Below, piece after piece: positions 1 to 56,918 of a stretch of 56,918 bases of DNA. How positions within the stretch are numbered: the stretch's first letter is position 1; each line of letters begins with the position of its first letter. This DNA is from Peptococcaceae bacterium BRH_c4a. GTDB lineage: Bacteria; Bacillota; Desulfotomaculia; Desulfotomaculales; Desulfocucumaceae. The notes below the pieces were generated by a model. It made no database searches. It was not told where the DNA came from and was given only the letters and a program-made list of their open reading frames with translations. The translations under genes were made by a program, and so were the position numbers. Where the stretch lies: positions 1 to 56,918 of the forward strand of contig LADN01000009.1 in the NCBI GenBank assembly GCA_000961585.1, in the 5' to 3' direction.

Positions 1-363
1 TTCTATGTCAAAAATATAAAAGGAATTATTTGTTTTTTTGATATGCATTACTTGTATATACTCGCCTCTTCTATCACTTATTCTAACTCCAATGGAATAA
101 TCACCTTTCATAATGTTCTTTTTTATAGTATATATATTTAAAATTTTATATGGCCCTAGGTTCCTCTTATAAAACATTTTATCGTTACTAATTTTTTCAA
201 TGAACTCTTTTGTATATAACCGATCCAGGTTGGTCTTTTCGTTATTGTATTGTGATTCAATTGATATAAAAGCTATTTTTTTTATTTTAGTATCGTTATC
301 ATAGCTAGTAATAATCAATACTAATAACAAAAGAACAAAAAAACAGCACCAATAAATATCCAT
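1..363 (-). CDS. Partial hypothetical protein with N-terminal membrane segment (runs off left edge)
   Basis: An open frame of 121 codons starts at ATG 363-361 and continues without a stop past base 1, so only the N-terminus is here. It begins MDIYWCCFFVLLLLVLIITS, a hydrophobic signal peptide or membrane anchor containing a double cysteine, followed by a hydrophilic, lysine- and isoleucine-rich region with alternating beta-like pattern. The DNA is very AT-rich, unlike the GC-rich RHS fragment at 605-1018, which suggests acquired DNA. No family is recognised. It may be an exported accessory protein of the degraded RHS locus, but that is only inference from position. No strong ribosome binding site is visible. 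Confidence 0.55.
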   Translation of the reverse strand, partial: MDIYWCCFFVLLLLVLIITSYDNDTKIKKIAFISIESQYNNEKTNLDRLYTKEFIEKISNDKMFYKRNLGPYKILNIYTIKKNIMKGDYSIGVRISDRRGEYIQVMHIKKTNNSFYIFDIE

Positions 364-405
364 CTTTTCACGTTATAACCCCATTTTTAACAAGGGGCAA
401 TTAAA

Positions 406-603
406 CTAGTGTTTAATTGCCCCTATATAATATTTAGTTCTTTTTAAGCAGGGTGCGACAGGGGACGGTTCTGCTGTCGCATATTCCTTACACCTATCTC
501 TATCATCGTCAACAAATATCTCTTTCCTCTCCTTACCCCTTATCACTATGTAATAAATCCCTGTTGAACTTTGTTTTCTTGCGTACCTTGTCATCTTCGT
601 CAC
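406..603 (-). pseudogene. Truncated REP-associated tyrosine transposase (Y1/IS200-like), N-terminal remnant
   Basis: The first ~40 codons encode the N-terminal pattern of REP-associated tyrosine transposases (RAYT, Y1 family): ARKQSS-x-GIY-x-IVIRG followed by ERKEIFVDDDRDR. The HUH motif and catalytic tyrosine that should follow (family length about 200-250 residues) are missing; the frame instead reads into a REP-like hairpin (454-481) and stops. The remnant lies on the same strand as, and overlaps in another frame, the tail of the RHS fragment, so it probably landed inside or at the end of that gene and then decayed. Non-functional as it stands. Confidence 0.7.
454..481. repeat. REP-like palindrome
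   Basis: Arms TGCGACAG (454-461) and CTGTCGCA (474-481) form a perfect 8-bp inverted repeat around a G-rich 12-nt centre (GGGACGGTTCTG). It sits directly after the coding remnant of a REP-type tyrosine transposase, which is the expected substrate arrangement for RAYT/REP pairs. A second, different palindrome with GGGGACA/TGTCCCC arms lies at 50100-50151. Confidence 0.6.
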
Positions 604-1018
604 CCAACTGTTTTTTCTTATTATAACATATAAAAGTACCCTGGTCGCCGCGGTGATCCAGCATGGTATAGCCGGCGTACATCATGATGTAGCGGTTGTA
701 TGTAAAATCCCAGCCGGAGCCGAAGGGGCCGGTGCGGGTGTTGCCGCTGCTGTAGGTCCGGTTAATCGTTAAGGGGAATCCGTTGGATTGTATTTTCAGG
801 TCGGTTTTGCTTAAGTTCAGCATACCCCCGGCAATGTCGACGCTGGCGGGTTTGCTCGACGAATCCTTGGGCAGGCCGGTTGAGAGCGAGCTAAAGGGAG
901 ACTGCGCAACATTGGACAGTGCTCCGGTCAGGGGGTCAGGGTTGTTTGCGTTTATGTCGTTGGGGTTAAGGTAGGCGCCGGGAGGCTGGGGCTGCTGCCA
1001 GGCGTACGCCTGCGTCAT
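533..1018 (-). pseudogene. RHS/YD-repeat protein fragment (DUF6531 region)
   Basis: The frame encodes a proline- and asparagine-rich lead and then the DUF6531 signature that opens RHS/YD-repeat cores: VDIAGGMLNLSKTDL, PLTINRTYSS and GPFGSGWDFTYN. Real RHS proteins run to 1000-3000 residues; this one stops after about 140 homologous residues, where (near 605) the sequence switches to the transposase remnant on the same strand. In-frame stop TAG lies at 1028-1030 and there is no good ribosome binding site at ATG 1018, so the 5' end is also lost. It is a relic of a polymorphic-toxin or wall-associated RHS gene. GC content is high, unlike the AT-rich DNA at 1-420. Confidence 0.75.
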
Positions 1019-1184
1019 ATTTAGACACTATTGGAAATAGGGCTGTTTTCTCATTTAAAACCGGGGCTAAGGTCCCGGCTGTGGTGGGTCTTTTGTCCCG
1101 GTTGTTGGAAGCGGCGGGGGAAAATATGGAGATTTATTTAACCATTGCTTTACGTTAGGTCAAATCTGACCTGTAAGTCCGGTC

Positions 1185-1220
1185 AAAAAAAAGAGACGTA
1201 TATGCATTCAAATACGTCTC
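1185..1220 (-). terminator. Intrinsic terminator of the SRP RNA
   Basis: On the minus strand an 8-bp stem GAGACGTA/TACGTCTC (1220-1213 with 1200-1193, 12-nt loop) is followed by eight T residues. It lies about 20 nt beyond the 3' end of the SRP RNA. Confidence 0.8.
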
Positions 1221-1240
1221 CCTCTGACAATAAAAATACT

Positions 1241-1509
1241 GGCCGCACACCCACCTTTGAATAATAGCTTCCGGGCGTTACCTCTGCAGGCAGCTCGGAC
1301 CAGGCACCCTTACGGCACCCGCAGTGCATCCCTTAGTGCTGCTTCCGTCAGGACCTGACACGGTTCAGGAGTCTCCGTCGCGCAAGACCCGGTCGTCAAC
1401 ACCCCTTACAGGGGCCGGACCCCACAAGCTAAACCCGGGGGTGGTGCTTCAACCCCGCTATAGCGGTTTGCGGGTACAGGGCACCGCCAGCTCCCCATCT
1501 AGTGCGGCC
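1241..1509 (-). ncRNA. ffs: Signal recognition particle RNA, long Gram-positive type
   Basis: The RNA scaffold of the signal recognition particle, which binds Ffh and targets nascent membrane and secreted proteins. The S-domain core is plain on the minus strand: GTCAGGTCCTGACGGAAGCA, followed by GCACTAAGGGATG and GCGGGTGCC. The ends pair (5' GGCCGCAC at 1509-1502 with GTGCGGCC at 1248-1241), giving a ~269-nt molecule, the length of Bacillus/Clostridium-type SRP RNA with an Alu domain, rather than the 100-nt 4.5S form. It lies 16 nt downstream of tRNA-Ser(GGA) on the same strand and shares its terminator at 1185-1220, so the two may be co-transcribed. Ends were placed from the terminal helix and could be off by a few bases. 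Confidence 0.92.
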
Positions 1510-1525
1510 AATGCGTTAAAAACAG

Positions 1526-1615
1526 TGGCGGAGAGAGCGAGATTCGAACTCGCGAAACAGTTTCCCGTTCACACGCTTTCCAGGCGTGCGCCTTCATCCA
1601 CTCGGCCATCTCTCC
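1526..1615 (-). tRNA. tRNA-Ser(GGA)
   Basis: Class II tRNA of 90 nt with encoded CCA. Acceptor GGAGAGA pairs with TCTCTCC, discriminator G. The anticodon loop CTGGAAA gives anticodon GGA (serine, UCC/UCU). A long variable arm is present and the T arm carries GTTCGAATC. A sigma-A promoter lies upstream at 1657-1685. Confidence 0.96.
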
Positions 1616-1656
1616 GGGGAATCAAAATATATTTCTATAAAAATTGTGACTAGATC

Positions 1657-1685
1657 ATTATACATATAATTATCGTCAGATGCAA
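1657..1685 (-). promoter_or_regulatory. Sigma-A promoter for tRNA-Ser(GGA)/ffs
   Basis: Minus-strand -35 TTGCAT (1685-1680), 17-bp spacer, -10 TATAAT (1662-1657). The -10 is perfect and the start would fall about 35 nt upstream of the tRNA. Confidence 0.75.
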
Positions 1686-1843
1686 GTGCTTTAACCGCCA
1701 TTTAGCGCCTCCAAAGGAGCCGAAAGGCCATAAAATTAATGGCAAAAGCCCCGCATATGTCTTTTTGGCTGCGCCCCGGATATGGTAAACTACTAAGGAT
1801 CGGGTAATACAGCCCGGGGATTTATCATGAAGGGGGCAGTATT

Positions 1844-2605
1844 GTGCGCAGGGATGAATTCAATAACCTTAAAAGCTGGTTTTATGGATATGTGAAAAAT
1901 TTTTACAGTGATAATCCGGAATGCCAGGCAGCGGTGATATTTAAAGAAAAACACACCGAAAGGGTGTGCCGAAATATATTAAACATAGGGGAACATTTAA
2001 AACTGGCGGAGGGGGATCTCAATCTAGCCCAGGCAGTGGCTCTTTTCCACGACATTGGCCGGTTCAGACAGTACAAGGTCTACGGCACCTTCAATGACCG
2101 CCGGTCGGAGAGCCACTCCCTGATTGGGGTGCGGGAACTGGAAGGCACAGGGGTGCTGGAAGGTCTGGATCCGGAAGAGAGCAACCTGATTAAACTTGCC
2201 GTGGGCTACCACAGCAGCTTCGATTTGCCCGAAAACCTTTCCGGCCGCCTCCTTCTTTTTACCAGATTGATCCGGGATGCCGACAAATTGGACATACTGG
2301 ACACCTTCACCGACTATTACTCCCGCACCGACCGCCAGCCCGACACTGTGCTGGAGTCCGGCCTGCCGGACACTCCAGGGTACTCCCGGGTACTGGCCCA
2401 AAACCTTCTGCGACGGGAAAGGTGCAGCTACCATGAGGTAAAAAACTTCAACGACAGGAAGCTTTTGCTGCTCTCCTGGGTCTACGACATAAACTTTCGG
2501 TACACCCTTTCAGAAATCCGCAAAAAAGGCTATATTGAAAAGATTATAGGCTGGCTGCCCGATACCGAAGATATACGGGCCATTAAAAGCTGTCTGCTGG
2601 AATAG
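1844..2605 (+). CDS. HD-domain phosphohydrolase
   Basis: 253 residues. An HD-superfamily metal-dependent phosphohydrolase: H37 in KEKHTERV, the H69-D70 doublet in ALFHDIGRF, a histidine at 91, H123 in YHSS, and D145/D147 in IRDADKLDILD fit the H...HD...D ligand pattern. Substrate unknown; such proteins cleave nucleotides or cyclic nucleotides. The GTG start at 1844 is preceded by AAGGGGG at good spacing. It stands alone between the tRNA-Ser promoter region and a structured repeat (2693-2848), and its codon use matches the GC-rich core genes. No signal peptide or membrane segment. Confidence 0.85.
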   Translation: MRRDEFNNLKSWFYGYVKNFYSDNPECQAAVIFKEKHTERVCRNILNIGEHLKLAEGDLNLAQAVALFHDIGRFRQYKVYGTFNDRRSESHSLIGVRELEGTGVLEGLDPEESNLIKLAVGYHSSFDLPENLSGRLLLFTRLIRDADKLDILDTFTDYYSRTDRQPDTVLESGLPDTPGYSRVLAQNLLRRERCSYHEVKNFNDRKLLLLSWVYDINFRYTLSEIRKKGYIEKIIGWLPDTEDIRAIKSCLLE

Positions 2606-2692
2606 TCGTCAGCCGTAGGACTTCAGACGTCGTAATAGTTTCATTTTACCTCCGGGCAAAAGATTTTAAGACCTACGACTGAAGACTGATAC

Positions 2693-2848
2693 AGCCAGTT
2701 CAGCCGGAGGATAAGCAGATCGGACTAAAAACCCCTCCACCGGCCACAAAGCGACCCCGGAGCGACCCCAGAAAAACTCTGGGCTACATAAAAATGCTTT
2801 AGCGGTTTAGCGCTTTAATGTTTTAATATGGCACATGCTTTCCTTAAC
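2693..2848 (+). repeat. Structured dispersed element, copy C (truncated, distal half only)
   Basis: This copy starts inside the inner stem (AGCCAGTTCAGCCGG, as in copy B from 54866) and continues through the 3' outer-stem arm (GGACT...CCCCTCC), two GCGACCCC units and the end module, to TTTCCTTAAC. The proximal half and central hairpin are missing. It fills most of the 350-bp gap between the HD gene and the small-protein cluster. The rest of that gap (2849-2955) holds an AT-rich leader; no confident promoter was seen. Confidence 0.75.
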
Positions 2849-2955
2849 AGTAAAAAAAATTTTAAATTTTTCCGGGCAAAAGAAGGTTATTTTAGGGTAA
2901 AGCATTGAATATATTTGGTAATTTAGGTACCATAAGCTTAGAAGGAGGCGGTAGT

Positions 2956-3105
2956 ATGAAAAAAACTCATGGTCGTTATCGCCGCATGATAGACACCTAC
3001 GTTTCTAAAGTCAAACCGGCTCCCGAAAATACCCGGCCCAGCAAAACAAATAAATCAGGTCACTCAGCTAACTGCCCAAAATCCGCCAGCGCTACTGCCG
3101 TATAG
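2956..3105 (+). CDS. Small basic protein with PAPE-x-TRPSK motif (paralogue 1)
   Basis: 49 residues, unrecognised family. ATG 2956 follows a strong ribosome binding site (GAAGGAGGCGG) and is preferred over the upstream start at 2905. The core RRMIDTYVSKVKPAPENTRP-SK is nearly the same as that of the protein at 3843-3989 (RRFIDTFVAKVRPAPESTRP-SK), but the two coding sequences differ at many synonymous positions (AAAGTC against AAGGTA, CCGGCT against CCTGCA), so selection acts on protein. The tail differs and contains one cysteine. It ends 6 bp before the DUF6338 gene, suggesting an operon. Strongly basic with no membrane segment; a nucleic-acid or protein-binding peptide is possible, but function is unknown. 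Confidence 0.75.
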   Translation: MKKTHGRYRRMIDTYVSKVKPAPENTRPSKTNKSGHSANCPKSASATAV

Positions 3106-3111
3106 AGATCT

Positions 3112-3774
3112 ATGAATAATTTTTTAAAACCTGATTTTTTGTATCTTGTTTTGCTATTGGTAATGCCCGGACTTTTAAGCCAAACAATCTTTAATTCTTT
3201 AGTCGCCAGGGGTAAGGATAAACAGGTAGATATTTATCAGAGTATATTTCACTCGATAATAATCTACGTTATCCTTTACCCCTTAATTGTTCTCGCCTTT
3301 GGAGTCGAGATTATTAATACCCAAAGCATTATTTCTTTGACCACAGGCTCAAAATATGCCCCCATTCTTTCGATTATAATAGTTGGGACAGTAAGTATTT
3401 GTTGGGGTTGGGTTTATTCTAAGTTTTACAGGAGTAATATCCTGAAAAGAACCCTTGGAAGATTTGGTGAGGCATATGAACCTCCAAACCTATATGCTGA
3501 AATGATTGTAGAAAAATATCAGAGCAATGAGCACCTTGGCAGCTCCTTTTGGATTGTTGTAAAAAACGGAGATACCGGGTTCATTGAAGGACGGGTCGAA
3601 AAAGTTGCTGTTGAAAGCAAACCCCGTGAGATCTATATAACAAGCGTTGTCTATCTCGACAGCGAACGCGAACCTATTCGGTCACTCCCGAACAATACTG
3701 GAATAATACTGAAACTTGATGATTTTGATGTTGTGGAAATAACAGAAATAAAACAGGAGGAACAATTGGGCTAA
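3112..3774 (+). CDS. DUF6338 membrane protein
   Basis: 220 residues. The N-terminal part has about three membrane segments (residues ~8-28, ~45-65, ~80-100), with PG in the first (LLLVMPGLLSQ), followed by a cytoplasmic beta-rich domain (FWIVVKNGDTGFIEGRVEKV ... IYITSVVYLDSE ... ILKLDDFDVVEI). This architecture fits DUF6338, a family of unknown function; assignment is from recognised pattern, not a search. It lies between two small paralogous proteins in the same orientation, 6 bp after the first and 68 bp before the second. The ATG has only a weak ribosome binding site, so translation is probably coupled to the preceding gene. Composition is more AT-rich than the HD gene, suggesting an accessory locus. 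Confidence 0.7.
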   Translation: MNNFLKPDFLYLVLLLVMPGLLSQTIFNSLVARGKDKQVDIYQSIFHSIIIYVILYPLIVLAFGVEIINTQSIISLTTGSKYAPILSIIIVGTVSICWGWVYSKFYRSNILKRTLGRFGEAYEPPNLYAEMIVEKYQSNEHLGSSFWIVVKNGDTGFIEGRVEKVAVESKPREIYITSVVYLDSEREPIRSLPNNTGIILKLDDFDVVEITEIKQEEQLG

Positions 3775-3842
3775 AACAAAGATTAATATTATTAAAACCA
3801 TTTTCCATGGACATACTACCCTAAGGGGTGGAGTTGTTATCC

Positions 3843-3989
3843 ATGGGAGAAAAAAATGATAAAAAACAAGTTAAAACAAATCGCAGGTTCATCGACACCT
3901 TTGTCGCAAAGGTAAGGCCTGCACCAGAATCAACAAGACCCAGCAAGCAAGTTAAACAAAAGAAAAACGACTCCAAGGAAGGCAGTTAA
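3843..3989 (+). CDS. Small basic protein with PAPE-x-TRPSK motif (paralogue 2)
   Basis: 48 residues: a lysine-rich lead, then RRFIDTFVAKVRPAPESTRP-SK, then a lysine/serine tail. It is a paralogue of the 49-residue protein at 2956-3105. ATG 3843 follows AAGGGGTGGAG at 9-bp spacing. No family recognised. The stop codon lies inside an 11-bp inverted repeat (3976-3999) shared with the end of the convergent dehydrogenase gene. Two paralogues around one membrane protein suggest that they bind it or regulate each other, which is inference only. Confidence 0.75.
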   Translation: MGEKNDKKQVKTNRRFIDTFVAKVRPAPESTRPSKQVKQKKNDSKEGS

Positions 3990-3999
3990 CTGCCTTCCT
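3976..3999. terminator. Bidirectional stem-loop across two convergent stop codons
   Basis: Perfect 11-bp arms AGGAAGGCAGT (3976-3986) and ACTGCCTTCCT (3989-3999) separated by TA. The stop of the small protein (3987-3989) and the stop of the convergent dehydrogenase (3998-4000) both lie in or at the palindrome. T-rich flank on the plus side (ATCTTTC); probably terminates both genes. Confidence 0.6.
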
Positions 4000-4873
4000 A
4001 TCTTTCATACAGCTTGAACAGCGCCTGTGTGCCGCTGTTTTCCTCCCCTTCCGCAGCCAGCCTCTCATACATGGATTTGGCCAGCTCCAGCCCGGGCGCC
4101 GTCAGCCCCATTTCACCGGCAGCCTGCAGAGCGATTTTCATATCTTTAATAAAATGTTTTACATAAAAGCCCGGATCAAAATTGTCGGCAAGCATCCTGG
4201 GGGCCAGATTGCTCAGCGACCAGCTTCCGGCCGCCCCGGTCTCAATGCTTTTCAAAACGCCGGAGGGGTCCAGCCCTGCTTTCCTGGCATAGGCCATAGC
4301 TTCACAAACGCCTAACATGCCGGAGGCAATGGCAATCTGGTTGCACATTTTGGTATGCTGGCCGGCCCCGGCCTTCCCCTGAAGTATAATATTCTTACCC
4401 ATCAACTCCAGTATTGGCAGCACCACCTCAAAGTCCTCCCTGTCCCCGCCCGCCATGATGGCCAGCCTGGCCTCCCGGGCTCCCACATCTCCACCCGAAA
4501 CCGGGGCATCCAGAGCATGCAGTCCCCTTGCCCCGGCCTCAACGTATATCCTTCGGGCAAGGGCCGGAGTGGATGTGGTCATGTCGATGAGATAGGTTCC
4601 GGGCCTGGCGCTGTTGATTATTCCTCCCGGCCCCAGGTATACCTCCTCAACATCCCGGGGGTATCCCACCATGGTTATGATAATATTGCACCTGGCCGCC
4701 AGTCCTGCCGCCGTGTCTTCCCGTAACGCCCCCAGCCTCACCAGTTCTTCGGTTTTGGACGGGGTACGGTTGTAAACAATGACGGTGTGACCTGCCCTGA
4801 TCAAATGGGAGGCCATGCTTTGACCCATCACCCCGGTGCCGATGAAGCCTATGACAGTGCTATTCTTATCCAT
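3998..4873 (-). CDS. NAD(P)-dependent beta-hydroxyacid dehydrogenase (HIBADH/GarR family)
   Basis: 291 residues, full length for the 3-hydroxyisobutyrate / 2-hydroxy-3-oxopropionate dehydrogenase family. N-terminal Rossmann motif GFIGTGVMGQSMASHL with VIVYNR at the end of beta-2, the substrate-binding DAPVSGGDVGA motif near residue 120, and the catalytic lysine in GAGQHTKMCNQ near residue 173. It oxidises a beta-hydroxyacid with NAD(P); the exact substrate (tartronate semialdehyde, 3-hydroxyisobutyrate, succinic semialdehyde) cannot be told from sequence. Cytoplasmic. Ribosome binding site GGGAGGAA lies 7 bp before ATG 4873. Single gene, no pathway partners nearby. Confidence 0.9.
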   Translation of the reverse strand: MDKNSTVIGFIGTGVMGQSMASHLIRAGHTVIVYNRTPSKTEELVRLGALREDTAAGLAARCNIIITMVGYPRDVEEVYLGPGGIINSARPGTYLIDMTTSTPALARRIYVEAGARGLHALDAPVSGGDVGAREARLAIMAGGDREDFEVVLPILELMGKNIILQGKAGAGQHTKMCNQIAIASGMLGVCEAMAYARKAGLDPSGVLKSIETGAAGSWSLSNLAPRMLADNFDPGFYVKHFIKDMKIALQAAGEMGLTAPGLELAKSMYERLAAEGEENSGTQALFKLYER

Positions 4874-4923
4874 ATTCTGTTCCTCCCTGAACTGAATACT
4901 TAATAAAAAAGCTGGCTTTAGTC

Positions 4924-5070
4924 ACCAGCGAGTGCATCATGCACAGAAAGAGTATATATGTACTTGGAGATGTCCATACAAACACTATTGAAAACTTCTG
5001 GAGCCAATTTAAACGTAGTCTGGACGGAACACACAACGCAGTTAGTGCTAAAAATACCTACAGCGTTACC
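4924..5070 (+). pseudogene. IS1595-family transposase remnant (C-terminal piece)
   Basis: The reading frame encodes YVLGDVHTNTIENFWSQFKR and SLDGTHNAVS, the C-terminal part of the DDE domain of IS1595/ISXO2-like transposases, in which the glutamate of TIE-x-FW is the last catalytic residue. The N-terminal ~250 residues are absent and the frame runs into unrelated sequence after about 45 codons. No inverted repeats were found. It lies between the dehydrogenase and the toxin gene and marks mobile DNA at this locus. Confidence 0.75.
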
Positions 5071-5097
5071 TTGACGAATTCATGTTACGTTACAACA

Positions 5098-5658
5098 TTA
5101 TTTATTTTGATATTCCAGATTCAATTCGTTTTGCATTTCATATTCTCTGCATTTCAATTCAAGTAATTTAAAATCAACTGTGTCATTTAAATATGGAGCA
5201 TTACTTATATTTTTTGTTTTTTGTTTATAAATAACCTCGGCGTGTTTTTTCTGTAATATATTTGAATTTTTTCTAATATATCTAATTTGATTTTCAATAA
5301 TACTTTTATACTTTTTATCTTCTATACTATCTACATCTAATAAACTATATTCATTATCTGGTACTGGAATCATACTGGAAAACTTTAATTTACCAAAAAA
5401 ATTTAGATTATTTCCACGTTTTACTACAATTCTATGTATAGGAACAACACTCTTTCTTATTGTTCTTACCCCATCTTTATAAATATAATCAGTTGGTTTA
5501 GGTGAACTTAAAGGAACAAAATAATTAAAACCACTAATTGTTAAAACTACTCCTACATATTTTCTAGTTCTATTATCTTCTTCATTTTTTAAAACTTTCG
5601 CATCTGCTGCATCTCTTAGATAATCAACATAAGTAGTATTTACAATACATATCTTCAT
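5098..5658 (-). CDS. toxN: Type III toxin–antitoxin endoribonuclease, ToxN/AbiQ family
   Basis: 186 residues in AT-rich DNA. ToxN/AbiQ family features: N-terminal MKICIVNTTYVDYLR, then KYVGVVLTISGFNYFVPLSS-PK, then MIPVPDNEYSLLDVDS and a helical region YKSIIENQIRYIRKN. These toxins cut RNA and are held inactive by repeated pseudoknot RNAs encoded just upstream; most give phage abortive infection. All three canonical parts are visible: promoter (5814-5842), two 38-nt repeats, and a terminator (5679-5707) 20 bp before the ATG, which has AGGAG at 7-bp spacing. The C-terminus extends about 20 residues beyond the core. The terminator sets the RNA-to-toxin ratio by limited read-through, as in known ToxIN loci. 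Confidence 0.9.
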   Translation of the reverse strand: MKICIVNTTYVDYLRDAADAKVLKNEEDNRTRKYVGVVLTISGFNYFVPLSSPKPTDYIYKDGVRTIRKSVVPIHRIVVKRGNNLNFFGKLKFSSMIPVPDNEYSLLDVDSIEDKKYKSIIENQIRYIRKNSNILQKKHAEVIYKQKTKNISNAPYLNDTVDFKLLELKCREYEMQNELNLEYQNK

Positions 5659-5678
5659 TCCCTTGCTCCTATATTAAT

Positions 5679-5807
5679 GGAAAAAGCGGTTTTTAACCGC
5701 TTTTTCCTAGTTCACTTATCGGTAGAACCTCACCTGAATTTTTCCTCGTTCACTTATCGGTAGAACCTCACCTGAATTTACTACATATATAAATATAAAT
5801 ACTTTTA
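5679..5807 (-). ncRNA. toxI: ToxI-type antitoxin RNA (two 38-nt repeats and terminator)
   Basis: Two direct repeats with a 38-bp period (5701-5738 and 5739-5776) differ at one position; on the minus strand each reads ATTCAGGTGAGGTTCTACCG then ATAAGTGAAC[G/T]AGGAAAAA. They lie between a consensus promoter and a hairpin terminator (arms 5679-5691 and 5695-5707), directly upstream of toxN. Known ToxI RNAs have 2-6 repeats of 34-38 nt, cut by the toxin into single pseudoknots that bind it. The poly-A rich joint (GGAAAAA) resembles known cutting sites. The 5' end is estimated from the -10 box. Confidence 0.87.
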
Positions 5808-5813
5808 CAGTAA

Positions 5814-5842
5814 AGTATAGTTCACCCATAAAAAAATGTCAA
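5814..5842 (-). promoter_or_regulatory. Sigma-A promoter of the toxI–toxN locus
   Basis: Minus-strand -35 TTGACA (5842-5837), 17-bp spacer, -10 TATACT (5819-5814). Near-consensus, as expected for an abundant antitoxin RNA. Confidence 0.85.
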
Positions 5843-5918
5843 GATAAAATCTAAAATTAACAATACGTCTAAATTACGTGTTGTGAGGGGATAATTGCCA
5901 AATCTTATTATTTGCTGT

Positions 5919-6554
5919 TTACAAGGCTATCAGGGCGGCCAGATGGGCCACAGTGGTTTCCCTGAGAGACCCGTTTTCATAAAGGGGCACAACGCCGGGA
6001 TCATCCTTCAATCCGGGGTATATTCCAAAATCAGGCTTCTCCCCTATGATATAAAGAAAGCGTAAGGTGTATCCCCGCACCACAGGGTCTGGGTCGCCCA
6101 GAAAGACCATCAGCCGGGGGGCCTCTTCCCTCACCAGGCCGGGCCTGGCCTGGGCAATTCTGCCGGCCGCCCACGCCACTCCCCTGCGCAGCATTTGCTC
6201 ATCTACAAAGGAGATAATGATGGAGGCAAATTCCCCGAACATATCCGGCAGCCGGTATATTATTTCCCCCAGGCAATGGGGGGAGCTCCAGCCAATACCC
6301 CCGGACTCTTCGTTAATGGTCCAAAGTAGATTGCGGATAATATTCCGGACGGCCTCCGGTTCTTCCCCGGCCAGCCTTTGAGCCACCAGCCCCATGGCCT
6401 CAACGGCCCTCCAGCGGACCAGATCCTCGGGGTGGTACAAAAGCCTGTTAAGGTATCTCAGCGACCCCTTCCTGAGGGCCACCAAATCTGCCAGGAGGTT
6501 TGTTTTTCCTTCTTTAAGGAGGGTTAGAAATTGTTCTTTTGAGTAGCCGGACAA
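5919..6554 (-). CDS. HEAT-repeat protein
   Basis: 211 residues made of helical pairs typical of HEAT/PBS-lyase-like repeats: LVRWRAVEAMGLVA, RRGVAWAAGRIAQ, DPVVRGYTLRFLYIIG. The conserved GGIGWSSPHCLGEII stretch resembles the DVU0298-type family found in sulfate reducers and related anaerobes, although I recall that label rather than having tested it. Likely a protein-binding scaffold in the cytoplasm; partner unknown. TTG 6554 is chosen because GGGAGGGG precedes it at 5-bp spacing. It is followed on the same strand by no close gene; the upstream DNA holds heptamer arrays. Confidence 0.7.
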   Translation of the reverse strand: MSGYSKEQFLTLLKEGKTNLLADLVALRKGSLRYLNRLLYHPEDLVRWRAVEAMGLVAQRLAGEEPEAVRNIIRNLLWTINEESGGIGWSSPHCLGEIIYRLPDMFGEFASIIISFVDEQMLRRGVAWAAGRIAQARPGLVREEAPRLMVFLGDPDPVVRGYTLRFLYIIGEKPDFGIYPGLKDDPGVVPLYENGSLRETTVAHLAALIAL

Positions 6555-6587
6555 CCAAACCCCTCCCTAAAATAGAAGTTAGAGGCA

Positions 6588-6755
6588 GGAGGTTGGAGGT
6601 TGGAGGTTGGAGGTTGGAGGTTGGAATCTTGCGGAAATTAGAATGCTTATTGCTTAATTACCTATAACCTATAACCTCTAACCTCTAAAAGTTCCTTACC
6701 CCTTCGCACACTCCGGCAAAGCTTATTTAACTTATAGCTTATAGCTTATAGCTAT
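6588..6755. repeat. Three short tandem arrays of heptamers
   Basis: GGAGGTT x5 at 6588-6622, CCTATAA x2 then CCTCTAA x2 at 6661-6688, and CTTATAG x3 at 6731-6751. The first two families are near reverse complements (AACCTCC against AACCTCT), so the segment could fold back on itself. It fills the 242-bp gap between the SWIM and HEAT genes. Confidence 0.7.
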
Positions 6756-6796
6756 TTTCTAATCATGGCTGAGAGCCGCCGGCTGATTGCCGACAG

Positions 6797-7009
6797 CTAT
6801 TTTAGCAACTTCCTGACCGCCTTGATGTGCCTGCACTGAAAACCGGAATCCCGGCAGGACCGGAATCTGAAGGTACAGCAGTTACACCTGTCCGTGGTGG
6901 TTTCAAGTTCAAACCTGCAGTCGTAGTCGGTCACCAGGGCCTCTTTCTCTGATACGAAATAGACAACCAGATCGTCAACCATGTAAGGTTCATTCACCTT
7001 TATCTGCAT
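6797..7009 (-). CDS. Small SWIM zinc-finger protein
   Basis: 70 residues. The C-terminal half has the SWIM ligand pattern C42-x-C44 ... C59-x-H61 (DRCNCCTF ... FQCRHIKAVRKLL), which binds zinc and contacts DNA or protein. SWIM domains are usually part of larger ATPases or transposases; a stand-alone 70-residue version is known in several Firmicutes. Role unknown. It lies 91 bp upstream of the hydrogenase end, on the same strand, so read-through from that operon is possible. A GGCTGATTGC...GACAGCTATTTT repeat begins just before its stop codon. Confidence 0.7.
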   Translation of the reverse strand: MQIKVNEPYMVDDLVVYFVSEKEALVTDYDCRFELETTTDRCNCCTFRFRSCRDSGFQCRHIKAVRKLLK

Positions 7010-7084
7010 ATCCGGATCACTTTCCGCCGTATGCGGGCGTTTAATTTATTATGCTTTTTATTGTACAACAATGCCGGGAAAAGG

Positions 7085-7110
7085 TCAAAAAAACCACCGG
7101 TCAAAGCCGG
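7085..7110 (-). terminator. Weak intrinsic terminator at the end of the hydrogenase operon
   Basis: On the minus strand ACCGG/CCGGT (5 bp, loop CTTTGA) followed by GGTTTTTTT overlaps the stop codon of the last hydrogenase gene. Short stem but good T-run. Confidence 0.45.
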
Positions 7111-7814
7111 TCAACGGCCTTCAGAATACCCTGCATTATAAGGGCTGGAGTGGGCGGGCAGCCCGGCACCGACACATCCACCGGAAGATGCTTTGCCACC
7201 CCGCCCCCGGAGGCGTAGGCCCCCCGAAAGACACCGCCTCCGCAGGCGCATGCTCCCACAGCCACCACCAGAGCCGGTCGGGGACATGCCTCATAGGTTT
7301 TCTGCAGGGCGATCTCCATATTCCTGGATACCACGCCGGTAATCAGCAGCATGTCGGCGTGGCGGGGCGAGGCCACAAAATCAAAACCGTACTGCTGAAT
7401 ATCATAATGCGGCCCGGTCAGAGAATTTATTTCAAAATCGCAGCCATTGCACGCCCCGGCGTCCACATAACGTATATGCAGGGATTTTCTGCACACCTTT
7501 TTTAACCTCCGGATGAGGTCATTTTCCTTTTGTGTCTCAGTTTGTGTCTCAGTGGCGATAACAGGAACCTGTATTTCGGAAACGGCCTTCCCGGGACACG
7601 CCTCCCGGCAGCAATGGCAGTATATACAGGCCCCGGGATCCACAGTCTCACCGGTCATGGCCCCGGTGGGACAGGCCTCCTGACATCTGCGGCACCCAGG
7701 AGGGCAGGCGCCGGCATCGACCACGGGCAGCCCTCTGCCCGGGCCTTCCCCCCAGGTTCCAGGCCCTTCGGTCACAATTCCGCACTTTAATATACCTTTT
7801 AATGTCTTAAGCAA
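7101..7814 (-). CDS. hyfI: Hydrogenase small subunit (NuoB/HycG-like) fused to a two-cluster ferredoxin domain
   Basis: 237 residues. The C-terminal part is the NuoB/HycG/HyfI small subunit, which carries the cluster next to the [NiFe] site: C122-x2-C125 in GACNGCDFE, then VGACACGGG and VPGCPP. The N-terminal 80 residues are a HycF-like ferredoxin with two cluster motifs, C37-x3-C41-x2-C44-x3-C48 and C63-x2-C66-x2-C69-x3-C73. In E. coli formate hydrogenlyase these are separate proteins (HycF, HycG); here one chain would pass electrons from ferredoxin to the active site. Last gene of a six-gene operon, 14 bp after the large subunit. The first cluster motif has an extra residue (C-x3-C), which is unusual. 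Confidence 0.88.
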   Translation of the reverse strand: MLKTLKGILKCGIVTEGPGTWGEGPGRGLPVVDAGACPPGCRRCQEACPTGAMTGETVDPGACIYCHCCREACPGKAVSEIQVPVIATETQTETQKENDLIRRLKKVCRKSLHIRYVDAGACNGCDFEINSLTGPHYDIQQYGFDFVASPRHADMLLITGVVSRNMEIALQKTYEACPRPALVVAVGACACGGGVFRGAYASGGGVAKHLPVDVSVPGCPPTPALIMQGILKAVDRL

Positions 7815-7828
7815 TTTATCACCCCCGA

Positions 7829-9331
7829 TTACCGGTCAAGGCAGGCATAGCACAATTCAAAACTTTTGTTAATAAGGGGAAAGTCCGGAACAATATTACC
7901 TGGCAGGCACAGGGGCACCACCGGCCAATTGCAGTGGGAGGCCGACCGGACCATATAGCGGTACAGCGTTCCTCCGGGCCCTGTCATAATCCAGTGCACG
8001 TTGGCCCCCCTGGCCGACTCGGTATAACCAACCGATGTCTTGTAAGGAGGCAACTCCGGAATATCTGACCGAAGTTCCCCCCGGGGCAGCCTCTCAAAGG
8101 CCTGCCTCAAAATATGGAAGGACTGGCGGCTCTCCTCAACCCTCTGCAGCAACCGGGAAAATACGTCTCCCCCGGTTTGCACCGGAACCTGGAATTCAAT
8201 ATGGCCATATGCCGCATAGGGCAGATCCCTTCTCAGGTCCCTGTCCACCCCCGAGGCCCTGGCGGCCGGTCCCACCGCCCCCAGGTCCAGAGCCGCCTCC
8301 ACCGGGAGCACCCCGGTGGTCTGCATACGGTCCAGCAGCGAGGGGGATGAAAGCAGCACATCGGTAAGTTCCCACAGATCCCTTTCCAAATGGGACAGTT
8401 CGCCGCTGATTTGGGGTATTTCCTTCAAATCCCCGCAAACGCCTCCGGGGACAACCGTACCCCTTAGGTATCGGTGACCCGCCAGGCGCATATTCATTCT
8501 CATCAGCCGCTCCTTTAAAATGGCTCCCCGGCTGATACCATATGAAAAGCCCACACCGGCGCACATGTTGCCTATATCCCCCACATGGTTATAAAGCCTC
8601 TCCATTTCCAAAAGTATGGTCCTGACGTAGAGGGCCCTTTGGGGAACGATAGCCCCGGAAAGGCTTTCCACGGCCTGGGAATAGGCCGCCGCATGGGAAA
8701 CCGAACAGGCCCCGCAAATTCTTTCGGCCACCAGTACCACCCGGTTAAAGTCCATGGACTCCGCCGCCTTTTCCACACCCCGGTGGGTATAGAAAAGCTG
8801 TGCCTGCAGGTTAATCACATCTTCCCCGAAGGTAAAAAACCTGAAGTGGCCGGGCTCAATTATTCCGGCGTGAACCGGGCCCACCGGAATCTGGTATACT
8901 CCCTCCCCCTCTGCCGGGCAAAACTCCATTTCCCCTTCAGCTCTGGGAACCTTTGTGCCCGGAATGAAATCCTTTCTCAGAGGGAAAACACCTTCCGGCC
9001 AGTCCGGGTGAGTGGCCAGCCTGCGAGGGTCAGGATGGCCCAGGGGAACTATCCCCAGCATGTCCCTCATTTCCCTTTCCAGCCAGTGGGCCGACGGAAT
9101 AACGGGAGTAACGGAGGGATATCCGGGACTGATGGGGTCCAACAGTATAAATATTTCAGCCACCTTTCCCGATGGCAGAGCAAATACCGTGTATACCGCA
9201 AAATGGCCGTTGATCTCCCTTTCATCCACCCCGGCCATGGTGAGCAGCCGCGCCCCATGGCCGATCATAATGGAGGCCGCTTCCGGCAGCCTTGCCGCAG
9301 GAACTTCCATACTGATTGTTTTTTCATTCAT
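7829..9331 (-). CDS. hyfG: Group 4 [NiFe]-hydrogenase large subunit (NuoC–NuoD fusion, HycE/HyfG-like)
   Basis: 500 residues. Residues ~1-125 are NuoC-like (HWLEREMRDMLGIVP), the rest NuoD/HycE-like. All four nickel ligands are present: C206 and C209 in RICGACSVSH, C494 and C497 in SFELCYACLDR, so it is a hydrogenase and not a complex I subunit. The usual D-P before the second pair is E-L. The chain ends at the arginine right after the C-terminal motif, so there is no peptide for a maturation protease to remove, as reported for some CooH-type enzymes. It makes or consumes H2 at the inner face of the membrane arm. ATG abuts the stop of the preceding gene. Confidence 0.92.
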   Translation of the reverse strand: MNEKTISMEVPAARLPEAASIMIGHGARLLTMAGVDEREINGHFAVYTVFALPSGKVAEIFILLDPISPGYPSVTPVIPSAHWLEREMRDMLGIVPLGHPDPRRLATHPDWPEGVFPLRKDFIPGTKVPRAEGEMEFCPAEGEGVYQIPVGPVHAGIIEPGHFRFFTFGEDVINLQAQLFYTHRGVEKAAESMDFNRVVLVAERICGACSVSHAAAYSQAVESLSGAIVPQRALYVRTILLEMERLYNHVGDIGNMCAGVGFSYGISRGAILKERLMRMNMRLAGHRYLRGTVVPGGVCGDLKEIPQISGELSHLERDLWELTDVLLSSPSLLDRMQTTGVLPVEAALDLGAVGPAARASGVDRDLRRDLPYAAYGHIEFQVPVQTGGDVFSRLLQRVEESRQSFHILRQAFERLPRGELRSDIPELPPYKTSVGYTESARGANVHWIMTGPGGTLYRYMVRSASHCNWPVVPLCLPGNIVPDFPLINKSFELCYACLDR

Positions 9332-10807
9332 TTAGTACACTCCCCCGGAAGCAGTCATAAAACTGACAACTCTAAACAAAAAATACTGAACAGACCCGGG
9401 CATGTAAATTCCCTGTAGAATCAGCAGGCCCAAGGGCAGCAGCAGCAGCAGGTGGCTGGCCGAAAAGCGTTCTCCCCCGGTTAGGCGGGTGGGTAAATCA
9501 CTGAAATACATTTTGCCTGCGAAATAGATAAGGCCGGCAAACACCACCGCTATAATCATGAGAAAAACAAAGCCCAGACCCATCCCTCCGGCCTGAAAGC
9601 CCCGGGAGGCCACGTCCAGCTCGCTGATAAACAATCCAAAGGGCGGCGCACCCCCTATGGCCAAAAGACTGGCCATAAAAACGGTGGCTGTAACCGGAAG
9701 AAGCTGGCCTATACCCTTCATCCTGGGAATAAGCTTGCTGTGATACTTCTGGGCCAGGGTTCCGGCCGAAAGAAACAGCACCGACTTGCCCAGGGCATGG
9801 TTTACCAGATGCAGCAAAGCCCCGGTGTACCCCAGTGCGCCGCCCAGGCCGAAGCCCAAAACGATTATACCCACATGCTCAACACTGGAGTAAGCCAGCA
9901 GCCTCTTTATATCCTTTTGCACCAGTATGAAGGGCAGCGCTCCGGCCATGGACATCAGCCCGAAAACAACCAGAAGTTTGCCTGAAAAATTACTGCCCGC
10001 AGATGCCGATGTCAGCAGGTGGAACCTTATTATGGCGTATATGGCGCAGTTCAGCAAAACCCCGGACAAAAGTGCGCTTACCGGGGAGGGCGCCTGGCTG
10101 TGAGCATCCGGCAGCCAGGTATGCAATGGGAACAGTCCGGCCTTGGTGCCGTAGCCCACCAGTACGAAAATAAAGGCCAGCTTCATCAATAAGGGATCCA
10201 GCCGTGCCGCCATGGGATAGAGAAAGCTCCAGCTAAGTCTTATTTCGTCAGATGCCAAAATCCCGCTGGCTGCATAAAAAGTAAGTATTATTCCAAGCAT
10301 GGCAAAGGAAATACCCACGGTACAGATGACAATGTACTTCCAGGCGGCCTCCAGGGCTTGCCTGCTGCCGTAGAAGCCCACCAGCAGGGCGGACACGATG
10401 GTGGTTCCCTCAATGGCCACCCACATCACCCCCAGATTGTCGGCCAGTACCGCCAGGTACATGGTTGCCACAAAAAGGTGAAGCAGCCCAAAGAACCGGC
10501 CCGTTTTCCCTTCCGCCACCTCTTTGCTTTCCCGGTCTAAACGCAAATAACCCACCGTGTACAGACAGCAGATTGTCCCCACCACACTGATGACAAAAAC
10601 CAGCACCGCCGAAAATTCATCAATAAACAGAAATGATCCCGCCCTTGTGCCTCCCCCGGCCCGAAAGGGCATCAGCGAGCAGTATAGCCCTGCAACGCCT
10701 GTCATCAGCGCCCCCATAACATTGATGCGCTCCCAGCTTCGGATACCCAGAGGCAGGAGGCAGGCGACGGCGGTTAAAAGTGGAATTAAAAGCAACAGGT
10801 AAAGCAT
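9332..10807 (-). CDS. hyfF: Hydrogenase membrane subunit F (NuoN/NuoM-like antiporter subunit)
   Basis: 491 residues, about 14 membrane helices. Proton-conducting antiporter-like module of complex I and group 4 hydrogenases: KAGLFPLHTWLPDAHSQAPS followed by PVSALLSG, and a lysine-containing helix VQKDIKRLLAYSSVEHVG. These contain the lysine/histidine chain used for ion transfer. It matches HyfF in order and length. Fourth gene of the operon, 4 bp after hyfE and 0 bp before the large subunit. Assignment to HyfF rather than HyfD follows from the gene order. Confidence 0.88.
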   Translation of the reverse strand: MLYLLLLIPLLTAVACLLPLGIRSWERINVMGALMTGVAGLYCSLMPFRAGGGTRAGSFLFIDEFSAVLVFVISVVGTICCLYTVGYLRLDRESKEVAEGKTGRFFGLLHLFVATMYLAVLADNLGVMWVAIEGTTIVSALLVGFYGSRQALEAAWKYIVICTVGISFAMLGIILTFYAASGILASDEIRLSWSFLYPMAARLDPLLMKLAFIFVLVGYGTKAGLFPLHTWLPDAHSQAPSPVSALLSGVLLNCAIYAIIRFHLLTSASAGSNFSGKLLVVFGLMSMAGALPFILVQKDIKRLLAYSSVEHVGIIVLGFGLGGALGYTGALLHLVNHALGKSVLFLSAGTLAQKYHSKLIPRMKGIGQLLPVTATVFMASLLAIGGAPPFGLFISELDVASRGFQAGGMGLGFVFLMIIAVVFAGLIYFAGKMYFSDLPTRLTGGERFSASHLLLLLPLGLLILQGIYMPGSVQYFLFRVVSFMTASGGVY

Positions 10808-10811
10808 TTTT

Positions 10812-11453
10812 TTACCCCTTCAGCTTATTTAAAACTTTGGTGTCCAGAGTGTCGAAAGTACCCCTGATGCGGTTGGTAAAAACACCCATAACCAGCACCC
10901 CCACCAAAAGGTCGAAAAAGATACCCAGCTCAAGGATTAGGGGCATTCCCCCGTTAATGGCAATGGCGCACAGGAAAAGGCCGTTTTCCATCATAACTAT
11001 ACCTATCAACTGATTAAATGCCGATCTCCTGCTAATCATGAAGAAACATCCCAACAAAACAGCGGAAAGCGCCACCGGAAACATCTGGCCCCCCACCTGT
11101 ACTTCCTTGAGCAGCACCGGAACCACATAGGAGTAGGTCAGTCCCACCAGCAGCACCCCTGTCAGCATGGATAGCCCCGGCCCTATGGACAAAGGAACCT
11201 CATGGTATTTAACAACCCTGTCGGCCAGCCTGTAGAGTATCCAGGGAAGGACAATCACCTTTATTACCAGTGTCAGGCCCCCCACCACCAGCATGTGCCA
11301 ACTGGCCTTTGCGTCCCAAAGGCCCAGGTAAAAGGCAATCATGGAGAGGACCAGGGACTGTGCCGCCAAAAGGGCGATACTCCTGGAAACTGCCCTGCCG
11401 CCCAACATCAACAGCCCGGTTATGAGAAAAACCAGGGTTAAATATCCGATCAA
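10812..11453 (-). CDS. hyfE: Hydrogenase membrane subunit E (HyfE-like, NuoK-related C-terminus)
   Basis: 213 residues with about seven membrane helices and charged breaks such as RISRRSAFNQLIGIVMMENG, the latter resembling the NuoK/MrpC glutamate helix (IMMENGLFLCAIAINGG). HyfE proteins are ~215 residues and are fixed members of hydrogenase-4-type operons. Integral membrane, part of the ion-translocating arm. It sits 13 bp after the NuoH-like gene and 4 bp before hyfF. Confidence 0.85.
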   Translation of the reverse strand: MIGYLTLVFLITGLLMLGGRAVSRSIALLAAQSLVLSMIAFYLGLWDAKASWHMLVVGGLTLVIKVIVLPWILYRLADRVVKYHEVPLSIGPGLSMLTGVLLVGLTYSYVVPVLLKEVQVGGQMFPVALSAVLLGCFFMISRRSAFNQLIGIVMMENGLFLCAIAINGGMPLILELGIFFDLLVGVLVMGVFTNRIRGTFDTLDTKVLNKLKG

Positions 11454-11466
11454 GTCAAATCCCCCC

Positions 11467-12366
11467 CTACAAAAAACTGTTGCTTAAAACCGCCAGCAGA
11501 CAAAAGGCAGCCCCGCCGACCATAAGCTCCGGAAGCTTGAACAGCCTCATTTTTGCCATAATACTTTCTAAAACGGCCAGCAGAAGCCCCAGCAGGGCCA
11601 CCTTTCCCACCAGCAGGCCCGCCGCCTGAAGCACCGGGGAGCCGGATGGGTGGGGCCAGAAAAGGTAAGTCAGCAAAACCAGAAAAACAGTCTGTTTCAC
11701 CATGGCCGCCCAGTGCAGAAAACCCAGATGCCTGCCTGAAAACTCCAGCAGCATGGCCTCATGGACCATTGTCAGTTCCAGGTGTGTGTCGGGGTTGTCC
11801 ACCGGAATCCGACCGGTTTCTGCAATGGTGACCACCATCAGCCCTATAAAGGCCAAAACCCCCGCCGGATTTTGGCCGGCTCCGGCCAGTCCGGCCAGAT
11901 CAGTGGTTCCGGCCACCATCACCACACCGAACAAACCAAGCACCAGCACAGGCTCCACCAGGGTTGTGATCATCATTTCCCGGCTTGATCCCATTCCCCC
12001 AAAGGCACTGGCAGGCTCCAGCGCCGACAGGGCCAGGAAAAACTTGGCAAGGGCGAAAAGATATGTCAGCGCTATTAAATCGCCTAACTGAAATGCACTA
12101 TGTCCCCACAGGGGAATAAGGCTGCCGGCCGCCAGGCTGGCGCCCAGGCAAACATAAGGGGTGACCAGTGTTATCCATGAGGTATGCGCCGACACTACAG
12201 GCTCCCTTTTTAAGAACTTCAGTATATCAAAATATGGCTGTAAAACACCGGGGCCCCGCCGGCGCTGGGTCAGCGCCTTGGCCTTTTTGATTATTCCGTT
12301 GATCAGCGGGGCCAACAGCATTAAAAAGATAATCTGCCCGCCCAAAGCCGTTACATTCCCCTCCAT
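11467..12366 (-). CDS. hyfC: Hydrogenase membrane anchor subunit (NuoH/HycD/HyfC-like)
   Basis: 299 residues, eight membrane helices. NuoH-family motifs: QRRRGPGVLQPYFDILKFLK near residue 35, GMGSSREMMITTLVEPVL mid-protein, and ETGRIPVDNPDTHLELTMVH with the conserved acidic cluster at the quinone/cluster interface. This subunit docks the hydrogenase module to the membrane arm and starts the ion path. 12 bp after hyfB, 13 bp before hyfE. Confidence 0.9.
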   Translation of the reverse strand: MEGNVTALGGQIIFLMLLAPLINGIIKKAKALTQRRRGPGVLQPYFDILKFLKREPVVSAHTSWITLVTPYVCLGASLAAGSLIPLWGHSAFQLGDLIALTYLFALAKFFLALSALEPASAFGGMGSSREMMITTLVEPVLVLGLFGVVMVAGTTDLAGLAGAGQNPAGVLAFIGLMVVTIAETGRIPVDNPDTHLELTMVHEAMLLEFSGRHLGFLHWAAMVKQTVFLVLLTYLFWPHPSGSPVLQAAGLLVGKVALLGLLLAVLESIMAKMRLFKLPELMVGGAAFCLLAVLSNSFL

Positions 12367-12377
12367 TATTACGCCCC

Positions 12378-14360
12378 CTACCTATTCCATACCAGCAGCA
12401 ATATCAGTGTTATAAAAATATAGCCCAGATAAAGGTTAATGTTGCCGCACTGGATAAAGCGCCATTTTTTTGACATGATTATGGTGATCCTGCGCAAGGG
12501 ACTGTATAAAAAGTCCTTCACCAGAGATTTGATATGTTCCTCAAAATGTATTCTGTAACCGAAATAAGGAAGCAGCGCATATTTGCTGATTACTTTTCTT
12601 TGGGGCTGCAGCAAAGACCGGTAAACACGCCTCACCGGCTGAGAAAAAGAGGCCGCAGTATACTCCATGGATGCGTCAGGCACAATTCCGCAGCCCCAGG
12701 TTTCACTCCTCCTGACCCTGCCTCCGCCCGCCAGCCTGCTCATCCCATATAGCGCGGCCACCAGCGCCAGTAAAAGCAGCGCCAGGTTAGAATTATAGGT
12801 CTTTATGACGGGAACGGCTGCTGCGGAAAAAATCTGACCGGCCGCCGCAGCCAGGGGATTCAGAACCATTTCAGGCATAATGCCGGTGACAATGCATAAG
12901 ATCGCCAGCGGAGCCATGGAGAGTCTCATTCCCCAAGGCACTTCCACCGCTTTCGAGGCCTTTTCCGTCCTGGGCAGGCCCAGAAAAGAAATTCCAAAGG
13001 CCTTCACAAAGCATGCCGCCGCCAGCGCCCCGGTAAGGGCCAAAGCTGCGCAGGCCAGTATTCCGGCCACCATCCAGATACCGGAAACCTTAAGGTATGC
13101 TATGCCTAAAAGTGACTGGTAAATCTGATATTCACTGGCAAAGCCGTTTAGCGGGGGAATGGCCGAGATGGAAACGGCCCCCACCAGAAAAAGCGCCGCC
13201 GTGTGGGGCATTCTTTTTATAAGCCCGCCAAGCATTTCAATATCCCTGCTGTGTGTAGCGTAATAGACCGATCCGGCCCCCAAAAAAAGAAGGCTTTTGA
13301 ACACGGCATGGTTCAGAACGTGAAACAGCCCGGCCGCCAGAGCCAGAGCCGCCAGAACCCCCATGTTCCAGGAGAAGAATATCATTCCGGCGCCAACGCC
13401 CATCAGTATAATACCGATGTTTTCCACACTGTGGAAGGCCAGCAGCCGCTTTAAGTCATGCTCCATAAGGGCGTAAACAACCCCTACAACTGCGGAAACA
13501 ACACCCACCGCCAAAACAACGCCGCCCCACCAGGAGGGGCCGGGCCCAAGAATATCAATGATCAGCCGGACCATTCCATACACCGCCGTTTTCAGCATCA
13601 CCCCGCTCATTACCGCAGACACGTTACTGGGAGCCGCCGGGTGAGCCATGGGCAGCCACAGGTGCAGAGGAACAATCCCCGCCTTGGTTCCAAAGCCAAT
13701 CAGGGCGCACAAAAATACTATGCTCTTAGTGGCCTCGGGCAGATCGGGACTATAATTGGCCATATCCGCAAAGCCCCACCCGCCGCCGGTCCCGCTGTAT
13801 AAAATAAAAAATGCGCTCATGATAAAAACTGTCCCCAGGTGCGTCATTACAATATATGCGAAGCCGGCCTTTCTGACCTGCTGGCGGCGATATTCAAAGG
13901 TCACCAGGAAATAGGAGGTGATGGTCATCAGCTCCCAGAAAACAAGAAAGGTGATCATGTTATTGACAGTGACCACCAGAGTCATGGAAAGAACAAACAA
14001 ATTATAACAAAAACTCCACCAGGGAATATTTTCCCCCTGATAAAGCTTCATATAGTCCCGGGAATACAAACTTACCAGCAAAGTAACCAGGGATATGGCG
14101 GCAACGAAAAAGCCGCTTAAACGGTCAATAAACAGTTCCAGTTCAACGCCGGGCAATATGTGGCCCAGGCTTATCAGAACAGGCTCCGGTGATAACATCC
14201 CCCGCACCCCCACAGAAAGGGCAAGGACACCCGCCAGGGCGGCCGATAAACAGCCCAATCCCAACGAGGTTGCGGGATGTTTTTTTAGAATAAGAGGTAT
14301 TACAGCCCCTGCCAGGTAGAACGCTAAAACTAAAAATACTTCCCTGTGCAAGTCAGCCAA
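12378..14360 (-). CDS. hyfB: Hydrogenase membrane subunit B (NuoL/HycC/HyfB-like)
   Basis: 660 residues, about 16 membrane helices, first gene of the operon hyfB-C-E-F-G-I. Antiporter-like core motifs: YSRDYMKLY, ELMTITSYFLVTFE, GFGTKAGIVPLHLWLPMAHP-AAPS and EHDLKRLLAFHSVENIG. The C-terminal extension ends in a lone membrane helix as in HycC/HyfB. No formate dehydrogenase, HyfD, HyfH or nickel-maturation (hyp) genes are in this window, so electrons probably come from ferredoxin rather than a dedicated formate dehydrogenase. No confident promoter upstream. Confidence 0.9.
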   Translation of the reverse strand: MADLHREVFLVLAFYLAGAVIPLILKKHPATSLGLGCLSAALAGVLALSVGVRGMLSPEPVLISLGHILPGVELELFIDRLSGFFVAAISLVTLLVSLYSRDYMKLYQGENIPWWSFCYNLFVLSMTLVVTVNNMITFLVFWELMTITSYFLVTFEYRRQQVRKAGFAYIVMTHLGTVFIMSAFFILYSGTGGGWGFADMANYSPDLPEATKSIVFLCALIGFGTKAGIVPLHLWLPMAHPAAPSNVSAVMSGVMLKTAVYGMVRLIIDILGPGPSWWGGVVLAVGVVSAVVGVVYALMEHDLKRLLAFHSVENIGIILMGVGAGMIFFSWNMGVLAALALAAGLFHVLNHAVFKSLLFLGAGSVYYATHSRDIEMLGGLIKRMPHTAALFLVGAVSISAIPPLNGFASEYQIYQSLLGIAYLKVSGIWMVAGILACAALALTGALAAACFVKAFGISFLGLPRTEKASKAVEVPWGMRLSMAPLAILCIVTGIMPEMVLNPLAAAAGQIFSAAAVPVIKTYNSNLALLLLALVAALYGMSRLAGGGRVRRSETWGCGIVPDASMEYTAASFSQPVRRVYRSLLQPQRKVISKYALLPYFGYRIHFEEHIKSLVKDFLYSPLRRITIIMSKKWRFIQCGNINLYLGYIFITLILLLVWNR

Positions 14361-14664
14361 TTAAACTGCCCCCCGCCAATAATTTCCTGCCAAAAACCGG
14401 CGCATTGCGGGACAAAACCCCCTGGCACAACCTCCGGCTTTCCACAACCATTTAATTTTACATCTCCTGCGGACTATTTACAATAAGGTATGAAATAATA
14501 TGAATTTCGATTTATTAGCAGTTCAAGATGGGTAAAAAAATGGAAAAATGGAAAGGGAAACGGAGTTTTATGGGGAATATCAAAAAAGACAGGGATCGCT
14601 CCAGTGCGCTAACTCCGGGGGAAGGCATACACTAACTGTTAATCGAAGAGGTGATTGTCGGAAA
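14361..14664. other. Divergent intergenic region, nothing certain
   Basis: About 300 bp between hyfB (minus) and the chemoreceptor (plus). AT-rich centre around 14450-14515 must hold the divergent promoters, but no well-spaced -35/-10 pair was found on either strand. A GAGGTG ribosome binding site lies before ATG 14665. The leader 14560-14640 was checked by eye for a cyclic-di-GMP riboswitch without a match. Confidence 0.5.
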
Positions 14665-16659
14665 ATGAAGACCGCAGGCATTTCAATCAAATATAAACTG
14701 GGCTTTTTATTTTTAGTTATTCTCTTGATCTTCGCATCCACTATAGCTTTCACCATTACCCGAATCATCACCGCGGGAGTGGAAAAGGCCGCCCTGGAAA
14801 AGGTAAGAAGCGACCTGGACCTGGGAAAGGAGATCATCAACCTTAATGTGCCCGGTGAATGGCAGGAAAGGGATGGCAAGCTGTATAAGGGCAGCACCCT
14901 GATGAGCGGCAACTTCGGAATTGTAGACCATATTGGAAATATGACCGGAGGAACGGCTACAATATTTCACGGCGACACCAGGGTTGCCACCAATGTAAGG
15001 CTGCAGGACGGCTCCCGCGCCGTAAACACCCGGGTAAGTCAGAATGTGGCCGATGCGGTGCTGGTTCGGGGTGAGAGGTACTACGGCGAGGCCGTGGTGG
15101 TGGACAAAAAATACCAGACAGCCTATGAGCCCATCAAGAATCCCCAGGGAAAAACCATCGGCATTTGGTACGTGGGAATATCCAAAGAAATTATCGGCCA
15201 GATGATTAATGATATGTATATCACTGTAATTGGGGCCTCGCTGGTCCTGCTGGCGTTCTCCTTTCTTGCCTGGAACTTTTTCTTCGGGAGGGTACTGGTC
15301 AAACCCTTGCGGGGTATTCAGGAGTTGATGGCCCGCTCCCGGCAGGGTGACCTCACCGTACGGAGTGAGGTTTCATCAGGGGACGAAATTGGACAACTGA
15401 CCTCATCATTTAATCAGTTCATAGAGAAAATACAGCATATGCTCATTGACATACGGGACAGTTCCATCATCATCAGCGAATCACTGCGCGAAATGTCGTC
15501 CATGGCAGGAAACATGGCGGCCCGGAACACCGAGATGAATACAAAAATAAACGTGGTCAACACCGCTGTGGGGCAGATCACCGAGAGCATCACCGGAACG
15601 GCCTGCTCCTCCTCGGAAACCAGCGACTACATCAACATGAACGCCTCCGCCCTGGAGGACATGTACGGCAGCGTACAGAAACTGGCCTCGGCATCCGAGC
15701 AAATATCGGCCAGCCTGGAGCAGGTTACCGTTTCGGCGGAGCAGAATTCCGACAGCATTAATAAAATATCCCATTCCTCCCAGGACATGTCGGCCTCGGT
15801 AAACAGCGTGGCCACGGCGGTCAAGGAAATAAACAGCTCCCTTAATGAGGTCAGCCGCAACTGCGAGAGGTCCATTCAAATCACCGACAACGCCGGGGTG
15901 AGAGCTGCCGAAACCAGGGAAATCATAGGAAAGCTCAATGACTCCTCCAGGCAGATTGGAAAGATTGTAAATGTAATCAACGACATAGCCGAGCAGACCA
16001 AGATGCTGGCCTTGAACGCCGCCATCGAGGCGGCCGGGGCCGGGGAAGCCGGCAGGGGCTTCGCCGTGGTGGCCAACGAGGTGAAAGAGCTGGCCAAGCA
16101 GACGGCCGAGGCCACCGAAGAAATAAGCCTTCAGATAGAGGCTATGCAGGGCAACATGGTGGGGGCGGTACAGGCGGTGGAAACCATAACCCGGGTAATC
16201 GGCGAAACCACCGACATAACCAACACCATTGCCTCGGCGGTCACCCAGCAGTCGGAGTCCACCGGGGAAATATCCAAGTCCGTAGTGCTGACTGCCGAAA
16301 AGGTAGGACTGATCACCCGGGAGATTTCCGATGCCGCCTCCAATGCCAGTCACGCTGCCCGCAGCATTGACGAAACTTCCAAAGGGCTGCAGGAGGTGGC
16401 CCGGTCCATAAATGAGCTTTCCATTTCGGCCAACGACGCCTCGGACAACACCACCAAGGCTTCGGACAGGGTGGCTCTGGTAGCCAGGGACGCCGCCGAA
16501 ATTTCCAGAGGGGCGGCGGAAATATCCCAGAGCATACAGGAAATCAGCCAGGTGTCGGCCGAAACCGCCGGCGGCGCCGATAAAACCAGCAAATCTGCAA
16601 GGGATTTGGCGGATATGGCCCAGAAGATGGAGGTTATAATAAAACAGTTTAAAGTCTGA
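14665..16659 (+). CDS. Methyl-accepting chemotaxis protein with Cache sensor domain
   Basis: 664 residues from ATG 14665; the open frame begins earlier (14548) but the first membrane helix ([20 protein letters not shown]) follows directly on this start. Order: TM1 (~10-32), extracytoplasmic Cache_3/Cache_2-type sensor (~35-180; [36 protein letters not shown]), TM2 (~185-208), HAMP ([20 protein letters not shown]), then a long coiled-coil signalling domain with hairpin tip [20 protein letters not shown] and [18 protein letters not shown]. It senses a small extracellular ligand, probably an organic acid, and signals to CheA/CheW. No CheR-docking pentapeptide. No che genes nearby. Confidence 0.93.
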
Positions 16660-16696
16660 CAGCTGAATATTAACAGTATAACAAGGAGGGGTCAAA

Positions 16697-16966
16697 ATGA
16701 GGGCGGTAATCACTGTTATCGGTAAGGACCGGGTGGGAATCATTGCGGGGATCAGCACCATACTGGCAGACTGCAATGTAAATATACTGGATTTAACCCA
16801 GACCATCATGCAGGATATTTTTACAATGATGATGCTGGTGGATGTGTCCAAGTGCTCCATCAGCTTTGCTGATCTGTCGGACAGCCTGGAAGGCAAGGGC
16901 CGGGATTTGGGACTCTCGGTGAAAATACAGCATGAGGATATTTTCAGCTCCATGCACAGAATTTAA
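16697..16966 (+). CDS. ACT-domain protein (UPF0237 family)
   Basis: 89 residues: a single ACT domain ([20 protein letters not shown] followed by [20 protein letters not shown]), a fold that binds amino acids and dimerises. Preceded by a strong site (AAGGAGGGG). It is 10 bp upstream of the UPF0210 gene; the ACT + UPF0210 pair is conserved in many Firmicutes and archaea, implying that the ACT protein regulates or binds the larger partner. Ligand unknown. Confidence 0.9.
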
Positions 16967-16976
16967 GGGGGAAAAA

Positions 16977-18335
16977 ATGATAAGCCCGTTTGAAATAATA
17001 GAAACTATAAAAATGATCCAGGAAGAAAATCTTGACATACGCACCATTACCATGGGTATATCCCTGAGGGACTGCTGCCATCCCGATGCAGGGGAGGCCT
17101 GCCGGAAGATTTACGATAAAATCACCAGCCTTTCCAGAGATCTGGTCAAGGTTGGGGAAGACATAGAGCGGGAATACGGAATTCCCATAATAAACAAGAG
17201 AATATCGGTCACTCCCATATCACTGGCGGCTGAAAGCAGCGATGAAGAGAGCTACCTAAGATTTGCCCAAACCCTGGATAAGGCCGCCGACACTGCCGGC
17301 GTCAACTTTATAGGGGGCTTTTCGGCCCTGGTGCACAAGGGTTACACCAAAGGGGACGGCAGGCTTATCCGATCCATTCCCGAGGCCCTGTCCACCACCC
17401 GGAAGGTGTGCTCCTCGGTAAATGTGGCCACCACCAAGGCAGGGATAAACATGGATGCCGTGAGAGAAATGGGGCTGATGATTAAAGAGGCGGCCCGTCT
17501 GACCGCAGATAATGGGGGCCTGGCCTGCGCCAAGCTGGTGGTTTTCTCCAATGTGCCCGAGGACAACCCCTTTATGGCCGGGGCCTTTCACGGCATAGGC
17601 GAGCCGGAGTGTGTCATAAACGTGGGAGTCAGCGGCCCCGGGGCCATAAAGTCCGCCCTGGAAAAGGTGAAGGGAGCCGACTTTGGCGTAGTGGCCGAAA
17701 CCATTAAGAAGAAAGCCTTTAAAATCACCAGAATGGGGGAATTGGTAGCCCGGGAGGCCTCCAGGAGGCTGGGAGTCCCCTTCGGAATAGTGGACCTGTC
17801 CCTGGCCCCCACCCCCACCATAGGAGACAGCGTTGCCCACATACTGGAGGAAATGGGTCTGGAGAAATGCGGCGCCCACGGCACCACCGCCGCCCTGGCC
17901 CTGTTGAATGACGCCGTGAAAAAGGGCGGCACAATGGCCTCCTCCTACGTGGGGGGCCTGAGCGGAGCCTTTATACCGGTAAGCGAGGACGCCGGCATGA
18001 TCGATGCCGTCCAGTGCGGAGCCCTCTCCCTGGAAAAACTGGAGGCCATGACCTGCGTGTGCTCGGTGGGGCTGGACATGATCGTGGTTCCGGGCAGCAC
18101 CAGCGCTGAAACCATATCGGCCATCATTGCCGATGAAATTGCCATTGGCGTAATCAACAATAAAACAACGGCGGTGAGGATAATCCCGGCCCCGGGCAAA
18201 GAAGTGGGTGACGTGGTGGAATTCGGCGGGCTCCTGGGATCGGGCCCGGTGATGAAGGTGAGTCCGTTCGGCAGCGAAGAGTTTATTAAAAGGGGCGGAA
18301 GAGTTCCCGCCCCCATACACAGCCTGAGCAACTAA
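16977..18335 (+). CDS. UPF0210 (DUF711 / PFL-like) protein
   Basis: 452 residues from ATG 16977 (site AAGGGGGAA), full length for the family. Typical stretches: [68 protein letters not shown], and [17 protein letters not shown]. The family has a fold related to glycyl-radical enzymes such as pyruvate formate-lyase but lacks the glycyl-radical site; biochemical function is unknown. It is co-transcribed with the ACT protein 10 bp upstream. Only 33 bp separate it from the convergent helicase and no hairpin was seen there. Confidence 0.9.
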
Positions 18336-18368
18336 ACAACAAACACTTTCTAATACTTCTACACGCCT

Positions 18369-19814
18369 TTAAAAGGTGCGGCTTTTAAATCGACCTTTCC
18401 CTTCAAACCCACTACCCCGGTGGAAATCTTTTTTGGCAGCTCCGCCTCTGAAGTGTCCTCTATGACCGGGGCCTATATTTTTGGCCTCTTTTATCCTGAG
18501 AGGCCTCTCCTCGGTCAGTGTGACAGGGGTCTTATCGGATTCTTTGGTAAGTATCTTTAATGCTGCCGCCAGGAGGGTAACCGAGTCCGTTTGCTCCAGC
18601 AAGCCCTCGGCCAACCCCTTATAATTGCTGATATCACCTTTTTCCACGGTCAGTAGAAGTTTATCCACCGCCATTCGCTGCTGTCCTTCAAAGGCATCTT
18701 TAATGGTTGGAACAGGCTTTTTGACTATTTTACCTCTGGTCATGTTCTCAATCACTCTAAGGTGCCGAATCTCCCTGGGCGTAACCAGCGTAATGGCCTC
18801 TCCCGCTTTTCCCGCCCGGCCTGTACGTCCAACCCGGTGGACATACCCTTCCGGGTCCTGGGGAATGTCAAAGTTGAAAATATGGGTGACCCCGGTGATA
18901 TCCAGGCCCCTGGCGGCAACATCGGTGGCCACCAGCACCTCCACATTGCCTTCCTTAAACTGTCGCATCACCTGGTCCCGCCTGGACTGCGGCATATCCC
19001 CGTGGATGCCCTCGGCTGAATAGCCCCGTTTGCCCAAACCCTCGAAAAGCTCGTCCACCCGGCGCTTGGTGCGTCCGAAGATAATGGTTCTTTCCGGTGC
19101 CTGTGCATCCAGCAGACGGCAGAGGGCATCAAATTTTTGTCTCTCCTCCACCTCAACATAGCTTTGATCAAGTGTTGGCACGGTAACCTGCCTAGTCTCA
19201 ATCCTGATAACTTCCGGATTCTTCATAAAGCGCCGGGCCAGGACCTGTATGGGAGCGGGGATGGTGGCCGAAAAAAGCAAGGTCTGCCGGTTCTCGGGAA
19301 TGTCTTTAAGTATGGTCTCAATATCCTCTTTAAAGCCCATATTCAACATTTCGTCCGCCTCATCCAAAACCACCATGCCGACCTGATTCAACCGTATTGT
19401 CCTTCGCCTCATGTGATCCATGAAACGCCCGGGAGTACCCACAATAATATGGGGCCTGTTCTTCAACGCCCTGATCTGGCGGCTCATATCCTGGCCGCCG
19501 TAGATGGGCAGTGAGCGGATTCCCTTATACTGACCGATCCTGTTTATCTCCTCGGCCACCTGGACGGCCAGTTCCCGTGTAGGGGCCAGGACAACCCCCT
19601 GTATCTGATCCCAGTCAGCCTTCATAAACTCAACTAAAGGAATGCCAAAGGCAGCGGTTTTACCGGTGCCGGTATGGGCCTGCCCGATCAGATCCTGTCC
19701 TTGCAAAGCCACAGGAATAGCCTTCTCTTGTATGGGTGTGGCCTCTTCAAAACCCATCTCGTTAAGAGCCCGGATCACTGGCTCAGTTAATCCAAAGTCA
19801 TTAAATGTCGTCAT
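18369..19814 (-). CDS. cshA: DEAD-box ATP-dependent RNA helicase (CshA/DeaD type)
   Basis: 481 residues. All core motifs: Q motif [22 protein letters not shown], Ia PTRELAVQ, Ib [53 protein letters not shown]. After the core is a ~60-residue linker and a basic, glycine-rich tail ([10 protein letters not shown] ... [18 protein letters not shown]), which binds RNA. It unwinds short duplexes in ribosome assembly and mRNA decay. Site AAGGGGAAGAGA precedes ATG 19814. The tail is short compared with CsdA/DeaD, so CshA-like is the better name. Confidence 0.92.
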
Positions 19815-20097
19815 TGATTCTCTTCCCCTTTACACCTTGAATACCCGGCAAAACACTCATCTTTATTTATAGCATGCCCACAGAAAAAAAAATCAGCCAG
19901 GCTTTTATAAAGGAAAGGTCAAGCGTATAAACTTTGAAACGGTTATAAGGGTATCTCTGTGTTAGGAAGAAGGCTTGCTTCCATAAAATTATAAAACCGT
20001 ATTTAACCTGTTTTTGGGCTGAAAAAAATTTTTTTTCAAGCTATGCTGCCAGAATATCATTTTAACTTCCAGAGAATCCTGGGCTTCACCATATATG

Positions 20098-20142
20098 ATA
20101 GGTTAAAAGAAATTGACTTAACCTATCGGTTAAGGTTAATAT
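20098..20142 (+). promoter_or_regulatory. Promoter with cluster of GGTTAA operator half-sites
   Basis: -35 TTGACT (20113-20118), 18-bp spacer, -10 TAATAT (20137-20142). Overlaid on it are GGTTAA at 20101-20106, TTAACC at 20118-20123, GGTTAA at 20128-20133 and 20134-20139. ATAGGTTAA (20098-20106) and TTAACCTAT (20118-20126) form a 9-bp inverted repeat. The layout fits autorepression by the XRE protein encoded downstream. The remaining DNA from 19815 to 20097 shows only AT-rich leader sequence. Confidence 0.7.
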
Positions 20143-20194
20143 ATAGGTATAAAGCCATGAGGCGCTGACTATACTATAGTAAAGGAGTTTCGTA

Positions 20195-20641
20195 ATGGTG
20201 GCGTTCGAAAGTAGTGGAATTCTGCCTCCAGGCGATTATCCGATGACGTTTAAAGATTTAAGAGAATCGATACTTGTCAACGGACCTGCTGATATGACAG
20301 GGTGGGATATTAACTGGCGGTTATACTTGGCCAGCCAATTGGAGATTGTTGTCACACAATTATGGACAGTAGGCATCTCGGAAATTTTTATCAATGGTTC
20401 GTTTGTCGAAGATAAATTACACCCTAACGATATAGACGGCTATTTTGAAACTGAGCTTATGCGTTTTGCTACTGGTGATTTACAAAGAGAGCTTAATTCA
20501 CTTGACCCCGGGATTTGGGTTTGGGACCCTAATAGTAGAAAATCCTATAGAGGTCATACGAAAGCCCAATTACCCATGTGGCATAAATACCGTATCGAAC
20601 TTTACCCTCATTGTAATGGCATCTACTCCGGCATATTATAG
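20195..20641 (+). CDS. DUF6932 nucleotidyltransferase-like protein (possible toxin)
   Basis: 148 residues. Starts LPPGDYPMTFKDLRES and carries the nucleotidyltransferase-like motif GSFVEDKLHPNDIDGYFE (GS, then D-x-D), the pattern of DUF6932/MNT-like proteins. By family logic it may transfer a nucleotide to an RNA or protein, or be an inactive relative. Ribosome binding site AAAGGAGTTTCG precedes ATG 20195. An XRE-family gene follows by about 30 bp, giving a two-gene module behind a promoter with repeated operator half-sites, which resembles a toxin–antitoxin operon. Moderate AT content compared with neighbours. Toxin role is inference. Confidence 0.7.
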   Translation: MVAFESSGILPPGDYPMTFKDLRESILVNGPADMTGWDINWRLYLASQLEIVVTQLWTVGISEIFINGSFVEDKLHPNDIDGYFETELMRFATGDLQRELNSLDPGIWVWDPNSRKSYRGHTKAQLPMWHKYRIELYPHCNGIYSGIL

Positions 20642-20673
20642 GTAACCAAAATACTTTGGAAAGGATGATAAAG

Positions 20674-21114
20674 GTGATAAGAACTGATAAAGAATTCACA
20701 GCAATGAAAGAACGGCTCCTACAAGACGAAAAATTAATCAAAATTCAGAGGGAAGAGCTAACCAAAATGGGGCTAACAGAGGAACAGATAGATCGGGTTA
20801 TAGAACCTACAATTTGCTTCTATGAGCAACTTAAAGAGGAAGTATCCTATTATGAGCGTATCAAAAGAGGGGAATTCGATGCACTCGAGAACTTTTTAGG
20901 TTTAGGCAAAATCCTTATTGGGGCTAGAATAGCGCTTGGACTTTCCCAATGCGATCTTGCCAATCGTTTGGGAGTTTCTGAGGCCCAGGTTTCAAAAGAC
21001 GAACGAAATGAGTACCATGGAATTACAGTAGAAAAAGCACAAAGAATTTTAGATGCTCTTGGCATCAAGTTAATTAGCACAGTCCAGCCCTTCCCCAAAA
21101 AGCTTGCCAGTTAA
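20674..21114 (+). CDS. XRE-family HTH regulator / antitoxin-like protein
   Basis: About 146 residues. The N-terminal ~75 residues are helical and charged (coiled-coil-like, KERLLQDEKLIKIQREEL), followed by an XRE helix-turn-helix: ILIGARIALGLSQCDLANRL followed by GVSEAQVSKDERNEYHGI. GTG 20674 is chosen because GGAAAGG lies 9 bp before it; ATG 20665 and TTG 20656 are alternatives in the same frame. It probably binds the GGTTAA half-sites upstream of its partner gene and represses the operon. An intrinsic terminator follows at 21197. Confidence 0.78.
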   Translation: MIRTDKEFTAMKERLLQDEKLIKIQREELTKMGLTEEQIDRVIEPTICFYEQLKEEVSYYERIKRGEFDALENFLGLGKILIGARIALGLSQCDLANRLGVSEAQVSKDERNEYHGITVEKAQRILDALGIKLISTVQPFPKKLAS

Positions 21115-21196
21115 GCAAGAAAAATGCTTTTGCATGAACCAAATAGCTTAAGAGCACCTTAAAAAAGAGTCCCTATCATGGCTCATATTAACAACT

Positions 21197-21234
21197 CTTG
21201 GTTGAAGGATCTTTCCTAAAACCAAGGGTTTTTT
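21197..21234 (+). terminator. Intrinsic terminator after the DUF6932/XRE pair
   Basis: CTTGGTT (21197-21203) pairs with AACCAAG (21220-21226); the tract GGTTTTTT follows. Inner AAGGAT/CTTTCC adds pairing. Confidence 0.75.
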
Positions 21235-21269
21235 ACGTTTTGGAAGAAACCTTATACGGGGAAATTCGC

Positions 21270-21566
21270 TCAGGACATGCCCGAAAGAAGCTTATTAACA
21301 AGATTATTTGCTCTTTGGACTATTTTTGCCTCTTCAACCCTACACAACTCACCATCTTTAACCACAATTTCACCGTTCACAATTGTATAGTCAACCGGCC
21401 TGGAAACGCCAACGGTGGCTAAAATTGACCTGGGGTCAAGACGGGCGCCGACATATTCCAGCCTATTGGTATCAAGCATAAATAAATCTGCCGCTTTGCC
21501 CGCTTCAATACTGCCGATATCCTCCCGTCCCAAAAGAATGGCTCCGCCTTTTTTAGTTTTATTCAC
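21270..21566 (-). pseudogene. Amidohydrolase fragment (C-terminal ~95 residues)
   Basis: The frame encodes only the C-terminal beta-sandwich portion of a metal-dependent amidohydrolase: IGSIEAGKAADLFMLDTNRL-EYVG, LDPRSILATVGVSRPVDYTI and VNGEIVVKDGEL. This is closest in pattern to 8-oxoguanine / guanine deaminase-like enzymes (450 residues when complete). The TIM-barrel with all metal ligands is missing, and there is no ribosome binding site, so it is a decayed gene. It ends where the XRE module's terminator begins, suggesting that insertion of that module or a deletion removed the rest. Confidence 0.75.
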
Positions 21567-21572
21567 TAAATA

Positions 21573-21905
21573 CTAGCCCCAACCTTGCCAAATCTCAGGG
21601 CAATAGCCAACCGTTACCTTTGGCCCGCATCTGACAATGGGGGTTTTAAACAGCAGAGGATGAGCCAGCAGCATATCTTCGGTGTTGTGGACCATATATT
21701 TAAGATTGCGCCTGGCATATTCTTTTCCCTCTGTGTCCATAAGTTTTTCCAGACCCACCGCCGACTTGATCCTGTCCAGTTCGCCTTTGCTGAGGCCGCG
21801 CACCGTCAGGTCAACAAAATGATAAGGAATGCTTCGCTCTTTGAAATAGCGTTCGGCCTTCCGGGTATCCTGGCATTTTTTTATGCCGAATATCTGGATG
21901 TTCAT
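21573..21905 (-). CDS. ArsC/Spx-family thioredoxin-fold protein
   Basis: 110 residues, complete for the ArsC-like family: FGIKKCQDTRKAERYFKERS with the single active-site cysteine C11, then VDLTVRGLSKGEL and the C-terminal LLAHPLLFKTPIVRCG. The family includes glutaredoxin-linked arsenate reductases and the Spx regulators; the lone cysteine and missing arginine of the RP motif argue against a classical arsenate reductase. Cytoplasmic. 18 bp downstream of ywbE on the same strand. Confidence 0.8.
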   Translation of the reverse strand: MNIQIFGIKKCQDTRKAERYFKERSIPYHFVDLTVRGLSKGELDRIKSAVGLEKLMDTEGKEYARRNLKYMVHNTEDMLLAHPLLFKTPIVRCGPKVTVGYCPEIWQGWG

Positions 21906-21923
21906 CTCTCCCGCCCCGTTTCT

Positions 21924-22118
21924 TCACTCAATAACTTCCTGAACTCTGCCAATTATTCCATTATCCAAACGAACCTTAATACCCCGCTGATGAACGGCGC
22001 TATTGGTAAGAATGTCCTTTACCACTCCTTCAGTTAACTGCCCGGAACGCTGATGTTGTTTTTGTACAATTTTAACTTTTAAACCTGCCCTAATATTTTT
22101 TCGTTCTGTTCCATTCAT
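21924..22118 (-). CDS. ywbE: YwbE family protein (DUF2196)
   Basis: 64 residues from ATG 22118 (site GAGGGAT). The upstream in-frame start at 22220 is rejected because the family begins at MNGTERKNIRAGLKV. Typical features: VKIVQKQHQRSGQLTEGVVK, DILTNSAVHQRGIKVRLDNG, GRVQEV, an all-beta KOW/SH3-like fold. Function not established. It shares a transcript with the ArsC-like gene. Confidence 0.85.
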   Translation of the reverse strand: MNGTERKNIRAGLKVKIVQKQHQRSGQLTEGVVKDILTNSAVHQRGIKVRLDNGIIGRVQEVIE

Positions 22119-22270
22119 AGCAATATCCCTCATCCCTAACTTTAATTTCGGGGCCACTATCTTATATTTTAATAAAAAGTTGCCTCCCAATGTATATTTT
22201 ATTTCCATAGTTTGCGACAATAATGAGGTCGGCCTTATAATATTTATATTACAGCATTCGGAGGAGAGAA

Positions 22271-23500
22271 ATGGATTACGATCTGATTGTAGTTGGCGGC
22301 GGCCCCGCAGGGATGCTAGGCGCGGCTACAGCGGCGGCCAACGGTCTAAAGGTGGTTTTGTTAGAAAAAAACGAAAAGCTTGGCAAAAAGCTTTTTATAA
22401 CAGGCAAAGGCAGATGCAATTTTACCAATAATGGTGATACTGATGATTTTCTTAATAACATTGTAACCAACAAAAAATTTTTATACAGCGCCTTTAAAAG
22501 TTTTAGCAATTACCAGCTTATAGCATTATTAGAATCACTTGGTCTCAAAACTAAGGTAGAAAGGGGCAACCGGGTTTTTCCAGAATCAGACAAGTCCAGT
22601 GATGTTATCAAAGCGCTCCACAAATATTTGCAACTGAACAATGTAGAAATTAGACTGAATACCGAGGTTAAGGAACTCCTTGTGCGAGACCATCAAATAA
22701 CCGGTGTATCTTTAAATAGTAAACAAATATCCGCAGAAAAAGTATTAATCGCCACCGGGGGCATGTCCTACAGGCAAACCGGGTCCACCGGAGACGGCTA
22801 CAGAATGGCACAGCAGTTGGGACATTCTATAGTTGAGCCAAAACCCGCTTTAGTTCCCCTGGTGACCGGGGAAAAATGGGTTAAAGACCTACAGGGTCTA
22901 ACCTTAAAAAATGTAACTGTCAAAATAATAAATAAAAAGGCCAAAGCAGAACAGTTCGGCGAAATGATCTTTACGCACTTTGGTGTATCCGGCCCTATCA
23001 TTTTAAGCATAAGCAGCTTTTTAAAAGAGAATTTCGCTTCTCCAGTGAAGTTGAGAATTGATTTAAAGCCCGCTTTGTCAGATGAACAATTGGATGACCG
23101 CCTGCAGAGGGATTTTAATAAATTTACCGGAAAGCACCTTAAAAATTCCCTGGATGATTTGCTTCCACAAAAAATGATTCCGGTAATACTGGAATTATCC
23201 GGCGTAGATATGCATAAGCAGGTAAACCAGATTTCAAAAATAGAGCGGGGGCTGCTGGCGCATACCCTAAAAAACCTCCCCTTAACCGTCACCGGCACCC
23301 GCCCGTTAAACGAGGCGATTATCACCAGCGGCGGCATCAATGTAAAAGAAATCAACCCTTCGACTTTAGAATCAAAGATTATTAAAGGCCTGTATTTTGC
23401 CGGTGAGGTTATTGATGTAGATGCCTTGACCGGGGGGTATAATTTGCAAATAGCCTTTTCCACCGGGTATCTCAGTGGAAGCAGTTCGGCTAATGATTAA
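22271..23500 (+). CDS. FAD-dependent oxidoreductase, HI0933/BaiN family
   Basis: 409 residues. N-terminal FAD dinucleotide motif YDLIVVGGGPAGMLGAATAA, then NEKLGKKLFITGKGRCNFTN characteristic of HI0933-like flavoproteins, ATGGMSYRQTGSTGDGYRMA in the middle and TSGGINVKEINPSTLESKII near the C-terminus with GEVIDVDALTGGYNLQIAFS-TG. The family covers BaiN-type steroid reductases and uncharacterised flavoproteins; true substrate unknown. Site GGAGGAGAGAA precedes ATG 22271. Single gene, ended by a terminator immediately after the stop. Confidence 0.9.
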   Translation: MDYDLIVVGGGPAGMLGAATAAANGLKVVLLEKNEKLGKKLFITGKGRCNFTNNGDTDDFLNNIVTNKKFLYSAFKSFSNYQLIALLESLGLKTKVERGNRVFPESDKSSDVIKALHKYLQLNNVEIRLNTEVKELLVRDHQITGVSLNSKQISAEKVLIATGGMSYRQTGSTGDGYRMAQQLGHSIVEPKPALVPLVTGEKWVKDLQGLTLKNVTVKIINKKAKAEQFGEMIFTHFGVSGPIILSISSFLKENFASPVKLRIDLKPALSDEQLDDRLQRDFNKFTGKHLKNSLDDLLPQKMIPVILELSGVDMHKQVNQISKIERGLLAHTLKNLPLTVTGTRPLNEAIITSGGINVKEINPSTLESKIIKGLYFAGEVIDVDALTGGYNLQIAFSTGYLSGSSSAND

Positions 23501-23532
23501 ACCGGGGCGACATCTAACGCCCCGGTTTTTTC
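23501..23532 (+). terminator. Intrinsic terminator of the flavoprotein gene
   Basis: ACCGGGGCG (23501-23509) pairs with CGCCCCGGT (23518-23526), followed by TTTTTT. Nine-bp GC-rich stem, starting one base after the stop codon. Confidence 0.9.
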
Positions 23533-23608
23533 GTAGTATAGGAAATTATGCTTTTCGAAAATTGTGGATAACTTATTTTGTCACGGCGAAAACCCTATGT
23601 TCATTTTT

Positions 23609-24003
23609 GGGGGTCACTCCGGGGTCACTTGAGGGTCGCTGCATTGTCGCTAATGGGTAGGCGGAGCGATTTAAGTCCGGCCTGCATTACCTCCTGCTGC
23701 AACTGTCTCTAAACTTGGTCGCCAACGAAATGCCGACCGCCTCCAACGCCGCATCCTTGCGTCGATTCCGGCTTCCGGCTGCGTCCTGCAGCCGGCTCGG
23801 CATTACGTAGGCTCGGTCGTTAAGAGACAGTAGCAGCCTCCGGTACATTCCGCACGGACTTAAATCACTCCCCCTCACTGCATGTCGCTGTGGGGTCTCT
23901 TGAGGGTCGCTTTTAAAGCATGCTGTCACAATTCTGGATTCTGGATTCTGGCTCCTGGATTCCGCCGTCTGCAAGCCGGCAACGCCCGTCAGGGCGTTTT
24001 TTT
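23609..24003 (-). repeat. Structured dispersed element, copy A (full length, candidate ncRNA)
   Basis: Inverse orientation to copy B. Nested pairings: outer stem 23663-23678 with 23856-23871 (16 bp, one mismatch), GCTGCAACTGTCTCT (23696-23710) with 23823-23837, AATGCCGA (23729-23736) with 23797-23804, CCGGCTGC (23775-23782) with 23788-23795, CGCA/TGCG at 23750-23761. GCGACCC/GTGACCC units lie on both flanks. The plus-strand end has hairpin AACGCCC/GGGCGTT plus T-run (23981-24003). It fills the gap between convergent genes. The ORFs across it (23687-23974 minus) are not believed to be genes. Confidence 0.85.
23981..24003 (+). terminator. Intrinsic terminator at the end of element copy A
   Basis: AACGCCC (23981-23987), loop, GGGCGTT (23992-23998), then T-run to 24003. 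The same unit is at 53015-53037 in copy D. Confidence 0.85.
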
Positions 24004-24010
24004 AATCATT

Positions 24011-24556
24011 TTAAGCTTTTGGGAAGTGCCTTTTTAGCAGGCCGTAGAAAGCCATGCAGTGTCTGGCTTCGTCTTTGCAAGCCTCATGAATGGCGTCATG
24101 GATAGCGTCATGCCCTTCCTTTTTGGAGCGGGTGGCAATTTCCTTTTTCCCGCGGTTGGCCCCGGCTTCGCCATCCACCAGTTTTTTCAGGTTCTCCTCG
24201 GTGCTTTCACTTAGTCCTTCTCCCAGAAGTTCGGCGAAGCGGGCCGCGTGATGCGCCTCTTCCCAGGCTATGCGCTTCATTGTCTCGGCTATCTCGGTAT
24301 AGCCCTCCCGCTCGGCCTGGCGGGCCATGGCGATGTACAATCCCACCTCCATGCACTCACCCCTGAACTGCATGCCCAAATCCTCTTCAAAACCTGATCC
24401 CTTTGCCACACCCAGTTTGTTCCAGTCCACAAGATCAGGCCCGGAGGAGGTCATCGGTTCGAATTTCTCCTTCGGAGCTCCGCAGTTGGGACATTTTTCC
24501 GGTGCCGCTTCCCCTTCGTGGACATACCCGCAAACCGTACATCGCCATCTTTTCAT
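24011..24556 (-). CDS. rbr: Reverse rubrerythrin (rubredoxin domain first)
   Basis: 181 residues. N-terminal rubredoxin-like iron site C-x2-C at CTVCGYVHEG and C-x2-C at CPNCGAP (residues ~8-28), then a four-helix ferritin-like domain with E-x2-H motifs (FRGECMEVGLYIAMARQAER, WEEAHHAARFAELLG, HEACKDEARHCMAF). The order rubredoxin-then-diiron is that of reverse rubrerythrins, which reduce H2O2 to water in anaerobes. Last gene of the perR operon, 120 bp after the flavin reductase; that gap may hold a second promoter. A CGGGGCC-rich loop region (KKLVDGEAGANRGKK) lies between helices. Confidence 0.9.
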   Translation of the reverse strand: MKRWRCTVCGYVHEGEAAPEKCPNCGAPKEKFEPMTSSGPDLVDWNKLGVAKGSGFEEDLGMQFRGECMEVGLYIAMARQAEREGYTEIAETMKRIAWEEAHHAARFAELLGEGLSESTEENLKKLVDGEAGANRGKKEIATRSKKEGHDAIHDAIHEACKDEARHCMAFYGLLKRHFPKA

Positions 24557-24677
24557 TATTTTTCAACCTCCCTGATAAATTTTAACAGCTTTTTAAAATT
24601 TTATTTAATCGCCTTCTTTTTAACTCCTCGGCTTTCTATTTGTCTGCAGGTATTCTATTGTAAACTAAGCCAGCTTA

Positions 24678-25361
24678 CTACTCCTTTTCAAACTCATCCT
24701 TGCCCACGCCGCAAACCGGGCAGACCCAATCTTCCGGCAGTTTTTCGAAAGGCGTGCCGGGGGCGACGCCATGATCCTCGTCTCCCGCCTCCGGGTCGTA
24801 AACATAGCCACAGACTGAACAAACGTATTTATCCATTTTGTTTTTCCCTCCGTTCTCTTTTTCCACTATAGTCGGCGTAGTTTTGGGGGTTCCCCCCCTT
24901 TTTAACAGGTGGTAGTCGGCATAGGTCATCGGAACGCCTTCTTTCAGTATTTCGGCGCCTGTTAATTTACCTATAAATATATCGTGAGTGCCGGCGTCAA
25001 CCACCTGTATTACCCCTGCCTCAAGGTACGCTAAACTGCCCTCCGTTAAGTATGGTACTCCGGCGCTGCCAATTTTATAATTGACCCCCGCAAACTTATC
25101 CGCCTCCCGGCCGGATTTAAATCCGAAATTTCCAATCAGGGACAAAGGGGCGTCCAGAGCCAGCACCGACACCGTAAAAAGCTTGCTCTCCTTTATAAAC
25201 TCATTTGTCAGATTGTTTTTATTAATGCTTACAGCGATGGTCACCGGATCACCGGAAATCTGTATGGCGGTGTTGGCCACCTGGCCGTTAAGACGTTCGC
25301 CCTTTCTGGAGGTAATGACGTACAGGCCGTAACTGATTTGATGTAACGCCTTGGTGTTCAA
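24678..25361 (-). CDS. hrb: Flavin reductase–rubredoxin fusion (high-molecular-weight rubredoxin, Hrb)
   Basis: 227 residues. Residues ~1-160 are a flavin reductase-like FMN-binding domain ([38 protein letters not shown]), residues ~175-225 a rubredoxin with C-x2-C pairs [18 protein letters not shown] and [14 protein letters not shown]. In Moorella the same fusion (Hrb) passes electrons from NADH to the diiron flavoprotein FprA for O2 and NO reduction, and the fprA gene is two genes upstream here. Site lies before ATG 25361. Complete. Confidence 0.93.
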
Positions 25362-25406
25362 GCAATCCTCTCCTTACCTCTTTTTTAGCCCGGCCGGCCC
25401 AAATAT

Positions 25407-25787
25407 TTATCCCCGGCTAATCCACAGACCATGAAGATTACAGTAGCCTCGGGCTAAAATACTATCTGCCGGGATTTCAAATTCCGCCTCCGGCTTTTCC
25501 CCCGGGGCCAGGTATTTCCTGTAAACCCTGTCACCGGCAATTACTTCAATCCACTCAATAAAGTGCTTTTCTTCCATGGGATGATCGATGCTGCCCACTT
25601 TAACGGTTACCTTATTGCCTGCCCTTTCGATTACCGGAACGTGTTTTTCTTTTGACGCATCCACCGAGTTCTCCTTCAGCAGTTCCATAGGTTTGTTGCA
25701 GCATACAAGCTGCCCTGCGCCGGTATGCAGCATCTCCGCAATATTGCCGCAAACATTGCACTTGTAAACCTGGTTAAGTTCAGTCAT
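25407..25787 (-). CDS. dfx: Desulfoferrodoxin (superoxide reductase)
   Basis: 126 residues, two-iron type. N-terminal desulforedoxin site C10-x2-C13 ... C-C ([13 protein letters not shown] ... LVCCNKPM), then the SOR domain with the Fe(His)4Cys ligands: H in [22 protein letters not shown], and the C-terminal CNLHGLW. It reduces superoxide to peroxide using rubredoxin electrons. Site GGAGGC lies before the ATG at 25787. Between fprA (12 bp) and hrb (45 bp), as in other anaerobes. Confidence 0.95.
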
Positions 25788-25799
25788 GATACAGCCTCC

Positions 25800-26987
25800 C
25801 TATTCTTTAATAGTTTTTCCCAGTTTTCTGCCGGCTTCCCTCACGGCCAGCAGTTCCTCACCGTCTGGCACATATTGAAGGTTGATCATTTCCCCGGGGA
25901 TTTCCCAGCCCATAGACTGCAGAACTTCCTGTACCTGCCTGGCTCCCTGACCGCCCCAGCCGTATGATCCAAAGGCAAACCCCAAACGCTTTTGGGGCCT
26001 TAACCCCTTAAGGTAAGTAAGAAAGCCGGCAACGGTGGGAAGCATATTGTTATTCAGGGTGGGAGAACCCACAAAAACAGCCCTGGATGTAAGCACATCG
26101 GTCATTATTTCAGACATGTGGCTGGTTTGCAGGAACCTGGTGATAACCGGCACCCCAGCGTCCTCCAACCCCCTTGCCAGGGCCCCGGCCATCTCTTTGG
26201 TGGAACCCCACATGGTGTCGTACACAATCAGCGCCTTCTCATCGGTCTCATGATCGGCCCACCTGGAATACACTTCCAACAGCCGGGGCAAATAAGATCT
26301 CCAGATAACCCCATGGCTTGGCCCGATCATATCAATAGGCAGCCGGCCTATAATTTCCAGGGCCTTTTTAACCTGATCACCGTAAGGCAGCACAATATTG
26401 GCGTAATACTTGGCGGCTTCCTCGCAGACAATATCCCACCCCAGCTGATCATCAAAACGGCCCGCGCCGGCGATGTGCTGCCCAAAAGCGTCATTGGGCA
26501 GGAGCAGTTTTTCTTCCGGAATATAGCTGACCATTGAATCCGGCCAGTGGACCATGGGAGTTTGCACAAATTTTAAAGTGCGGGATCCCAGGCTCAAATC
26601 ATCGCCGGAATTTACAGTTAAATATTCCCAATCTTTTTTGTAATGCCGCTCCAGGCCTTTTTTACCCTTGGAGGAGGTTACTATCCGGGCACGGGGCGCT
26701 GCCTCCGTAAAATCCGGCACACTTCCGGAATGATCCATCTCCACGTGATTTACCACCAGATAATCAATTTTGGCAGGGTCCACAATGGCCTTAATGCGCT
26801 CCAGCATTTGGTCAAAAAAACAGTTCTTTACGGTATCCACCAGCGTGATTTTGTCATCCACTATCAGGTAAGCGTTATAGGTGGTTCCCCTGGGAGTCAG
26901 GTAGCCGTGAAAATAACGCAAATCCCAGTCAATAGCGCCAACCCAATAGATGTTTGGCTTGATTTCAACAGGCCTCAGTGCAATCAC
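25800..26987 (-). CDS. fprA: A-type diiron flavoprotein FprA (O2/NO reductase)
   Basis: Metallo-beta-lactamase diiron domain followed by a flavodoxin domain. Ligand motif NHVEMDHSGSVPDF, later VHWPDSMVSYIPEEKLLLPN and GPSHGVIWRS; flavodoxin loop VYDTMWGSTKEMAGALARGL. It reduces O2 to water or NO to N2O, fed by Hrb. Start uncertain: GTG 26987 has the site GAAGGGG touching it, whereas CTG 26978, three codons later, has AAGGGGTGAT at ideal spacing and gives the family-typical start RPVEIKPNIYWVGAIDW. The longer frame to 27068 overlaps perR and is rejected. About 395 residues, normal for the family. Confidence 0.93.
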   Translation of the reverse strand: MIALRPVEIKPNIYWVGAIDWDLRYFHGYLTPRGTTYNAYLIVDDKITLVDTVKNCFFDQMLERIKAIVDPAKIDYLVVNHVEMDHSGSVPDFTEAAPRARIVTSSKGKKGLERHYKKDWEYLTVNSGDDLSLGSRTLKFVQTPMVHWPDSMVSYIPEEKLLLPNDAFGQHIAGAGRFDDQLGWDIVCEEAAKYYANIVLPYGDQVKKALEIIGRLPIDMIGPSHGVIWRSYLPRLLEVYSRWADHETDEKALIVYDTMWGSTKEMAGALARGLEDAGVPVITRFLQTSHMSEIMTDVLTSRAVFVGSPTLNNNMLPTVAGFLTYLKGLRPQKRLGFAFGSYGWGGQGARQVQEVLQSMGWEIPGEMINLQYVPDGEELLAVREAGRKLGKTIKE

Positions 26988-27025
26988 CCCTTCATTGTTT
27001 TTTAAGTTTAACACACTACCGGTTA

Positions 27026-27445
27026 CTAATTTAGTTTTGTCTTGGATCCTTCCTGACATACCGGGCAAATCCCATAAAAATAGAGTGTATACCCTTCCAC
27101 CAGATGGCCCTTAACGCTAAAGGGAGTTTGCATTTCCAAAGGTTCCACATCCAAATCATAAATGGACTGGCAAATCCGGCATAAAAAATGACCGTGGGGA
27201 GCAGGGTTTGAGTCGAAATGCTTTTTGTCTCCCCTTATCCTTACCTCTTGCAATTCACCCGCTTTGGCCAACACCTCAAGGGTATTGTACACAGTGGCCG
27301 GAGATAACGAGGGGAACCGGGGCTTCAACTGACTGTATATTTCCTCAGCCGAGGGGTGTTTTTTATTACCTTCAAGCAAATTTAAGATTGCCAGCCTTTG
27401 AGGGGTTAATTTCAGCCCCAGCTTCTTGAGCCTGTTTACCGCCAT
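27026..27445 (-). CDS. perR: Fur-family peroxide regulator PerR
   Basis: 139 residues. Winged helix N-terminus (LKLTPQRLAILNLLEGNKKH, SPATVYNTLEVLAKAGEL), regulatory metal ligands around H37, and D/H pattern HFDSNPAPHGHFLC, plus two structural zinc C-x2-C pairs (CRIC, CPVC). It represses oxidative-stress genes until peroxide oxidises its histidine ligands. First gene of perR–fprA–dfx–hrb–rbr, with a perfect Per box in its own promoter (27470-27484), so the operon is autoregulated and peroxide-induced. Confidence 0.92.
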   Translation of the reverse strand: MAVNRLKKLGLKLTPQRLAILNLLEGNKKHPSAEEIYSQLKPRFPSLSPATVYNTLEVLAKAGELQEVRIRGDKKHFDSNPAPHGHFLCRICQSIYDLDVEPLEMQTPFSVKGHLVEGYTLYFYGICPVCQEGSKTKLN

Positions 27446-27469
27446 TACTGTTTTATACCCCCTCTCAAC

Positions 27470-27506
27470 TTATAATAATTATAAATTCATAACTCCTCTT
27501 TGTCAA
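27470..27506 (-). promoter_or_regulatory. PerR box overlapping a consensus sigma-A promoter
   Basis: Plus-strand TTATAATAATTATAA at 27470-27484 matches TTATAAT-N-ATTATAA exactly (Per box). On the minus strand -35 TTGACA (27506-27501), 17-bp spacer and -10 TATAAT (27483-27478): the -10 lies inside the box, so bound PerR would block RNA polymerase. Confidence 0.92.
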
Positions 27507-27633
27507 CTGCCTTCCATACTAAAATTTACTATATTAATAGCCTGGTGGAATTAAGCAATTAATTACCCTATGCTCCACCACAGCCTTAATATCCGCTGCG
27601 TCCATATAGACCACAAATCCACCCGCAAAAACA

Positions 27634-27672
27634 ACAAGAGCCTCTCACCGGTAATTTGCGAGAAGCTCTTGT
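27634..27672 (-). terminator. Orphan intrinsic terminator of the tRNA-Ser fragment
   Basis: ACAAGAGC (27634-27641) pairs with GCTCTTGT (27665-27672); the minus strand continues TGTTTTTG. The same design, with related flanks (CCGCAAAA...ACAAG[A/G]GCCTCTCACC), follows the intact tRNA-Ser at 39578. Confidence 0.7.
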
Positions 27673-27684
27673 CCTTTTTATATC

Positions 27685-27716
27685 TGGCGGAGATACAGGG
27701 ATTCGAACCCTGGAGA
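27685..27716 (-). pseudogene. tRNA-Ser 3' fragment (T arm, acceptor strand and CCA)
   Basis: The minus strand reads CTCCAGGGTTCGAATCCCTG then TATCTCCGCCA: a complete T arm, 3' acceptor strand and CCA. It differs by one base from the same part of tRNA-Ser(CGA) at 39578-39671 and is followed by a homologous terminator. No 5' half is present on the other side (27717-27761). Either a partial duplication or an attachment-site relic left by an element that integrated in a tRNA-Ser gene. Confidence 0.8.
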
Positions 27717-27761
27717 ATGATTCATCAGCCGTTCCTCTTTTGGCCGAATTACCAGCATTCA

Positions 27762-28394
27762 TTAAATTTTATCGGCTGCAACGCCCTCTGGCGGGACTGT
27801 GCCGGATCCTGTTTTGCCTGCTGTGACCCCGCAGGCCCGGTCTGCCTGAAACCTGGACATGAACACTATCCCGGCTATAAAAAGCGCTATGATGAACAGT
27901 GCAGCGGCCAGGGACGGTACGCCCAGCTTGGCTGCAAGCAGACCCGGAAGGGTGATCTTACCGTAAGCCATGGGTTCTACCAGATAAGGCTTAATCCAGG
28001 GAAAGGCCACCGCATAAAGCACCGCCCCCACAAAGCCCCCAAGGATGGTTACCAGGGCATCCGCCTTGCCGGCCCCGAGGCTTGCCGCCGCAGTTCCCGG
28101 GCAGTAGCCCGCAACGGCCATGCCTATGCCCAGAATAGCGCCTCCGGCCAGATTGCCCAAAACATAGGTAGGCTTCGGAATAAGGGAAACCATCCCCAGT
28201 GAACTGAGCGGGTAAATGATCAGCGCAGTGGTGACCACGGACGTCATTATAACCAGCAGCATGGTCATATTGCGCATCGACAGCCCGCCTACAACACAGC
28301 CGTGATCGCAGACCATGGCTTTGTACAGTATATATCCCCAAACCGCCCCCACAAGCAGTCCAACCACAATATCCACAATATCCATAACATCCAT
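27762..28394 (-). CDS. yedE: YeeE/YedE sulfur transporter, second half-protein
   Basis: 210 residues, about six membrane helices. YeeE/YedE (TsuA-like) motifs: CDHGCVVGGLSMRNMTM with its cysteines, and GIGMAVAGYCPGTAAASLGAG with the conserved GYCPGT cysteine that passes thiosulfate or sulfide through the channel by transient S-H-S bonding. Full TsuA has two such halves in one chain; here they are two genes (partner at 28415). Site before ATG 28394 and 20-bp gap make them an operon. The last ~25 residues are polar and low-complexity. The stop lies 46 bp from the tRNA-Ser fragment. Confidence 0.88.
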   Translation of the reverse strand: MDVMDIVDIVVGLLVGAVWGYILYKAMVCDHGCVVGGLSMRNMTMLLVIMTSVVTTALIIYPLSSLGMVSLIPKPTYVLGNLAGGAILGIGMAVAGYCPGTAAASLGAGKADALVTILGGFVGAVLYAVAFPWIKPYLVEPMAYGKITLPGLLAAKLGVPSLAAALFIIALFIAGIVFMSRFQADRACGVTAGKTGSGTVPPEGVAADKI

Positions 28395-28414
28395 ACCTTT
28401 CAGTTAAAATTTTA

Positions 28415-28933
28415 TCATGCCCGCCTGAAGATAATCCTGGCGGCGGGAAGACCGGCAGCAAATACCCCGATACCAAACAGCAGGCTGCTTACCGAAAGCT
28501 GTGCCCACCCGCTCAGAATGTGCCCGGAGGTGCATCCCCCCGCCAACCGGGCCCCGAAAATCAGCAGCATCCCGCCAAAAAAGGCGAACAGATACCTCTT
28601 CACCCTGTTGGGACCAAATCGGGAAAGCCATGCATCTGAGAACTCCTCTTTTTTACTCCCGCTTCTCCTGAAAGCCAGGTGAGCACCAAAAACCACGCCG
28701 GCCACCACGGCAACTTCAAAGGTAATTCCCAGCGGAGTTTGTGAAAAATACTGGTTATTGGCTATAAAGCCGGGGGAAAATTTCCCCATCAGCCCGCCGG
28801 TGACGCTGACATAGGCGGTGGAAGCCCCCAGCAGCTTGCCGTAAAAAATAAGCAAAAGGGCGTTTAACAATCCCATCAGGACACCTGCTCTTTTCCAGCT
28901 CCAGCCATTGTTTGTCATAGACAACACCTCCAA
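28415..28933 (-). CDS. yeeE: YeeE/YedE sulfur transporter, first half-protein
   Basis: 172 residues, about five membrane helices, with the signature ARLAGGCTSGHILSGWAQLS; the GGCTSGH cysteine is the counterpart of GYCPGT in the other half. Together the two proteins would form one transporter for thiosulfate or another reduced sulfur compound. ATG 28933 (some upstream in-frame residues, MEVLSMTNNG, offer a second start at MTNNG) with GGAGGTGTT upstream. Expressed from the promoter at 28964-28991. Confidence 0.87.
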   Translation of the reverse strand: MEVLSMTNNGWSWKRAGVLMGLLNALLLIFYGKLLGASTAYVSVTGGLMGKFSPGFIANNQYFSQTPLGITFEVAVVAGVVFGAHLAFRRSGSKKEEFSDAWLSRFGPNRVKRYLFAFFGGMLLIFGARLAGGCTSGHILSGWAQLSVSSLLFGIGVFAAGLPAARIIFRRA

Positions 28934-28963
28934 TTACTATACCCCGGGGGGTTTAATGAGCCT

Positions 28964-28991
28964 ATTATACCACTCTTAAAAAACATTTCAA
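28964..28991 (-). promoter_or_regulatory. Sigma-A promoter of the YeeE/YedE operon
   Basis: Minus-strand -35 TTGAAA (28991-28986), 16-bp spacer, -10 TATAAT (28969-28964). Confidence 0.7.
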
Positions 28992-29181
28992 GAGGCAATA
29001 ATAGGCTGCTTTCAGCCCCCCCCCGGGTGCGCAAAACTTTAAGGACTGGGGGCGGGCTGTTTTAAGCCGATCTTTTTGACATTGGCCTGGGCTGCCAAAC
29101 CCCGTCACCCAATCTACCCCCCCATGGTATAAATGGATTGACTGAAAGGATCCCCAAAAAACAAGCCGGCCAGGCCGGAAA

Positions 29182-29219
29182 TAAAATGGCCGGCCACCGG
29201 TATTTCCCGGCAGCCGGCC
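29182..29219 (-). terminator. Intrinsic terminator of the SLH surface protein gene
   Basis: Minus-strand GGCCGGC...CCGG...CCGG...GCCGGCC (29219-29188), a long GC-rich stem, followed by ATTTTATTT. Lies 20 bp after the stop at 29241. Confidence 0.85.
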
Positions 29220-29240
29220 CAAATAATTCATGGACAAAAT

Positions 29241-32200
29241 CTATTTCAGCTTGTCCAGCATATTCTTTAGCATAACAACGGCCTCAGCCCTGGTGGCGGC
29301 ATCGGCGGGGGCGAAAGTCATTGCCCCGCCGGCAGTCTTACCCTTCAGGATGCCGTTCTTAACCGCCCTGGCGGCTGAAGACCTGGCCCACCCGGAAATT
29401 GATTCCTGATCGGCAAATCCCGCCAGCAGGGTCTCGATCCCAGGCTCGTCGGACAGCTTGCCTTTGTAACTGAGAGCATTGCAGATCATGGAAGCCATCT
29501 GCTCTCTGGTGATTACTTCGTCTGGCGCAAACAGGCTGCCGCCTACCCCTTTTATCAACCCGGCGCCATAGGCCCGGACCACCGCTTGGTAATACCACTG
29601 GCCCGGCTGCAGATCGCTGAACGGCGCCTTCGCATCACCATCAAGCTTGAGCGAACTGGCAAGCATGGTGGCAAACTGCGCCCTGGTCACAGAGGCGTCA
29701 GGTGAAAACTGCCCGTTGCCCATGCCGCTTACATATCCGTTGTCGGCCATATACTGGACCTGAACTTTGGCCCAGTGATCCGCCAGGTCGCTAAACACCG
29801 CAGTCCGGGGTTTTGCTTCCTTTTCAGCCAGCAGGGCAAACTTACTGAACTGGCTGGTGCTGAAGGTAATGGTCCCGGCCTGGGCGTCGTAGGCGCCTCC
29901 CTTGCTCTCCCAGGACCTGGTGGCTTCGTTGAACCGGTAGACCTGGATCAATCCCTTAACCGCGGCCTCCCGCTGGCCCTCAGGGACAGGGAGCGATACC
30001 TGGATGGGTTTGGCAAACTCACGCACCGCGGTCTTTTTACCGTCGGCCCCAACGGCGGTTATGCTGAGATCGTAAATCTCCCCGGCCAGCATAAACCCGG
30101 TCGCATTGGTGGCCTGGTTGAAGATAACCAGGGATCCCACCTTGTCCAGTTGGGAAGCCGACATCTGCACACTGGCCGCCCCGGATACCGCCGGCACCTC
30201 CAGGGCCGCCGGGGGCAGGGTGAAGGTGGCGTTCTTCAGTTGAACGGCCGCAGGCTTCCCGGTCCCGGTCAGGGAGGCCAGTTTGGCTGCGGTAAAAGAG
30301 GTCTCCAGATTGCCGGCTGCGTTTATGGTGATAGTGGCCTTGTTTGCGGCATTGGCAATAGCCCTGGTCACAGCGTCGGTGGTTGACGGTCCGCCGCCGC
30401 TGCTGCCGTCACTATTGTTGCCCGCGCCGCCGGCAGCCGCCGCCGTGGTGAAATTCCAGCTCACCGCCGCCGGCAGCCCGTTGCCGTCACCATCTGCCAC
30501 AGCGGCGGAGATGTTGACGGTGTACTGGGTGCCGGGGCTTAAGTTCTGACTCGGCGTGAATGTAGCCGTCCTGGTGTTGCTGTCGTAAGCTATGCTCCCC
30601 GGCACCGGGCTGTTGCCCTGAAGCAGGGTGAAGCTGCCGGTCAAAGTGGCCTGGTTTATATTCTTGGAGAACTCGGCCGTGACCGCACTCCCCACCGCCA
30701 CACCGGTGGCCCCTGAGGCCGGGCTGCGGCCGGTCACCTGAGGGGTCACCGAAATCAGTCCCACGTGGAGCTTGAGCTCGGGCGGGGGCACCACGGTGAC
30801 ACCGGCGACGACATCGGAGAAGACCGTCTTGTAGCCTGTCTTGCTGAAGACCACCCGGTAGGTGCCGGTGGGCACGTCCCAGCCGTAGCGGCCCTGGCTG
30901 TCGGTGACCTGGGGGTTGACCTGGCCGTAAGCCGAGGCGTTCCACTTGCTCCAGGTTCCCTGGCCGTTGGCCTGGCTGTTCACCTCGCAGAGGGCGGTAA
31001 CTCCGGACAGCCTGACATTTTCAGTATCCTCTTCGATGGTGGCGCTGAACCGGTCATAGCTGCCGAAGGTGCCGTCATAAACGAAGCCGCTGGGGTCCAT
31101 CAGTATGATTACGTTGACGATGGGGGTTCTCACAGTATTGCCCCCATAGGTGTATTCCACCTCAATGAGCTGATCCCCGGAGCTGCTCCAGCGACCGCTG
31201 ATGACCTGCCCTTTCCAGGTGTTGCCGCCGTTGTCGGTCAGGGCAGCCTCCCGCCCGATGAAGTGGGTCTTGACGTTGCTTACCGTATCGCTGAATTTAA
31301 CCTCAATGTTGATATCATTGTTTTCCACCACCGCCATGGTGGCCACGCCCAGGCTGGGATTGATGGTCACGTCCTTGTTCCATCCCGAGTTCACCTTCAC
31401 CGAGCTGATGGTCACGGTATCGCTCTTCACCGTCACCGACAGTGGGCTGGAGGCCGTTGAAACCGTGCCGTTGGCCATTTCCACCCGGGCCGTGATGCTG
31501 TAGGCGGTCTCGGTGCTGCCCAGGTCTATTTCACGGCTCCACCAGCGCCCGCTGGCGGTCGCCCGGCCAACCCGGCGGGCAACGGCTTCACCGGACTTGG
31601 TGGCCTCAATGATCACCGTGGCCCCGGCCGAACAGTTGCCGTACACCGTCAGCTTGCCGTCCTTGGTCACCGACGGGCCGCTGATGGTGGCGTAGGCCAG
31701 CTCAGTGGTGGCCGATCCCAAGGGGGTGGTGCTGCCGCCGGCATTGATCGCGGCGCTGTTCTTGACGGTGGTGGCGGTGGATCCTGCGTCCACGGTGACC
31801 TGGTAGGTTATGGTGCCTTTACCCCCGGCCGGGATGCTGCCCGGGATGCTGAAGGCAATATTGCCCCCGGAAACCGCTGGTTCAACAGCCACCTGGTTTA
31901 CCGCCGCCGACCCGTCCACGTAGATGGTGCCGGAGGGTATCTGGGCGGTGACGCTGGCCCCGGAAACCGCTGCCACTCCGTTGTTCTTGTAACCGATATT
32001 ATAGGTCAGTGTTTTGCCCGGCGTGGTGACCACGTCGGACACCTTTAAGAAGTTGCCTTCACCCACGAAGCTGCCCTGTTTTTCCGAGGGCTTCAAGAGG
32101 GTGATGGTGACCGGTTTGGTGTTGGCTGCCACCTGGATGCCGGTCATTTCCGCATTTTCATAGGTATGGCTCTTGTCGAAGGTGCTCAGCACATAATCAT

Positions 32201-35200
32201 CGGCCTGGCTGAGGCTCTTCATGGTAAAGAACCCGTTGCCATCGCTGCGTGCCCGGCTCCAACTGTTGGTGGACGGGCTGTAGGCGTATACATCTATGCC
32301 GGTCAGCCCCTGACTCTGGCTGTCGGCCAGGGTCCCGGCAAGCTCCAGCCCCCTGCTTAGGGTGATGTCCGGCAGGGTCACGTCCGAGGTGCCCAGGCTT
32401 ACACTGGACGGAACCGCATCGGGGCTGACCAAGTAACCCAAAGCGGGGTTGAGGTAGAAGTTCAGGCTGTATGTCTTGCTTGACTTCATCTGGGCCAGGG
32501 AGAAATTGCCCTGGCTGTCGGTGACCGCCCAGGCAAAGTGGCTGCTGTCGGTCGCCGAGGCATTCACCTGGACATCGCTTATGCCCCCGCCCTGGTCATT
32601 GACCACCTTGCCGCTGACGGTAAGCCCGGTGTCCATGGTCTGATTGACGGTGGTGGTTTTATCCCTTTCCACCGCTATGCCTCGCTGGGTCTCATATAGA
32701 TACTGCCCACCGGTCTGCCAGACAAAATTGACCTCGTAGTCATCGGCTACCTTGAGCTTGTCCAGGCTGTAAGCGCCCTGGGCATCGGTGGCAGCGCTGC
32801 TCCAGACCATCTTGCCGCTGCTCCAGGCGCTCACTTCCACCCCGGACAGCCCCTGGCCGGAAACATTCTTAACATAGCCCGAGATCTTGCCCCGGTCCAC
32901 CACCACCGGCTTGAGGGCGAAGTTCACATTGGGAGTGATGGCGCCCTTATCCACCAGAATGCTGTTGCGGGTGAAATCCTGATAGTCCGCATTCGATCCC
33001 TGAGCCGTGACGGCGTACTCACCGGAGGAGAGTCCGTCGATGACGTAGCGCCCCCCCGCATCGGTACTGGCTATACCGCCGCCGGCGCTGCCCCCGGCCA
33101 CCACCACCATGCCGGCAATGGCCGCACCGGTGCCGGCGTCAGTAACAGTGCCGCTGATTCCGCTGCCCCGGGCCACGGCGGCGCCCACCGGTGGATGCAG
33201 CCAGAAGTCCTGGACAATTTCGCGGCCATTCTCACCGATGGTTGCACTAATTCCCGTGGCGTCAGGGTCCGCCGGGCTGGTATAGCCCTGTGGGCTCCAC
33301 ACCGAAATCATGTAGCTGTCGGAATCGGGCAGGCCGGTAAATTCATAGGCGCCGTTTTGATCTGTTATGGCGCTGGCGCCATACATTATTTTTTCATTGA
33401 AGAGGAACACCGTAACCCCGGACACCGGCAACGGCTCCGGGTGATGCCCGGAAGCAGGGTCGAAGGGCATGAGCAGGGAGGCGATACCTGAAATCCTTCC
33501 TGTTCCGCCAGGAGGCAGCTCATTGGGCGCCCTCAGGGCAATGGTGCCCAGCGCAGCGGTGGCCTGGGCCGCCACTGTGACGTTCTTGGCCCCGCCGGTC
33601 AGGATAGCTCCCTGACTGTCGGTGTAAGATATATTAACAATATACCCCTCGCCTGCGGGAACTTTGTCCAGGGTCACGCTTCCATCCTGACCGGTGACAG
33701 CTTCCCTGAAAAAGAGCCTGCCGGGATTGCCCACGGTTACGTTTGCCCCCGCCACCCCCTGGCCGTTTCTGGTGGCAGTGAGGGATATTGCGCCAGCCAC
33801 TGCGTCCATGCTCTCCAGCACAATATCCCCTATGCTTGTGCCTACAGCGCTGCGAATTTCATAAACGCTTGACGAAACACTGCTCAGGACCACCTCAATG
33901 CCCGCCCCGCCGTACGCCAGGTCACTGGCGGGAGGGCTTTTGTCCAACAGGCCGAAAGGATTCATAGTGGACAGGTAGTACCGCCCGTTGCCCGGAATGC
34001 TGATAGTAAAGTTTCCGCCGTCTCCGCTTTGTGCGTGGAAGGTTCCGGGAACCTCGGCGGGATTGGGTGTGGCTCCGCTGCCGGGCTGCCCTCCAACTGA
34101 AGGCGGCAGCCTGTCAAAGAGGGTCAGGTAAACATTTTCCAGTCCTTCTGCGGATCCATCCGCAGTCTTTTTACCCAAAATACGGCCGCTTAGGGATACG
34201 CCCGAGCTAAGGTGAAGATTGCGGGTAAGGGTGGCGGTTCCCTGATCCAGTATGAGTTCTGTGTCATTTGCCTCCAGGAACAGTCCGCCCGGGCTGAATA
34301 CCTTAATACTGTAAGATCCCGGCTGCACATTCGCCACCTGGTAGGTTCTGGCCTGTGGATCAACAGTGCCGAATACGCTATTCTTGACGTTACTCTGGCT
34401 CATGAAGAAAATTTCGGTATTATTAAGGGATTCGCTATTATTTGGCGTATACACGTAACCGCTGACGGTGGCTCCGCCCCCTCCCGGGGGCTGGGTGGCG
34501 CCGGCGGCAACCAGAAAATAAGCAACAGGACAGGATGCCTTGCTTATTCCCTGAGTAACTTCAAGCAACAGCTCGTATTGGTTCTGATCCTGAGCAGCGT
34601 TGAGATAGCTGGGCCCGAACTGGGTCAGGTCAATGGTGAAGCTGAAGCCTCCGTTAATTATAGAGTTTACGTCGATGCCGGGAACGGTTACCTCTTCCAT
34701 GTTGGGCATCCGTAATATTTTAACCTGGAAAGTATCCGGGGCTCCGGTCACCGTTCCCGACACGGCCAGGCTTGTCCCGTTAATAATCGCCCCCTGTGCC
34801 GGCAATGTACAGTTAATGCCAATCTGCTGCCCTCCGTTCGGAATGCCGCCTCCGCCGGAAGCCTGATTACTGTTTATGGTGAGGGTGGACTTCACCACTT
34901 CCGGAACAGTGGCCAGGACCACTGAATACCCCTTGCTTCCCATTCCCCCGGCTGACAGCCCCTGGGCCAGCGATATTGAGGCATAGGTCTGACCTGTCAC
35001 TGACAGCGTTGAAGAACCTGTGACGTCCGTTTCACCGTCATACACCGCCATCACCGTGGAAGGGCCAAAATTGGTGTCCGTTCCCTGCACCTGGATAATC
35101 TGCCCGTTGGGATACCCCTCAGCCAGAGTGTCGGGTGCAATGGTAATTGAGGCCCCAAATGCCCCGGCAGGCATAAGCATACATGCCAGAAGCATCAAAG

Positions 35201-35291
35201 TCAAAAATATTGAAAGCCTTTTTTTCCAGATCAACTGACCGACCAATTCTAATTCAACTCCTCGTGCCCTAAAGTTTTTTACTCTCCGCAT
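29241..35291 (-). CDS. Giant SLH-anchored surface protein with carboxypeptidase-regulatory-like repeats
   Basis: 2016 residues, secreted. Signal peptide at ~20-47 (WKKRLSIFLTLMLLACMLMP, cut after GAFGA). At least six CarboxypepD_reg-like beta-sandwiches (e.g. GSGISGTVTDAGTGAAIAGM near 700, RGKISGYVKNVSGQGLSGVE near 800, GLTVSGKVVNDQGGGISDVQ near 885, GLELAGTLADSQSQGLTGID near 980), a DUF11-type domain at ~1080-1180, a DPSGFVYDG...GYKTVFS module at ~1400-1510, a Big_5 Ig-like domain at ~1525-1630, a GGAGNNSDGSSGGG linker, and three SLH domains at ~1833, ~1890 and ~1958 that bind wall polysaccharide. Start: ATG 35291 or TTG 35246 (with GAGGAG upstream). Probably the S-layer or an adhesin. Confidence 0.9.
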   Translation of the reverse strand: MRRVKNFRARGVELELVGQLIWKKRLSIFLTLMLLACMLMPAGAFGASITIAPDTLAEGYPNGQIIQVQGTDTNFGPSTVMAVYDGETDVTGSSTLSVTGQTYASISLAQGLSAGGMGSKGYSVVLATVPEVVKSTLTINSNQASGGGGIPNGGQQIGINCTLPAQGAIINGTSLAVSGTVTGAPDTFQVKILRMPNMEEVTVPGIDVNSIINGGFSFTIDLTQFGPSYLNAAQDQNQYELLLEVTQGISKASCPVAYFLVAAGATQPPGGGGATVSGYVYTPNNSESLNNTEIFFMSQSNVKNSVFGTVDPQARTYQVANVQPGSYSIKVFSPGGLFLEANDTELILDQGTATLTRNLHLSSGVSLSGRILGKKTADGSAEGLENVYLTLFDRLPPSVGGQPGSGATPNPAEVPGTFHAQSGDGGNFTISIPGNGRYYLSTMNPFGLLDKSPPASDLAYGGAGIEVVLSSVSSSVYEIRSAVGTSIGDIVLESMDAVAGAISLTATRNGQGVAGANVTVGNPGRLFFREAVTGQDGSVTLDKVPAGEGYIVNISYTDSQGAILTGGAKNVTVAAQATAALGTIALRAPNELPPGGTGRISGIASLLMPFDPASGHHPEPLPVSGVTVFLFNEKIMYGASAITDQNGAYEFTGLPDSDSYMISVWSPQGYTSPADPDATGISATIGENGREIVQDFWLHPPVGAAVARGSGISGTVTDAGTGAAIAGMVVVAGGSAGGGIASTDAGGRYVIDGLSSGEYAVTAQGSNADYQDFTRNSILVDKGAITPNVNFALKPVVVDRGKISGYVKNVSGQGLSGVEVSAWSSGKMVWSSAATDAQGAYSLDKLKVADDYEVNFVWQTGGQYLYETQRGIAVERDKTTTVNQTMDTGLTVSGKVVNDQGGGISDVQVNASATDSSHFAWAVTDSQGNFSLAQMKSSKTYSLNFYLNPALGYLVSPDAVPSSVSLGTSDVTLPDITLSRGLELAGTLADSQSQGLTGIDVYAYSPSTNSWSRARSDGNGFFTMKSLSQADDYVLSTFDKSHTYENAEMTGIQVAANTKPVTITLLKPSEKQGSFVGEGNFLKVSDVVTTPGKTLTYNIGYKNNGVAAVSGASVTAQIPSGTIYVDGSAAVNQVAVEPAVSGGNIAFSIPGSIPAGGKGTITYQVTVDAGSTATTVKNSAAINAGGSTTPLGSATTELAYATISGPSVTKDGKLTVYGNCSAGATVIIEATKSGEAVARRVGRATASGRWWSREIDLGSTETAYSITARVEMANGTVSTASSPLSVTVKSDTVTISSVKVNSGWNKDVTINPSLGVATMAVVENNDINIEVKFSDTVSNVKTHFIGREAALTDNGGNTWKGQVISGRWSSSGDQLIEVEYTYGGNTVRTPIVNVIILMDPSGFVYDGTFGSYDRFSATIEEDTENVRLSGVTALCEVNSQANGQGTWSKWNASAYGQVNPQVTDSQGRYGWDVPTGTYRVVFSKTGYKTVFSDVVAGVTVVPPPELKLHVGLISVTPQVTGRSPASGATGVAVGSAVTAEFSKNINQATLTGSFTLLQGNSPVPGSIAYDSNTRTATFTPSQNLSPGTQYTVNISAAVADGDGNGLPAAVSWNFTTAAAAGGAGNNSDGSSGGGPSTTDAVTRAIANAANKATITINAAGNLETSFTAAKLASLTGTGKPAAVQLKNATFTLPPAALEVPAVSGAASVQMSASQLDKVGSLVIFNQATNATGFMLAGEIYDLSITAVGADGKKTAVREFAKPIQVSLPVPEGQREAAVKGLIQVYRFNEATRSWESKGGAYDAQAGTITFSTSQFSKFALLAEKEAKPRTAVFSDLADHWAKVQVQYMADNGYVSGMGNGQFSPDASVTRAQFATMLASSLKLDGDAKAPFSDLQPGQWYYQAVVRAYGAGLIKGVGGSLFAPDEVITREQMASMICNALSYKGKLSDEPGIETLLAGFADQESISGWARSSAARAVKNGILKGKTAGGAMTFAPADAATRAEAVVMLKNMLDKLK

Positions 35292-35398
35292 CTCTTAAAC
35301 AACATAAGCCTGAAAACTACCACCCCTTTCCGAAACCGGGACAATCCTCCACAAAATGACCAATTGCCCATATTTACTTTCAATATAATAAAAATAAT

Positions 35399-35486
35399 GC
35401 CCCGGTGTCCCCACCCTCAAGGGGTGGTTTATGCCGGGGCGGCAACCCTAAAGAAGGGGTGGGAAACGCATATTTCCCACCCCTTC
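35399..35486. promoter_or_regulatory. Two strong hairpins in the leader of the LuxR-type regulator
   Basis: First: GCCCCGG (35399-35405) with CCGGGGC (35434-35440), inner CCACCC/GGGTGG. Second: perfect 14-bp arms GAAGGGGTGGGAAA (35453-35466) and TTTCCCACCCCTTC (35473-35486), 6-nt loop. No T-run follows, so not simple terminators. They share the CACCCCTT/AAGGGGTG string, so alternative pairing between the two hairpins is possible. Lies 90 bp before the start at 35578. Confidence 0.6.
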
Positions 35487-35577
35487 GTGAAGGAAATTGG
35501 AACTTTTTGTAGAAAACATAGCACTATCGCATCTTTTCTGCTTTACCGGCAGATCACTGCAAGGAGAGTGCTTTAAT

Positions 35578-37023
35578 ATGAGAGTGGCCTTAAATGTGTT
35601 ACCCCTGGGCCTGTATTTCAGCGGCTTGCTTTCCGGGCCTTTTTTTGGCCCCGCGCTGGCAGCATGGTCCGGTGACATGGATATATTTTACCGTCTGTCA
35701 CTTGTTTTTTCTCTTGGTCATGCAGCCGGACTGGTGGCCGGGGGTTATTACTATTTTCATGAAAAAGAGCACCCGGGAGGCCGCCTGGCGTGCGCCGCAG
35801 CGGTGTTAGCAACGGCCGGAACCACCCTGGCGCTGGCATTACTGTCTACGGAAAGAATACCTGATTTTTTGGAAATGCCCGGGTTTTTGTTATATGGATT
35901 TGCTTCCGGGTGGCCGGTGGCGCTATACTGCCGGTGGCTTTCCTCTCCCGGGACTGCGAAGGTGCGTGGCCTGATTATGGGCGGCAACATATTTCTGGCC
36001 AATTTAATTCTCTTTTTAATCGGACAGGGATTAGGGCGGGAATTTTTAGCCCCCGGGATAGCAGTTGCCGCCTGCACGCTGATGTTTGCCCTGGGAGGTT
36101 TGCTGATAATAATCCTCTCAACCGGATCCAGCTTCCATTTAGGGGAAAAGCCATCCTCGATCAAAGGTTCGCTGCCCCCCTTGCGGCTTATACTGATTGG
36201 ATGCCTGGCCTACTTTACCGGAGGGCTGTACTACCAGACCATACTACCTGAATATTCCTCCGCTCTTCCTGAAATCACGTTAATAGCACCATATTTAATT
36301 GGGTTCATTCTGTTGGGCCCCTGGTCCGACCGCAGGGGGAGAGGCAACCTGGCACTCATATCCCTGCTGGCCATTGGGGGCGGCTTTTCCCTCTGGGCAG
36401 CCAGCGTTCAGCTGCAATGGCTCGGCGGTGTGGCCCACCTGATGATTATTACCGGCCTGCTGTGCATGGACCTTTTCTACTGGACCTCCCTGGCCGACAG
36501 CGCCCCTCCGGGGGCCGGGAGCCTGACCGTTGGCCTGGGGCTTGCAATAAGCATCCTGGCAATAAGTCTGCCCTTGCTAATAGGCAGTTTTGTGCCCAAA
36601 GACATTATTCTCCTTCGAACCCTAAGCGGTTCCCTCGGGGTATTGTTTGTTCTTCTTTCGCTGGTCTCAATCAGAGAAAGAAACCTGGACTTTGCGATCC
36701 GTTCAGGTTTGGAATCGGAAGCTGCCAGAGGGCTGTCTGCGCCGGACAGCACCAAAGCCACAGATACACCAGCGGTACCCCCGGTAAGCTGTTCTGAGCC
36801 AAATAACCCGGGCGGTAGCCGGCTGGACAGGCTCATGGCCTTTAACCTGACTTCCCGGGAGCAGGAAATAGCGTATCTGCTTGTCAAAGAATACTCATCC
36901 AGGGAAATAATAGATCACCTCTGCATATCACAAAACACTTTGAAGTACCATATAAAAAACATACTGCGTAAGACTGATACCAATAACCGGCAGGAACTGC
37001 GCGAAAAAATACTAATACTGTGA
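35578..37023 (+). CDS. Membrane LuxR-family regulator with MFS-like 12-TM domain
   Basis: 481 residues from ATG 35578 (site AAGGAGAG, 9 bp); the longer frame from 35497 is rejected. Residues ~1-395 form about 12 membrane helices in an MFS-like arrangement (LGLYFSGLLSGPFFGPALAA, VRGLIMGGNIFLANLILFLI, LIGFILLGPWSDRRGRGNLA). The C-terminal ~65 residues are a LuxR helix-turn-helix: LTSREQEIAYLLVKEYSSRE, IIDHLCISQNTLKYHIKNIL, RKTDTNNRQEL. Such proteins are thought to sense a membrane or extracellular signal directly and act as transcription factors; the target is unknown. It faces away from the SLH gene, which is a plausible target. Confidence 0.88.
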   Translation: MRVALNVLPLGLYFSGLLSGPFFGPALAAWSGDMDIFYRLSLVFSLGHAAGLVAGGYYYFHEKEHPGGRLACAAAVLATAGTTLALALLSTERIPDFLEMPGFLLYGFASGWPVALYCRWLSSPGTAKVRGLIMGGNIFLANLILFLIGQGLGREFLAPGIAVAACTLMFALGGLLIIILSTGSSFHLGEKPSSIKGSLPPLRLILIGCLAYFTGGLYYQTILPEYSSALPEITLIAPYLIGFILLGPWSDRRGRGNLALISLLAIGGGFSLWAASVQLQWLGGVAHLMIITGLLCMDLFYWTSLADSAPPGAGSLTVGLGLAISILAISLPLLIGSFVPKDIILLRTLSGSLGVLFVLLSLVSIRERNLDFAIRSGLESEAARGLSAPDSTKATDTPAVPPVSCSEPNNPGGSRLDRLMAFNLTSREQEIAYLLVKEYSSREIIDHLCISQNTLKYHIKNILRKTDTNNRQELREKILIL

Positions 37024-37230
37024 TTGAACGCTCCTCCACACAAGCCGCAAACAGCACAATTAAAACTGTCATCAATTAGGGCTAACGTAGAAGGCATGAA
37101 AATTAGCACCTAATACCATTATTATCCAACAAAAATTGTCTCATGTTGCCCTCGGTATTCATATGCCACCCAACTAAATGTCAATTTGTCATGTGTTCCA
37201 TAGATGGGGCATTTTTTAACCAATGCTTTT

Positions 37231-37812
37231 TCAACTAATTAATTTTAATAAACCGTCTTTAAAAGAATTAAAACTAGGTGATCGATTTTTCCCTATATCC
37301 ATAAACTTTGAAATTTCTTTAGCCGCTTCAGTTTTGATTAACCCAGTGTTGTATCCATACTGTAAAAGTAACTTATCTAATGTCTCCCAGGTTCCGCCTA
37401 AAATCTGGTCAGGCTTACGAAAATTAACCTTCGCAGATATAGTCTCTGGAATTTTTGGAAAGACCTGTCTGAGTGCATTTACATCACCTATAAACCATGC
37501 TTCCAGTTCTTCAACCACAATTCTATGAAGAATAATATCGTCAACTCCAGCGCTTTTTGCTGCATTGACCATTGTTTGCTTTAACGCCTTACAGTCTTGT
37601 CTATCTTCATCCAACAACACCACAATCTTAAATTCCCAAGAAACCCTTAATCTGGAATAAGCTCTCAGTCTTTCTCCAAGTTTTTTCAGCAAGTCCTGCT
37701 TACTTCTGAAGTTATGGATTTGAAATGAATGTTCCTCTCCAATTATCTTTGGAACTATATTCTCTAAAGCCATCCTCATTGATATTTCTTCAACCAAGAA
37801 CTCTATATGCAT
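37231..37812 (-). CDS. DUF4276 protein (TOPRIM-like), partner of AAA ATPase
   Basis: 193 residues. TOPRIM-like acidic pattern: glutamate in MHIEFLVEE near the start, and FKIVVLLDEDRQDCKALKQT with the D-x-D. Further conserved stretch HRIVVEELEAWFIGDVNALR is typical of DUF4276. Its ATG overlaps the ATPase stop (TAATG), so translation is coupled. An ATPase with a TOPRIM-like partner is the architecture of PARIS- and OLD-like phage defence; DUF4276 next to AAA_21 ATPases is a known pairing. Role as nuclease or effector is inference. AT-rich compared with neighbours. Confidence 0.8.
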   Translation of the reverse strand: MHIEFLVEEISMRMALENIVPKIIGEEHSFQIHNFRSKQDLLKKLGERLRAYSRLRVSWEFKIVVLLDEDRQDCKALKQTMVNAAKSAGVDDIILHRIVVEELEAWFIGDVNALRQVFPKIPETISAKVNFRKPDQILGGTWETLDKLLLQYGYNTGLIKTEAAKEISKFMDIGKNRSPSFNSFKDGLLKLIS

Positions 37813-39014
37813 TATATGTTACCCCTCCCAAAGTAACCTTCAAACCACAGACTACCAAGATTGGCACCTTCTGACACAAATATGGGAATATGTTGAATTT
37901 TATCAGACCGTTGAATGCTAGCATATCCCTGATCATTACGGTCCATAATCCAAAGTTCTTCTGGTTTAAGGGCGTCAATAAAATAAGGAGAGTGAGAAGA
38001 AACAAACACCTGGGTTCCTTTTGAATTGACATTACCCCTTGCATGTGCTCGAATTTCCTCTGCTAAGATATTTAATAACTTTGGGTGCAAACCATTCTCT
38101 GGTTCTTCTATACACAGTAATGGGGGTGGGGTAGGATCAAAAAGCAGAATAAGGTATGCAAACATCTTCAAAGTACCATCTGATACATGTCTTGCCAAAA
38201 AAGGATCCTTAAACGGACCGTCTTTAAATTGTAAAACAAGACGACCATCTAGCGTTCTTTCAGATTTTATAGTCTCAAGGCCAGGTATTCTTTGTGCAAC
38301 CCTATCCAAAATTTGCTTAAAAATAACAGGATGTTCTTCACTCATAAACTGAACAACATTCGGTAGATTATCCCCTGTCCTAGATAAATGTTCTGCAGCT
38401 CCCGACTCAGGGATTTGCCTTGCTTTATCTGGGATAAAATAAGAAAGAAACCAACCTTCAATGAATCTTCTTAAACTGGCAACCCTAGGGTGTTCTGCTA
38501 GTTGCCCTAAGCTTTTAATTGCAAGAATGTCTGGGCTATCCATTCGTATTGTTTGTCGCTCATCTTTTTCCTCTGGGGATTCACCAGTAATTACTATGCC
38601 TTCTCCGTTTTTTATGTCGAGAAACCTATATGGAGAACCGTATCGTTTTCCCCTTCTCCATTGAAGGTATTCATGTGAGACATAAGGTTTGCCGTTTTTT
38701 TCATCTATTGAAATATGGTATGTAATTGGCGTCGAGTGTTTTTTCTCATTAAAATCCGATTCACGATATTTTATAGTAAAAGAAATTGGCCCATCCGATC
38801 CTCTGGAGTGTACTTCTTGGAATCTACCACGTGATTCCAGGGCTTTTTTAACATTTGTTTGAAGACAGTCTGCTAAAAAACCGAACACATCAAACAAAGT
38901 AGATTTTCCACTTCCATTCGGACCGAGTACAACAATCATTGGTTGCAAATCATTTAATGTGACGTTCTGTAATAACCTGTAATTTTTTATTATTATAGAT
39001 TCAATGAAAGGCAT
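37812..39014 (-). CDS. AAA family (AAA_21/OLD-like) ATPase, probable defence protein
   Basis: 400 residues. ABC-type ATPase: Walker A LGPNGSGKSTLFDVFGFLAD near residue 32, long central insertion, Walker B LLCIEEPENGLHPKLLNILA, switch histidine VFVSSHSPYFIDAL, and LWIMDRNDQG after it. The arrangement is of RecF/OLD-like SMC-type ATPases. With DUF4276 it makes a two-gene operon in AT-rich DNA, just upstream of the tRNA-Ser gene region, the usual place for defence cargo. Site AAAGGAGGGG precedes the start; ATG 39014 is preferred because the earlier ATG gives a two-codon frame. Confidence 0.85.
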   Translation of the reverse strand: MPFIESIIIKNYRLLQNVTLNDLQPMIVVLGPNGSGKSTLFDVFGFLADCLQTNVKKALESRGRFQEVHSRGSDGPISFTIKYRESDFNEKKHSTPITYHISIDEKNGKPYVSHEYLQWRRGKRYGSPYRFLDIKNGEGIVITGESPEEKDERQTIRMDSPDILAIKSLGQLAEHPRVASLRRFIEGWFLSYFIPDKARQIPESGAAEHLSRTGDNLPNVVQFMSEEHPVIFKQILDRVAQRIPGLETIKSERTLDGRLVLQFKDGPFKDPFLARHVSDGTLKMFAYLILLFDPTPPPLLCIEEPENGLHPKLLNILAEEIRAHARGNVNSKGTQVFVSSHSPYFIDALKPEELWIMDRNDQGYASIQRSDKIQHIPIFVSEGANLGSLWFEGYFGRGNI

Positions 39015-39577
39015 TATTCATCGCCCCTCCTTTCGCTTGTTATAATATAGTATATTCCAATTTTATATCCTACTAAACAACTAATGCAACTGTTGAAAAA
39101 TACTTCGCCGGGAAAGTTCCCTCTCTTTCAGAAGGTTTTACTTTTTTTAGACATTTGGTAATCGGTGAATCCTGCACATTTCACTGGGAAAACTAACGAA
39201 TTCCGTTTCTTTATTATTACCTTAGGTACAATTGGCATTCCCACAAGGTCATAAATCTTTAATTGCAAACTCACACCTTATCCAACACCAATTATTTCCA
39301 TTCATCTACTAAGTATTTTTTAAAGACTACAGCCCGTAACACTGGCAAGTGGGCCTATTGACCTTCTTCGTAGAAGTTGGAACTCTATAGCTTGGCAGTA
39401 TAATGTCGTCGGCTCCCCCGCCGGCTTACCCCCAAATCCCCCCGCAAAACAAACAAGGGCCTCTCACCTTAAACCGTGATAAGCCCTTGAAAGTCAATCA
39501 ATCGGATGTTCGGCAGACATGCTACCGAACAAAGCGATTCACACCAAATCTAAAAGAAGATTTGGGTTCTCTGCTTT
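39015..39577. other. Intergenic region between the ATPase and tRNA-Ser(CGA)
   Basis: About 430 bp of AT-rich sequence with no ORF of family-like content, then the tRNA-Ser terminator at 39444-39490. An AT-rich stretch (TATATTATAAC on the minus strand, 39037-39047) may be the -10 of the ATPase promoter, but no -35 with good spacing was found. Confidence 0.5.
39444..39490 (-). terminator. Intrinsic terminator downstream of tRNA-Ser(CGA)
   Basis: CAAGGGC (39454-39460) and GCCCTTG (39483-39489) pair; the minus strand continues TTTGTTTTG. Related to the orphan terminator at 27634-27672. Confidence 0.65.
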
Positions 39578-39671
39578 TGGCGGAGAGACAGGGATTCGAA
39601 CCCTGGAGACAGCTTCTAACTGCCTACTCGATTTCGAGTCGAGCGCCTTCGTCCAGCTCGGCCATCTCTCC
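39578..39671 (-). tRNA. tRNA-Ser(CGA)
   Basis: 94-nt class II tRNA with encoded CCA. Acceptor GGAGAGA/TCTCTCC, anticodon loop CTCGAAA gives CGA (serine, UCG), long variable arm, T arm GGGTTCGAATCCC. Just upstream of it on the plus axis lies the tadA gene, same strand. Confidence 0.96.
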
Positions 39672-39713
39672 GTTTTTGCCATTATGAATTAATCCGGTGT
39701 CAGAACACAGGAG

Positions 39714-40235
39714 TCAGAACAAACCGGTACTCCCTTCAGATTTTCCCCGCAGTACCGGTTCCTGATTCTGAATTCTGAGTTCTGAGTTCTTTCTAATCTC
39801 CCGGAAAAAGGCCCTTATAATACCGGCACACTCTTCCTCCAATACTCCAGTTATAACCTCCACCCGGTGATTGAACCGGGGGTCCCTGACCAGATCCACC
39901 AGGGAGTCCACAGCTCCCGCCTTGGGGTCTGCCGCACCGTAGACAAGGGTCTGCACCCTGAACTGGACGATGGCCCCGGCACACATGGGACAGGGCTCTA
40001 TGGTGGAATACAGGGTTGATCCGGCCAGACGCCAGTCCCCCAGCTTTGTGGCGGCCTGCCGCATGGCCATTATCTCGGCATGGGCCGTGCTGTCGTTGAG
40101 CACTTCCCTCAGGTTGTGCCCCCGCCCTATAATCTGGCCGTCTAAAACCACAACCGCCCCGATGGGAACCTCACCAAGGCCATAGGCCTTTCGGGCCTCC
40201 TCCAGGGCTTCCCTCATATAATCCGGGTGGTTCAC
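39714..40235 (-). CDS. tadA: tRNA adenosine(34) deaminase TadA
   Basis: 173 residues. Zinc deaminase motifs HAEIMAMRQA (catalytic H and E) and EPCPMCAGAI. It converts A34 to inosine in tRNA-Arg(ACG), the gene for which is at 41535-41610. Family length is about 150-155; here the last ~22 residues (NSELRIQNQEPVLRGKSEGS and following) come from a CAGAATTCAGAA-type repeat and a 10-bp inverted repeat (AACCGGTACT at 39722-39731 with 39751-39760), so the natural stop has been lost or overrun. Enzyme core intact. Site and ATG at 40235. Confidence 0.95.
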   Translation of the reverse strand: MNHPDYMREALEEARKAYGLGEVPIGAVVVLDGQIIGRGHNLREVLNDSTAHAEIMAMRQAATKLGDWRLAGSTLYSTIEPCPMCAGAIVQFRVQTLVYGAADPKAGAVDSLVDLVRDPRFNHRVEVITGVLEEECAGIIRAFFREIRKNSELRIQNQEPVLRGKSEGSTGLF

Positions 40236-40433
40236 AAAAACAGTCTCCTATCGCCGGGATAAAATAAGGTGGCGTGCGCCCCTGGGGCTTATAACCACCG
40301 TACCGGCCCGGGAAAACCCCAAAACCTGCAAATAGTATTGTAAGCCATAATGGGTGCGGTGTCAAGTGGTTGGGCCAGCCGACAAATACCACTTTTCCAC
40401 CAAACTTAAGCGATACCAAAACGTTTTTAAGGT

Positions 40434-40460
40434 AAAAAAATAAACAGGCTTTAGCCTGTT
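40434..40460. terminator. Stem-loop terminator downstream of the DUF3800 gene
   Basis: AACAGGCT (40443-40450) and AGCCTGTT (40453-40460). The minus strand continues TATTTTTTT. It lies about 80 bp past the DUF3800 stop; the remaining gap 40236-40433 to tadA shows nothing definite. Confidence 0.7.
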
Positions 40461-40536
40461 ATTTTCTTATGAGACCAGTATGTAGCTCTTGGAAGGAACC
40501 ACAACGTATAGCCCTTGGAAGGGGCTACCGCCAGCC

Positions 40537-41259
40537 TCAAATTAAAAATATCCCGTAATTTTTCCTGCCTCTTTGTGTAAAATTATAAGTTAATCTGCGT
40601 ATAATTGAGAACAACTCACAAATCCAACTTTCAAAAGGGTTTTCGGGAGGTTTTTCATCCAGGTTTTTTTCGTAATAATGCCTTACCACACTTGCCATAA
40701 GGTCTGCAACTTGTATGCCTGGAGTAATTAATGACTTTACAAAAAGCGGCATTTCAAGGATATAGAGTTGTTTGCCCAAATTGTGTTTATACAAAAAATT
40801 GTTTATGGCTCGCCACCTTATTTTTTCTGTACTTTCTTCATCATAAACCAATAGCGCAAGAGACTTCTTTTCTTCGGCAAAATAACTAACTCTTTCTAAT
40901 AGAAATCTATATCTATTTGGAAGCACATCAGCATTTTCATCTGGAAGTACTGTTTCTGGCCTATACATAACCGCTGCAAAAACTGCTACATTGTACCCTA
41001 ACATAAGATCAAAAACTTGATCAACAAGTTCCTTGTTTTTGGTTTTTTTGGCAAGACATTTTGGGTTGATAAAATTTGTTGCATGTAACTCCATCGGGTT
41101 ATTTTCATCTTCTAATCCCATAATTCTCTCTTTAATATTATGTATTCTCCTTGTTAAATCCCCAACATCACTCTCCATCATACAGAGGGTAAGCAGTACA
41201 GGCCGTGCCTCTGGTGCATTTTTATGTATTGTTCCACTTTGGTCCGTGAAAGCTAGCAT
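40537..41259 (-). CDS. DUF3800 protein
   Basis: 240 residues. DUF3800 has an RNase H-like fold with acidic residues: N-terminal AFTDQSGT (usually D-E-S-G, here glutamine replaces glutamate), ALLVYDEESTEKIRW in the middle and TPGIQVADLMASVVRHYYEK near the end, all at expected places. Family members occur next to defence and mobile genes and are suspected nucleases; function is not established. AT-rich compared with tadA and dnaB. ATG 41259 follows GGGGTGAT. It lies between tadA and two tRNA-Arg genes, a typical insertion spot. Confidence 0.8.
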   Translation of the reverse strand: MLAFTDQSGTIHKNAPEARPVLLTLCMMESDVGDLTRRIHNIKERIMGLEDENNPMELHATNFINPKCLAKKTKNKELVDQVFDLMLGYNVAVFAAVMYRPETVLPDENADVLPNRYRFLLERVSYFAEEKKSLALLVYDEESTEKIRWRAINNFLYKHNLGKQLYILEMPLFVKSLITPGIQVADLMASVVRHYYEKNLDEKPPENPFESWICELFSIIRRLTYNFTQRGRKNYGIFLI

Positions 41260-41372
41260 GGAAAATCACCCCGTGAGCATTATATCAAAATCCGCTATTC
41301 CACAACAGTGCCACACATAAGTATTAATCTCTTTCCCGGTAACGAAAAAAGCCCCCCTTTCGGGAGAAACGC

Positions 41373-41396
41373 AAAAACCCCGCAACCTTTGCGGGG
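41373..41396 (-). terminator. Intrinsic terminator of the tRNA-Arg pair
   Basis: CCCCGCAA (41378-41385) pairs with TTGCGGGG (41389-41396); the minus strand continues TTTTTGCG. Good GC stem, 12 nt past the last tRNA. Confidence 0.9.
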
Positions 41397-41408
41397 CTTA
41401 CTTTTTTC

Positions 41409-41485
41409 TGGTGCGCCCGGGAGGACTCGAACCACCGACAAACGGTTTAGGAAACCGCTGCTCTATCCACCTGAGCTACGGGCGC
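41409..41485 (-). tRNA. tRNA-Arg(CCT)
   Basis: 77 nt with encoded CCA. Acceptor GCGCCCG/CGGGCGC; anticodon loop TTCCTAA gives CCT (arginine, AGG). T arm GGTTCGAGTCC. Confidence 0.95.
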
Positions 41486-41534
41486 ATAAATATTCCTTAC
41501 CCCCGCTCCTTACTTCCGGCATAGGAGTAAGGAC

Positions 41535-41610
<76 letters not shown>

Positions 41611-41643
41611 AATATAATACCGGAGCATTGACCGGCAAAATAT

Positions 41644-41672
41644 ATTTTAACAAAACAACTATCAGAAGTCAA
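41644..41672 (-). promoter_or_regulatory. Sigma-A promoter for the tRNA-Arg pair
   Basis: Minus-strand -35 TTGACT (41672-41667), 17-bp spacer, -10 TAAAAT (41649-41644). Confidence 0.7.
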
Positions 41673-41759
41673 GCCATACCAACATATACCAACATGTTCC
41701 TTGTTATCGGTGTTATAGCAAAGTCCGGGTGTTATCGCCGGCCTGTGACAGGGTCACCC

Positions 41760-43097
41760 CTACTCATAATCATCCCGGGAAAGATTCATAAACCTGGTGT
41801 ATTCCTTTAAAAAGGCCAGTTCAACCGATCCGGTGGGACCGTTTCTCTGTTTTGCCACAATGATCTCAGCAATTCCTTTCTTTTCAGTGTCCGGCTTGTA
41901 GTATTCCTCCCGGTATATAAACATTACAATATCGGCATCCTGCTCAAGGCTGCCGCTTTCCCTCAGGTCCGACATAATGGGCCTTTTCTTATCCCTCTGC
42001 TCCACCGACCGGCTCAACTGGGCAAGGGCCACCACAGGCACCTCCAGATCCTTGGCCATGGCCTTCAGCGACCTGGAAATATCGGCTATCTCCTGTTGCC
42101 GGTTTTCAGACCTGGACGATCCCTGTATAAGCTGAAGATAGTCAATGACTATCAGGCCAAGGCCTTTTTCAGCCTTTAATCTCCTGGACTTGGCCCGTAT
42201 CTGCCTGACCGAAATACCGGGCGAATCATCAATGTAGAGGGGAACCCTGGTCAGCTTGGCTGCCGCCTCGGCCATCTTGTTCCAGTCAGTCTCACTGAGG
42301 TTGCCGCTGCGAACCTTTTGCATGTCCACCATTGCCTCGCCGCACAAAACCCTCTGTACCAGCTGGGCCTTGGCCATCTCCAGGCTGAAAACAGCTGTGG
42401 GCACCCCGTGGTGCTGCGAGGCCTGGTGGGCCAGCGTAAGGCCGAAACTGGTCTTACCCATGGCAGGTCTGCCGGCCACGATAATCAGATCTCCAGACTG
42501 CAGCCCGCAGCAAAGCCTGTCCAGATCCGAAAAACCTGTCAGTACCCCGCTTACCTTGCCCTTGTTACGGAAACGTTCCTCGATCAGCTTAAATATCTCC
42601 ACCAGAATTCGGTCAATGGGGGTAAAGCCAGAGGATGATCTCCTGGAGCTTAATTCCAGGAGCATATTTTCGGCCTCGTCAATAAGCTTTTCAGCGTCGT
42701 CCCCGCCCTCATAGCCCAGCCCGGCTATGCGGGTGGCCATGGAAATAAGGCTTCTTAAGAGAGATTTCTCTTCAATTATCCTGGCATAGCTCTCGGCATT
42801 GGCGGCCGTAGGCACCATACCGGCCAGGGAGGCCACGTAGGTGGCCCCCCCTACCTTTTCCAGGCTTCCCTGCTGCCTGAGAATGTCGGTAACCGTTAAC
42901 AGATCGGTGGGCACACCGGCTTCATCCAACTCCAAAAAGGCTCTGTAAACAAGCCTGTGCCCCTCCAGGTAAAAATCCTCGGGCTTTAAAAAGCGTGATA
43001 TCTTGTATATGGTGTCGCGGTCCACAAAAAGGGCTCCCAGCACCCACTGCTCCGCATCTATATTCTGTGGCGGAACCCTGTCAGTCAAAGTTATCAC
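41760..43097 (-). CDS. dnaB: Replicative DNA helicase DnaB
   Basis: 445 residues, full length. N-terminal helical domain (PPQNIDAEQWVLGALFVDRD), linker, and RecA-like C-terminal domain with Walker A VAGRPAMGKTSFGLTLA, Walker B GLIVIDYLQLI, and VPVVALAQLSRSVEQRDKKR followed by PIMSDLRESGSLEQDAD. It forms the hexamer that unwinds DNA at replication forks. No intein. 32 bp downstream of lonC in the rpsF–dnaB cluster, which is a common Firmicutes order. Confidence 0.97.
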   Translation of the reverse strand: MITLTDRVPPQNIDAEQWVLGALFVDRDTIYKISRFLKPEDFYLEGHRLVYRAFLELDEAGVPTDLLTVTDILRQQGSLEKVGGATYVASLAGMVPTAANAESYARIIEEKSLLRSLISMATRIAGLGYEGGDDAEKLIDEAENMLLELSSRRSSSGFTPIDRILVEIFKLIEERFRNKGKVSGVLTGFSDLDRLCCGLQSGDLIIVAGRPAMGKTSFGLTLAHQASQHHGVPTAVFSLEMAKAQLVQRVLCGEAMVDMQKVRSGNLSETDWNKMAEAAAKLTRVPLYIDDSPGISVRQIRAKSRRLKAEKGLGLIVIDYLQLIQGSSRSENRQQEIADISRSLKAMAKDLEVPVVALAQLSRSVEQRDKKRPIMSDLRESGSLEQDADIVMFIYREEYYKPDTEKKGIAEIIVAKQRNGPTGSVELAFLKEYTRFMNLSRDDYE

Positions 43098-43129
43098 ATC
43101 CCTCGATACAAGAAAGGCTTGCAGCTTAC

Positions 43130-45061
43130 TCAGTTAACCAACGGGAGAGTATTGAAAACCACCTGCAGTACATCCTCCACCGAAGACACCGGGGTAACCG
43201 TTATTCCCCTGACATTGTCCGGGGCTTCCTTGGCGTTTTCCTGGGGCACCAGCACCCTCTTTATGCCTGCCTGCCTGGCGCCGTATATCTTTTCGGGGAT
43301 GCCCCCCACCGCCCTTATTTTACCCTGGATGGACAGCTCACCGGTTATTGCCATATCCTGGGGAATTGGCCTGTTAAGTATGGCGCTGTATAGGGCCAGA
43401 AATATTGCGATACCGGCCGAAGGCCCGTCAATCTTGCCCCCACCCACAATATTCACATGGGCGTCAAAGTTGGAAAGGTCTTCCCCGGTTACTTTTCTGA
43501 ATACCGAAGCCGCATTGAAAACCGAATCCTTTGCCATGCTGCCGGCGGTGTCATTGAACCTGATGGCCCCCTTACCCTTGGCCCTGGCAGTGAAGGCCAC
43601 GGCCTCAATTTCAATAACCGATCCCAGAAATCCATACACCCCCAGCCCAAAAACCTTGCCCACTTCGGACAATTCCGAAGCCTTACCGGTTACGTTGGGG
43701 GCCAGCCGGCCTGACTGGATTACCTCGTACACATTCTCCGGGGTTATTGTTATGCCTTCTGTGGAGCCGGGACTGTTGCGGCAGGCCACACCGAAGGAGT
43801 CGGACAGCAGGTTTACCGCCTTTCGTCCCTCAATGGTGTACTGGCTGATTATATCAGCCACGCTTTCATGGGCATTAACACCCAGCTTGCCAACCGCCTG
43901 CACAATTATGTCCCTGATGTCGTTGGGCGTAAGGGGCTCAAAATAAACCTCGGCACAGCGGGAGCGGATGGCCGGGTTAATATCCCCCGGATCCCTGGTG
44001 GTGGCCCCGATCAGTATAAAATCGGCAGGCACCCCTTCCTCAAACATCTTCTTAACATACTGGGGCACAGCGGGGTCGTGAGGATCATAATAGGCCGAGC
44101 TGAAAAACACCCTTTTATCCTCCAGTACTTTAAGCAGCTTGCTATGGAGTATGGGATCCATCTCCCCTATTTCATCTATGAAAAGCACCCCCCCCTGAGC
44201 GTCGGTAACCAGCCCGGGCTTTGGCTCGGGTATGCCGCCTTCGGCCAGGTCTTTACGGGCTCCCTGATAAATGGGATCATGAACCGATCCCAGCAGCGGA
44301 TTGGTTACCTCTCTGGGATCCCAGCGAAGGGTGGTGCCATTTACCTCCACAAAGGGAGCGTCCTCAAAGAAGGGGTTTCCCTCCAGTGTCCTGGCCATTT
44401 CCAGGGCCAGCCGGGCCGCCGTTGTTTTACCAACTCCCGGAGGACCATACAGCAAAATATGCTGGGGATACGGTGAGGCCAGTTTTGCCAGCAGGGCTTT
44501 AATGGCCCTCTCCTGTCCCACAATCTCATCAAAACTCTCGGGCCGCAGAACATCCATGGCCGACCTGGAAAGCTTCCTCTGCTCCAACTTTTCCAGCAGA
44601 GCCAGCTTTTTCAGTGTCTGAGCGTTCTCGGTTCCGGTATTCTCCTTGACCACCTGCAGCCTGATGTCCTTGACATAATCCTCATGACGGGTCTGGAGCC
44701 TTTCATTCACTTTTCTTTCAATATCATCCTCCACCGTCCGGCGGGCAATGGTATCGGCGATTTCATCCTCCAGCTTCTGGAGGATGCCGGGAATTTCTTC
44801 ACGGGAAGGAATGTTCTCCAGGGTGGGATCCTCAAAAATCAGTTTTTGCAGGGCTAAAACCCTATCCTCCAGCACATCGGACCTCATTAGCTGAAGAGCG
44901 TTCAGTTTACCGGCTCGCAAAACCAGTTTGTCGGACCCGTACAGGTTTGACACCAACCCATACAGTGCGTTAACCTGCTTGGTAAGCTGAGCCTGCCCCG
45001 ATATATTCTCTGAAGGGCTGTTTTTTACGCTGCCTTTTATTTTTTCCAGGAAAACTTTCAC
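43130..45061 (-). CDS. lonC: Lon-family ATP-dependent protease, spore-former LonC type
   Basis: 643 residues. Lacks the N-terminal substrate domain of LonA. AAA+ core: Walker A LLYGPPGVGKTTAARLA, Walker B GVLFIDEIGEMDPILHSKLL, sensor region FILIGATTRDPGDINPAIRS. C-terminal S16 protease: catalytic serine in KIDGPSAGIAIFLALYSAIL and lysine in RAVGGIPEKIYGARQAG-IKR. This is the third Lon class restricted to endospore formers (LonC). It sits between rplI and dnaB, 44 bp from rplI. Role in spore formation not settled. Confidence 0.9.
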   Translation of the reverse strand: MKVFLEKIKGSVKNSPSENISGQAQLTKQVNALYGLVSNLYGSDKLVLRAGKLNALQLMRSDVLEDRVLALQKLIFEDPTLENIPSREEIPGILQKLEDEIADTIARRTVEDDIERKVNERLQTRHEDYVKDIRLQVVKENTGTENAQTLKKLALLEKLEQRKLSRSAMDVLRPESFDEIVGQERAIKALLAKLASPYPQHILLYGPPGVGKTTAARLALEMARTLEGNPFFEDAPFVEVNGTTLRWDPREVTNPLLGSVHDPIYQGARKDLAEGGIPEPKPGLVTDAQGGVLFIDEIGEMDPILHSKLLKVLEDKRVFFSSAYYDPHDPAVPQYVKKMFEEGVPADFILIGATTRDPGDINPAIRSRCAEVYFEPLTPNDIRDIIVQAVGKLGVNAHESVADIISQYTIEGRKAVNLLSDSFGVACRNSPGSTEGITITPENVYEVIQSGRLAPNVTGKASELSEVGKVFGLGVYGFLGSVIEIEAVAFTARAKGKGAIRFNDTAGSMAKDSVFNAASVFRKVTGEDLSNFDAHVNIVGGGKIDGPSAGIAIFLALYSAILNRPIPQDMAITGELSIQGKIRAVGGIPEKIYGARQAGIKRVLVPQENAKEAPDNVRGITVTPVSSVEDVLQVVFNTLPLVN

Positions 45062-45105
45062 GCCTTAACTCCTTTCTGCTGAAAACTGAATCGGAGCAAT
45101 TTGGT

Positions 45106-45552
45106 TCATTCGCTTTGTACTATAACGTTGATGTTAGCCTGCACTGCCGGGTGCAACTTCACAGTCACCGGAAACTCTCCCTTGGTTTTAATGGGATCCT
45201 TGAGCAGAATTTTCTTTTTATCTATGTCAATCCCGTGCTGACGGGCCAGATTTTCCGATATATCCTTGTTATTGACTGCGCCGAAAAGCTTTCCTCCCTC
45301 ACCCACCTTGGATTTCACAAGCACCCTGATTCCTTCCAGCCTGGAGGCCGTTTTACGGGCATCCTCTTCTTCCTTGTTCTTTTTCCTTTGATGGGCATCC
45401 TTTTGCTGGGCGAGTTCCTTCAGTTTGCCGTCCGAAGCCTCCACCCCCAGATTTCTGGGCAGCAGAAAATTGCGGGCGTACCCTTCGGCCACCGTTATAA
45501 CGTCACCCTTTTTGCCCTGCCCCTTTACATCCTGTAATAGCACAACCTTCAT
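45106..45552 (-). CDS. rplI: 50S ribosomal protein L9
   Basis: 148 residues. N-terminal L9 signature MKVVLLQDVKGQGKKGDVIT and VAEGYARNFLLPRN, long central helix, C-terminal RNA-binding domain. Its start codon overlaps the DUF2232 stop by four bases (45549-45552), showing tight coupling. Confidence 0.98.
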   Translation of the reverse strand: MKVVLLQDVKGQGKKGDVITVAEGYARNFLLPRNLGVEASDGKLKELAQQKDAHQRKKNKEEEDARKTASRLEGIRVLVKSKVGEGGKLFGAVNNKDISENLARQHGIDIDKKKILLKDPIKTKGEFPVTVKLHPAVQANINVIVQSE

Positions 45553-46577
45553 TTTTTATCTTCCTCCTCCGGTATTCGGCCATCCGCAGACAACCGGCGA
45601 ACATTCACAATGGAGTCAATTACCCCCAGTGTTACCAGCATTGAAAATGTAAAGGGCAAATAAATACCCAGCGCCACCGTTACCGCCAACTTTATGGGCC
45701 AGGCGACCTTCCATCTCCCCAAAAAAAATGTGGCCACCGACATCCCCATAACCGTGAAAACGAATCCCATCACCCACAGCATAATCTTCCCGGCAAGGGC
45801 CAGTTCTTTTATGTTGCTTTCGTCCCCGGCCAGCAAAAAGGCCAGCCCGCCGATGATACCCCAGATTACATGCCAGGGAAGCCTCCACCGCGAAAAGGGA
45901 AGGGCCGCAATCTGCCCGTAACCGCAGCGGGCCATAGCGTAGCGGGTAAAGGAAAAGGTGATGGTGGCCGACACCATAGACCATATTATTATTGAAGAAG
46001 TGGCCAGCACAGGCCACATGGCCTCCACCTGCGCAATAACCTTTTCCATTTCCCTGACATCCGCCGTGCCCAGACCCTGGGCACGGCCCCCCGGCGCCAC
46101 CATATCACTGATCATTTTCCTTTCAACATCAAAAACCTGGCGATCCCTTTCACTCAATACAAGCGGGTTGGTCCCGGTGACAAAATAGCTTGACACCAGA
46201 ATTACCCCTGCGACCACCAGGGAAAACCCCACCGTAACAGACAGCGCCCTGCCCGCCGAAAGGTGGTTTTTAAAAATAAGCCCCAGCAAAATACCCAGCG
46301 GTCCTGTCTGAAAGGCCAGAAAGAAAACGGTCTGGGGCCTTCCCGTCAACAGAAAAAGAATTGCCACGGTGGCCAATAACGTGGCCAGGCCGTATCTCAA
46401 ATCCAGTCTCCTCACCATCAAGGCCAGGGGGATAGGCATGAAAAGAATGGTTAACATGGCCATGGAGGGAATAAAAACAGTTACCAGGGCAGGAAAAAGG
46501 AAGGCGGCACTGAAGGCGCCAAACTCAACAACCCTTTGGTTTTTTAAAATGGTCAAAGAATCACCTCTTACGGTCAA
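45549..46577 (-). CDS. yybS: DUF2232 membrane protein (YybS-like)
   Basis: 342 residues with about eight hydrophobic helices (GAFSAAFLFPALVTVFIPSM, LTILFMPIPLALMVRRLDLR). YybS-type proteins are found before gdpP and rplI in Bacilli and Clostridia; function unknown. Here the cyclic-di-AMP phosphodiesterase gene gdpP that normally lies between is absent, and the gene runs straight into rplI with a 4-bp overlap. It also overlaps the MazG-like gene by 17 bp at its start. Confidence 0.85.
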   Translation of the reverse strand: MTVRGDSLTILKNQRVVEFGAFSAAFLFPALVTVFIPSMAMLTILFMPIPLALMVRRLDLRYGLATLLATVAILFLLTGRPQTVFFLAFQTGPLGILLGLIFKNHLSAGRALSVTVGFSLVVAGVILVSSYFVTGTNPLVLSERDRQVFDVERKMISDMVAPGGRAQGLGTADVREMEKVIAQVEAMWPVLATSSIIIWSMVSATITFSFTRYAMARCGYGQIAALPFSRWRLPWHVIWGIIGGLAFLLAGDESNIKELALAGKIMLWVMGFVFTVMGMSVATFFLGRWKVAWPIKLAVTVALGIYLPFTFSMLVTLGVIDSIVNVRRLSADGRIPEEEDKK

Positions 46578-46878
46578 CCAGATAGGCTAAAAGCATGGAC
46601 AAATCACCGTGCCATTTTTCGACCTCGTGTTCATCCTCGATTCCCTGCCTGAGCTTAACCTCCACCGCCACATCTATTTTGGAAAAATTATATCCCATCC
46701 GCCGGCCCAGCACATAACAGGTTACTATTATTCCCGAAAGGGCCTCCAGCAGCTTCTCCTCGCTGCCGCGCAGCATGCCCTTGTACAGCGCTGAAACAGA
46801 AGTAATCAGGTCCGCCTTCAGCCATTCCACAATCCTGATATTTTTCGCAATACCCGGTTCATTATCTCCAGAAAACAT
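46561..46878 (-). CDS. MazG-like family protein
   Basis: 105 residues, helical, with the MazG-like pattern NIRIVEWLKADLITSVSALY and EVKLRQGIEDEHEVEKWHGD. Such proteins sit in rpsR–yybS clusters in Clostridia and may hydrolyse nucleotides, but the family is uncharacterised and the full set of MazG metal-binding E-x2-E residues is not clear here. It follows the terminator after rpsR, so may have its own promoter. Confidence 0.75.
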   Translation of the reverse strand: MFSGDNEPGIAKNIRIVEWLKADLITSVSALYKGMLRGSEEKLLEALSGIIVTCYVLGRRMGYNFSKIDVAVEVKLRQGIEDEHEVEKWHGDLSMLLAYLVDRKR

Positions 46879-46993
46879 AACACACCCTCCGGTTCATTAA
46901 GAGCCCTAACACTATTCTTCAGCCAGACCTCTTTTTCCTCCCCCGCCATCCCCAGAGCATACTGTTATTTATTACCCTGGTGTATCTTAAAAT

Positions 46994-47032
46994 AAAAGGC
47001 TGTTGACTCATTCGTATGATCAACAGCCTTTT
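46994..47032 (-). terminator. Terminator after rpsR
   Basis: AAAAGGCTGTTGA (46994-47006) pairs with TCAACAGCCTTTT (47020-47032), 13 bp, with T-rich flanks on both sides. It separates rpsF–ssb–rpsR from the mazG-like gene. Confidence 0.85.
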
Positions 47033-47054
47033 GGCGTGCCGGGTTTTCCTTTTT

Positions 47055-47285
47055 TTATTCCGTTGTAAAGGGTATCAGGGCAATGTTCCTGGCCCTTTTG
47101 ATGGATACTGTCAGCATCCGCTGGTGCCGGGCGCAATTGCCTGAAATCCTGCGGGGCAGTATCTTTCCTCTTTCAGTTATATACTTTTTAAGCCTGGGCA
47201 CATCCTTGTAGTCAATGCCCGCAATTTTATCAACGCAGAAGACGCAGACCCTCTTTTTGCCTCTGCGGCCCCGTTCACGTTTCAC
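47055..47285 (-). CDS. rpsR: 30S ribosomal protein S18
   Basis: 76 residues, zinc-binding (C+) form: CVFC near the start and C-x2-H in NCARHQRML. Core [20 protein letters not shown]. It binds S6 on the platform of the small subunit. Third gene of rpsF–ssb–rpsR. Confidence 0.98.
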
Positions 47286-47328
47286 TATTCAATTCCTCCT
47301 TTTAATTCCCGTAAACCCTACTTAATCC

Positions 47329-47760
47329 TCAAAAAGGAAGATCGTCATCGGTAAAGGGAACTTCACTGAACTCGCCATCCTTGTCTTCAGATCGGCGTCC
47401 TCCGGCCTGCTGTCCGGATCCACCCTGGTGCTGGGAGTCTTTCCCCCGGTCCAGGAAGCGGACGTTTTCGGCTATGACTTCCACGGCCTTGCGGCGTATA
47501 CCCTGATTATCGTCATAGGACCGGATCTGCAGGCGTCCGTCCACCGCCGACATGTAGCCTTTTTTCAGATAATTTGAACAGGTCTCGGCCTGGGTTCTCC
47601 ATACCACTATATCAATAAAATCCGTTTCCCGCTCACCTTGCTTGTTTTTGAAGCTGCGGTCCACCGCCAGGGTAAACTTGGCCACCGGGACGCCGCCGGG
47701 GGTGAACCTCAGTTCCGGATCCGCCGTCAAACGCCCTATCAGTATAACCTTATTGTACAT
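47329..47760 (-). CDS. ssb: Single-stranded DNA-binding protein
   Basis: 143 residues. OB-fold signature [40 protein letters not shown], and the conserved acidic tip [11 protein letters not shown], which recruits partner proteins. Between rpsF and rpsR. Confidence 0.98.
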
Positions 47761-47891
47761 ACTTGCACCGCCTTGGCTTCATATATCTATCCGGCAGCCG
47801 GTAAGACCACCGCCTTTTCGCAGCCCGATCCACCTGTCATAACGCCGGAGTCTGTCCTTTTTTTAACTTCCCAAATGCTTTGGCCGGGCAG

Positions 47892-48179
47892 CTATTCGTC
47901 CTCCCGGACGATAATGTGGCGCAGTATCTCATCGGAAATCTTGAAAATCCGGTCAAGCTCACTGGCCGCCTCGGGGTCGGCGTTGAATTTTGAGATAATG
48001 TAGATCCCTTCTTTGGTATCCTTAATCTCGTAGGCCAGCCTTCTTTTACCCCATTTGTCGATGCTGGCAATCTCTCCGCCATTTTTCTCAATCAGTGACC
48101 GGTACTTTTCCAGAGCCTCCGTTGTCTTCTCCTCATCCAGTTCGGGACGAAGAATAAAGACAGTCTCATATTTGCGCAT
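47892..48179 (-). CDS. rpsF: 30S ribosomal protein S6
   Basis: 95 residues from ATG 48179; GGAGGTGAAAGGG precedes it, so the longer frame to 48371 is rejected. Signature [17 protein letters not shown] and [20 protein letters not shown]. The leader holds a hairpin (CTACC-TTAGT-GGTAG near 48210-48225) followed by GTCCGAGGGG, which could be the S6:S18 autoregulatory site found upstream of many rpsF genes; not tested here. Confidence 0.97.
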
Positions 48180-48260
48180 CCCTTTCACCTCCTCCCCTCG
48201 GACTAAGGCCCTACCACTAAGGTAGAGCAGGGGGATATTAAGCCACAATTTGGCTAAAAA

Positions 48261-48290
48261 ATTATAACATAACCACCGCCTTTTTAGCAA
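48261..48290 (-). promoter_or_regulatory. Sigma-A promoter of rpsF–ssb–rpsR
   Basis: Minus-strand -35 TTGCTA (48290-48285), 18-bp spacer, -10 TATAAT (48266-48261). Confidence 0.7.
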
Positions 48291-48367
48291 GAGCAAAATC
48301 GCCCGTTCGCCCGTATTGCCCGTCGGTCGATAGCAATCAGCTGACGGCTGATTGCTGATGGCTGTTC

Positions 48368-48577
48368 TCACGGGGAAGCCGGTGTAGCCGGTGAAACCAG
48401 GGATTTAACGCTTTTTTCAAATTTCGGCCGGGGCAGCATGACAACCCTGCCGCAGGTTACGCACCTGATTCGGAAATCAACTCCGGTACGCATAATTTCC
48501 CAGGTGTCTCCACCGCAGGGATGACCCTTCCTGGTTTTTACCACATCCCCAACATTGTACTTCACCGGCAAAGACAT
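48368..48577 (-). CDS. DUF951 small zinc-ribbon-like protein
   Basis: 69 residues from ATG 48577 (GGGGGGATTCT upstream). DUF951 pattern [40 protein letters not shown] with a C ... C-x2-C zinc pattern. Commonly located near rpsF/yyaF-region genes in Firmicutes; function unknown, perhaps ribosome-associated. Confidence 0.88.
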
Positions 48578-48663
48578 AGAATCCCCCCAAATTACTGCCA
48601 TTAAAAAGTGGCGCCCAAATGAATGAAAAATGACCTATAACGGCTGATTGCTGACAGCTATTT

Positions 48664-50073
48664 TCAGATGTGCTGTAAAAAAGCGCTGTAAGCCCTGTAG
48701 GTCATAAAAATATCGGCCTTGCTGGCCACCTCGAAGGGCGAGTGCATGCCCAGGAGAGCCACCCCGCAGTCCACCACATCCATGTTATATGCCGCCAGAA
48801 GGTAGGCAATGGTTCCACCGCCTCCCTGATCCACCTTCCCCAGTTCTCCGGTCTGCCAGTAAACACCCTGACCGTTGAAAAGACCTCTGACCCTGCCCAC
48901 AAATTCGGCCCCGGCCTCACTGGACCCGCTTTTGCCCCTCACCCCGGTGTATCTGGTCAGAACCACGCCCCGGCCTATCCTGCTGGCGTTGAGCTTGTCC
49001 ATCACCTCTTCATAATTGGGATCCAGCGCCGCATTTACATCGGCTGACAGGCCGCATGATGCGGCCAGGCACCTTCGCAGTGACAAATCGGTGTATTTTT
49101 CATCCCTTCCGGCCACCAGCTCAGCCACAAAATTTTCCAGAAAGGCCGACTGCATTCCGGTATTCCCGGTACTGCCGATTTCCTCCTTGTCGGCCAGCAG
49201 AACCGCCGCTGTCCTGGCGGAGGTCTCAATCTCCATCAGTGCTCTCAGGGCGGCGTAGGAACATACCCGGTCGTCCTGGCCGTAAGCCCCCAGAAGTCCC
49301 CCGTCAAACCCCACGTCCCGGGCAGGCCATGCCGGCACAGCCTGCAGCTCGGCGCTGATAAAATCCTCCTCGGATATTCCGTACATATCCCCCAGGCGGT
49401 TTATAACCCCCTGCTTTATCCTTTGCTTAACCTCCCGGTCCTTTACCGGAATGCCGCCCACCAGTATGTTCAGGGCCTCTCCGGCTATTCCCTCGGACAT
49501 TTTCTTTTCCATCTGATCCTTTGAGAGGTGAGGCAGAAGGTCGGTGATGGTAAAGACCGGCTCGCCGGGAGCGTCGCCCAGGCTGACTTTGACCACAGTA
49601 CCGTCACCCTTTACCACCACCCCGTGAAGAGAAAGGGGGATTCCCACCCAGTGGTACTTTTTTATTCCCCCGTAATAATGGGTTTTCATCAGCGAAAGGT
49701 GGCCCTCATCCTCATAAAGGGGCTCAGGCTTGAGATCCAGCCTGGGGGAGTCTATATGCGCCCCCACCAGGCGGAGACCCCTCTCAAGGGACTCCTGTCC
49801 CACCACAGCCAGCACCATTTCCTTTCGCCTGTTTACCGAATATACTTTGTCACCCGGCAAAAGCCCGCTCTTTTCACTTAAATCGCAAAAACCCTTTTCC
49901 CGGGCCATACTTACCGCAAAATCCACCACTTCCCTTTCGGTCTTACCCCTGTCCAGAAATTGCCTGTAACCCTCACAGAAAGCGAAAGCCTCCTCCCTCT
50001 GTGAGTCCGAAAGCATGTCCCACACCGTCAGCCGTGATTTTTCGCTTTCCTTTTCAAATTTTAAAACGGCCAC
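48664..50073 (-). CDS. M18 family aminopeptidase
   Basis: 469 residues. Dinuclear zinc peptidase: HIDSPRLDLKPEPLYE near residue 102, GQDDRVCSYAALRALMEIE, the catalytic glutamates in LLADKEEIGSTGNTGMQSAF, and the last histidine in LLGMHSPFEVASKADIFMTY. It removes N-terminal acidic or other residues in the cytoplasm. Complete. A GGCTGATTGCTGACAGCTATTTT repeat begins right after the stop. Confidence 0.93.
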   Translation of the reverse strand: MAVLKFEKESEKSRLTVWDMLSDSQREEAFAFCEGYRQFLDRGKTEREVVDFAVSMAREKGFCDLSEKSGLLPGDKVYSVNRRKEMVLAVVGQESLERGLRLVGAHIDSPRLDLKPEPLYEDEGHLSLMKTHYYGGIKKYHWVGIPLSLHGVVVKGDGTVVKVSLGDAPGEPVFTITDLLPHLSKDQMEKKMSEGIAGEALNILVGGIPVKDREVKQRIKQGVINRLGDMYGISEEDFISAELQAVPAWPARDVGFDGGLLGAYGQDDRVCSYAALRALMEIETSARTAAVLLADKEEIGSTGNTGMQSAFLENFVAELVAGRDEKYTDLSLRRCLAASCGLSADVNAALDPNYEEVMDKLNASRIGRGVVLTRYTGVRGKSGSSEAGAEFVGRVRGLFNGQGVYWQTGELGKVDQGGGGTIAYLLAAYNMDVVDCGVALLGMHSPFEVASKADIFMTYRAYSAFLQHI

Positions 50074-50099
50074 AATCTAACCTCCATCGTCATCTAATC

Positions 50100-50151
50100 G
50101 GGGACATTCCTGTCTCACCTGCAAAACCCAGTCTTCAGCAGGTGTGTCCCC
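50100..50151. repeat. REP-like nested palindrome
   Basis: Outer arms GGGGACA (50100-50106) and TGTCCCC (50145-50151), inner arms CACCTGC (50116-50122) and GCAGGTG (50138-50144). Lies between the cvpA-like gene and the M18 gene. Asymmetric nested hairpins of this kind are substrates of REP-type tyrosine transposases; compare 454-481. Confidence 0.65.
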
Positions 50152-50194
50152 ATTCCTTATTATTACCCAAAACCCCGGTTTTCGGCGAAAGATC

Positions 50195-50896
50195 TCACCA
50201 TATCACCCAGCCGGGAAAGTTTATGTTCAAATATGCCAGGGCCTGTATAAAATACGGGGCAAGCAAAGATTTCTCCAGTGCCAGGCTTAAAATGGAGGTT
50301 TTCTGCCCGCCGGAAATAAATGCCGCCGGAAGCTGGAAGGATATGCCAAGCGCCACCACCAACATCGCAATTATAACGCCTTTGAAGGTCCCTAAAAGCA
50401 GCCCGGCCCCCCTGTCCACAGGGCCCAAAAACATCAGTCTGGCAGCCTTGCCCACTATAACTCCCAATGAAAAGATTAACCTGGATACAACCAGAAAGAT
50501 TATTATAAAACAAATGATGTCCAGAATACCCAAGGCCAGCATACGGGTTATCGAGTCCCCTATCCCCTGAAGTCCCGATAGGACAGCCTTGGGGACTGCG
50601 GCAGACCCGGTAGCGCCAGGAGGCCCCGTGAGGGGGAAAAAAAGGTCGGCGGGAGGCGGTTTGCCCGCGCCCGCTTTGGACACTCCGGGCAAAAGCCCGC
50701 TGATGGCGGAAACAAGATTCCACTTTAAATTGACAGTATCGGCCAGCGGACGATAAAAATTCAGGGCGGCGGCAAATCCGGCCAGCACCCCGAAGAGCCT
50801 GGCCAGCCCGGCCACCAGTCCGGATTTGAGGCCCATCCAGGCGTTCCACCCAATAATAACTGCGAAAAGGATATCCAGCCAGTTCAAAAGCAACAT
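50195..50896 (-). CDS. CvpA-family membrane protein
   Basis: 233 residues, four membrane helices (residues ~5-25, ~30-50, ~115-140, ~165-190). CvpA family: LDILFAVIIGWNAWMGLKSG and GLVAGLARLFGVLAG at the start, MFLGPVDRGAGLLLGTFKGV later. Family members are needed for colicin V export in E. coli and for envelope homeostasis elsewhere; exact role unknown. A glycine/proline-rich 30-residue insertion (SKAGAGKPPPAD) lies between TM2 and TM3. Confidence 0.8.
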   Translation of the reverse strand: MLLLNWLDILFAVIIGWNAWMGLKSGLVAGLARLFGVLAGFAAALNFYRPLADTVNLKWNLVSAISGLLPGVSKAGAGKPPPADLFFPLTGPPGATGSAAVPKAVLSGLQGIGDSITRMLALGILDIICFIIIFLVVSRLIFSLGVIVGKAARLMFLGPVDRGAGLLLGTFKGVIIAMLVVALGISFQLPAAFISGGQKTSILSLALEKSLLAPYFIQALAYLNINFPGWVIW

Positions 50897-50928
50897 CCTT
50901 TCAGTATGTTTATACCACTTTTATTAAA

Positions 50929-52008
50929 TTAACTTTTTCTGATGATTTTCCTTCTAATAAATTGCACCGGAAGAGTAAATAAAAGGGCAAACAGCAATAT
51001 CAGGCCGGCATAACCGAAAAGAGGGTAAAGAACCTTCACCAGCATTGAGAATTTAAAGCCGGAAACAGGAACGGCCAGCAAAACCGTGCCTATCCCAATG
51101 ATCCTGTAATGGCGGGTGTGGCTGGGGGCAAACCGGGAGGCGAAGCCATGGGCATCGGCAATGGCGGTGGTCAGTATAGCCAGCCAAATCAGTGCCCCCA
51201 GCCCGGTTTTAACCACAGTCCCCAGGCTTCCCGCCATATAAAGCAGAGGCACCTCGTACCTGGTTATGGCGGGATAAAAGCATATTCCCGTTACAACCAC
51301 CACACCGGCCACCGCCCCCAGGGCCAGCCCCCCCAGCAGACCTCCCAATACCCCTTCCCCGGGGTTAATTGTCTTGCCCAGGGAAGACAGAACAGCCACC
51401 GGAACAACCATGTTATACGAAACATACAAAAGGGCCGACCATGCCCAACCACCCCTGTATCCGGAGAACATTTCCCCGGCCGTCCAGTCATCGGCCAATC
51501 TCCCGGTATATATCAGAGATATGACGCATATAAGCAAAATAACAATGACTTTAAGGGGAACCAATATGGAGTTGACCGAAACAACCCCCTGCAGGCCTCT
51601 GGATATTACAAACATGGTTACAGCGGCCACCAGAAGTGTTCCCCATAATCCCGGCAGTCCCAGGTGCTCGGAAAAAACCGCTCCTCCTCCGGCCAGCATG
51701 ACCACCAGCCCGCTCGGAAGCATAATCAAACTCAGACAGTCCATCAGCCGGCCAGGGATATTTCCCATTATTTTCCTGTAAATATCATTGTAGCCGGTTG
51801 ACCTCAGTTGGGCCGCCAGCAGCATGACAACGGCGCCCAGATAGGAAAAAAGCGCAGTGGCCAGTACAATCCCCCAGAGGCCCCGGGAACCATATATTAT
51901 AAAAAACTGCATTATTTCCTGCCCGGAAGCAAAGCCCGCCCCTATTACAGCCCCTATGTAAAGTACAATTATTTTATAAACCGACCGGGCACTGGAACTG
52001 TTATACAA
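50929..52008 (-). CDS. YkvI-family membrane transporter-like protein
   Basis: 359 residues, about ten membrane helices. YkvI family (APC superfamily-like): YIGAVIGAGFASGQEIMQFF at the start with the broken first helix typical of the fold, then VSYNMVVPVAVLSSLGKTIN. Substrate unknown; distantly related to amino acid/sodium symporters. Single gene, minus strand, divergent from yyaC. Confidence 0.83.
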   Translation of the reverse strand: MYNSSSARSVYKIIVLYIGAVIGAGFASGQEIMQFFIIYGSRGLWGIVLATALFSYLGAVVMLLAAQLRSTGYNDIYRKIMGNIPGRLMDCLSLIMLPSGLVVMLAGGGAVFSEHLGLPGLWGTLLVAAVTMFVISRGLQGVVSVNSILVPLKVIVILLICVISLIYTGRLADDWTAGEMFSGYRGGWAWSALLYVSYNMVVPVAVLSSLGKTINPGEGVLGGLLGGLALGAVAGVVVVTGICFYPAITRYEVPLLYMAGSLGTVVKTGLGALIWLAILTTAIADAHGFASRFAPSHTRHYRIIGIGTVLLAVPVSGFKFSMLVKVLYPLFGYAGLILLFALLFTLPVQFIRRKIIRKS

Positions 52009-52139
52009 AATCTTCCACCCCCTGTTAACACTTTATGAGGATGGAAAAAGTTTTATCCGAAAAATACTTTAATGTTTTTGATTAAAGGGTGTCCAGCCTG
52101 GAAATAACTATATTGGTACTGTTTTTTTGGAGGGATTAT

Positions 52140-52736
52140 ATGACGGCCATCAACGCTGTAGAAGATGCCGCATATCCGGCTAAAACAAAAATACACCTGG
52201 AAGACCCCCTGGCCGAGGCCAAGTTCTGCTGGGATTTAGCCACCCGGCTGAAAAGGGCCGGGGTCACAAACGAACATCAAAAGGTACTTCTTTGCATAGG
52301 CACAGACCGGTCCACCGGGGACTGCCTTGGACCCCTCATCGGGTCAAAGATACAGTCGGCGGCCCGGGACTGTTTTCATGTATACGGAACACTGGACGAT
52401 CCTGTACATGCCAGCAACCTGAAAGAAAAAATGGATCAGATCTATTCAAGGTTTGAGGATCCCTGTATAATTGCCGTGGATGCCTGCCTGGGCAGTATAG
52501 AAAATGTGGGTCATATAAATATTGGAGACGGATCTCTGCAGCCCGGCGCCGGAGTGCACAAAGAACTTCCCGCCGTGGGTGATCTACATATAACCGGCAT
52601 TGTCAACGTAGGGGGCTTCATGGAATTCCTGGTGCTTCAAAATACCCGCCTGAACATAGTTATGAAAATGGCAGACCTTATTTCCGGTGGACTGGCCAGA
52701 ATGATAACTGAAAACTCCCAGTTGAACGCGGTATAA
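52140..52736 (+). CDS. yyaC: YyaC-family spore protease
   Basis: 198 residues from ATG 52140 (site GGAGGGATTAT); the earlier start at 52089 is rejected. YyaC is related to the GPR/HybD-type protease fold: CIGTDRSTGDCLGPLIGSKI, YGTLDDPVHASNL, IIAVDACLGSIENVGHINIG, and GIVNVGGFMEFLVLQNTRL. It is conserved in endospore formers and expressed during sporulation; substrates are not well known. Supports a spore-forming host. An inverted repeat GAATCCAGAA/TTCTGGATTC (52744-52770) follows the stop. Confidence 0.92.
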   Translation: MTAINAVEDAAYPAKTKIHLEDPLAEAKFCWDLATRLKRAGVTNEHQKVLLCIGTDRSTGDCLGPLIGSKIQSAARDCFHVYGTLDDPVHASNLKEKMDQIYSRFEDPCIIAVDACLGSIENVGHINIGDGSLQPGAGVHKELPAVGDLHITGIVNVGGFMEFLVLQNTRLNIVMKMADLISGGLARMITENSQLNAV

Positions 52737-52780
52737 ATTATGAGAATCCAGAAGCCAGAATTCTGGATTCCGCTTAAGGT

Positions 52781-53037
52781 GCTAAATCGCCAAAGCATTT
52801 TTATGTAGCCCAGAGTTTTTCCGGGGTCGCTCCGGGGTCACTCTGTGGCCGGTGGAGGGGTTTGAGTCCGATCTACTTATCCTCCGGCTGAACTAAAACC
52901 CCTCCCCCTCACTGCATGTCGCTGTGGGGTCGCTTGAGGGTCGCTTTTAAAGCTGCCTGTCACAATTTTGTCTCCTGAATTCTGAATTCTGGATTCCGCC
53001 GTCTGCAAGACGGCAACGCCCGTCAGGGCGTTTTTTT
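52781..53037 (-). repeat. Structured dispersed element, copy D (lacks the central hairpin)
   Basis: Same orientation as copy A. Outer stem GGAGGGGTTTGAGTCC (52854-52869) pairs with GAACTAAAACCCCTCC (52890-52905), but only 20 nt lie between, whereas copies A and B have about 180. GCGACCCC units, hairpin GCCGTCT/AGACGGC (52998-53014) and terminator 53015-53037 are present. The 3' end of the phosphoribosyltransferase gene reads into it. Confidence 0.82.
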
Positions 53038-53657
53038 AGTATTGATAAAACCTCCTGGTCGCTGGTCTGGCTAAAATCCAGATAAAACTGCCCAACGGCG
53101 TAAAACTCCTCCGGAGATTGCAGGCAGATAACCTTATGGGCCTCCCTTTTGAACAACTCCAGTGTTTCCGGCGGGGCCACGGGAACGGCTATTATAAGGC
53201 GGTCCGGTCGCAGTGTGTTTCCGGCGAACCTGGCGGCAGCCAGCATGGTGTAGCCGGTGGCCGCCCCGTCATCCACCAGTACAAGGGTTTTGTCGCTGAA
53301 ATCGGGGTACTGGTCGCTTCCCCGGTACCCTGTCATTCTCCTGGATATCTCCCTTATTTCCTTTTCTATCATTTCCTCCAGCACAGCATCTTCGATTCCC
53401 AAAAATGAAATCATTTCCCGGTTTATAAAGGTGGACCCGTCCTGGGCCACGGCCCCCACGGCCACTTCCGGGTTAATGGGAGATCCTATTTTTCTGGGCA
53501 CCACCAAGTCCAGAGGAGCCCCAATCTCATCGGCCACCCTGGCGCCAACCACCACCCCGCCCCTTGGAATGCAGAGCACAACAGCGTCTCCGGGGTTTAA
53601 TTTCTTTATTTCCGACGCCAGATAAGAACCGGCTTCATCCCTGTCTTTAAAAATCAT
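52947..53657 (-). CDS. Phosphoribosyltransferase-domain protein with element-encoded tail
   Basis: 236 residues from ATG 53657 (GGGG six bases upstream; family start MIFKDRDEAG). PRPP-binding motif LVLVDDGAATGYTM and flexible-loop region IPRGGVVVGARVADEIGAPL typical of orphan type I phosphoribosyltransferases of unknown substrate. After KKRPDGRCRL the last ~30 residues (ADGGIQNSEFRRQNCDRQL) are translated from repeat element copy D, including its terminator hairpin, so the natural C-terminus was overrun. Core probably functional. Convergent with yyaC and divergent from larB. Confidence 0.85.
   Translation of the reverse strand: MIFKDRDEAGSYLASEIKKLNPGDAVVLCIPRGGVVVGARVADEIGAPLDLVVPRKIGSPINPEVAVGAVAQDGSTFINREMISFLGIEDAVLEEMIEKEIREISRRMTGYRGSDQYPDFSDKTLVLVDDGAATGYTMLAAARFAGNTLRPDRLIIAVPVAPPETLELFKREAHKVICLQSPEEFYAVGQFYLDFSQTSDQEVLSILKKRPDGRCRLADGGIQNSEFRRQNCDRQL
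53015..53037 (+). terminator. Intrinsic terminator at the end of element copy D
   Basis: AACGCCC (53015-53021), GGGCGTT (53026-53032), T-run to 53037. Would end transcripts from yyaC as well as any RNA from the element. Confidence 0.85.
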
Positions 53658-53696
53658 TTCCATCCCCACTCATTATAAGCTTAGTATACACACAAT

Positions 53697-53725
53697 TTGA
53701 CAGTATAGTAGCCGTGGTATAAAAT
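53697..53725 (+). promoter_or_regulatory. Sigma-A promoter of larB
   Basis: -35 TTGACA (53697-53702), 17-bp spacer, -10 TAAAAT (53720-53725). About 75 bp before the larB start. Confidence 0.8.
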
Positions 53726-53802
53726 TTTCAGTATAAGCGCCTTTTTCCCATATAAAGGCATACAGCTTGCTAATTGGGAGACTACTGCCTGGGGGTAATA
53801 AT

Positions 53803-54576
53803 TTGGATAAATCCTACATAAAGAAAATACTGGAGAAGGTCTCCCTGGGCGAGCAGTCGGTGGACGCCGCCATGCGCCAACTGCAGCATCTGCCTTACAC
53901 CGATCTCCGCTTTGCCAAAGTGGATAATCACAGATGCATCAGGTCGGGGTTCCCCGAAGTAATATTCTGCCCGGGCAAAACCACTGACCAGATTGCCGCC
54001 ATTTTCAGCCATTTGACCCGGGTTTCGCCCCACTCCCCGGTACTGGCCACCAGAGCCGCCCCGGACATGCACCTGGAGGTTCAAAAAGCCGTTCCCGGGG
54101 CCTCCTATTACCAAACAGCCCGCTGCATAGTTCACGGCATGCCTGAAAAACCCCTGAGGCAAGGTATTGTTCTGGTTATCTGTGCCGGAACGGCTGATCT
54201 GCCGGTGGCCGAGGAGGCCGCCGTCTGCTGCCAGGTAATGGGTAACCCGGTGGAAAGACTGTATGACGTAGGGGTGGCGGGAATACACAGGCTCCTGGAT
54301 AACCAGGAGTATATCCACAGGGCCAGTGTGCTAATAGTGGTGGCCGGCATGGAGGGCGCCCTGGCCAGCGTGGTGGGAGGATTGACCGATAAGCCCCTGA
54401 TTGCGGTGCCCACCAGTGTGGGGTATGGCGCCAGCTTCGGAGGTCTGGCCGCCCTGCTGACCATGCTGAACAGCTGCTCGGCAGGCATCGGGGTAGTCAA
54501 CATTGACAACGGCTTCGGGGCAGCAGCCCTGGCCAATTCCATAAACCGGCTGCAACGTCTCCCTACGGGCGACTAG
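53803..54576 (+). CDS. larB: LarB, pyridinium-3,5-biscarboxylate mononucleotide synthase
   Basis: 257 residues from TTG 53803, which has GGGGGT eight bases upstream and gives the family start DKSYIKKILEKVSLGEQSV. PurE-like C-terminal domain: VICAGTADLPVAEEAAVCC, GVAGIHRLLDNQE, VVVAGMEGALASVVGGLTDK and VPTSVGYGASFGGLAALLTM. LarB carboxylates nicotinic acid adenine dinucleotide and cuts it, the first step to the nickel-pincer cofactor of lactate racemase and related enzymes. larC follows, but 545 bp away across a repeat element; larE and larA are not in the window. Confidence 0.92.
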   Translation: MDKSYIKKILEKVSLGEQSVDAAMRQLQHLPYTDLRFAKVDNHRCIRSGFPEVIFCPGKTTDQIAAIFSHLTRVSPHSPVLATRAAPDMHLEVQKAVPGASYYQTARCIVHGMPEKPLRQGIVLVICAGTADLPVAEEAAVCCQVMGNPVERLYDVGVAGIHRLLDNQEYIHRASVLIVVAGMEGALASVVGGLTDKPLIAVPTSVGYGASFGGLAALLTMLNSCSAGIGVVNIDNGFGAAALANSINRLQRLPTGD

Positions 54577-54611
54577 CAGTAAGCCATCAGCTATCAGCAG
54601 TCAGTAAAATA

Positions 54612-54996
54612 ACCGCCTTGTCGGCGGTGCCGTCTTGCAGACGGCAGGAGCCAGAAGCCAGAAAAAGCAAGCATGACCCTCAAGCGACATGCAGAGAGGG
54701 GGAGGGGTTTTAGTCCAGGCGGATGTTCCGGAGGCTGTTATCTGGCTCTTGGCGACAGAGCCGTACGGACTGCCGAACCGGCTGCAGGACGCAGCCGGTA
54801 GCCGGAATCGACGCATGGATGCGGCGTTGGAGGCGGTCGGCAGTCCGTTAGGCGACGAGCTTAGAGCCAGTTCAGCCGGAGGATAAGTAGATCGGACTCA
54901 AACCCCTCCGCCTACCACTTAGCGACCCCGGAGGAACCAGGGCACAACAGGACTTTAGCGCTTTAATGCTTTAATAGGGCATATACTTTCCTTAAC
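54612..54996 (+). repeat. Structured dispersed element, copy B (full length, candidate ncRNA)
   Basis: Reference orientation. Hairpin ACCGCC/GGCGGT (54612-54628), hairpin GCCGTCT/AGACGGC (54629-54645), outer stem 54701-54716 with 54894-54909, CTGGCTCT (54742-54749) with AGAGCCAG (54863-54870), GGACTGCCGA (54767-54776) with TCGGCAGTCC (54837-54846), CCGGCTGC (54778-54785) with GCAGCCGG (54791-54798), CGCA/TGCG at 54812-54823. It ends TTTCCTTAAC. It fills most of the larB–larC gap; the remaining 54997-55121 holds GGCTGATTGCTGATGGC and a site before larC. Confidence 0.85.
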
Positions 54997-55121
54997 GAAA
55001 AAAATTAGCCGCAGTTATTGCGTTAGTGTTTTTTAACTACAGTGGTCTCTGGGACCACTGAGACAAGCTTAAAGCTGATTGCTGATGGCTAACAGCTTTT
55101 TCAAAAAAGGACGGTCTTAAA

Positions 55122-56309
55122 ATGAAAATACTATATATGGACTGCTTTTCCGGCATCAGCGGGGACATGTGCCTGGGGGCACTGGTGGATGCCGGGGCGG
55201 ACAGCCTGCGGCTGGAATACGACCTTAAAAAACTGCCCCTCTCGGGCTGGGAAATGCGGGTGGCCCTAAAGAACAGCCACGGCATTACCGGAACCAAGGT
55301 TGACATACTGGTCCGGGAAGACACGCAGCCCCACAGGCATTACAGTGACATAAGGGATCTTGTGCAAAAAAGCCCCCTGCCGGAAAAGGCCCGGGAGATT
55401 GCCCTCAGTATTTTTCAGCGTCTGGCCGAGGCCGAGGGAAAAGTACACGGGGTACCCTCCCATCATGTACACTTCCACGAGGTGGGGGGAGTGGACTCCA
55501 TAATTGATATTGTAGGCACGTCCCTGGCCCTTTGTTATCTGGAGGTGGACAGGGTAATTTGCTCCCCGGTGCCCCCGGGAAGAGGTACGGTAAAGTGCAG
55601 GCACGGAATACTGCCCATTCCCGCCCCGGCCACGGCCCAATTGTTAATGGGGGTGCCGCTGAGCGGCCTGGACGCTGAGGGTGAGCTGGTCACCCCCACC
55701 GGAGCCGCCATTGCCACCACGGTGGCCGAAAACTTCGGTTCACTACCCCCCATGAAGGTCCGCTCCGTGGGATACGGTTTTGGCAGCAAGGATTTCGGAA
55801 TTCCCAACTTTCTCAGGGTTTTCCTGGGAGAGGACCCCGCTGGGACGGCATCTTATAATACCGACACCATTGTAGTGCTGGAAACAAATATAGACGATAT
55901 GAATCCGGAGTTCTTCGGACACATCATGGAAAAACTGATGGACAGCAGTGCGCTGGATGTTTTCGTTACCCCGGCCTACATGAAAAAGAACCGGCCCGGT
56001 CAGATATTAACAGTCCTTAGCCATCCCAGGGACAGGGATATACTGACGGACATACTTTTCCAGGAAACCAGCACCTTGGGTGTCCGCTGGCGGGAGGAGC
56101 GAAGGACCGTTCTGGGGAGACTCATCGAAGAGGTCCCCACCACATACGGAATGGTGAAGGTCAAATATGCCCTTTCCGGTGACGGAACCCCACTGCGGGC
56201 AGCCCCGGAATACGAGGACTGCAAAAAAATAGCCCGGGAGAAAAACCTCCCGGTCAGGAAAATATATGAGGCCGCACTGCTGACTGCCCTGAAAAAAGAC
56301 ATAGAGTAA
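55122..56309 (+). CDS. larC: LarC, nickel insertion protein for the nickel-pincer nucleotide
   Basis: 395 residues. N-terminal MDCFSGISGDMCLGALVDAG, VHFHEVGGVDSIIDIVGTSL, VTPTGAAIATTVAENFG; C-terminal ETNIDDMNPEFFGHIMEKLM and FVTPAYMKKNRPGQILTVLS. It inserts nickel by CTP-dependent chemistry into the pyridinium bisthiocarboxylate nucleotide. In Lactobacillus the gene is split by a programmed frameshift; here the frame is continuous. Nickel demand fits the hydrogenase operon in the same window, though the cofactors differ. Complete. Confidence 0.93.
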   Translation: MKILYMDCFSGISGDMCLGALVDAGADSLRLEYDLKKLPLSGWEMRVALKNSHGITGTKVDILVREDTQPHRHYSDIRDLVQKSPLPEKAREIALSIFQRLAEAEGKVHGVPSHHVHFHEVGGVDSIIDIVGTSLALCYLEVDRVICSPVPPGRGTVKCRHGILPIPAPATAQLLMGVPLSGLDAEGELVTPTGAAIATTVAENFGSLPPMKVRSVGYGFGSKDFGIPNFLRVFLGEDPAGTASYNTDTIVVLETNIDDMNPEFFGHIMEKLMDSSALDVFVTPAYMKKNRPGQILTVLSHPRDRDILTDILFQETSTLGVRWREERRTVLGRLIEEVPTTYGMVKVKYALSGDGTPLRAAPEYEDCKKIAREKNLPVRKIYEAALLTALKKDIE

Positions 56310-56495
56310 TTTGTGTAACAACATCTTATACCCTGAAAACAGCTCATACTGATGACCTTATTCTGTCGGGAGTCAGGAGCCAGTAGTCAGAATGGGAAAA
56401 GCCGGAAAGAGGGCATTTTCATCCTCCTTGGTGGCCGCTTTTTTGCGGCCCGGGTTTATGGCTCCTGGCTCCTGGCTTCTGAATTCTCTCTTTTA

Positions 56496-56918
56496 TCAAA
56501 TCCCAATCCCATATCTTCCGGCCCCCCAGACCAGCAGAACAATAATTACAATGGAGGGCAGTAGATTCCCCACCCTTATTTCTTTAATCTCCAGTATATT
56601 AATCCCAATCCCCATGATCAAAAGTCCTCCGGAGGCCGTCAATTCCCGGATCACATCGGGAGTAAAAATATTTTTCATGCTTTCAGCCATCAATGTAATG
56701 GCGCCCTGATACAAAAGAACCGGCACCGCTGAAAACAACACCCCTATTCCCATGGCGGAGCTGAAAATGACCGCGGATACACCGTCCAGCATGGATTTGG
56801 CGTACAAAGTGGTGGCATTCCCGGTGAGGCCGTCCTCAATGGAACCCAGTATGGCCATGGCCCCCACGCAGTATATGAGGCTGCTGGTCACAAAAGCCCT
56901 GGCGGCCTTACCCTCCCC
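56496..56918 (-). CDS. DUF554 membrane protein (partial, right edge)
   Basis: 141 codons are visible; the frame continues past base 56918 so the N-terminus is missing. DUF554 pattern: LIYCVGAMAILGSIEDGLTG, AKSMLDGVSAVIFSSAMGIG and VRELTASGGLLIMGIGINILEIKEIRVGNLL (read as two parts), with five membrane helices. YdfK-like transport protein of unknown substrate. Complete C-terminus. Between it and larC (56310-56495) lie GAATTC-type repeats and the inverted repeat GGCCGC/GCGGCC at 56433-56450. Confidence 0.88.
   Translation of the reverse strand, partial: GEGKAARAFVTSSLIYCVGAMAILGSIEDGLTGNATTLYAKSMLDGVSAVIFSSAMGIGVLFSAVPVLLYQGAITLMAESMKNIFTPDVIRELTASGGLLIMGIGINILEIKEIRVGNLLPSIVIIVLLVWGAGRYGIGI

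Follow-up and report, generated by a model that had tools for sequence, protein, structure and literature searches.

A probable core-deleted copy of a dispersed, MITE-like hairpin element that carries the TwoAYGGAY RNA domain

Introduction

In the table of Weinberg et al. 2010 (PMC2864571), the TwoAYGGAY motif (Rfam RF01731) is rated a probable RNA ('y') and neither cis-regulatory nor a riboswitch ('n'), unlike its entry in Rfam, where it is typed as Cis-reg. Binding of CsrA by TwoAYGGAY via two hairpins has been proposed (PMC4333381), and the passages of the two papers that deal with the motif make no mention of its repetition or mobility. Among mobile elements, the closest described systems include bacterial MITEs and the small repeats of Streptococcus pneumoniae, in which SPRITE is terminator-like and SPRITE, BOX and RUP insert into one another (PMC10969869, in the parts concerned with these elements). 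A further point of comparison is IS1272 of the IS1182 family, which is described as targeting stem-loops (inverted repeats) and replacing the target without target duplication (PMC5678879, in the part on target choice).

The repeat described here, of which the locus termed copy D is one member, is short, has no gene of its own and occurs in many copies, as MITEs do, and it shares with them an intergenic location and, in a genome of another family of the same order (G017), terminal inverted repeats and duplicated flanks. It is unlike the bacterial MITEs of that description (PMC10969869) in that the duplicated flank is an intrinsic-terminator hairpin, in its nested hairpin modules and in that no parent transposase was found. 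The likeness to SPRITE, BOX and RUP is drawn from their descriptions only. With IS1272 (PMC5678879) the element has the inverted-repeat target in common, whereas in G017 the hairpin stands on both sides and is not replaced. As regards TwoAYGGAY, the model is matched over its full length by the cores of sibling copies, which keep both GGA loops; D has no core. A limited search of the open literature on insertion at terminators met no account of this element, and a small literature search likewise none of TwoAYGGAY inside a mobile, terminator-seeking hairpin element.

Results

The window, the whole 56.9-kb stretch of DNA that was analysed, is contig 18 of a genome (G000) of 3.49 Mb in 98 contigs, in which the repeat is dispersed, intergenic and present in about a hundred copies. 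The features of D and of its siblings in the window are as follows; the TwoAYGGAY strand is the opposite of the plus strand of D.

52778..53037, minus strand (TwoAYGGAY orientation): copy D, a core-less copy of the dispersed hairpin element; left edge approximate
52854..52869, minus strand: 3' arm of the outer stem of D, GGACTCAAACCCCTCC on the minus strand; the plus strand reads GGAGGGGTTTGAGTCC
52870..52889, minus strand: 20-nt loop remaining in D, AGCCGGAGGATAAGTAGATC on the minus strand; a1 copies have about 157 nt extra ahead of the loop
52888..52894, minus strand: junction in D, where one 7-nt unit, AGTTCAG, stands; the core of a1 copies has AGTCCAG on one side and AGTTCAG on the other
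52890..52905, minus strand: 5' arm of the outer stem of D, GGAGGGGTTTTAGTTC on the minus strand; the plus strand reads GAACTAAAACCCCTCC
52998..53014, minus strand: GCCGTCT...AGACGGC hairpin on the 5' side of the element
53015..53037, no strand assigned: terminator-like hairpin AACGCCCGTCAGGGCGTT with T-run, read on the plus strand; it forms the element's 5' end when read in TwoAYGGAY orientation
54607..54933, plus strand: a1-type copy with TwoAYGGAY core at 54726-54884
23604..24004, minus strand: a2-type copy with TwoAYGGAY core at 23688-23845; left edge approximate
2580..2817, plus strand: copy without 5' shell, in which a beta-like hairpin replaces the TwoAYGGAY interior; left edge set by eye

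In most copies the core, placed inside the loop of the outer stem, is RF01731, and two siblings in the window match the full model (1-168) with 48.5 and 46.8 bits against a cut-off of 43. The family was found at 115 places in G000, 98 of them above the cut-off, and was absent from 14 well-known control genomes. The surroundings of most of these places were examined, leaving aside about seven weaker ones (C8:25858, C23:87861, C34:11817, C43:61704, C46:23586, C78:31419 and C88:9636). Among the 124 copies with a 5' shell, the core is of type a2 in 67, a1 in 36 and a beta hairpin in 7, the remainder being a1 with gamma (4), a2 with gamma (3), other (6) and other with gamma (1). Within the pieces examined, the 5' shell directly adjoins 103 of 108 core matches of at least 130 nt; the five others comprise the two later units of a tandem array, one match at a contig start and two diverged loci (L047 and L048). 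The gamma hairpin (GGAGGTTAGATGTTGGAAG...) takes the place of the apex of the TwoAYGGAY core with sharp borders in both core types, and in eight loci (L019, L038, L044, L045, L012, L016, L018 and L043) its 3' border is the same and its 5' borders differ.

Where both ends were found, the element measures 385-523 nt in 62 of 66 copies. In G000 it begins with AAAAAAACGCCC or AAAATAACCGCC, often at a stop codon, and ends with ...AACGATAAAAAA. The interval from -40 to +12 around the element start holds the stop codon of an ORF in 44 of 88 copies, compared with 12 of 88 at a control position 150 nt upstream. Behind the 3' end, the mean 45-nt fold is -12.1 (72 copies) against -8.1 for 70 controls farther on, some of the hairpins being the start of the next element. 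A-runs occur at both ends, hairpins follow the 3' end in many, not all, copies, and no terminal inverted repeats were seen by eye at the listed ends in G000. Side observations on these copies include a locus with the core three times in tandem, 442 nt apart (L120, G000:C91:67089-68130), and another repeat, AAGGAAAGGGGACA..., that directly adjoins the copies L020, L054, L103, L127 and L171. Contigs C23, C34, C41, C54, C70, C88 and others end inside or near copies of the element, which therefore limits the assembly.

The original prediction placed about 20 nt between the outer-stem arms of D where other copies have about 180, and this is what was found: a 20-nt loop, with the stem anchors 22 nt apart in D, against 179 nt both in the a1-type copy at 54607-54933 and in most others that have these anchors. 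A BLAST search of D against its own genome, with 40 of 341 first-look candidates scored, gives at least 81 pieces including D itself, mostly left or right halves, and the two halves of a1 copies lie about 146 nt apart in these matches. The anchor spacing and the predominance of half-element matches thus identify D as a copy of the dispersed repeat without its middle. No RF01731 match was obtained in D even at E<=1, let alone at the Rfam gathering score, and D therefore is without both GGA loops. The flanks, predicted to be kept on both sides, are so in part: the GCGACCCC units, the GCCGTCT hairpin and the terminator-like hairpin are present, but the 3' end in TwoAYGGAY orientation is truncated, with matching to other copies ceasing at about 52778, short of the ...CTTTCCTTAACGATAAAAAA end that by eye is common elsewhere. 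By itself, GCGACCCC is mildly enriched in the window, with 6 matches against 2.48 expected and 4 of 100 shuffles equally high. Among the listed ORFs of at least 100 aa, the only one to extend into D does so with its end and belongs to a neighbouring gene. This phosphoribosyltransferase ORF (52947-53669, minus strand) has about the last 30 of its 240 residues inside the element; its closest relative aligns over residues 5-217 only, and one distant match reaches 236. The frequency with which draft contigs end in copies of the element would fit an assembly artefact, in which D is a collapsed repeat, but D lies in the interior of its contig with genes on both sides and its junction class has further members in G000 and in another assembly, so that such an artefact is very improbable.

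The sizes of the inserts between the shell anchors were surveyed over 127 entries (the 124 copies and 3 added ones, with C98:50736 entered twice as L039 and L173). The 5' anchor was present in 116, of which 107 had the 3' anchor as well; the 9 lacking the latter, including both C98:50736 entries, were left out. The 107 copies have inserts of 1 nt (4 copies), 129 (4), 154 (2), 158 (87), 159 (2), 203 (4) and 219 nt (4), with no smear of sizes between, and the sizes are therefore discrete. Two discrete classes rather than gradual sizes had been anticipated; discreteness was observed, with more than two classes. The proposal of a modular element whose shell occurs with or without a core is upheld by a discrete core-less class, which recurs in another family with a different shell.

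In G000 this class comprises four copies and one truncated candidate. A search with the core-less junction pattern gave five matches, namely C10:34904, C18:52877 (D), C25:5745, C62:97603 and C98:50736, of which C98:50736 has 3 mismatches and is broken on its 3' side; the pattern gave none in 10 relatives and none with a reversed control, and 7 genomes contained no match to a corresponding pattern for a core-less a2 shell. The a1 copies have their core between the imperfect 7-nt direct repeats AGTCCAG and AGTTCAG, and each core-less match retains one unit. D and L171 have AGTTCAG, L169 and the truncated L173 have AGTCCAG, and L172, the only one of the G000 core-less copies with both ends intact, has AGTCCAG with the next base altered. 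A sharp junction at the core boundary, common to several copies, had been predicted, and the single retained unit is of this kind. Deletion between short direct repeats predicts a single retained unit, with the exchange on either side of one differing base. An identical 7-nt repeat arrangement would be left by core insertion with target duplication. It was first considered that D must be derived because it retained an unpaired half-stem; this view was abandoned, since the 20 nt that remain form the loop of the outer hairpin.

In a shell tree of 100 rows, where 43 of 93 inner branches have less than 80% support, the four core-less rows are placed such that four changes are needed, three of them forced by well-supported branches. 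D sits on a short branch among a1 and beta shells, with a best identity of 97% to a beta-cored copy. L117 (C10:34904) and L171, both on long branches, form a well-supported trio with one cored copy, and three independent losses are for this reason a safer claim than four. The beta and gamma cores are scattered on the tree, which indicates that shells and cores have been exchanged. At the orthologous D loci of G001, G002, G005 and G007 (L131, L133, L132 and L130) there is no RF01731 match, and the insertion boundary is unreadable because identity is 69-75% (the right stretch was read by eye in L130 and L131). L131 contains a stretch that by eye resembles the gamma hairpin.

Related elements with a different shell are found in G017, of which 390 kb of two contigs were read. 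The G017 shell gives a weak BLAST match to D around the stem (41 nt, 68%, E 0.088), and the terminal inverted-repeat pattern CAGACTGTAGACAAAG has 183 matches in G017 against 16 for the control. Of 24 terminal inverted-repeat pairs, 17 span less than 700 bp: 11 elements of 264-270 nt and others of 77, 111, 115, 115, 195 and 231 nt. The 111- and 115-nt elements are core-less shells, one of which (C8:234072) has a different junction, the 195- and 231-nt elements have partly deleted cores and the 77-nt element is shorter still; partial sizes therefore occur in this genome. Cored G017 copies have CTGTCGG on both sides of the core, and a core-less junction pattern with one CTGYCGG unit of the two gives 11 matches in G017, none in five other genomes of its genus and none with the reversed control. 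One junction is common to at least 9 of these, L257 being ambiguous and L261 of different sequence. The original prediction had also suggested a cargo-less or excised form as one defined state, and this was not supported: the four tree changes, the two registers of the 7-nt repeat and the G017 sizes of 77, 195 and 231 nt look like repeated deletion across the hairpin.

The repeats at the junctions bear also on the possibility that the core itself is mobile cargo, entering the loops of shell hairpins with a 7-nt target duplication, in which case core-less copies would be older empty shells or products of precise excision. Near-perfect 7-nt direct repeats flank the core in two lineages, with roughly the final 12 nt of the match to RF01731 left behind in both, cores and shells have been exchanged as noted above, and the beta and gamma hairpin modules substitute parts of the core at sharp borders. 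Against this, the near-constant adjacency of 5' shell and core means that the core was not seen moving apart from the shell, the core-less copies are nested among cored shells with D on a short branch, and deletions of other sizes are present in G017. A mobile core is accordingly unlikely, while precise excision or an older empty state is a possible alternative origin of core-less copies.

Insertion at terminators is suggested by the flanks of the elements in G017 and in G013, where most listed elements lie between two copies of one hairpin, which differs from locus to locus and in many cases is of the intrinsic-terminator type; L205, L209, L211 and L213 are among the few without a duplicated hairpin in the flanks printed. 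The flank direct-repeat score of the 17 G017 elements averages 34, compared with 11 for mismatched flanks, and exceeds 15 (the 95th percentile) in 16 of 17. Because of the terminal inverted repeats in G017 and the duplicated terminator hairpins in these 16, the family looks like a terminator-targeting MITE. For 29 elements of G017 and G013 together, a same-strand ORF ends upstream in 22, a convergent ORF lies downstream in 25 and both apply in 18, these being counts without a control. As a separate observation, the TwoAYGGAY element L176 (G017:C10:24200-25100), which has a duplicated terminator, occupies the intergenic spot of D in opposite orientation, between the orthologues of the DUF1256 gene and of the phosphoribosyltransferase gene.

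Core-less copies in G017 have such flanks as well, with identical 23- and 22-nt terminator-hairpin duplicates around L253 and L254 and one mismatch in L251. Among the 10 core-less copies for which both ends were found, the flank score is above 15 in 7 and not in 3. On a tree of 31 G017 shells, in which most forks are weak, the core-less label needs 6 changes compared with 8.6 when shuffled, and 23 of 500 shuffles are equally low; this mild clustering is compatible with one lineage multiplying without a core and neither proves nor refutes it. Together with the junction common to most of the matches, these features would suit a reading in which core-less elements form an active smaller lineage, the shell alone transposing and the core being dispensable. 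Yet the core could have been lost after insertion, and in G000 the core-less copies are scattered on the shell tree with only one intact at both ends, which leaves this reading somewhat doubtful.

Discussion

Taken together, D is probably a derived copy that lost its core via short repeats, the element to which it belongs being intergenic, short, MITE-like and high in copy number. The intact element would be a set of nested inverted repeats, an outer shell with the TwoAYGGAY RNA domain in its loop. Slippage or template switching over the large hairpin, or recombination, could join the 7-nt repeats, deleting some 157 nt in a single step so that the short outer hairpin remains. Such deletion appears to have occurred more than once between the short repeats at the foot of the large hairpin, and D is most likely one instance of it. 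Intact elements, as in G017 and G013, would insert at an intrinsic terminator and duplicate it, with transposition, present or past, presumably catalysed by some enzyme.

The search for such an enzyme covered two families (PF01797 and PF05598) and found no linked transposase. A Y1 transposase of the RAYT kind was considered as the mover; there are two PF01797 matches in G000, and their loci (L149 and L150) are without Rfam match or BLAST match to shell or core. PF05598 has 3 matches in G000, 2 in G017 and 12 in G013, and these DUF772 transposases were rejected in the same role since none of the 17 loci has a properly placed matching pair of ends. Single end matches with at most 2 mismatches are scattered in 4 of the 17, and two multi-copy IS of G013 with readable ends have ends that differ from those of the element. 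An autonomous element was sought between G017 inverted repeats 2-4 kb apart, of which there are seven pairs; the ORFs of five were viewed, and no transposase was recognised from the first 60 residues. Membership of IS1182/IS1272 is disfavoured by the unreplaced target hairpin in G017 and by DUF772 transposases with other ends where these are readable. Group IIC introns insert behind terminators, and no group II family is among the Rfam gathering matches in the window.

As regards function, the core would act as an RNA, and the evidence leans weakly to an RNA in TwoAYGGAY orientation. At the 50 pairs common to the predicted structures of both strands, minority G-T cells number 19 against 5 for A-C in this orientation, and the consensus fold is -94.4 compared with -82.9 for the other strand; the structure predicted for each strand favours its own strand by construction (128 to 11 and 27 to 107). 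GGA is present in both loops of all 91 aligned cored G000 copies, gamma-type cores excluded, but since mean column identity is already 93%, this conservation is mild support at best for the core as a candidate CsrA-binding RNA. No csrA gene was found in the 978 kb examined, a small share of the genomes with part counted more than once.

For an orphan RNA family, the placement of TwoAYGGAY in the middle of a repeat located at gene ends in these genomes provides a physical context, and its many occurrences may therefore reflect mobility rather than regulation of particular genes. A more far-reaching and tentative reading, with less in its favour than the core deletion proposed for D, is that TwoAYGGAY forms the centre of a widespread terminator-seeking and terminator-duplicating mobile hairpin element, by which a two-loop GGA (CsrA-type) RNA domain would be seeded into many gene 3' ends; movement of the shell alone, for which G017 gives the best support, would make the core cargo instead of part of the transposition machinery. 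If true, duplication of terminators by a hairpin element would be a simple route to tandem terminators in bacteria. The core-less copies furthermore offer a natural test of the role of the core, in the form of matched shells with and without it.

RF01731 is present in 27 of 113 genomes of the order and in 51 of 398 sampled across the phylum, with copy numbers per genome, which are lower bounds, of up to at least 22 in the order survey and at least 6 in the phylum survey. G016, G042, G036, G037 and other genomes contain many matches to the inner part of the model only (about 46-112), as if an apical two-hairpin module existed independently.
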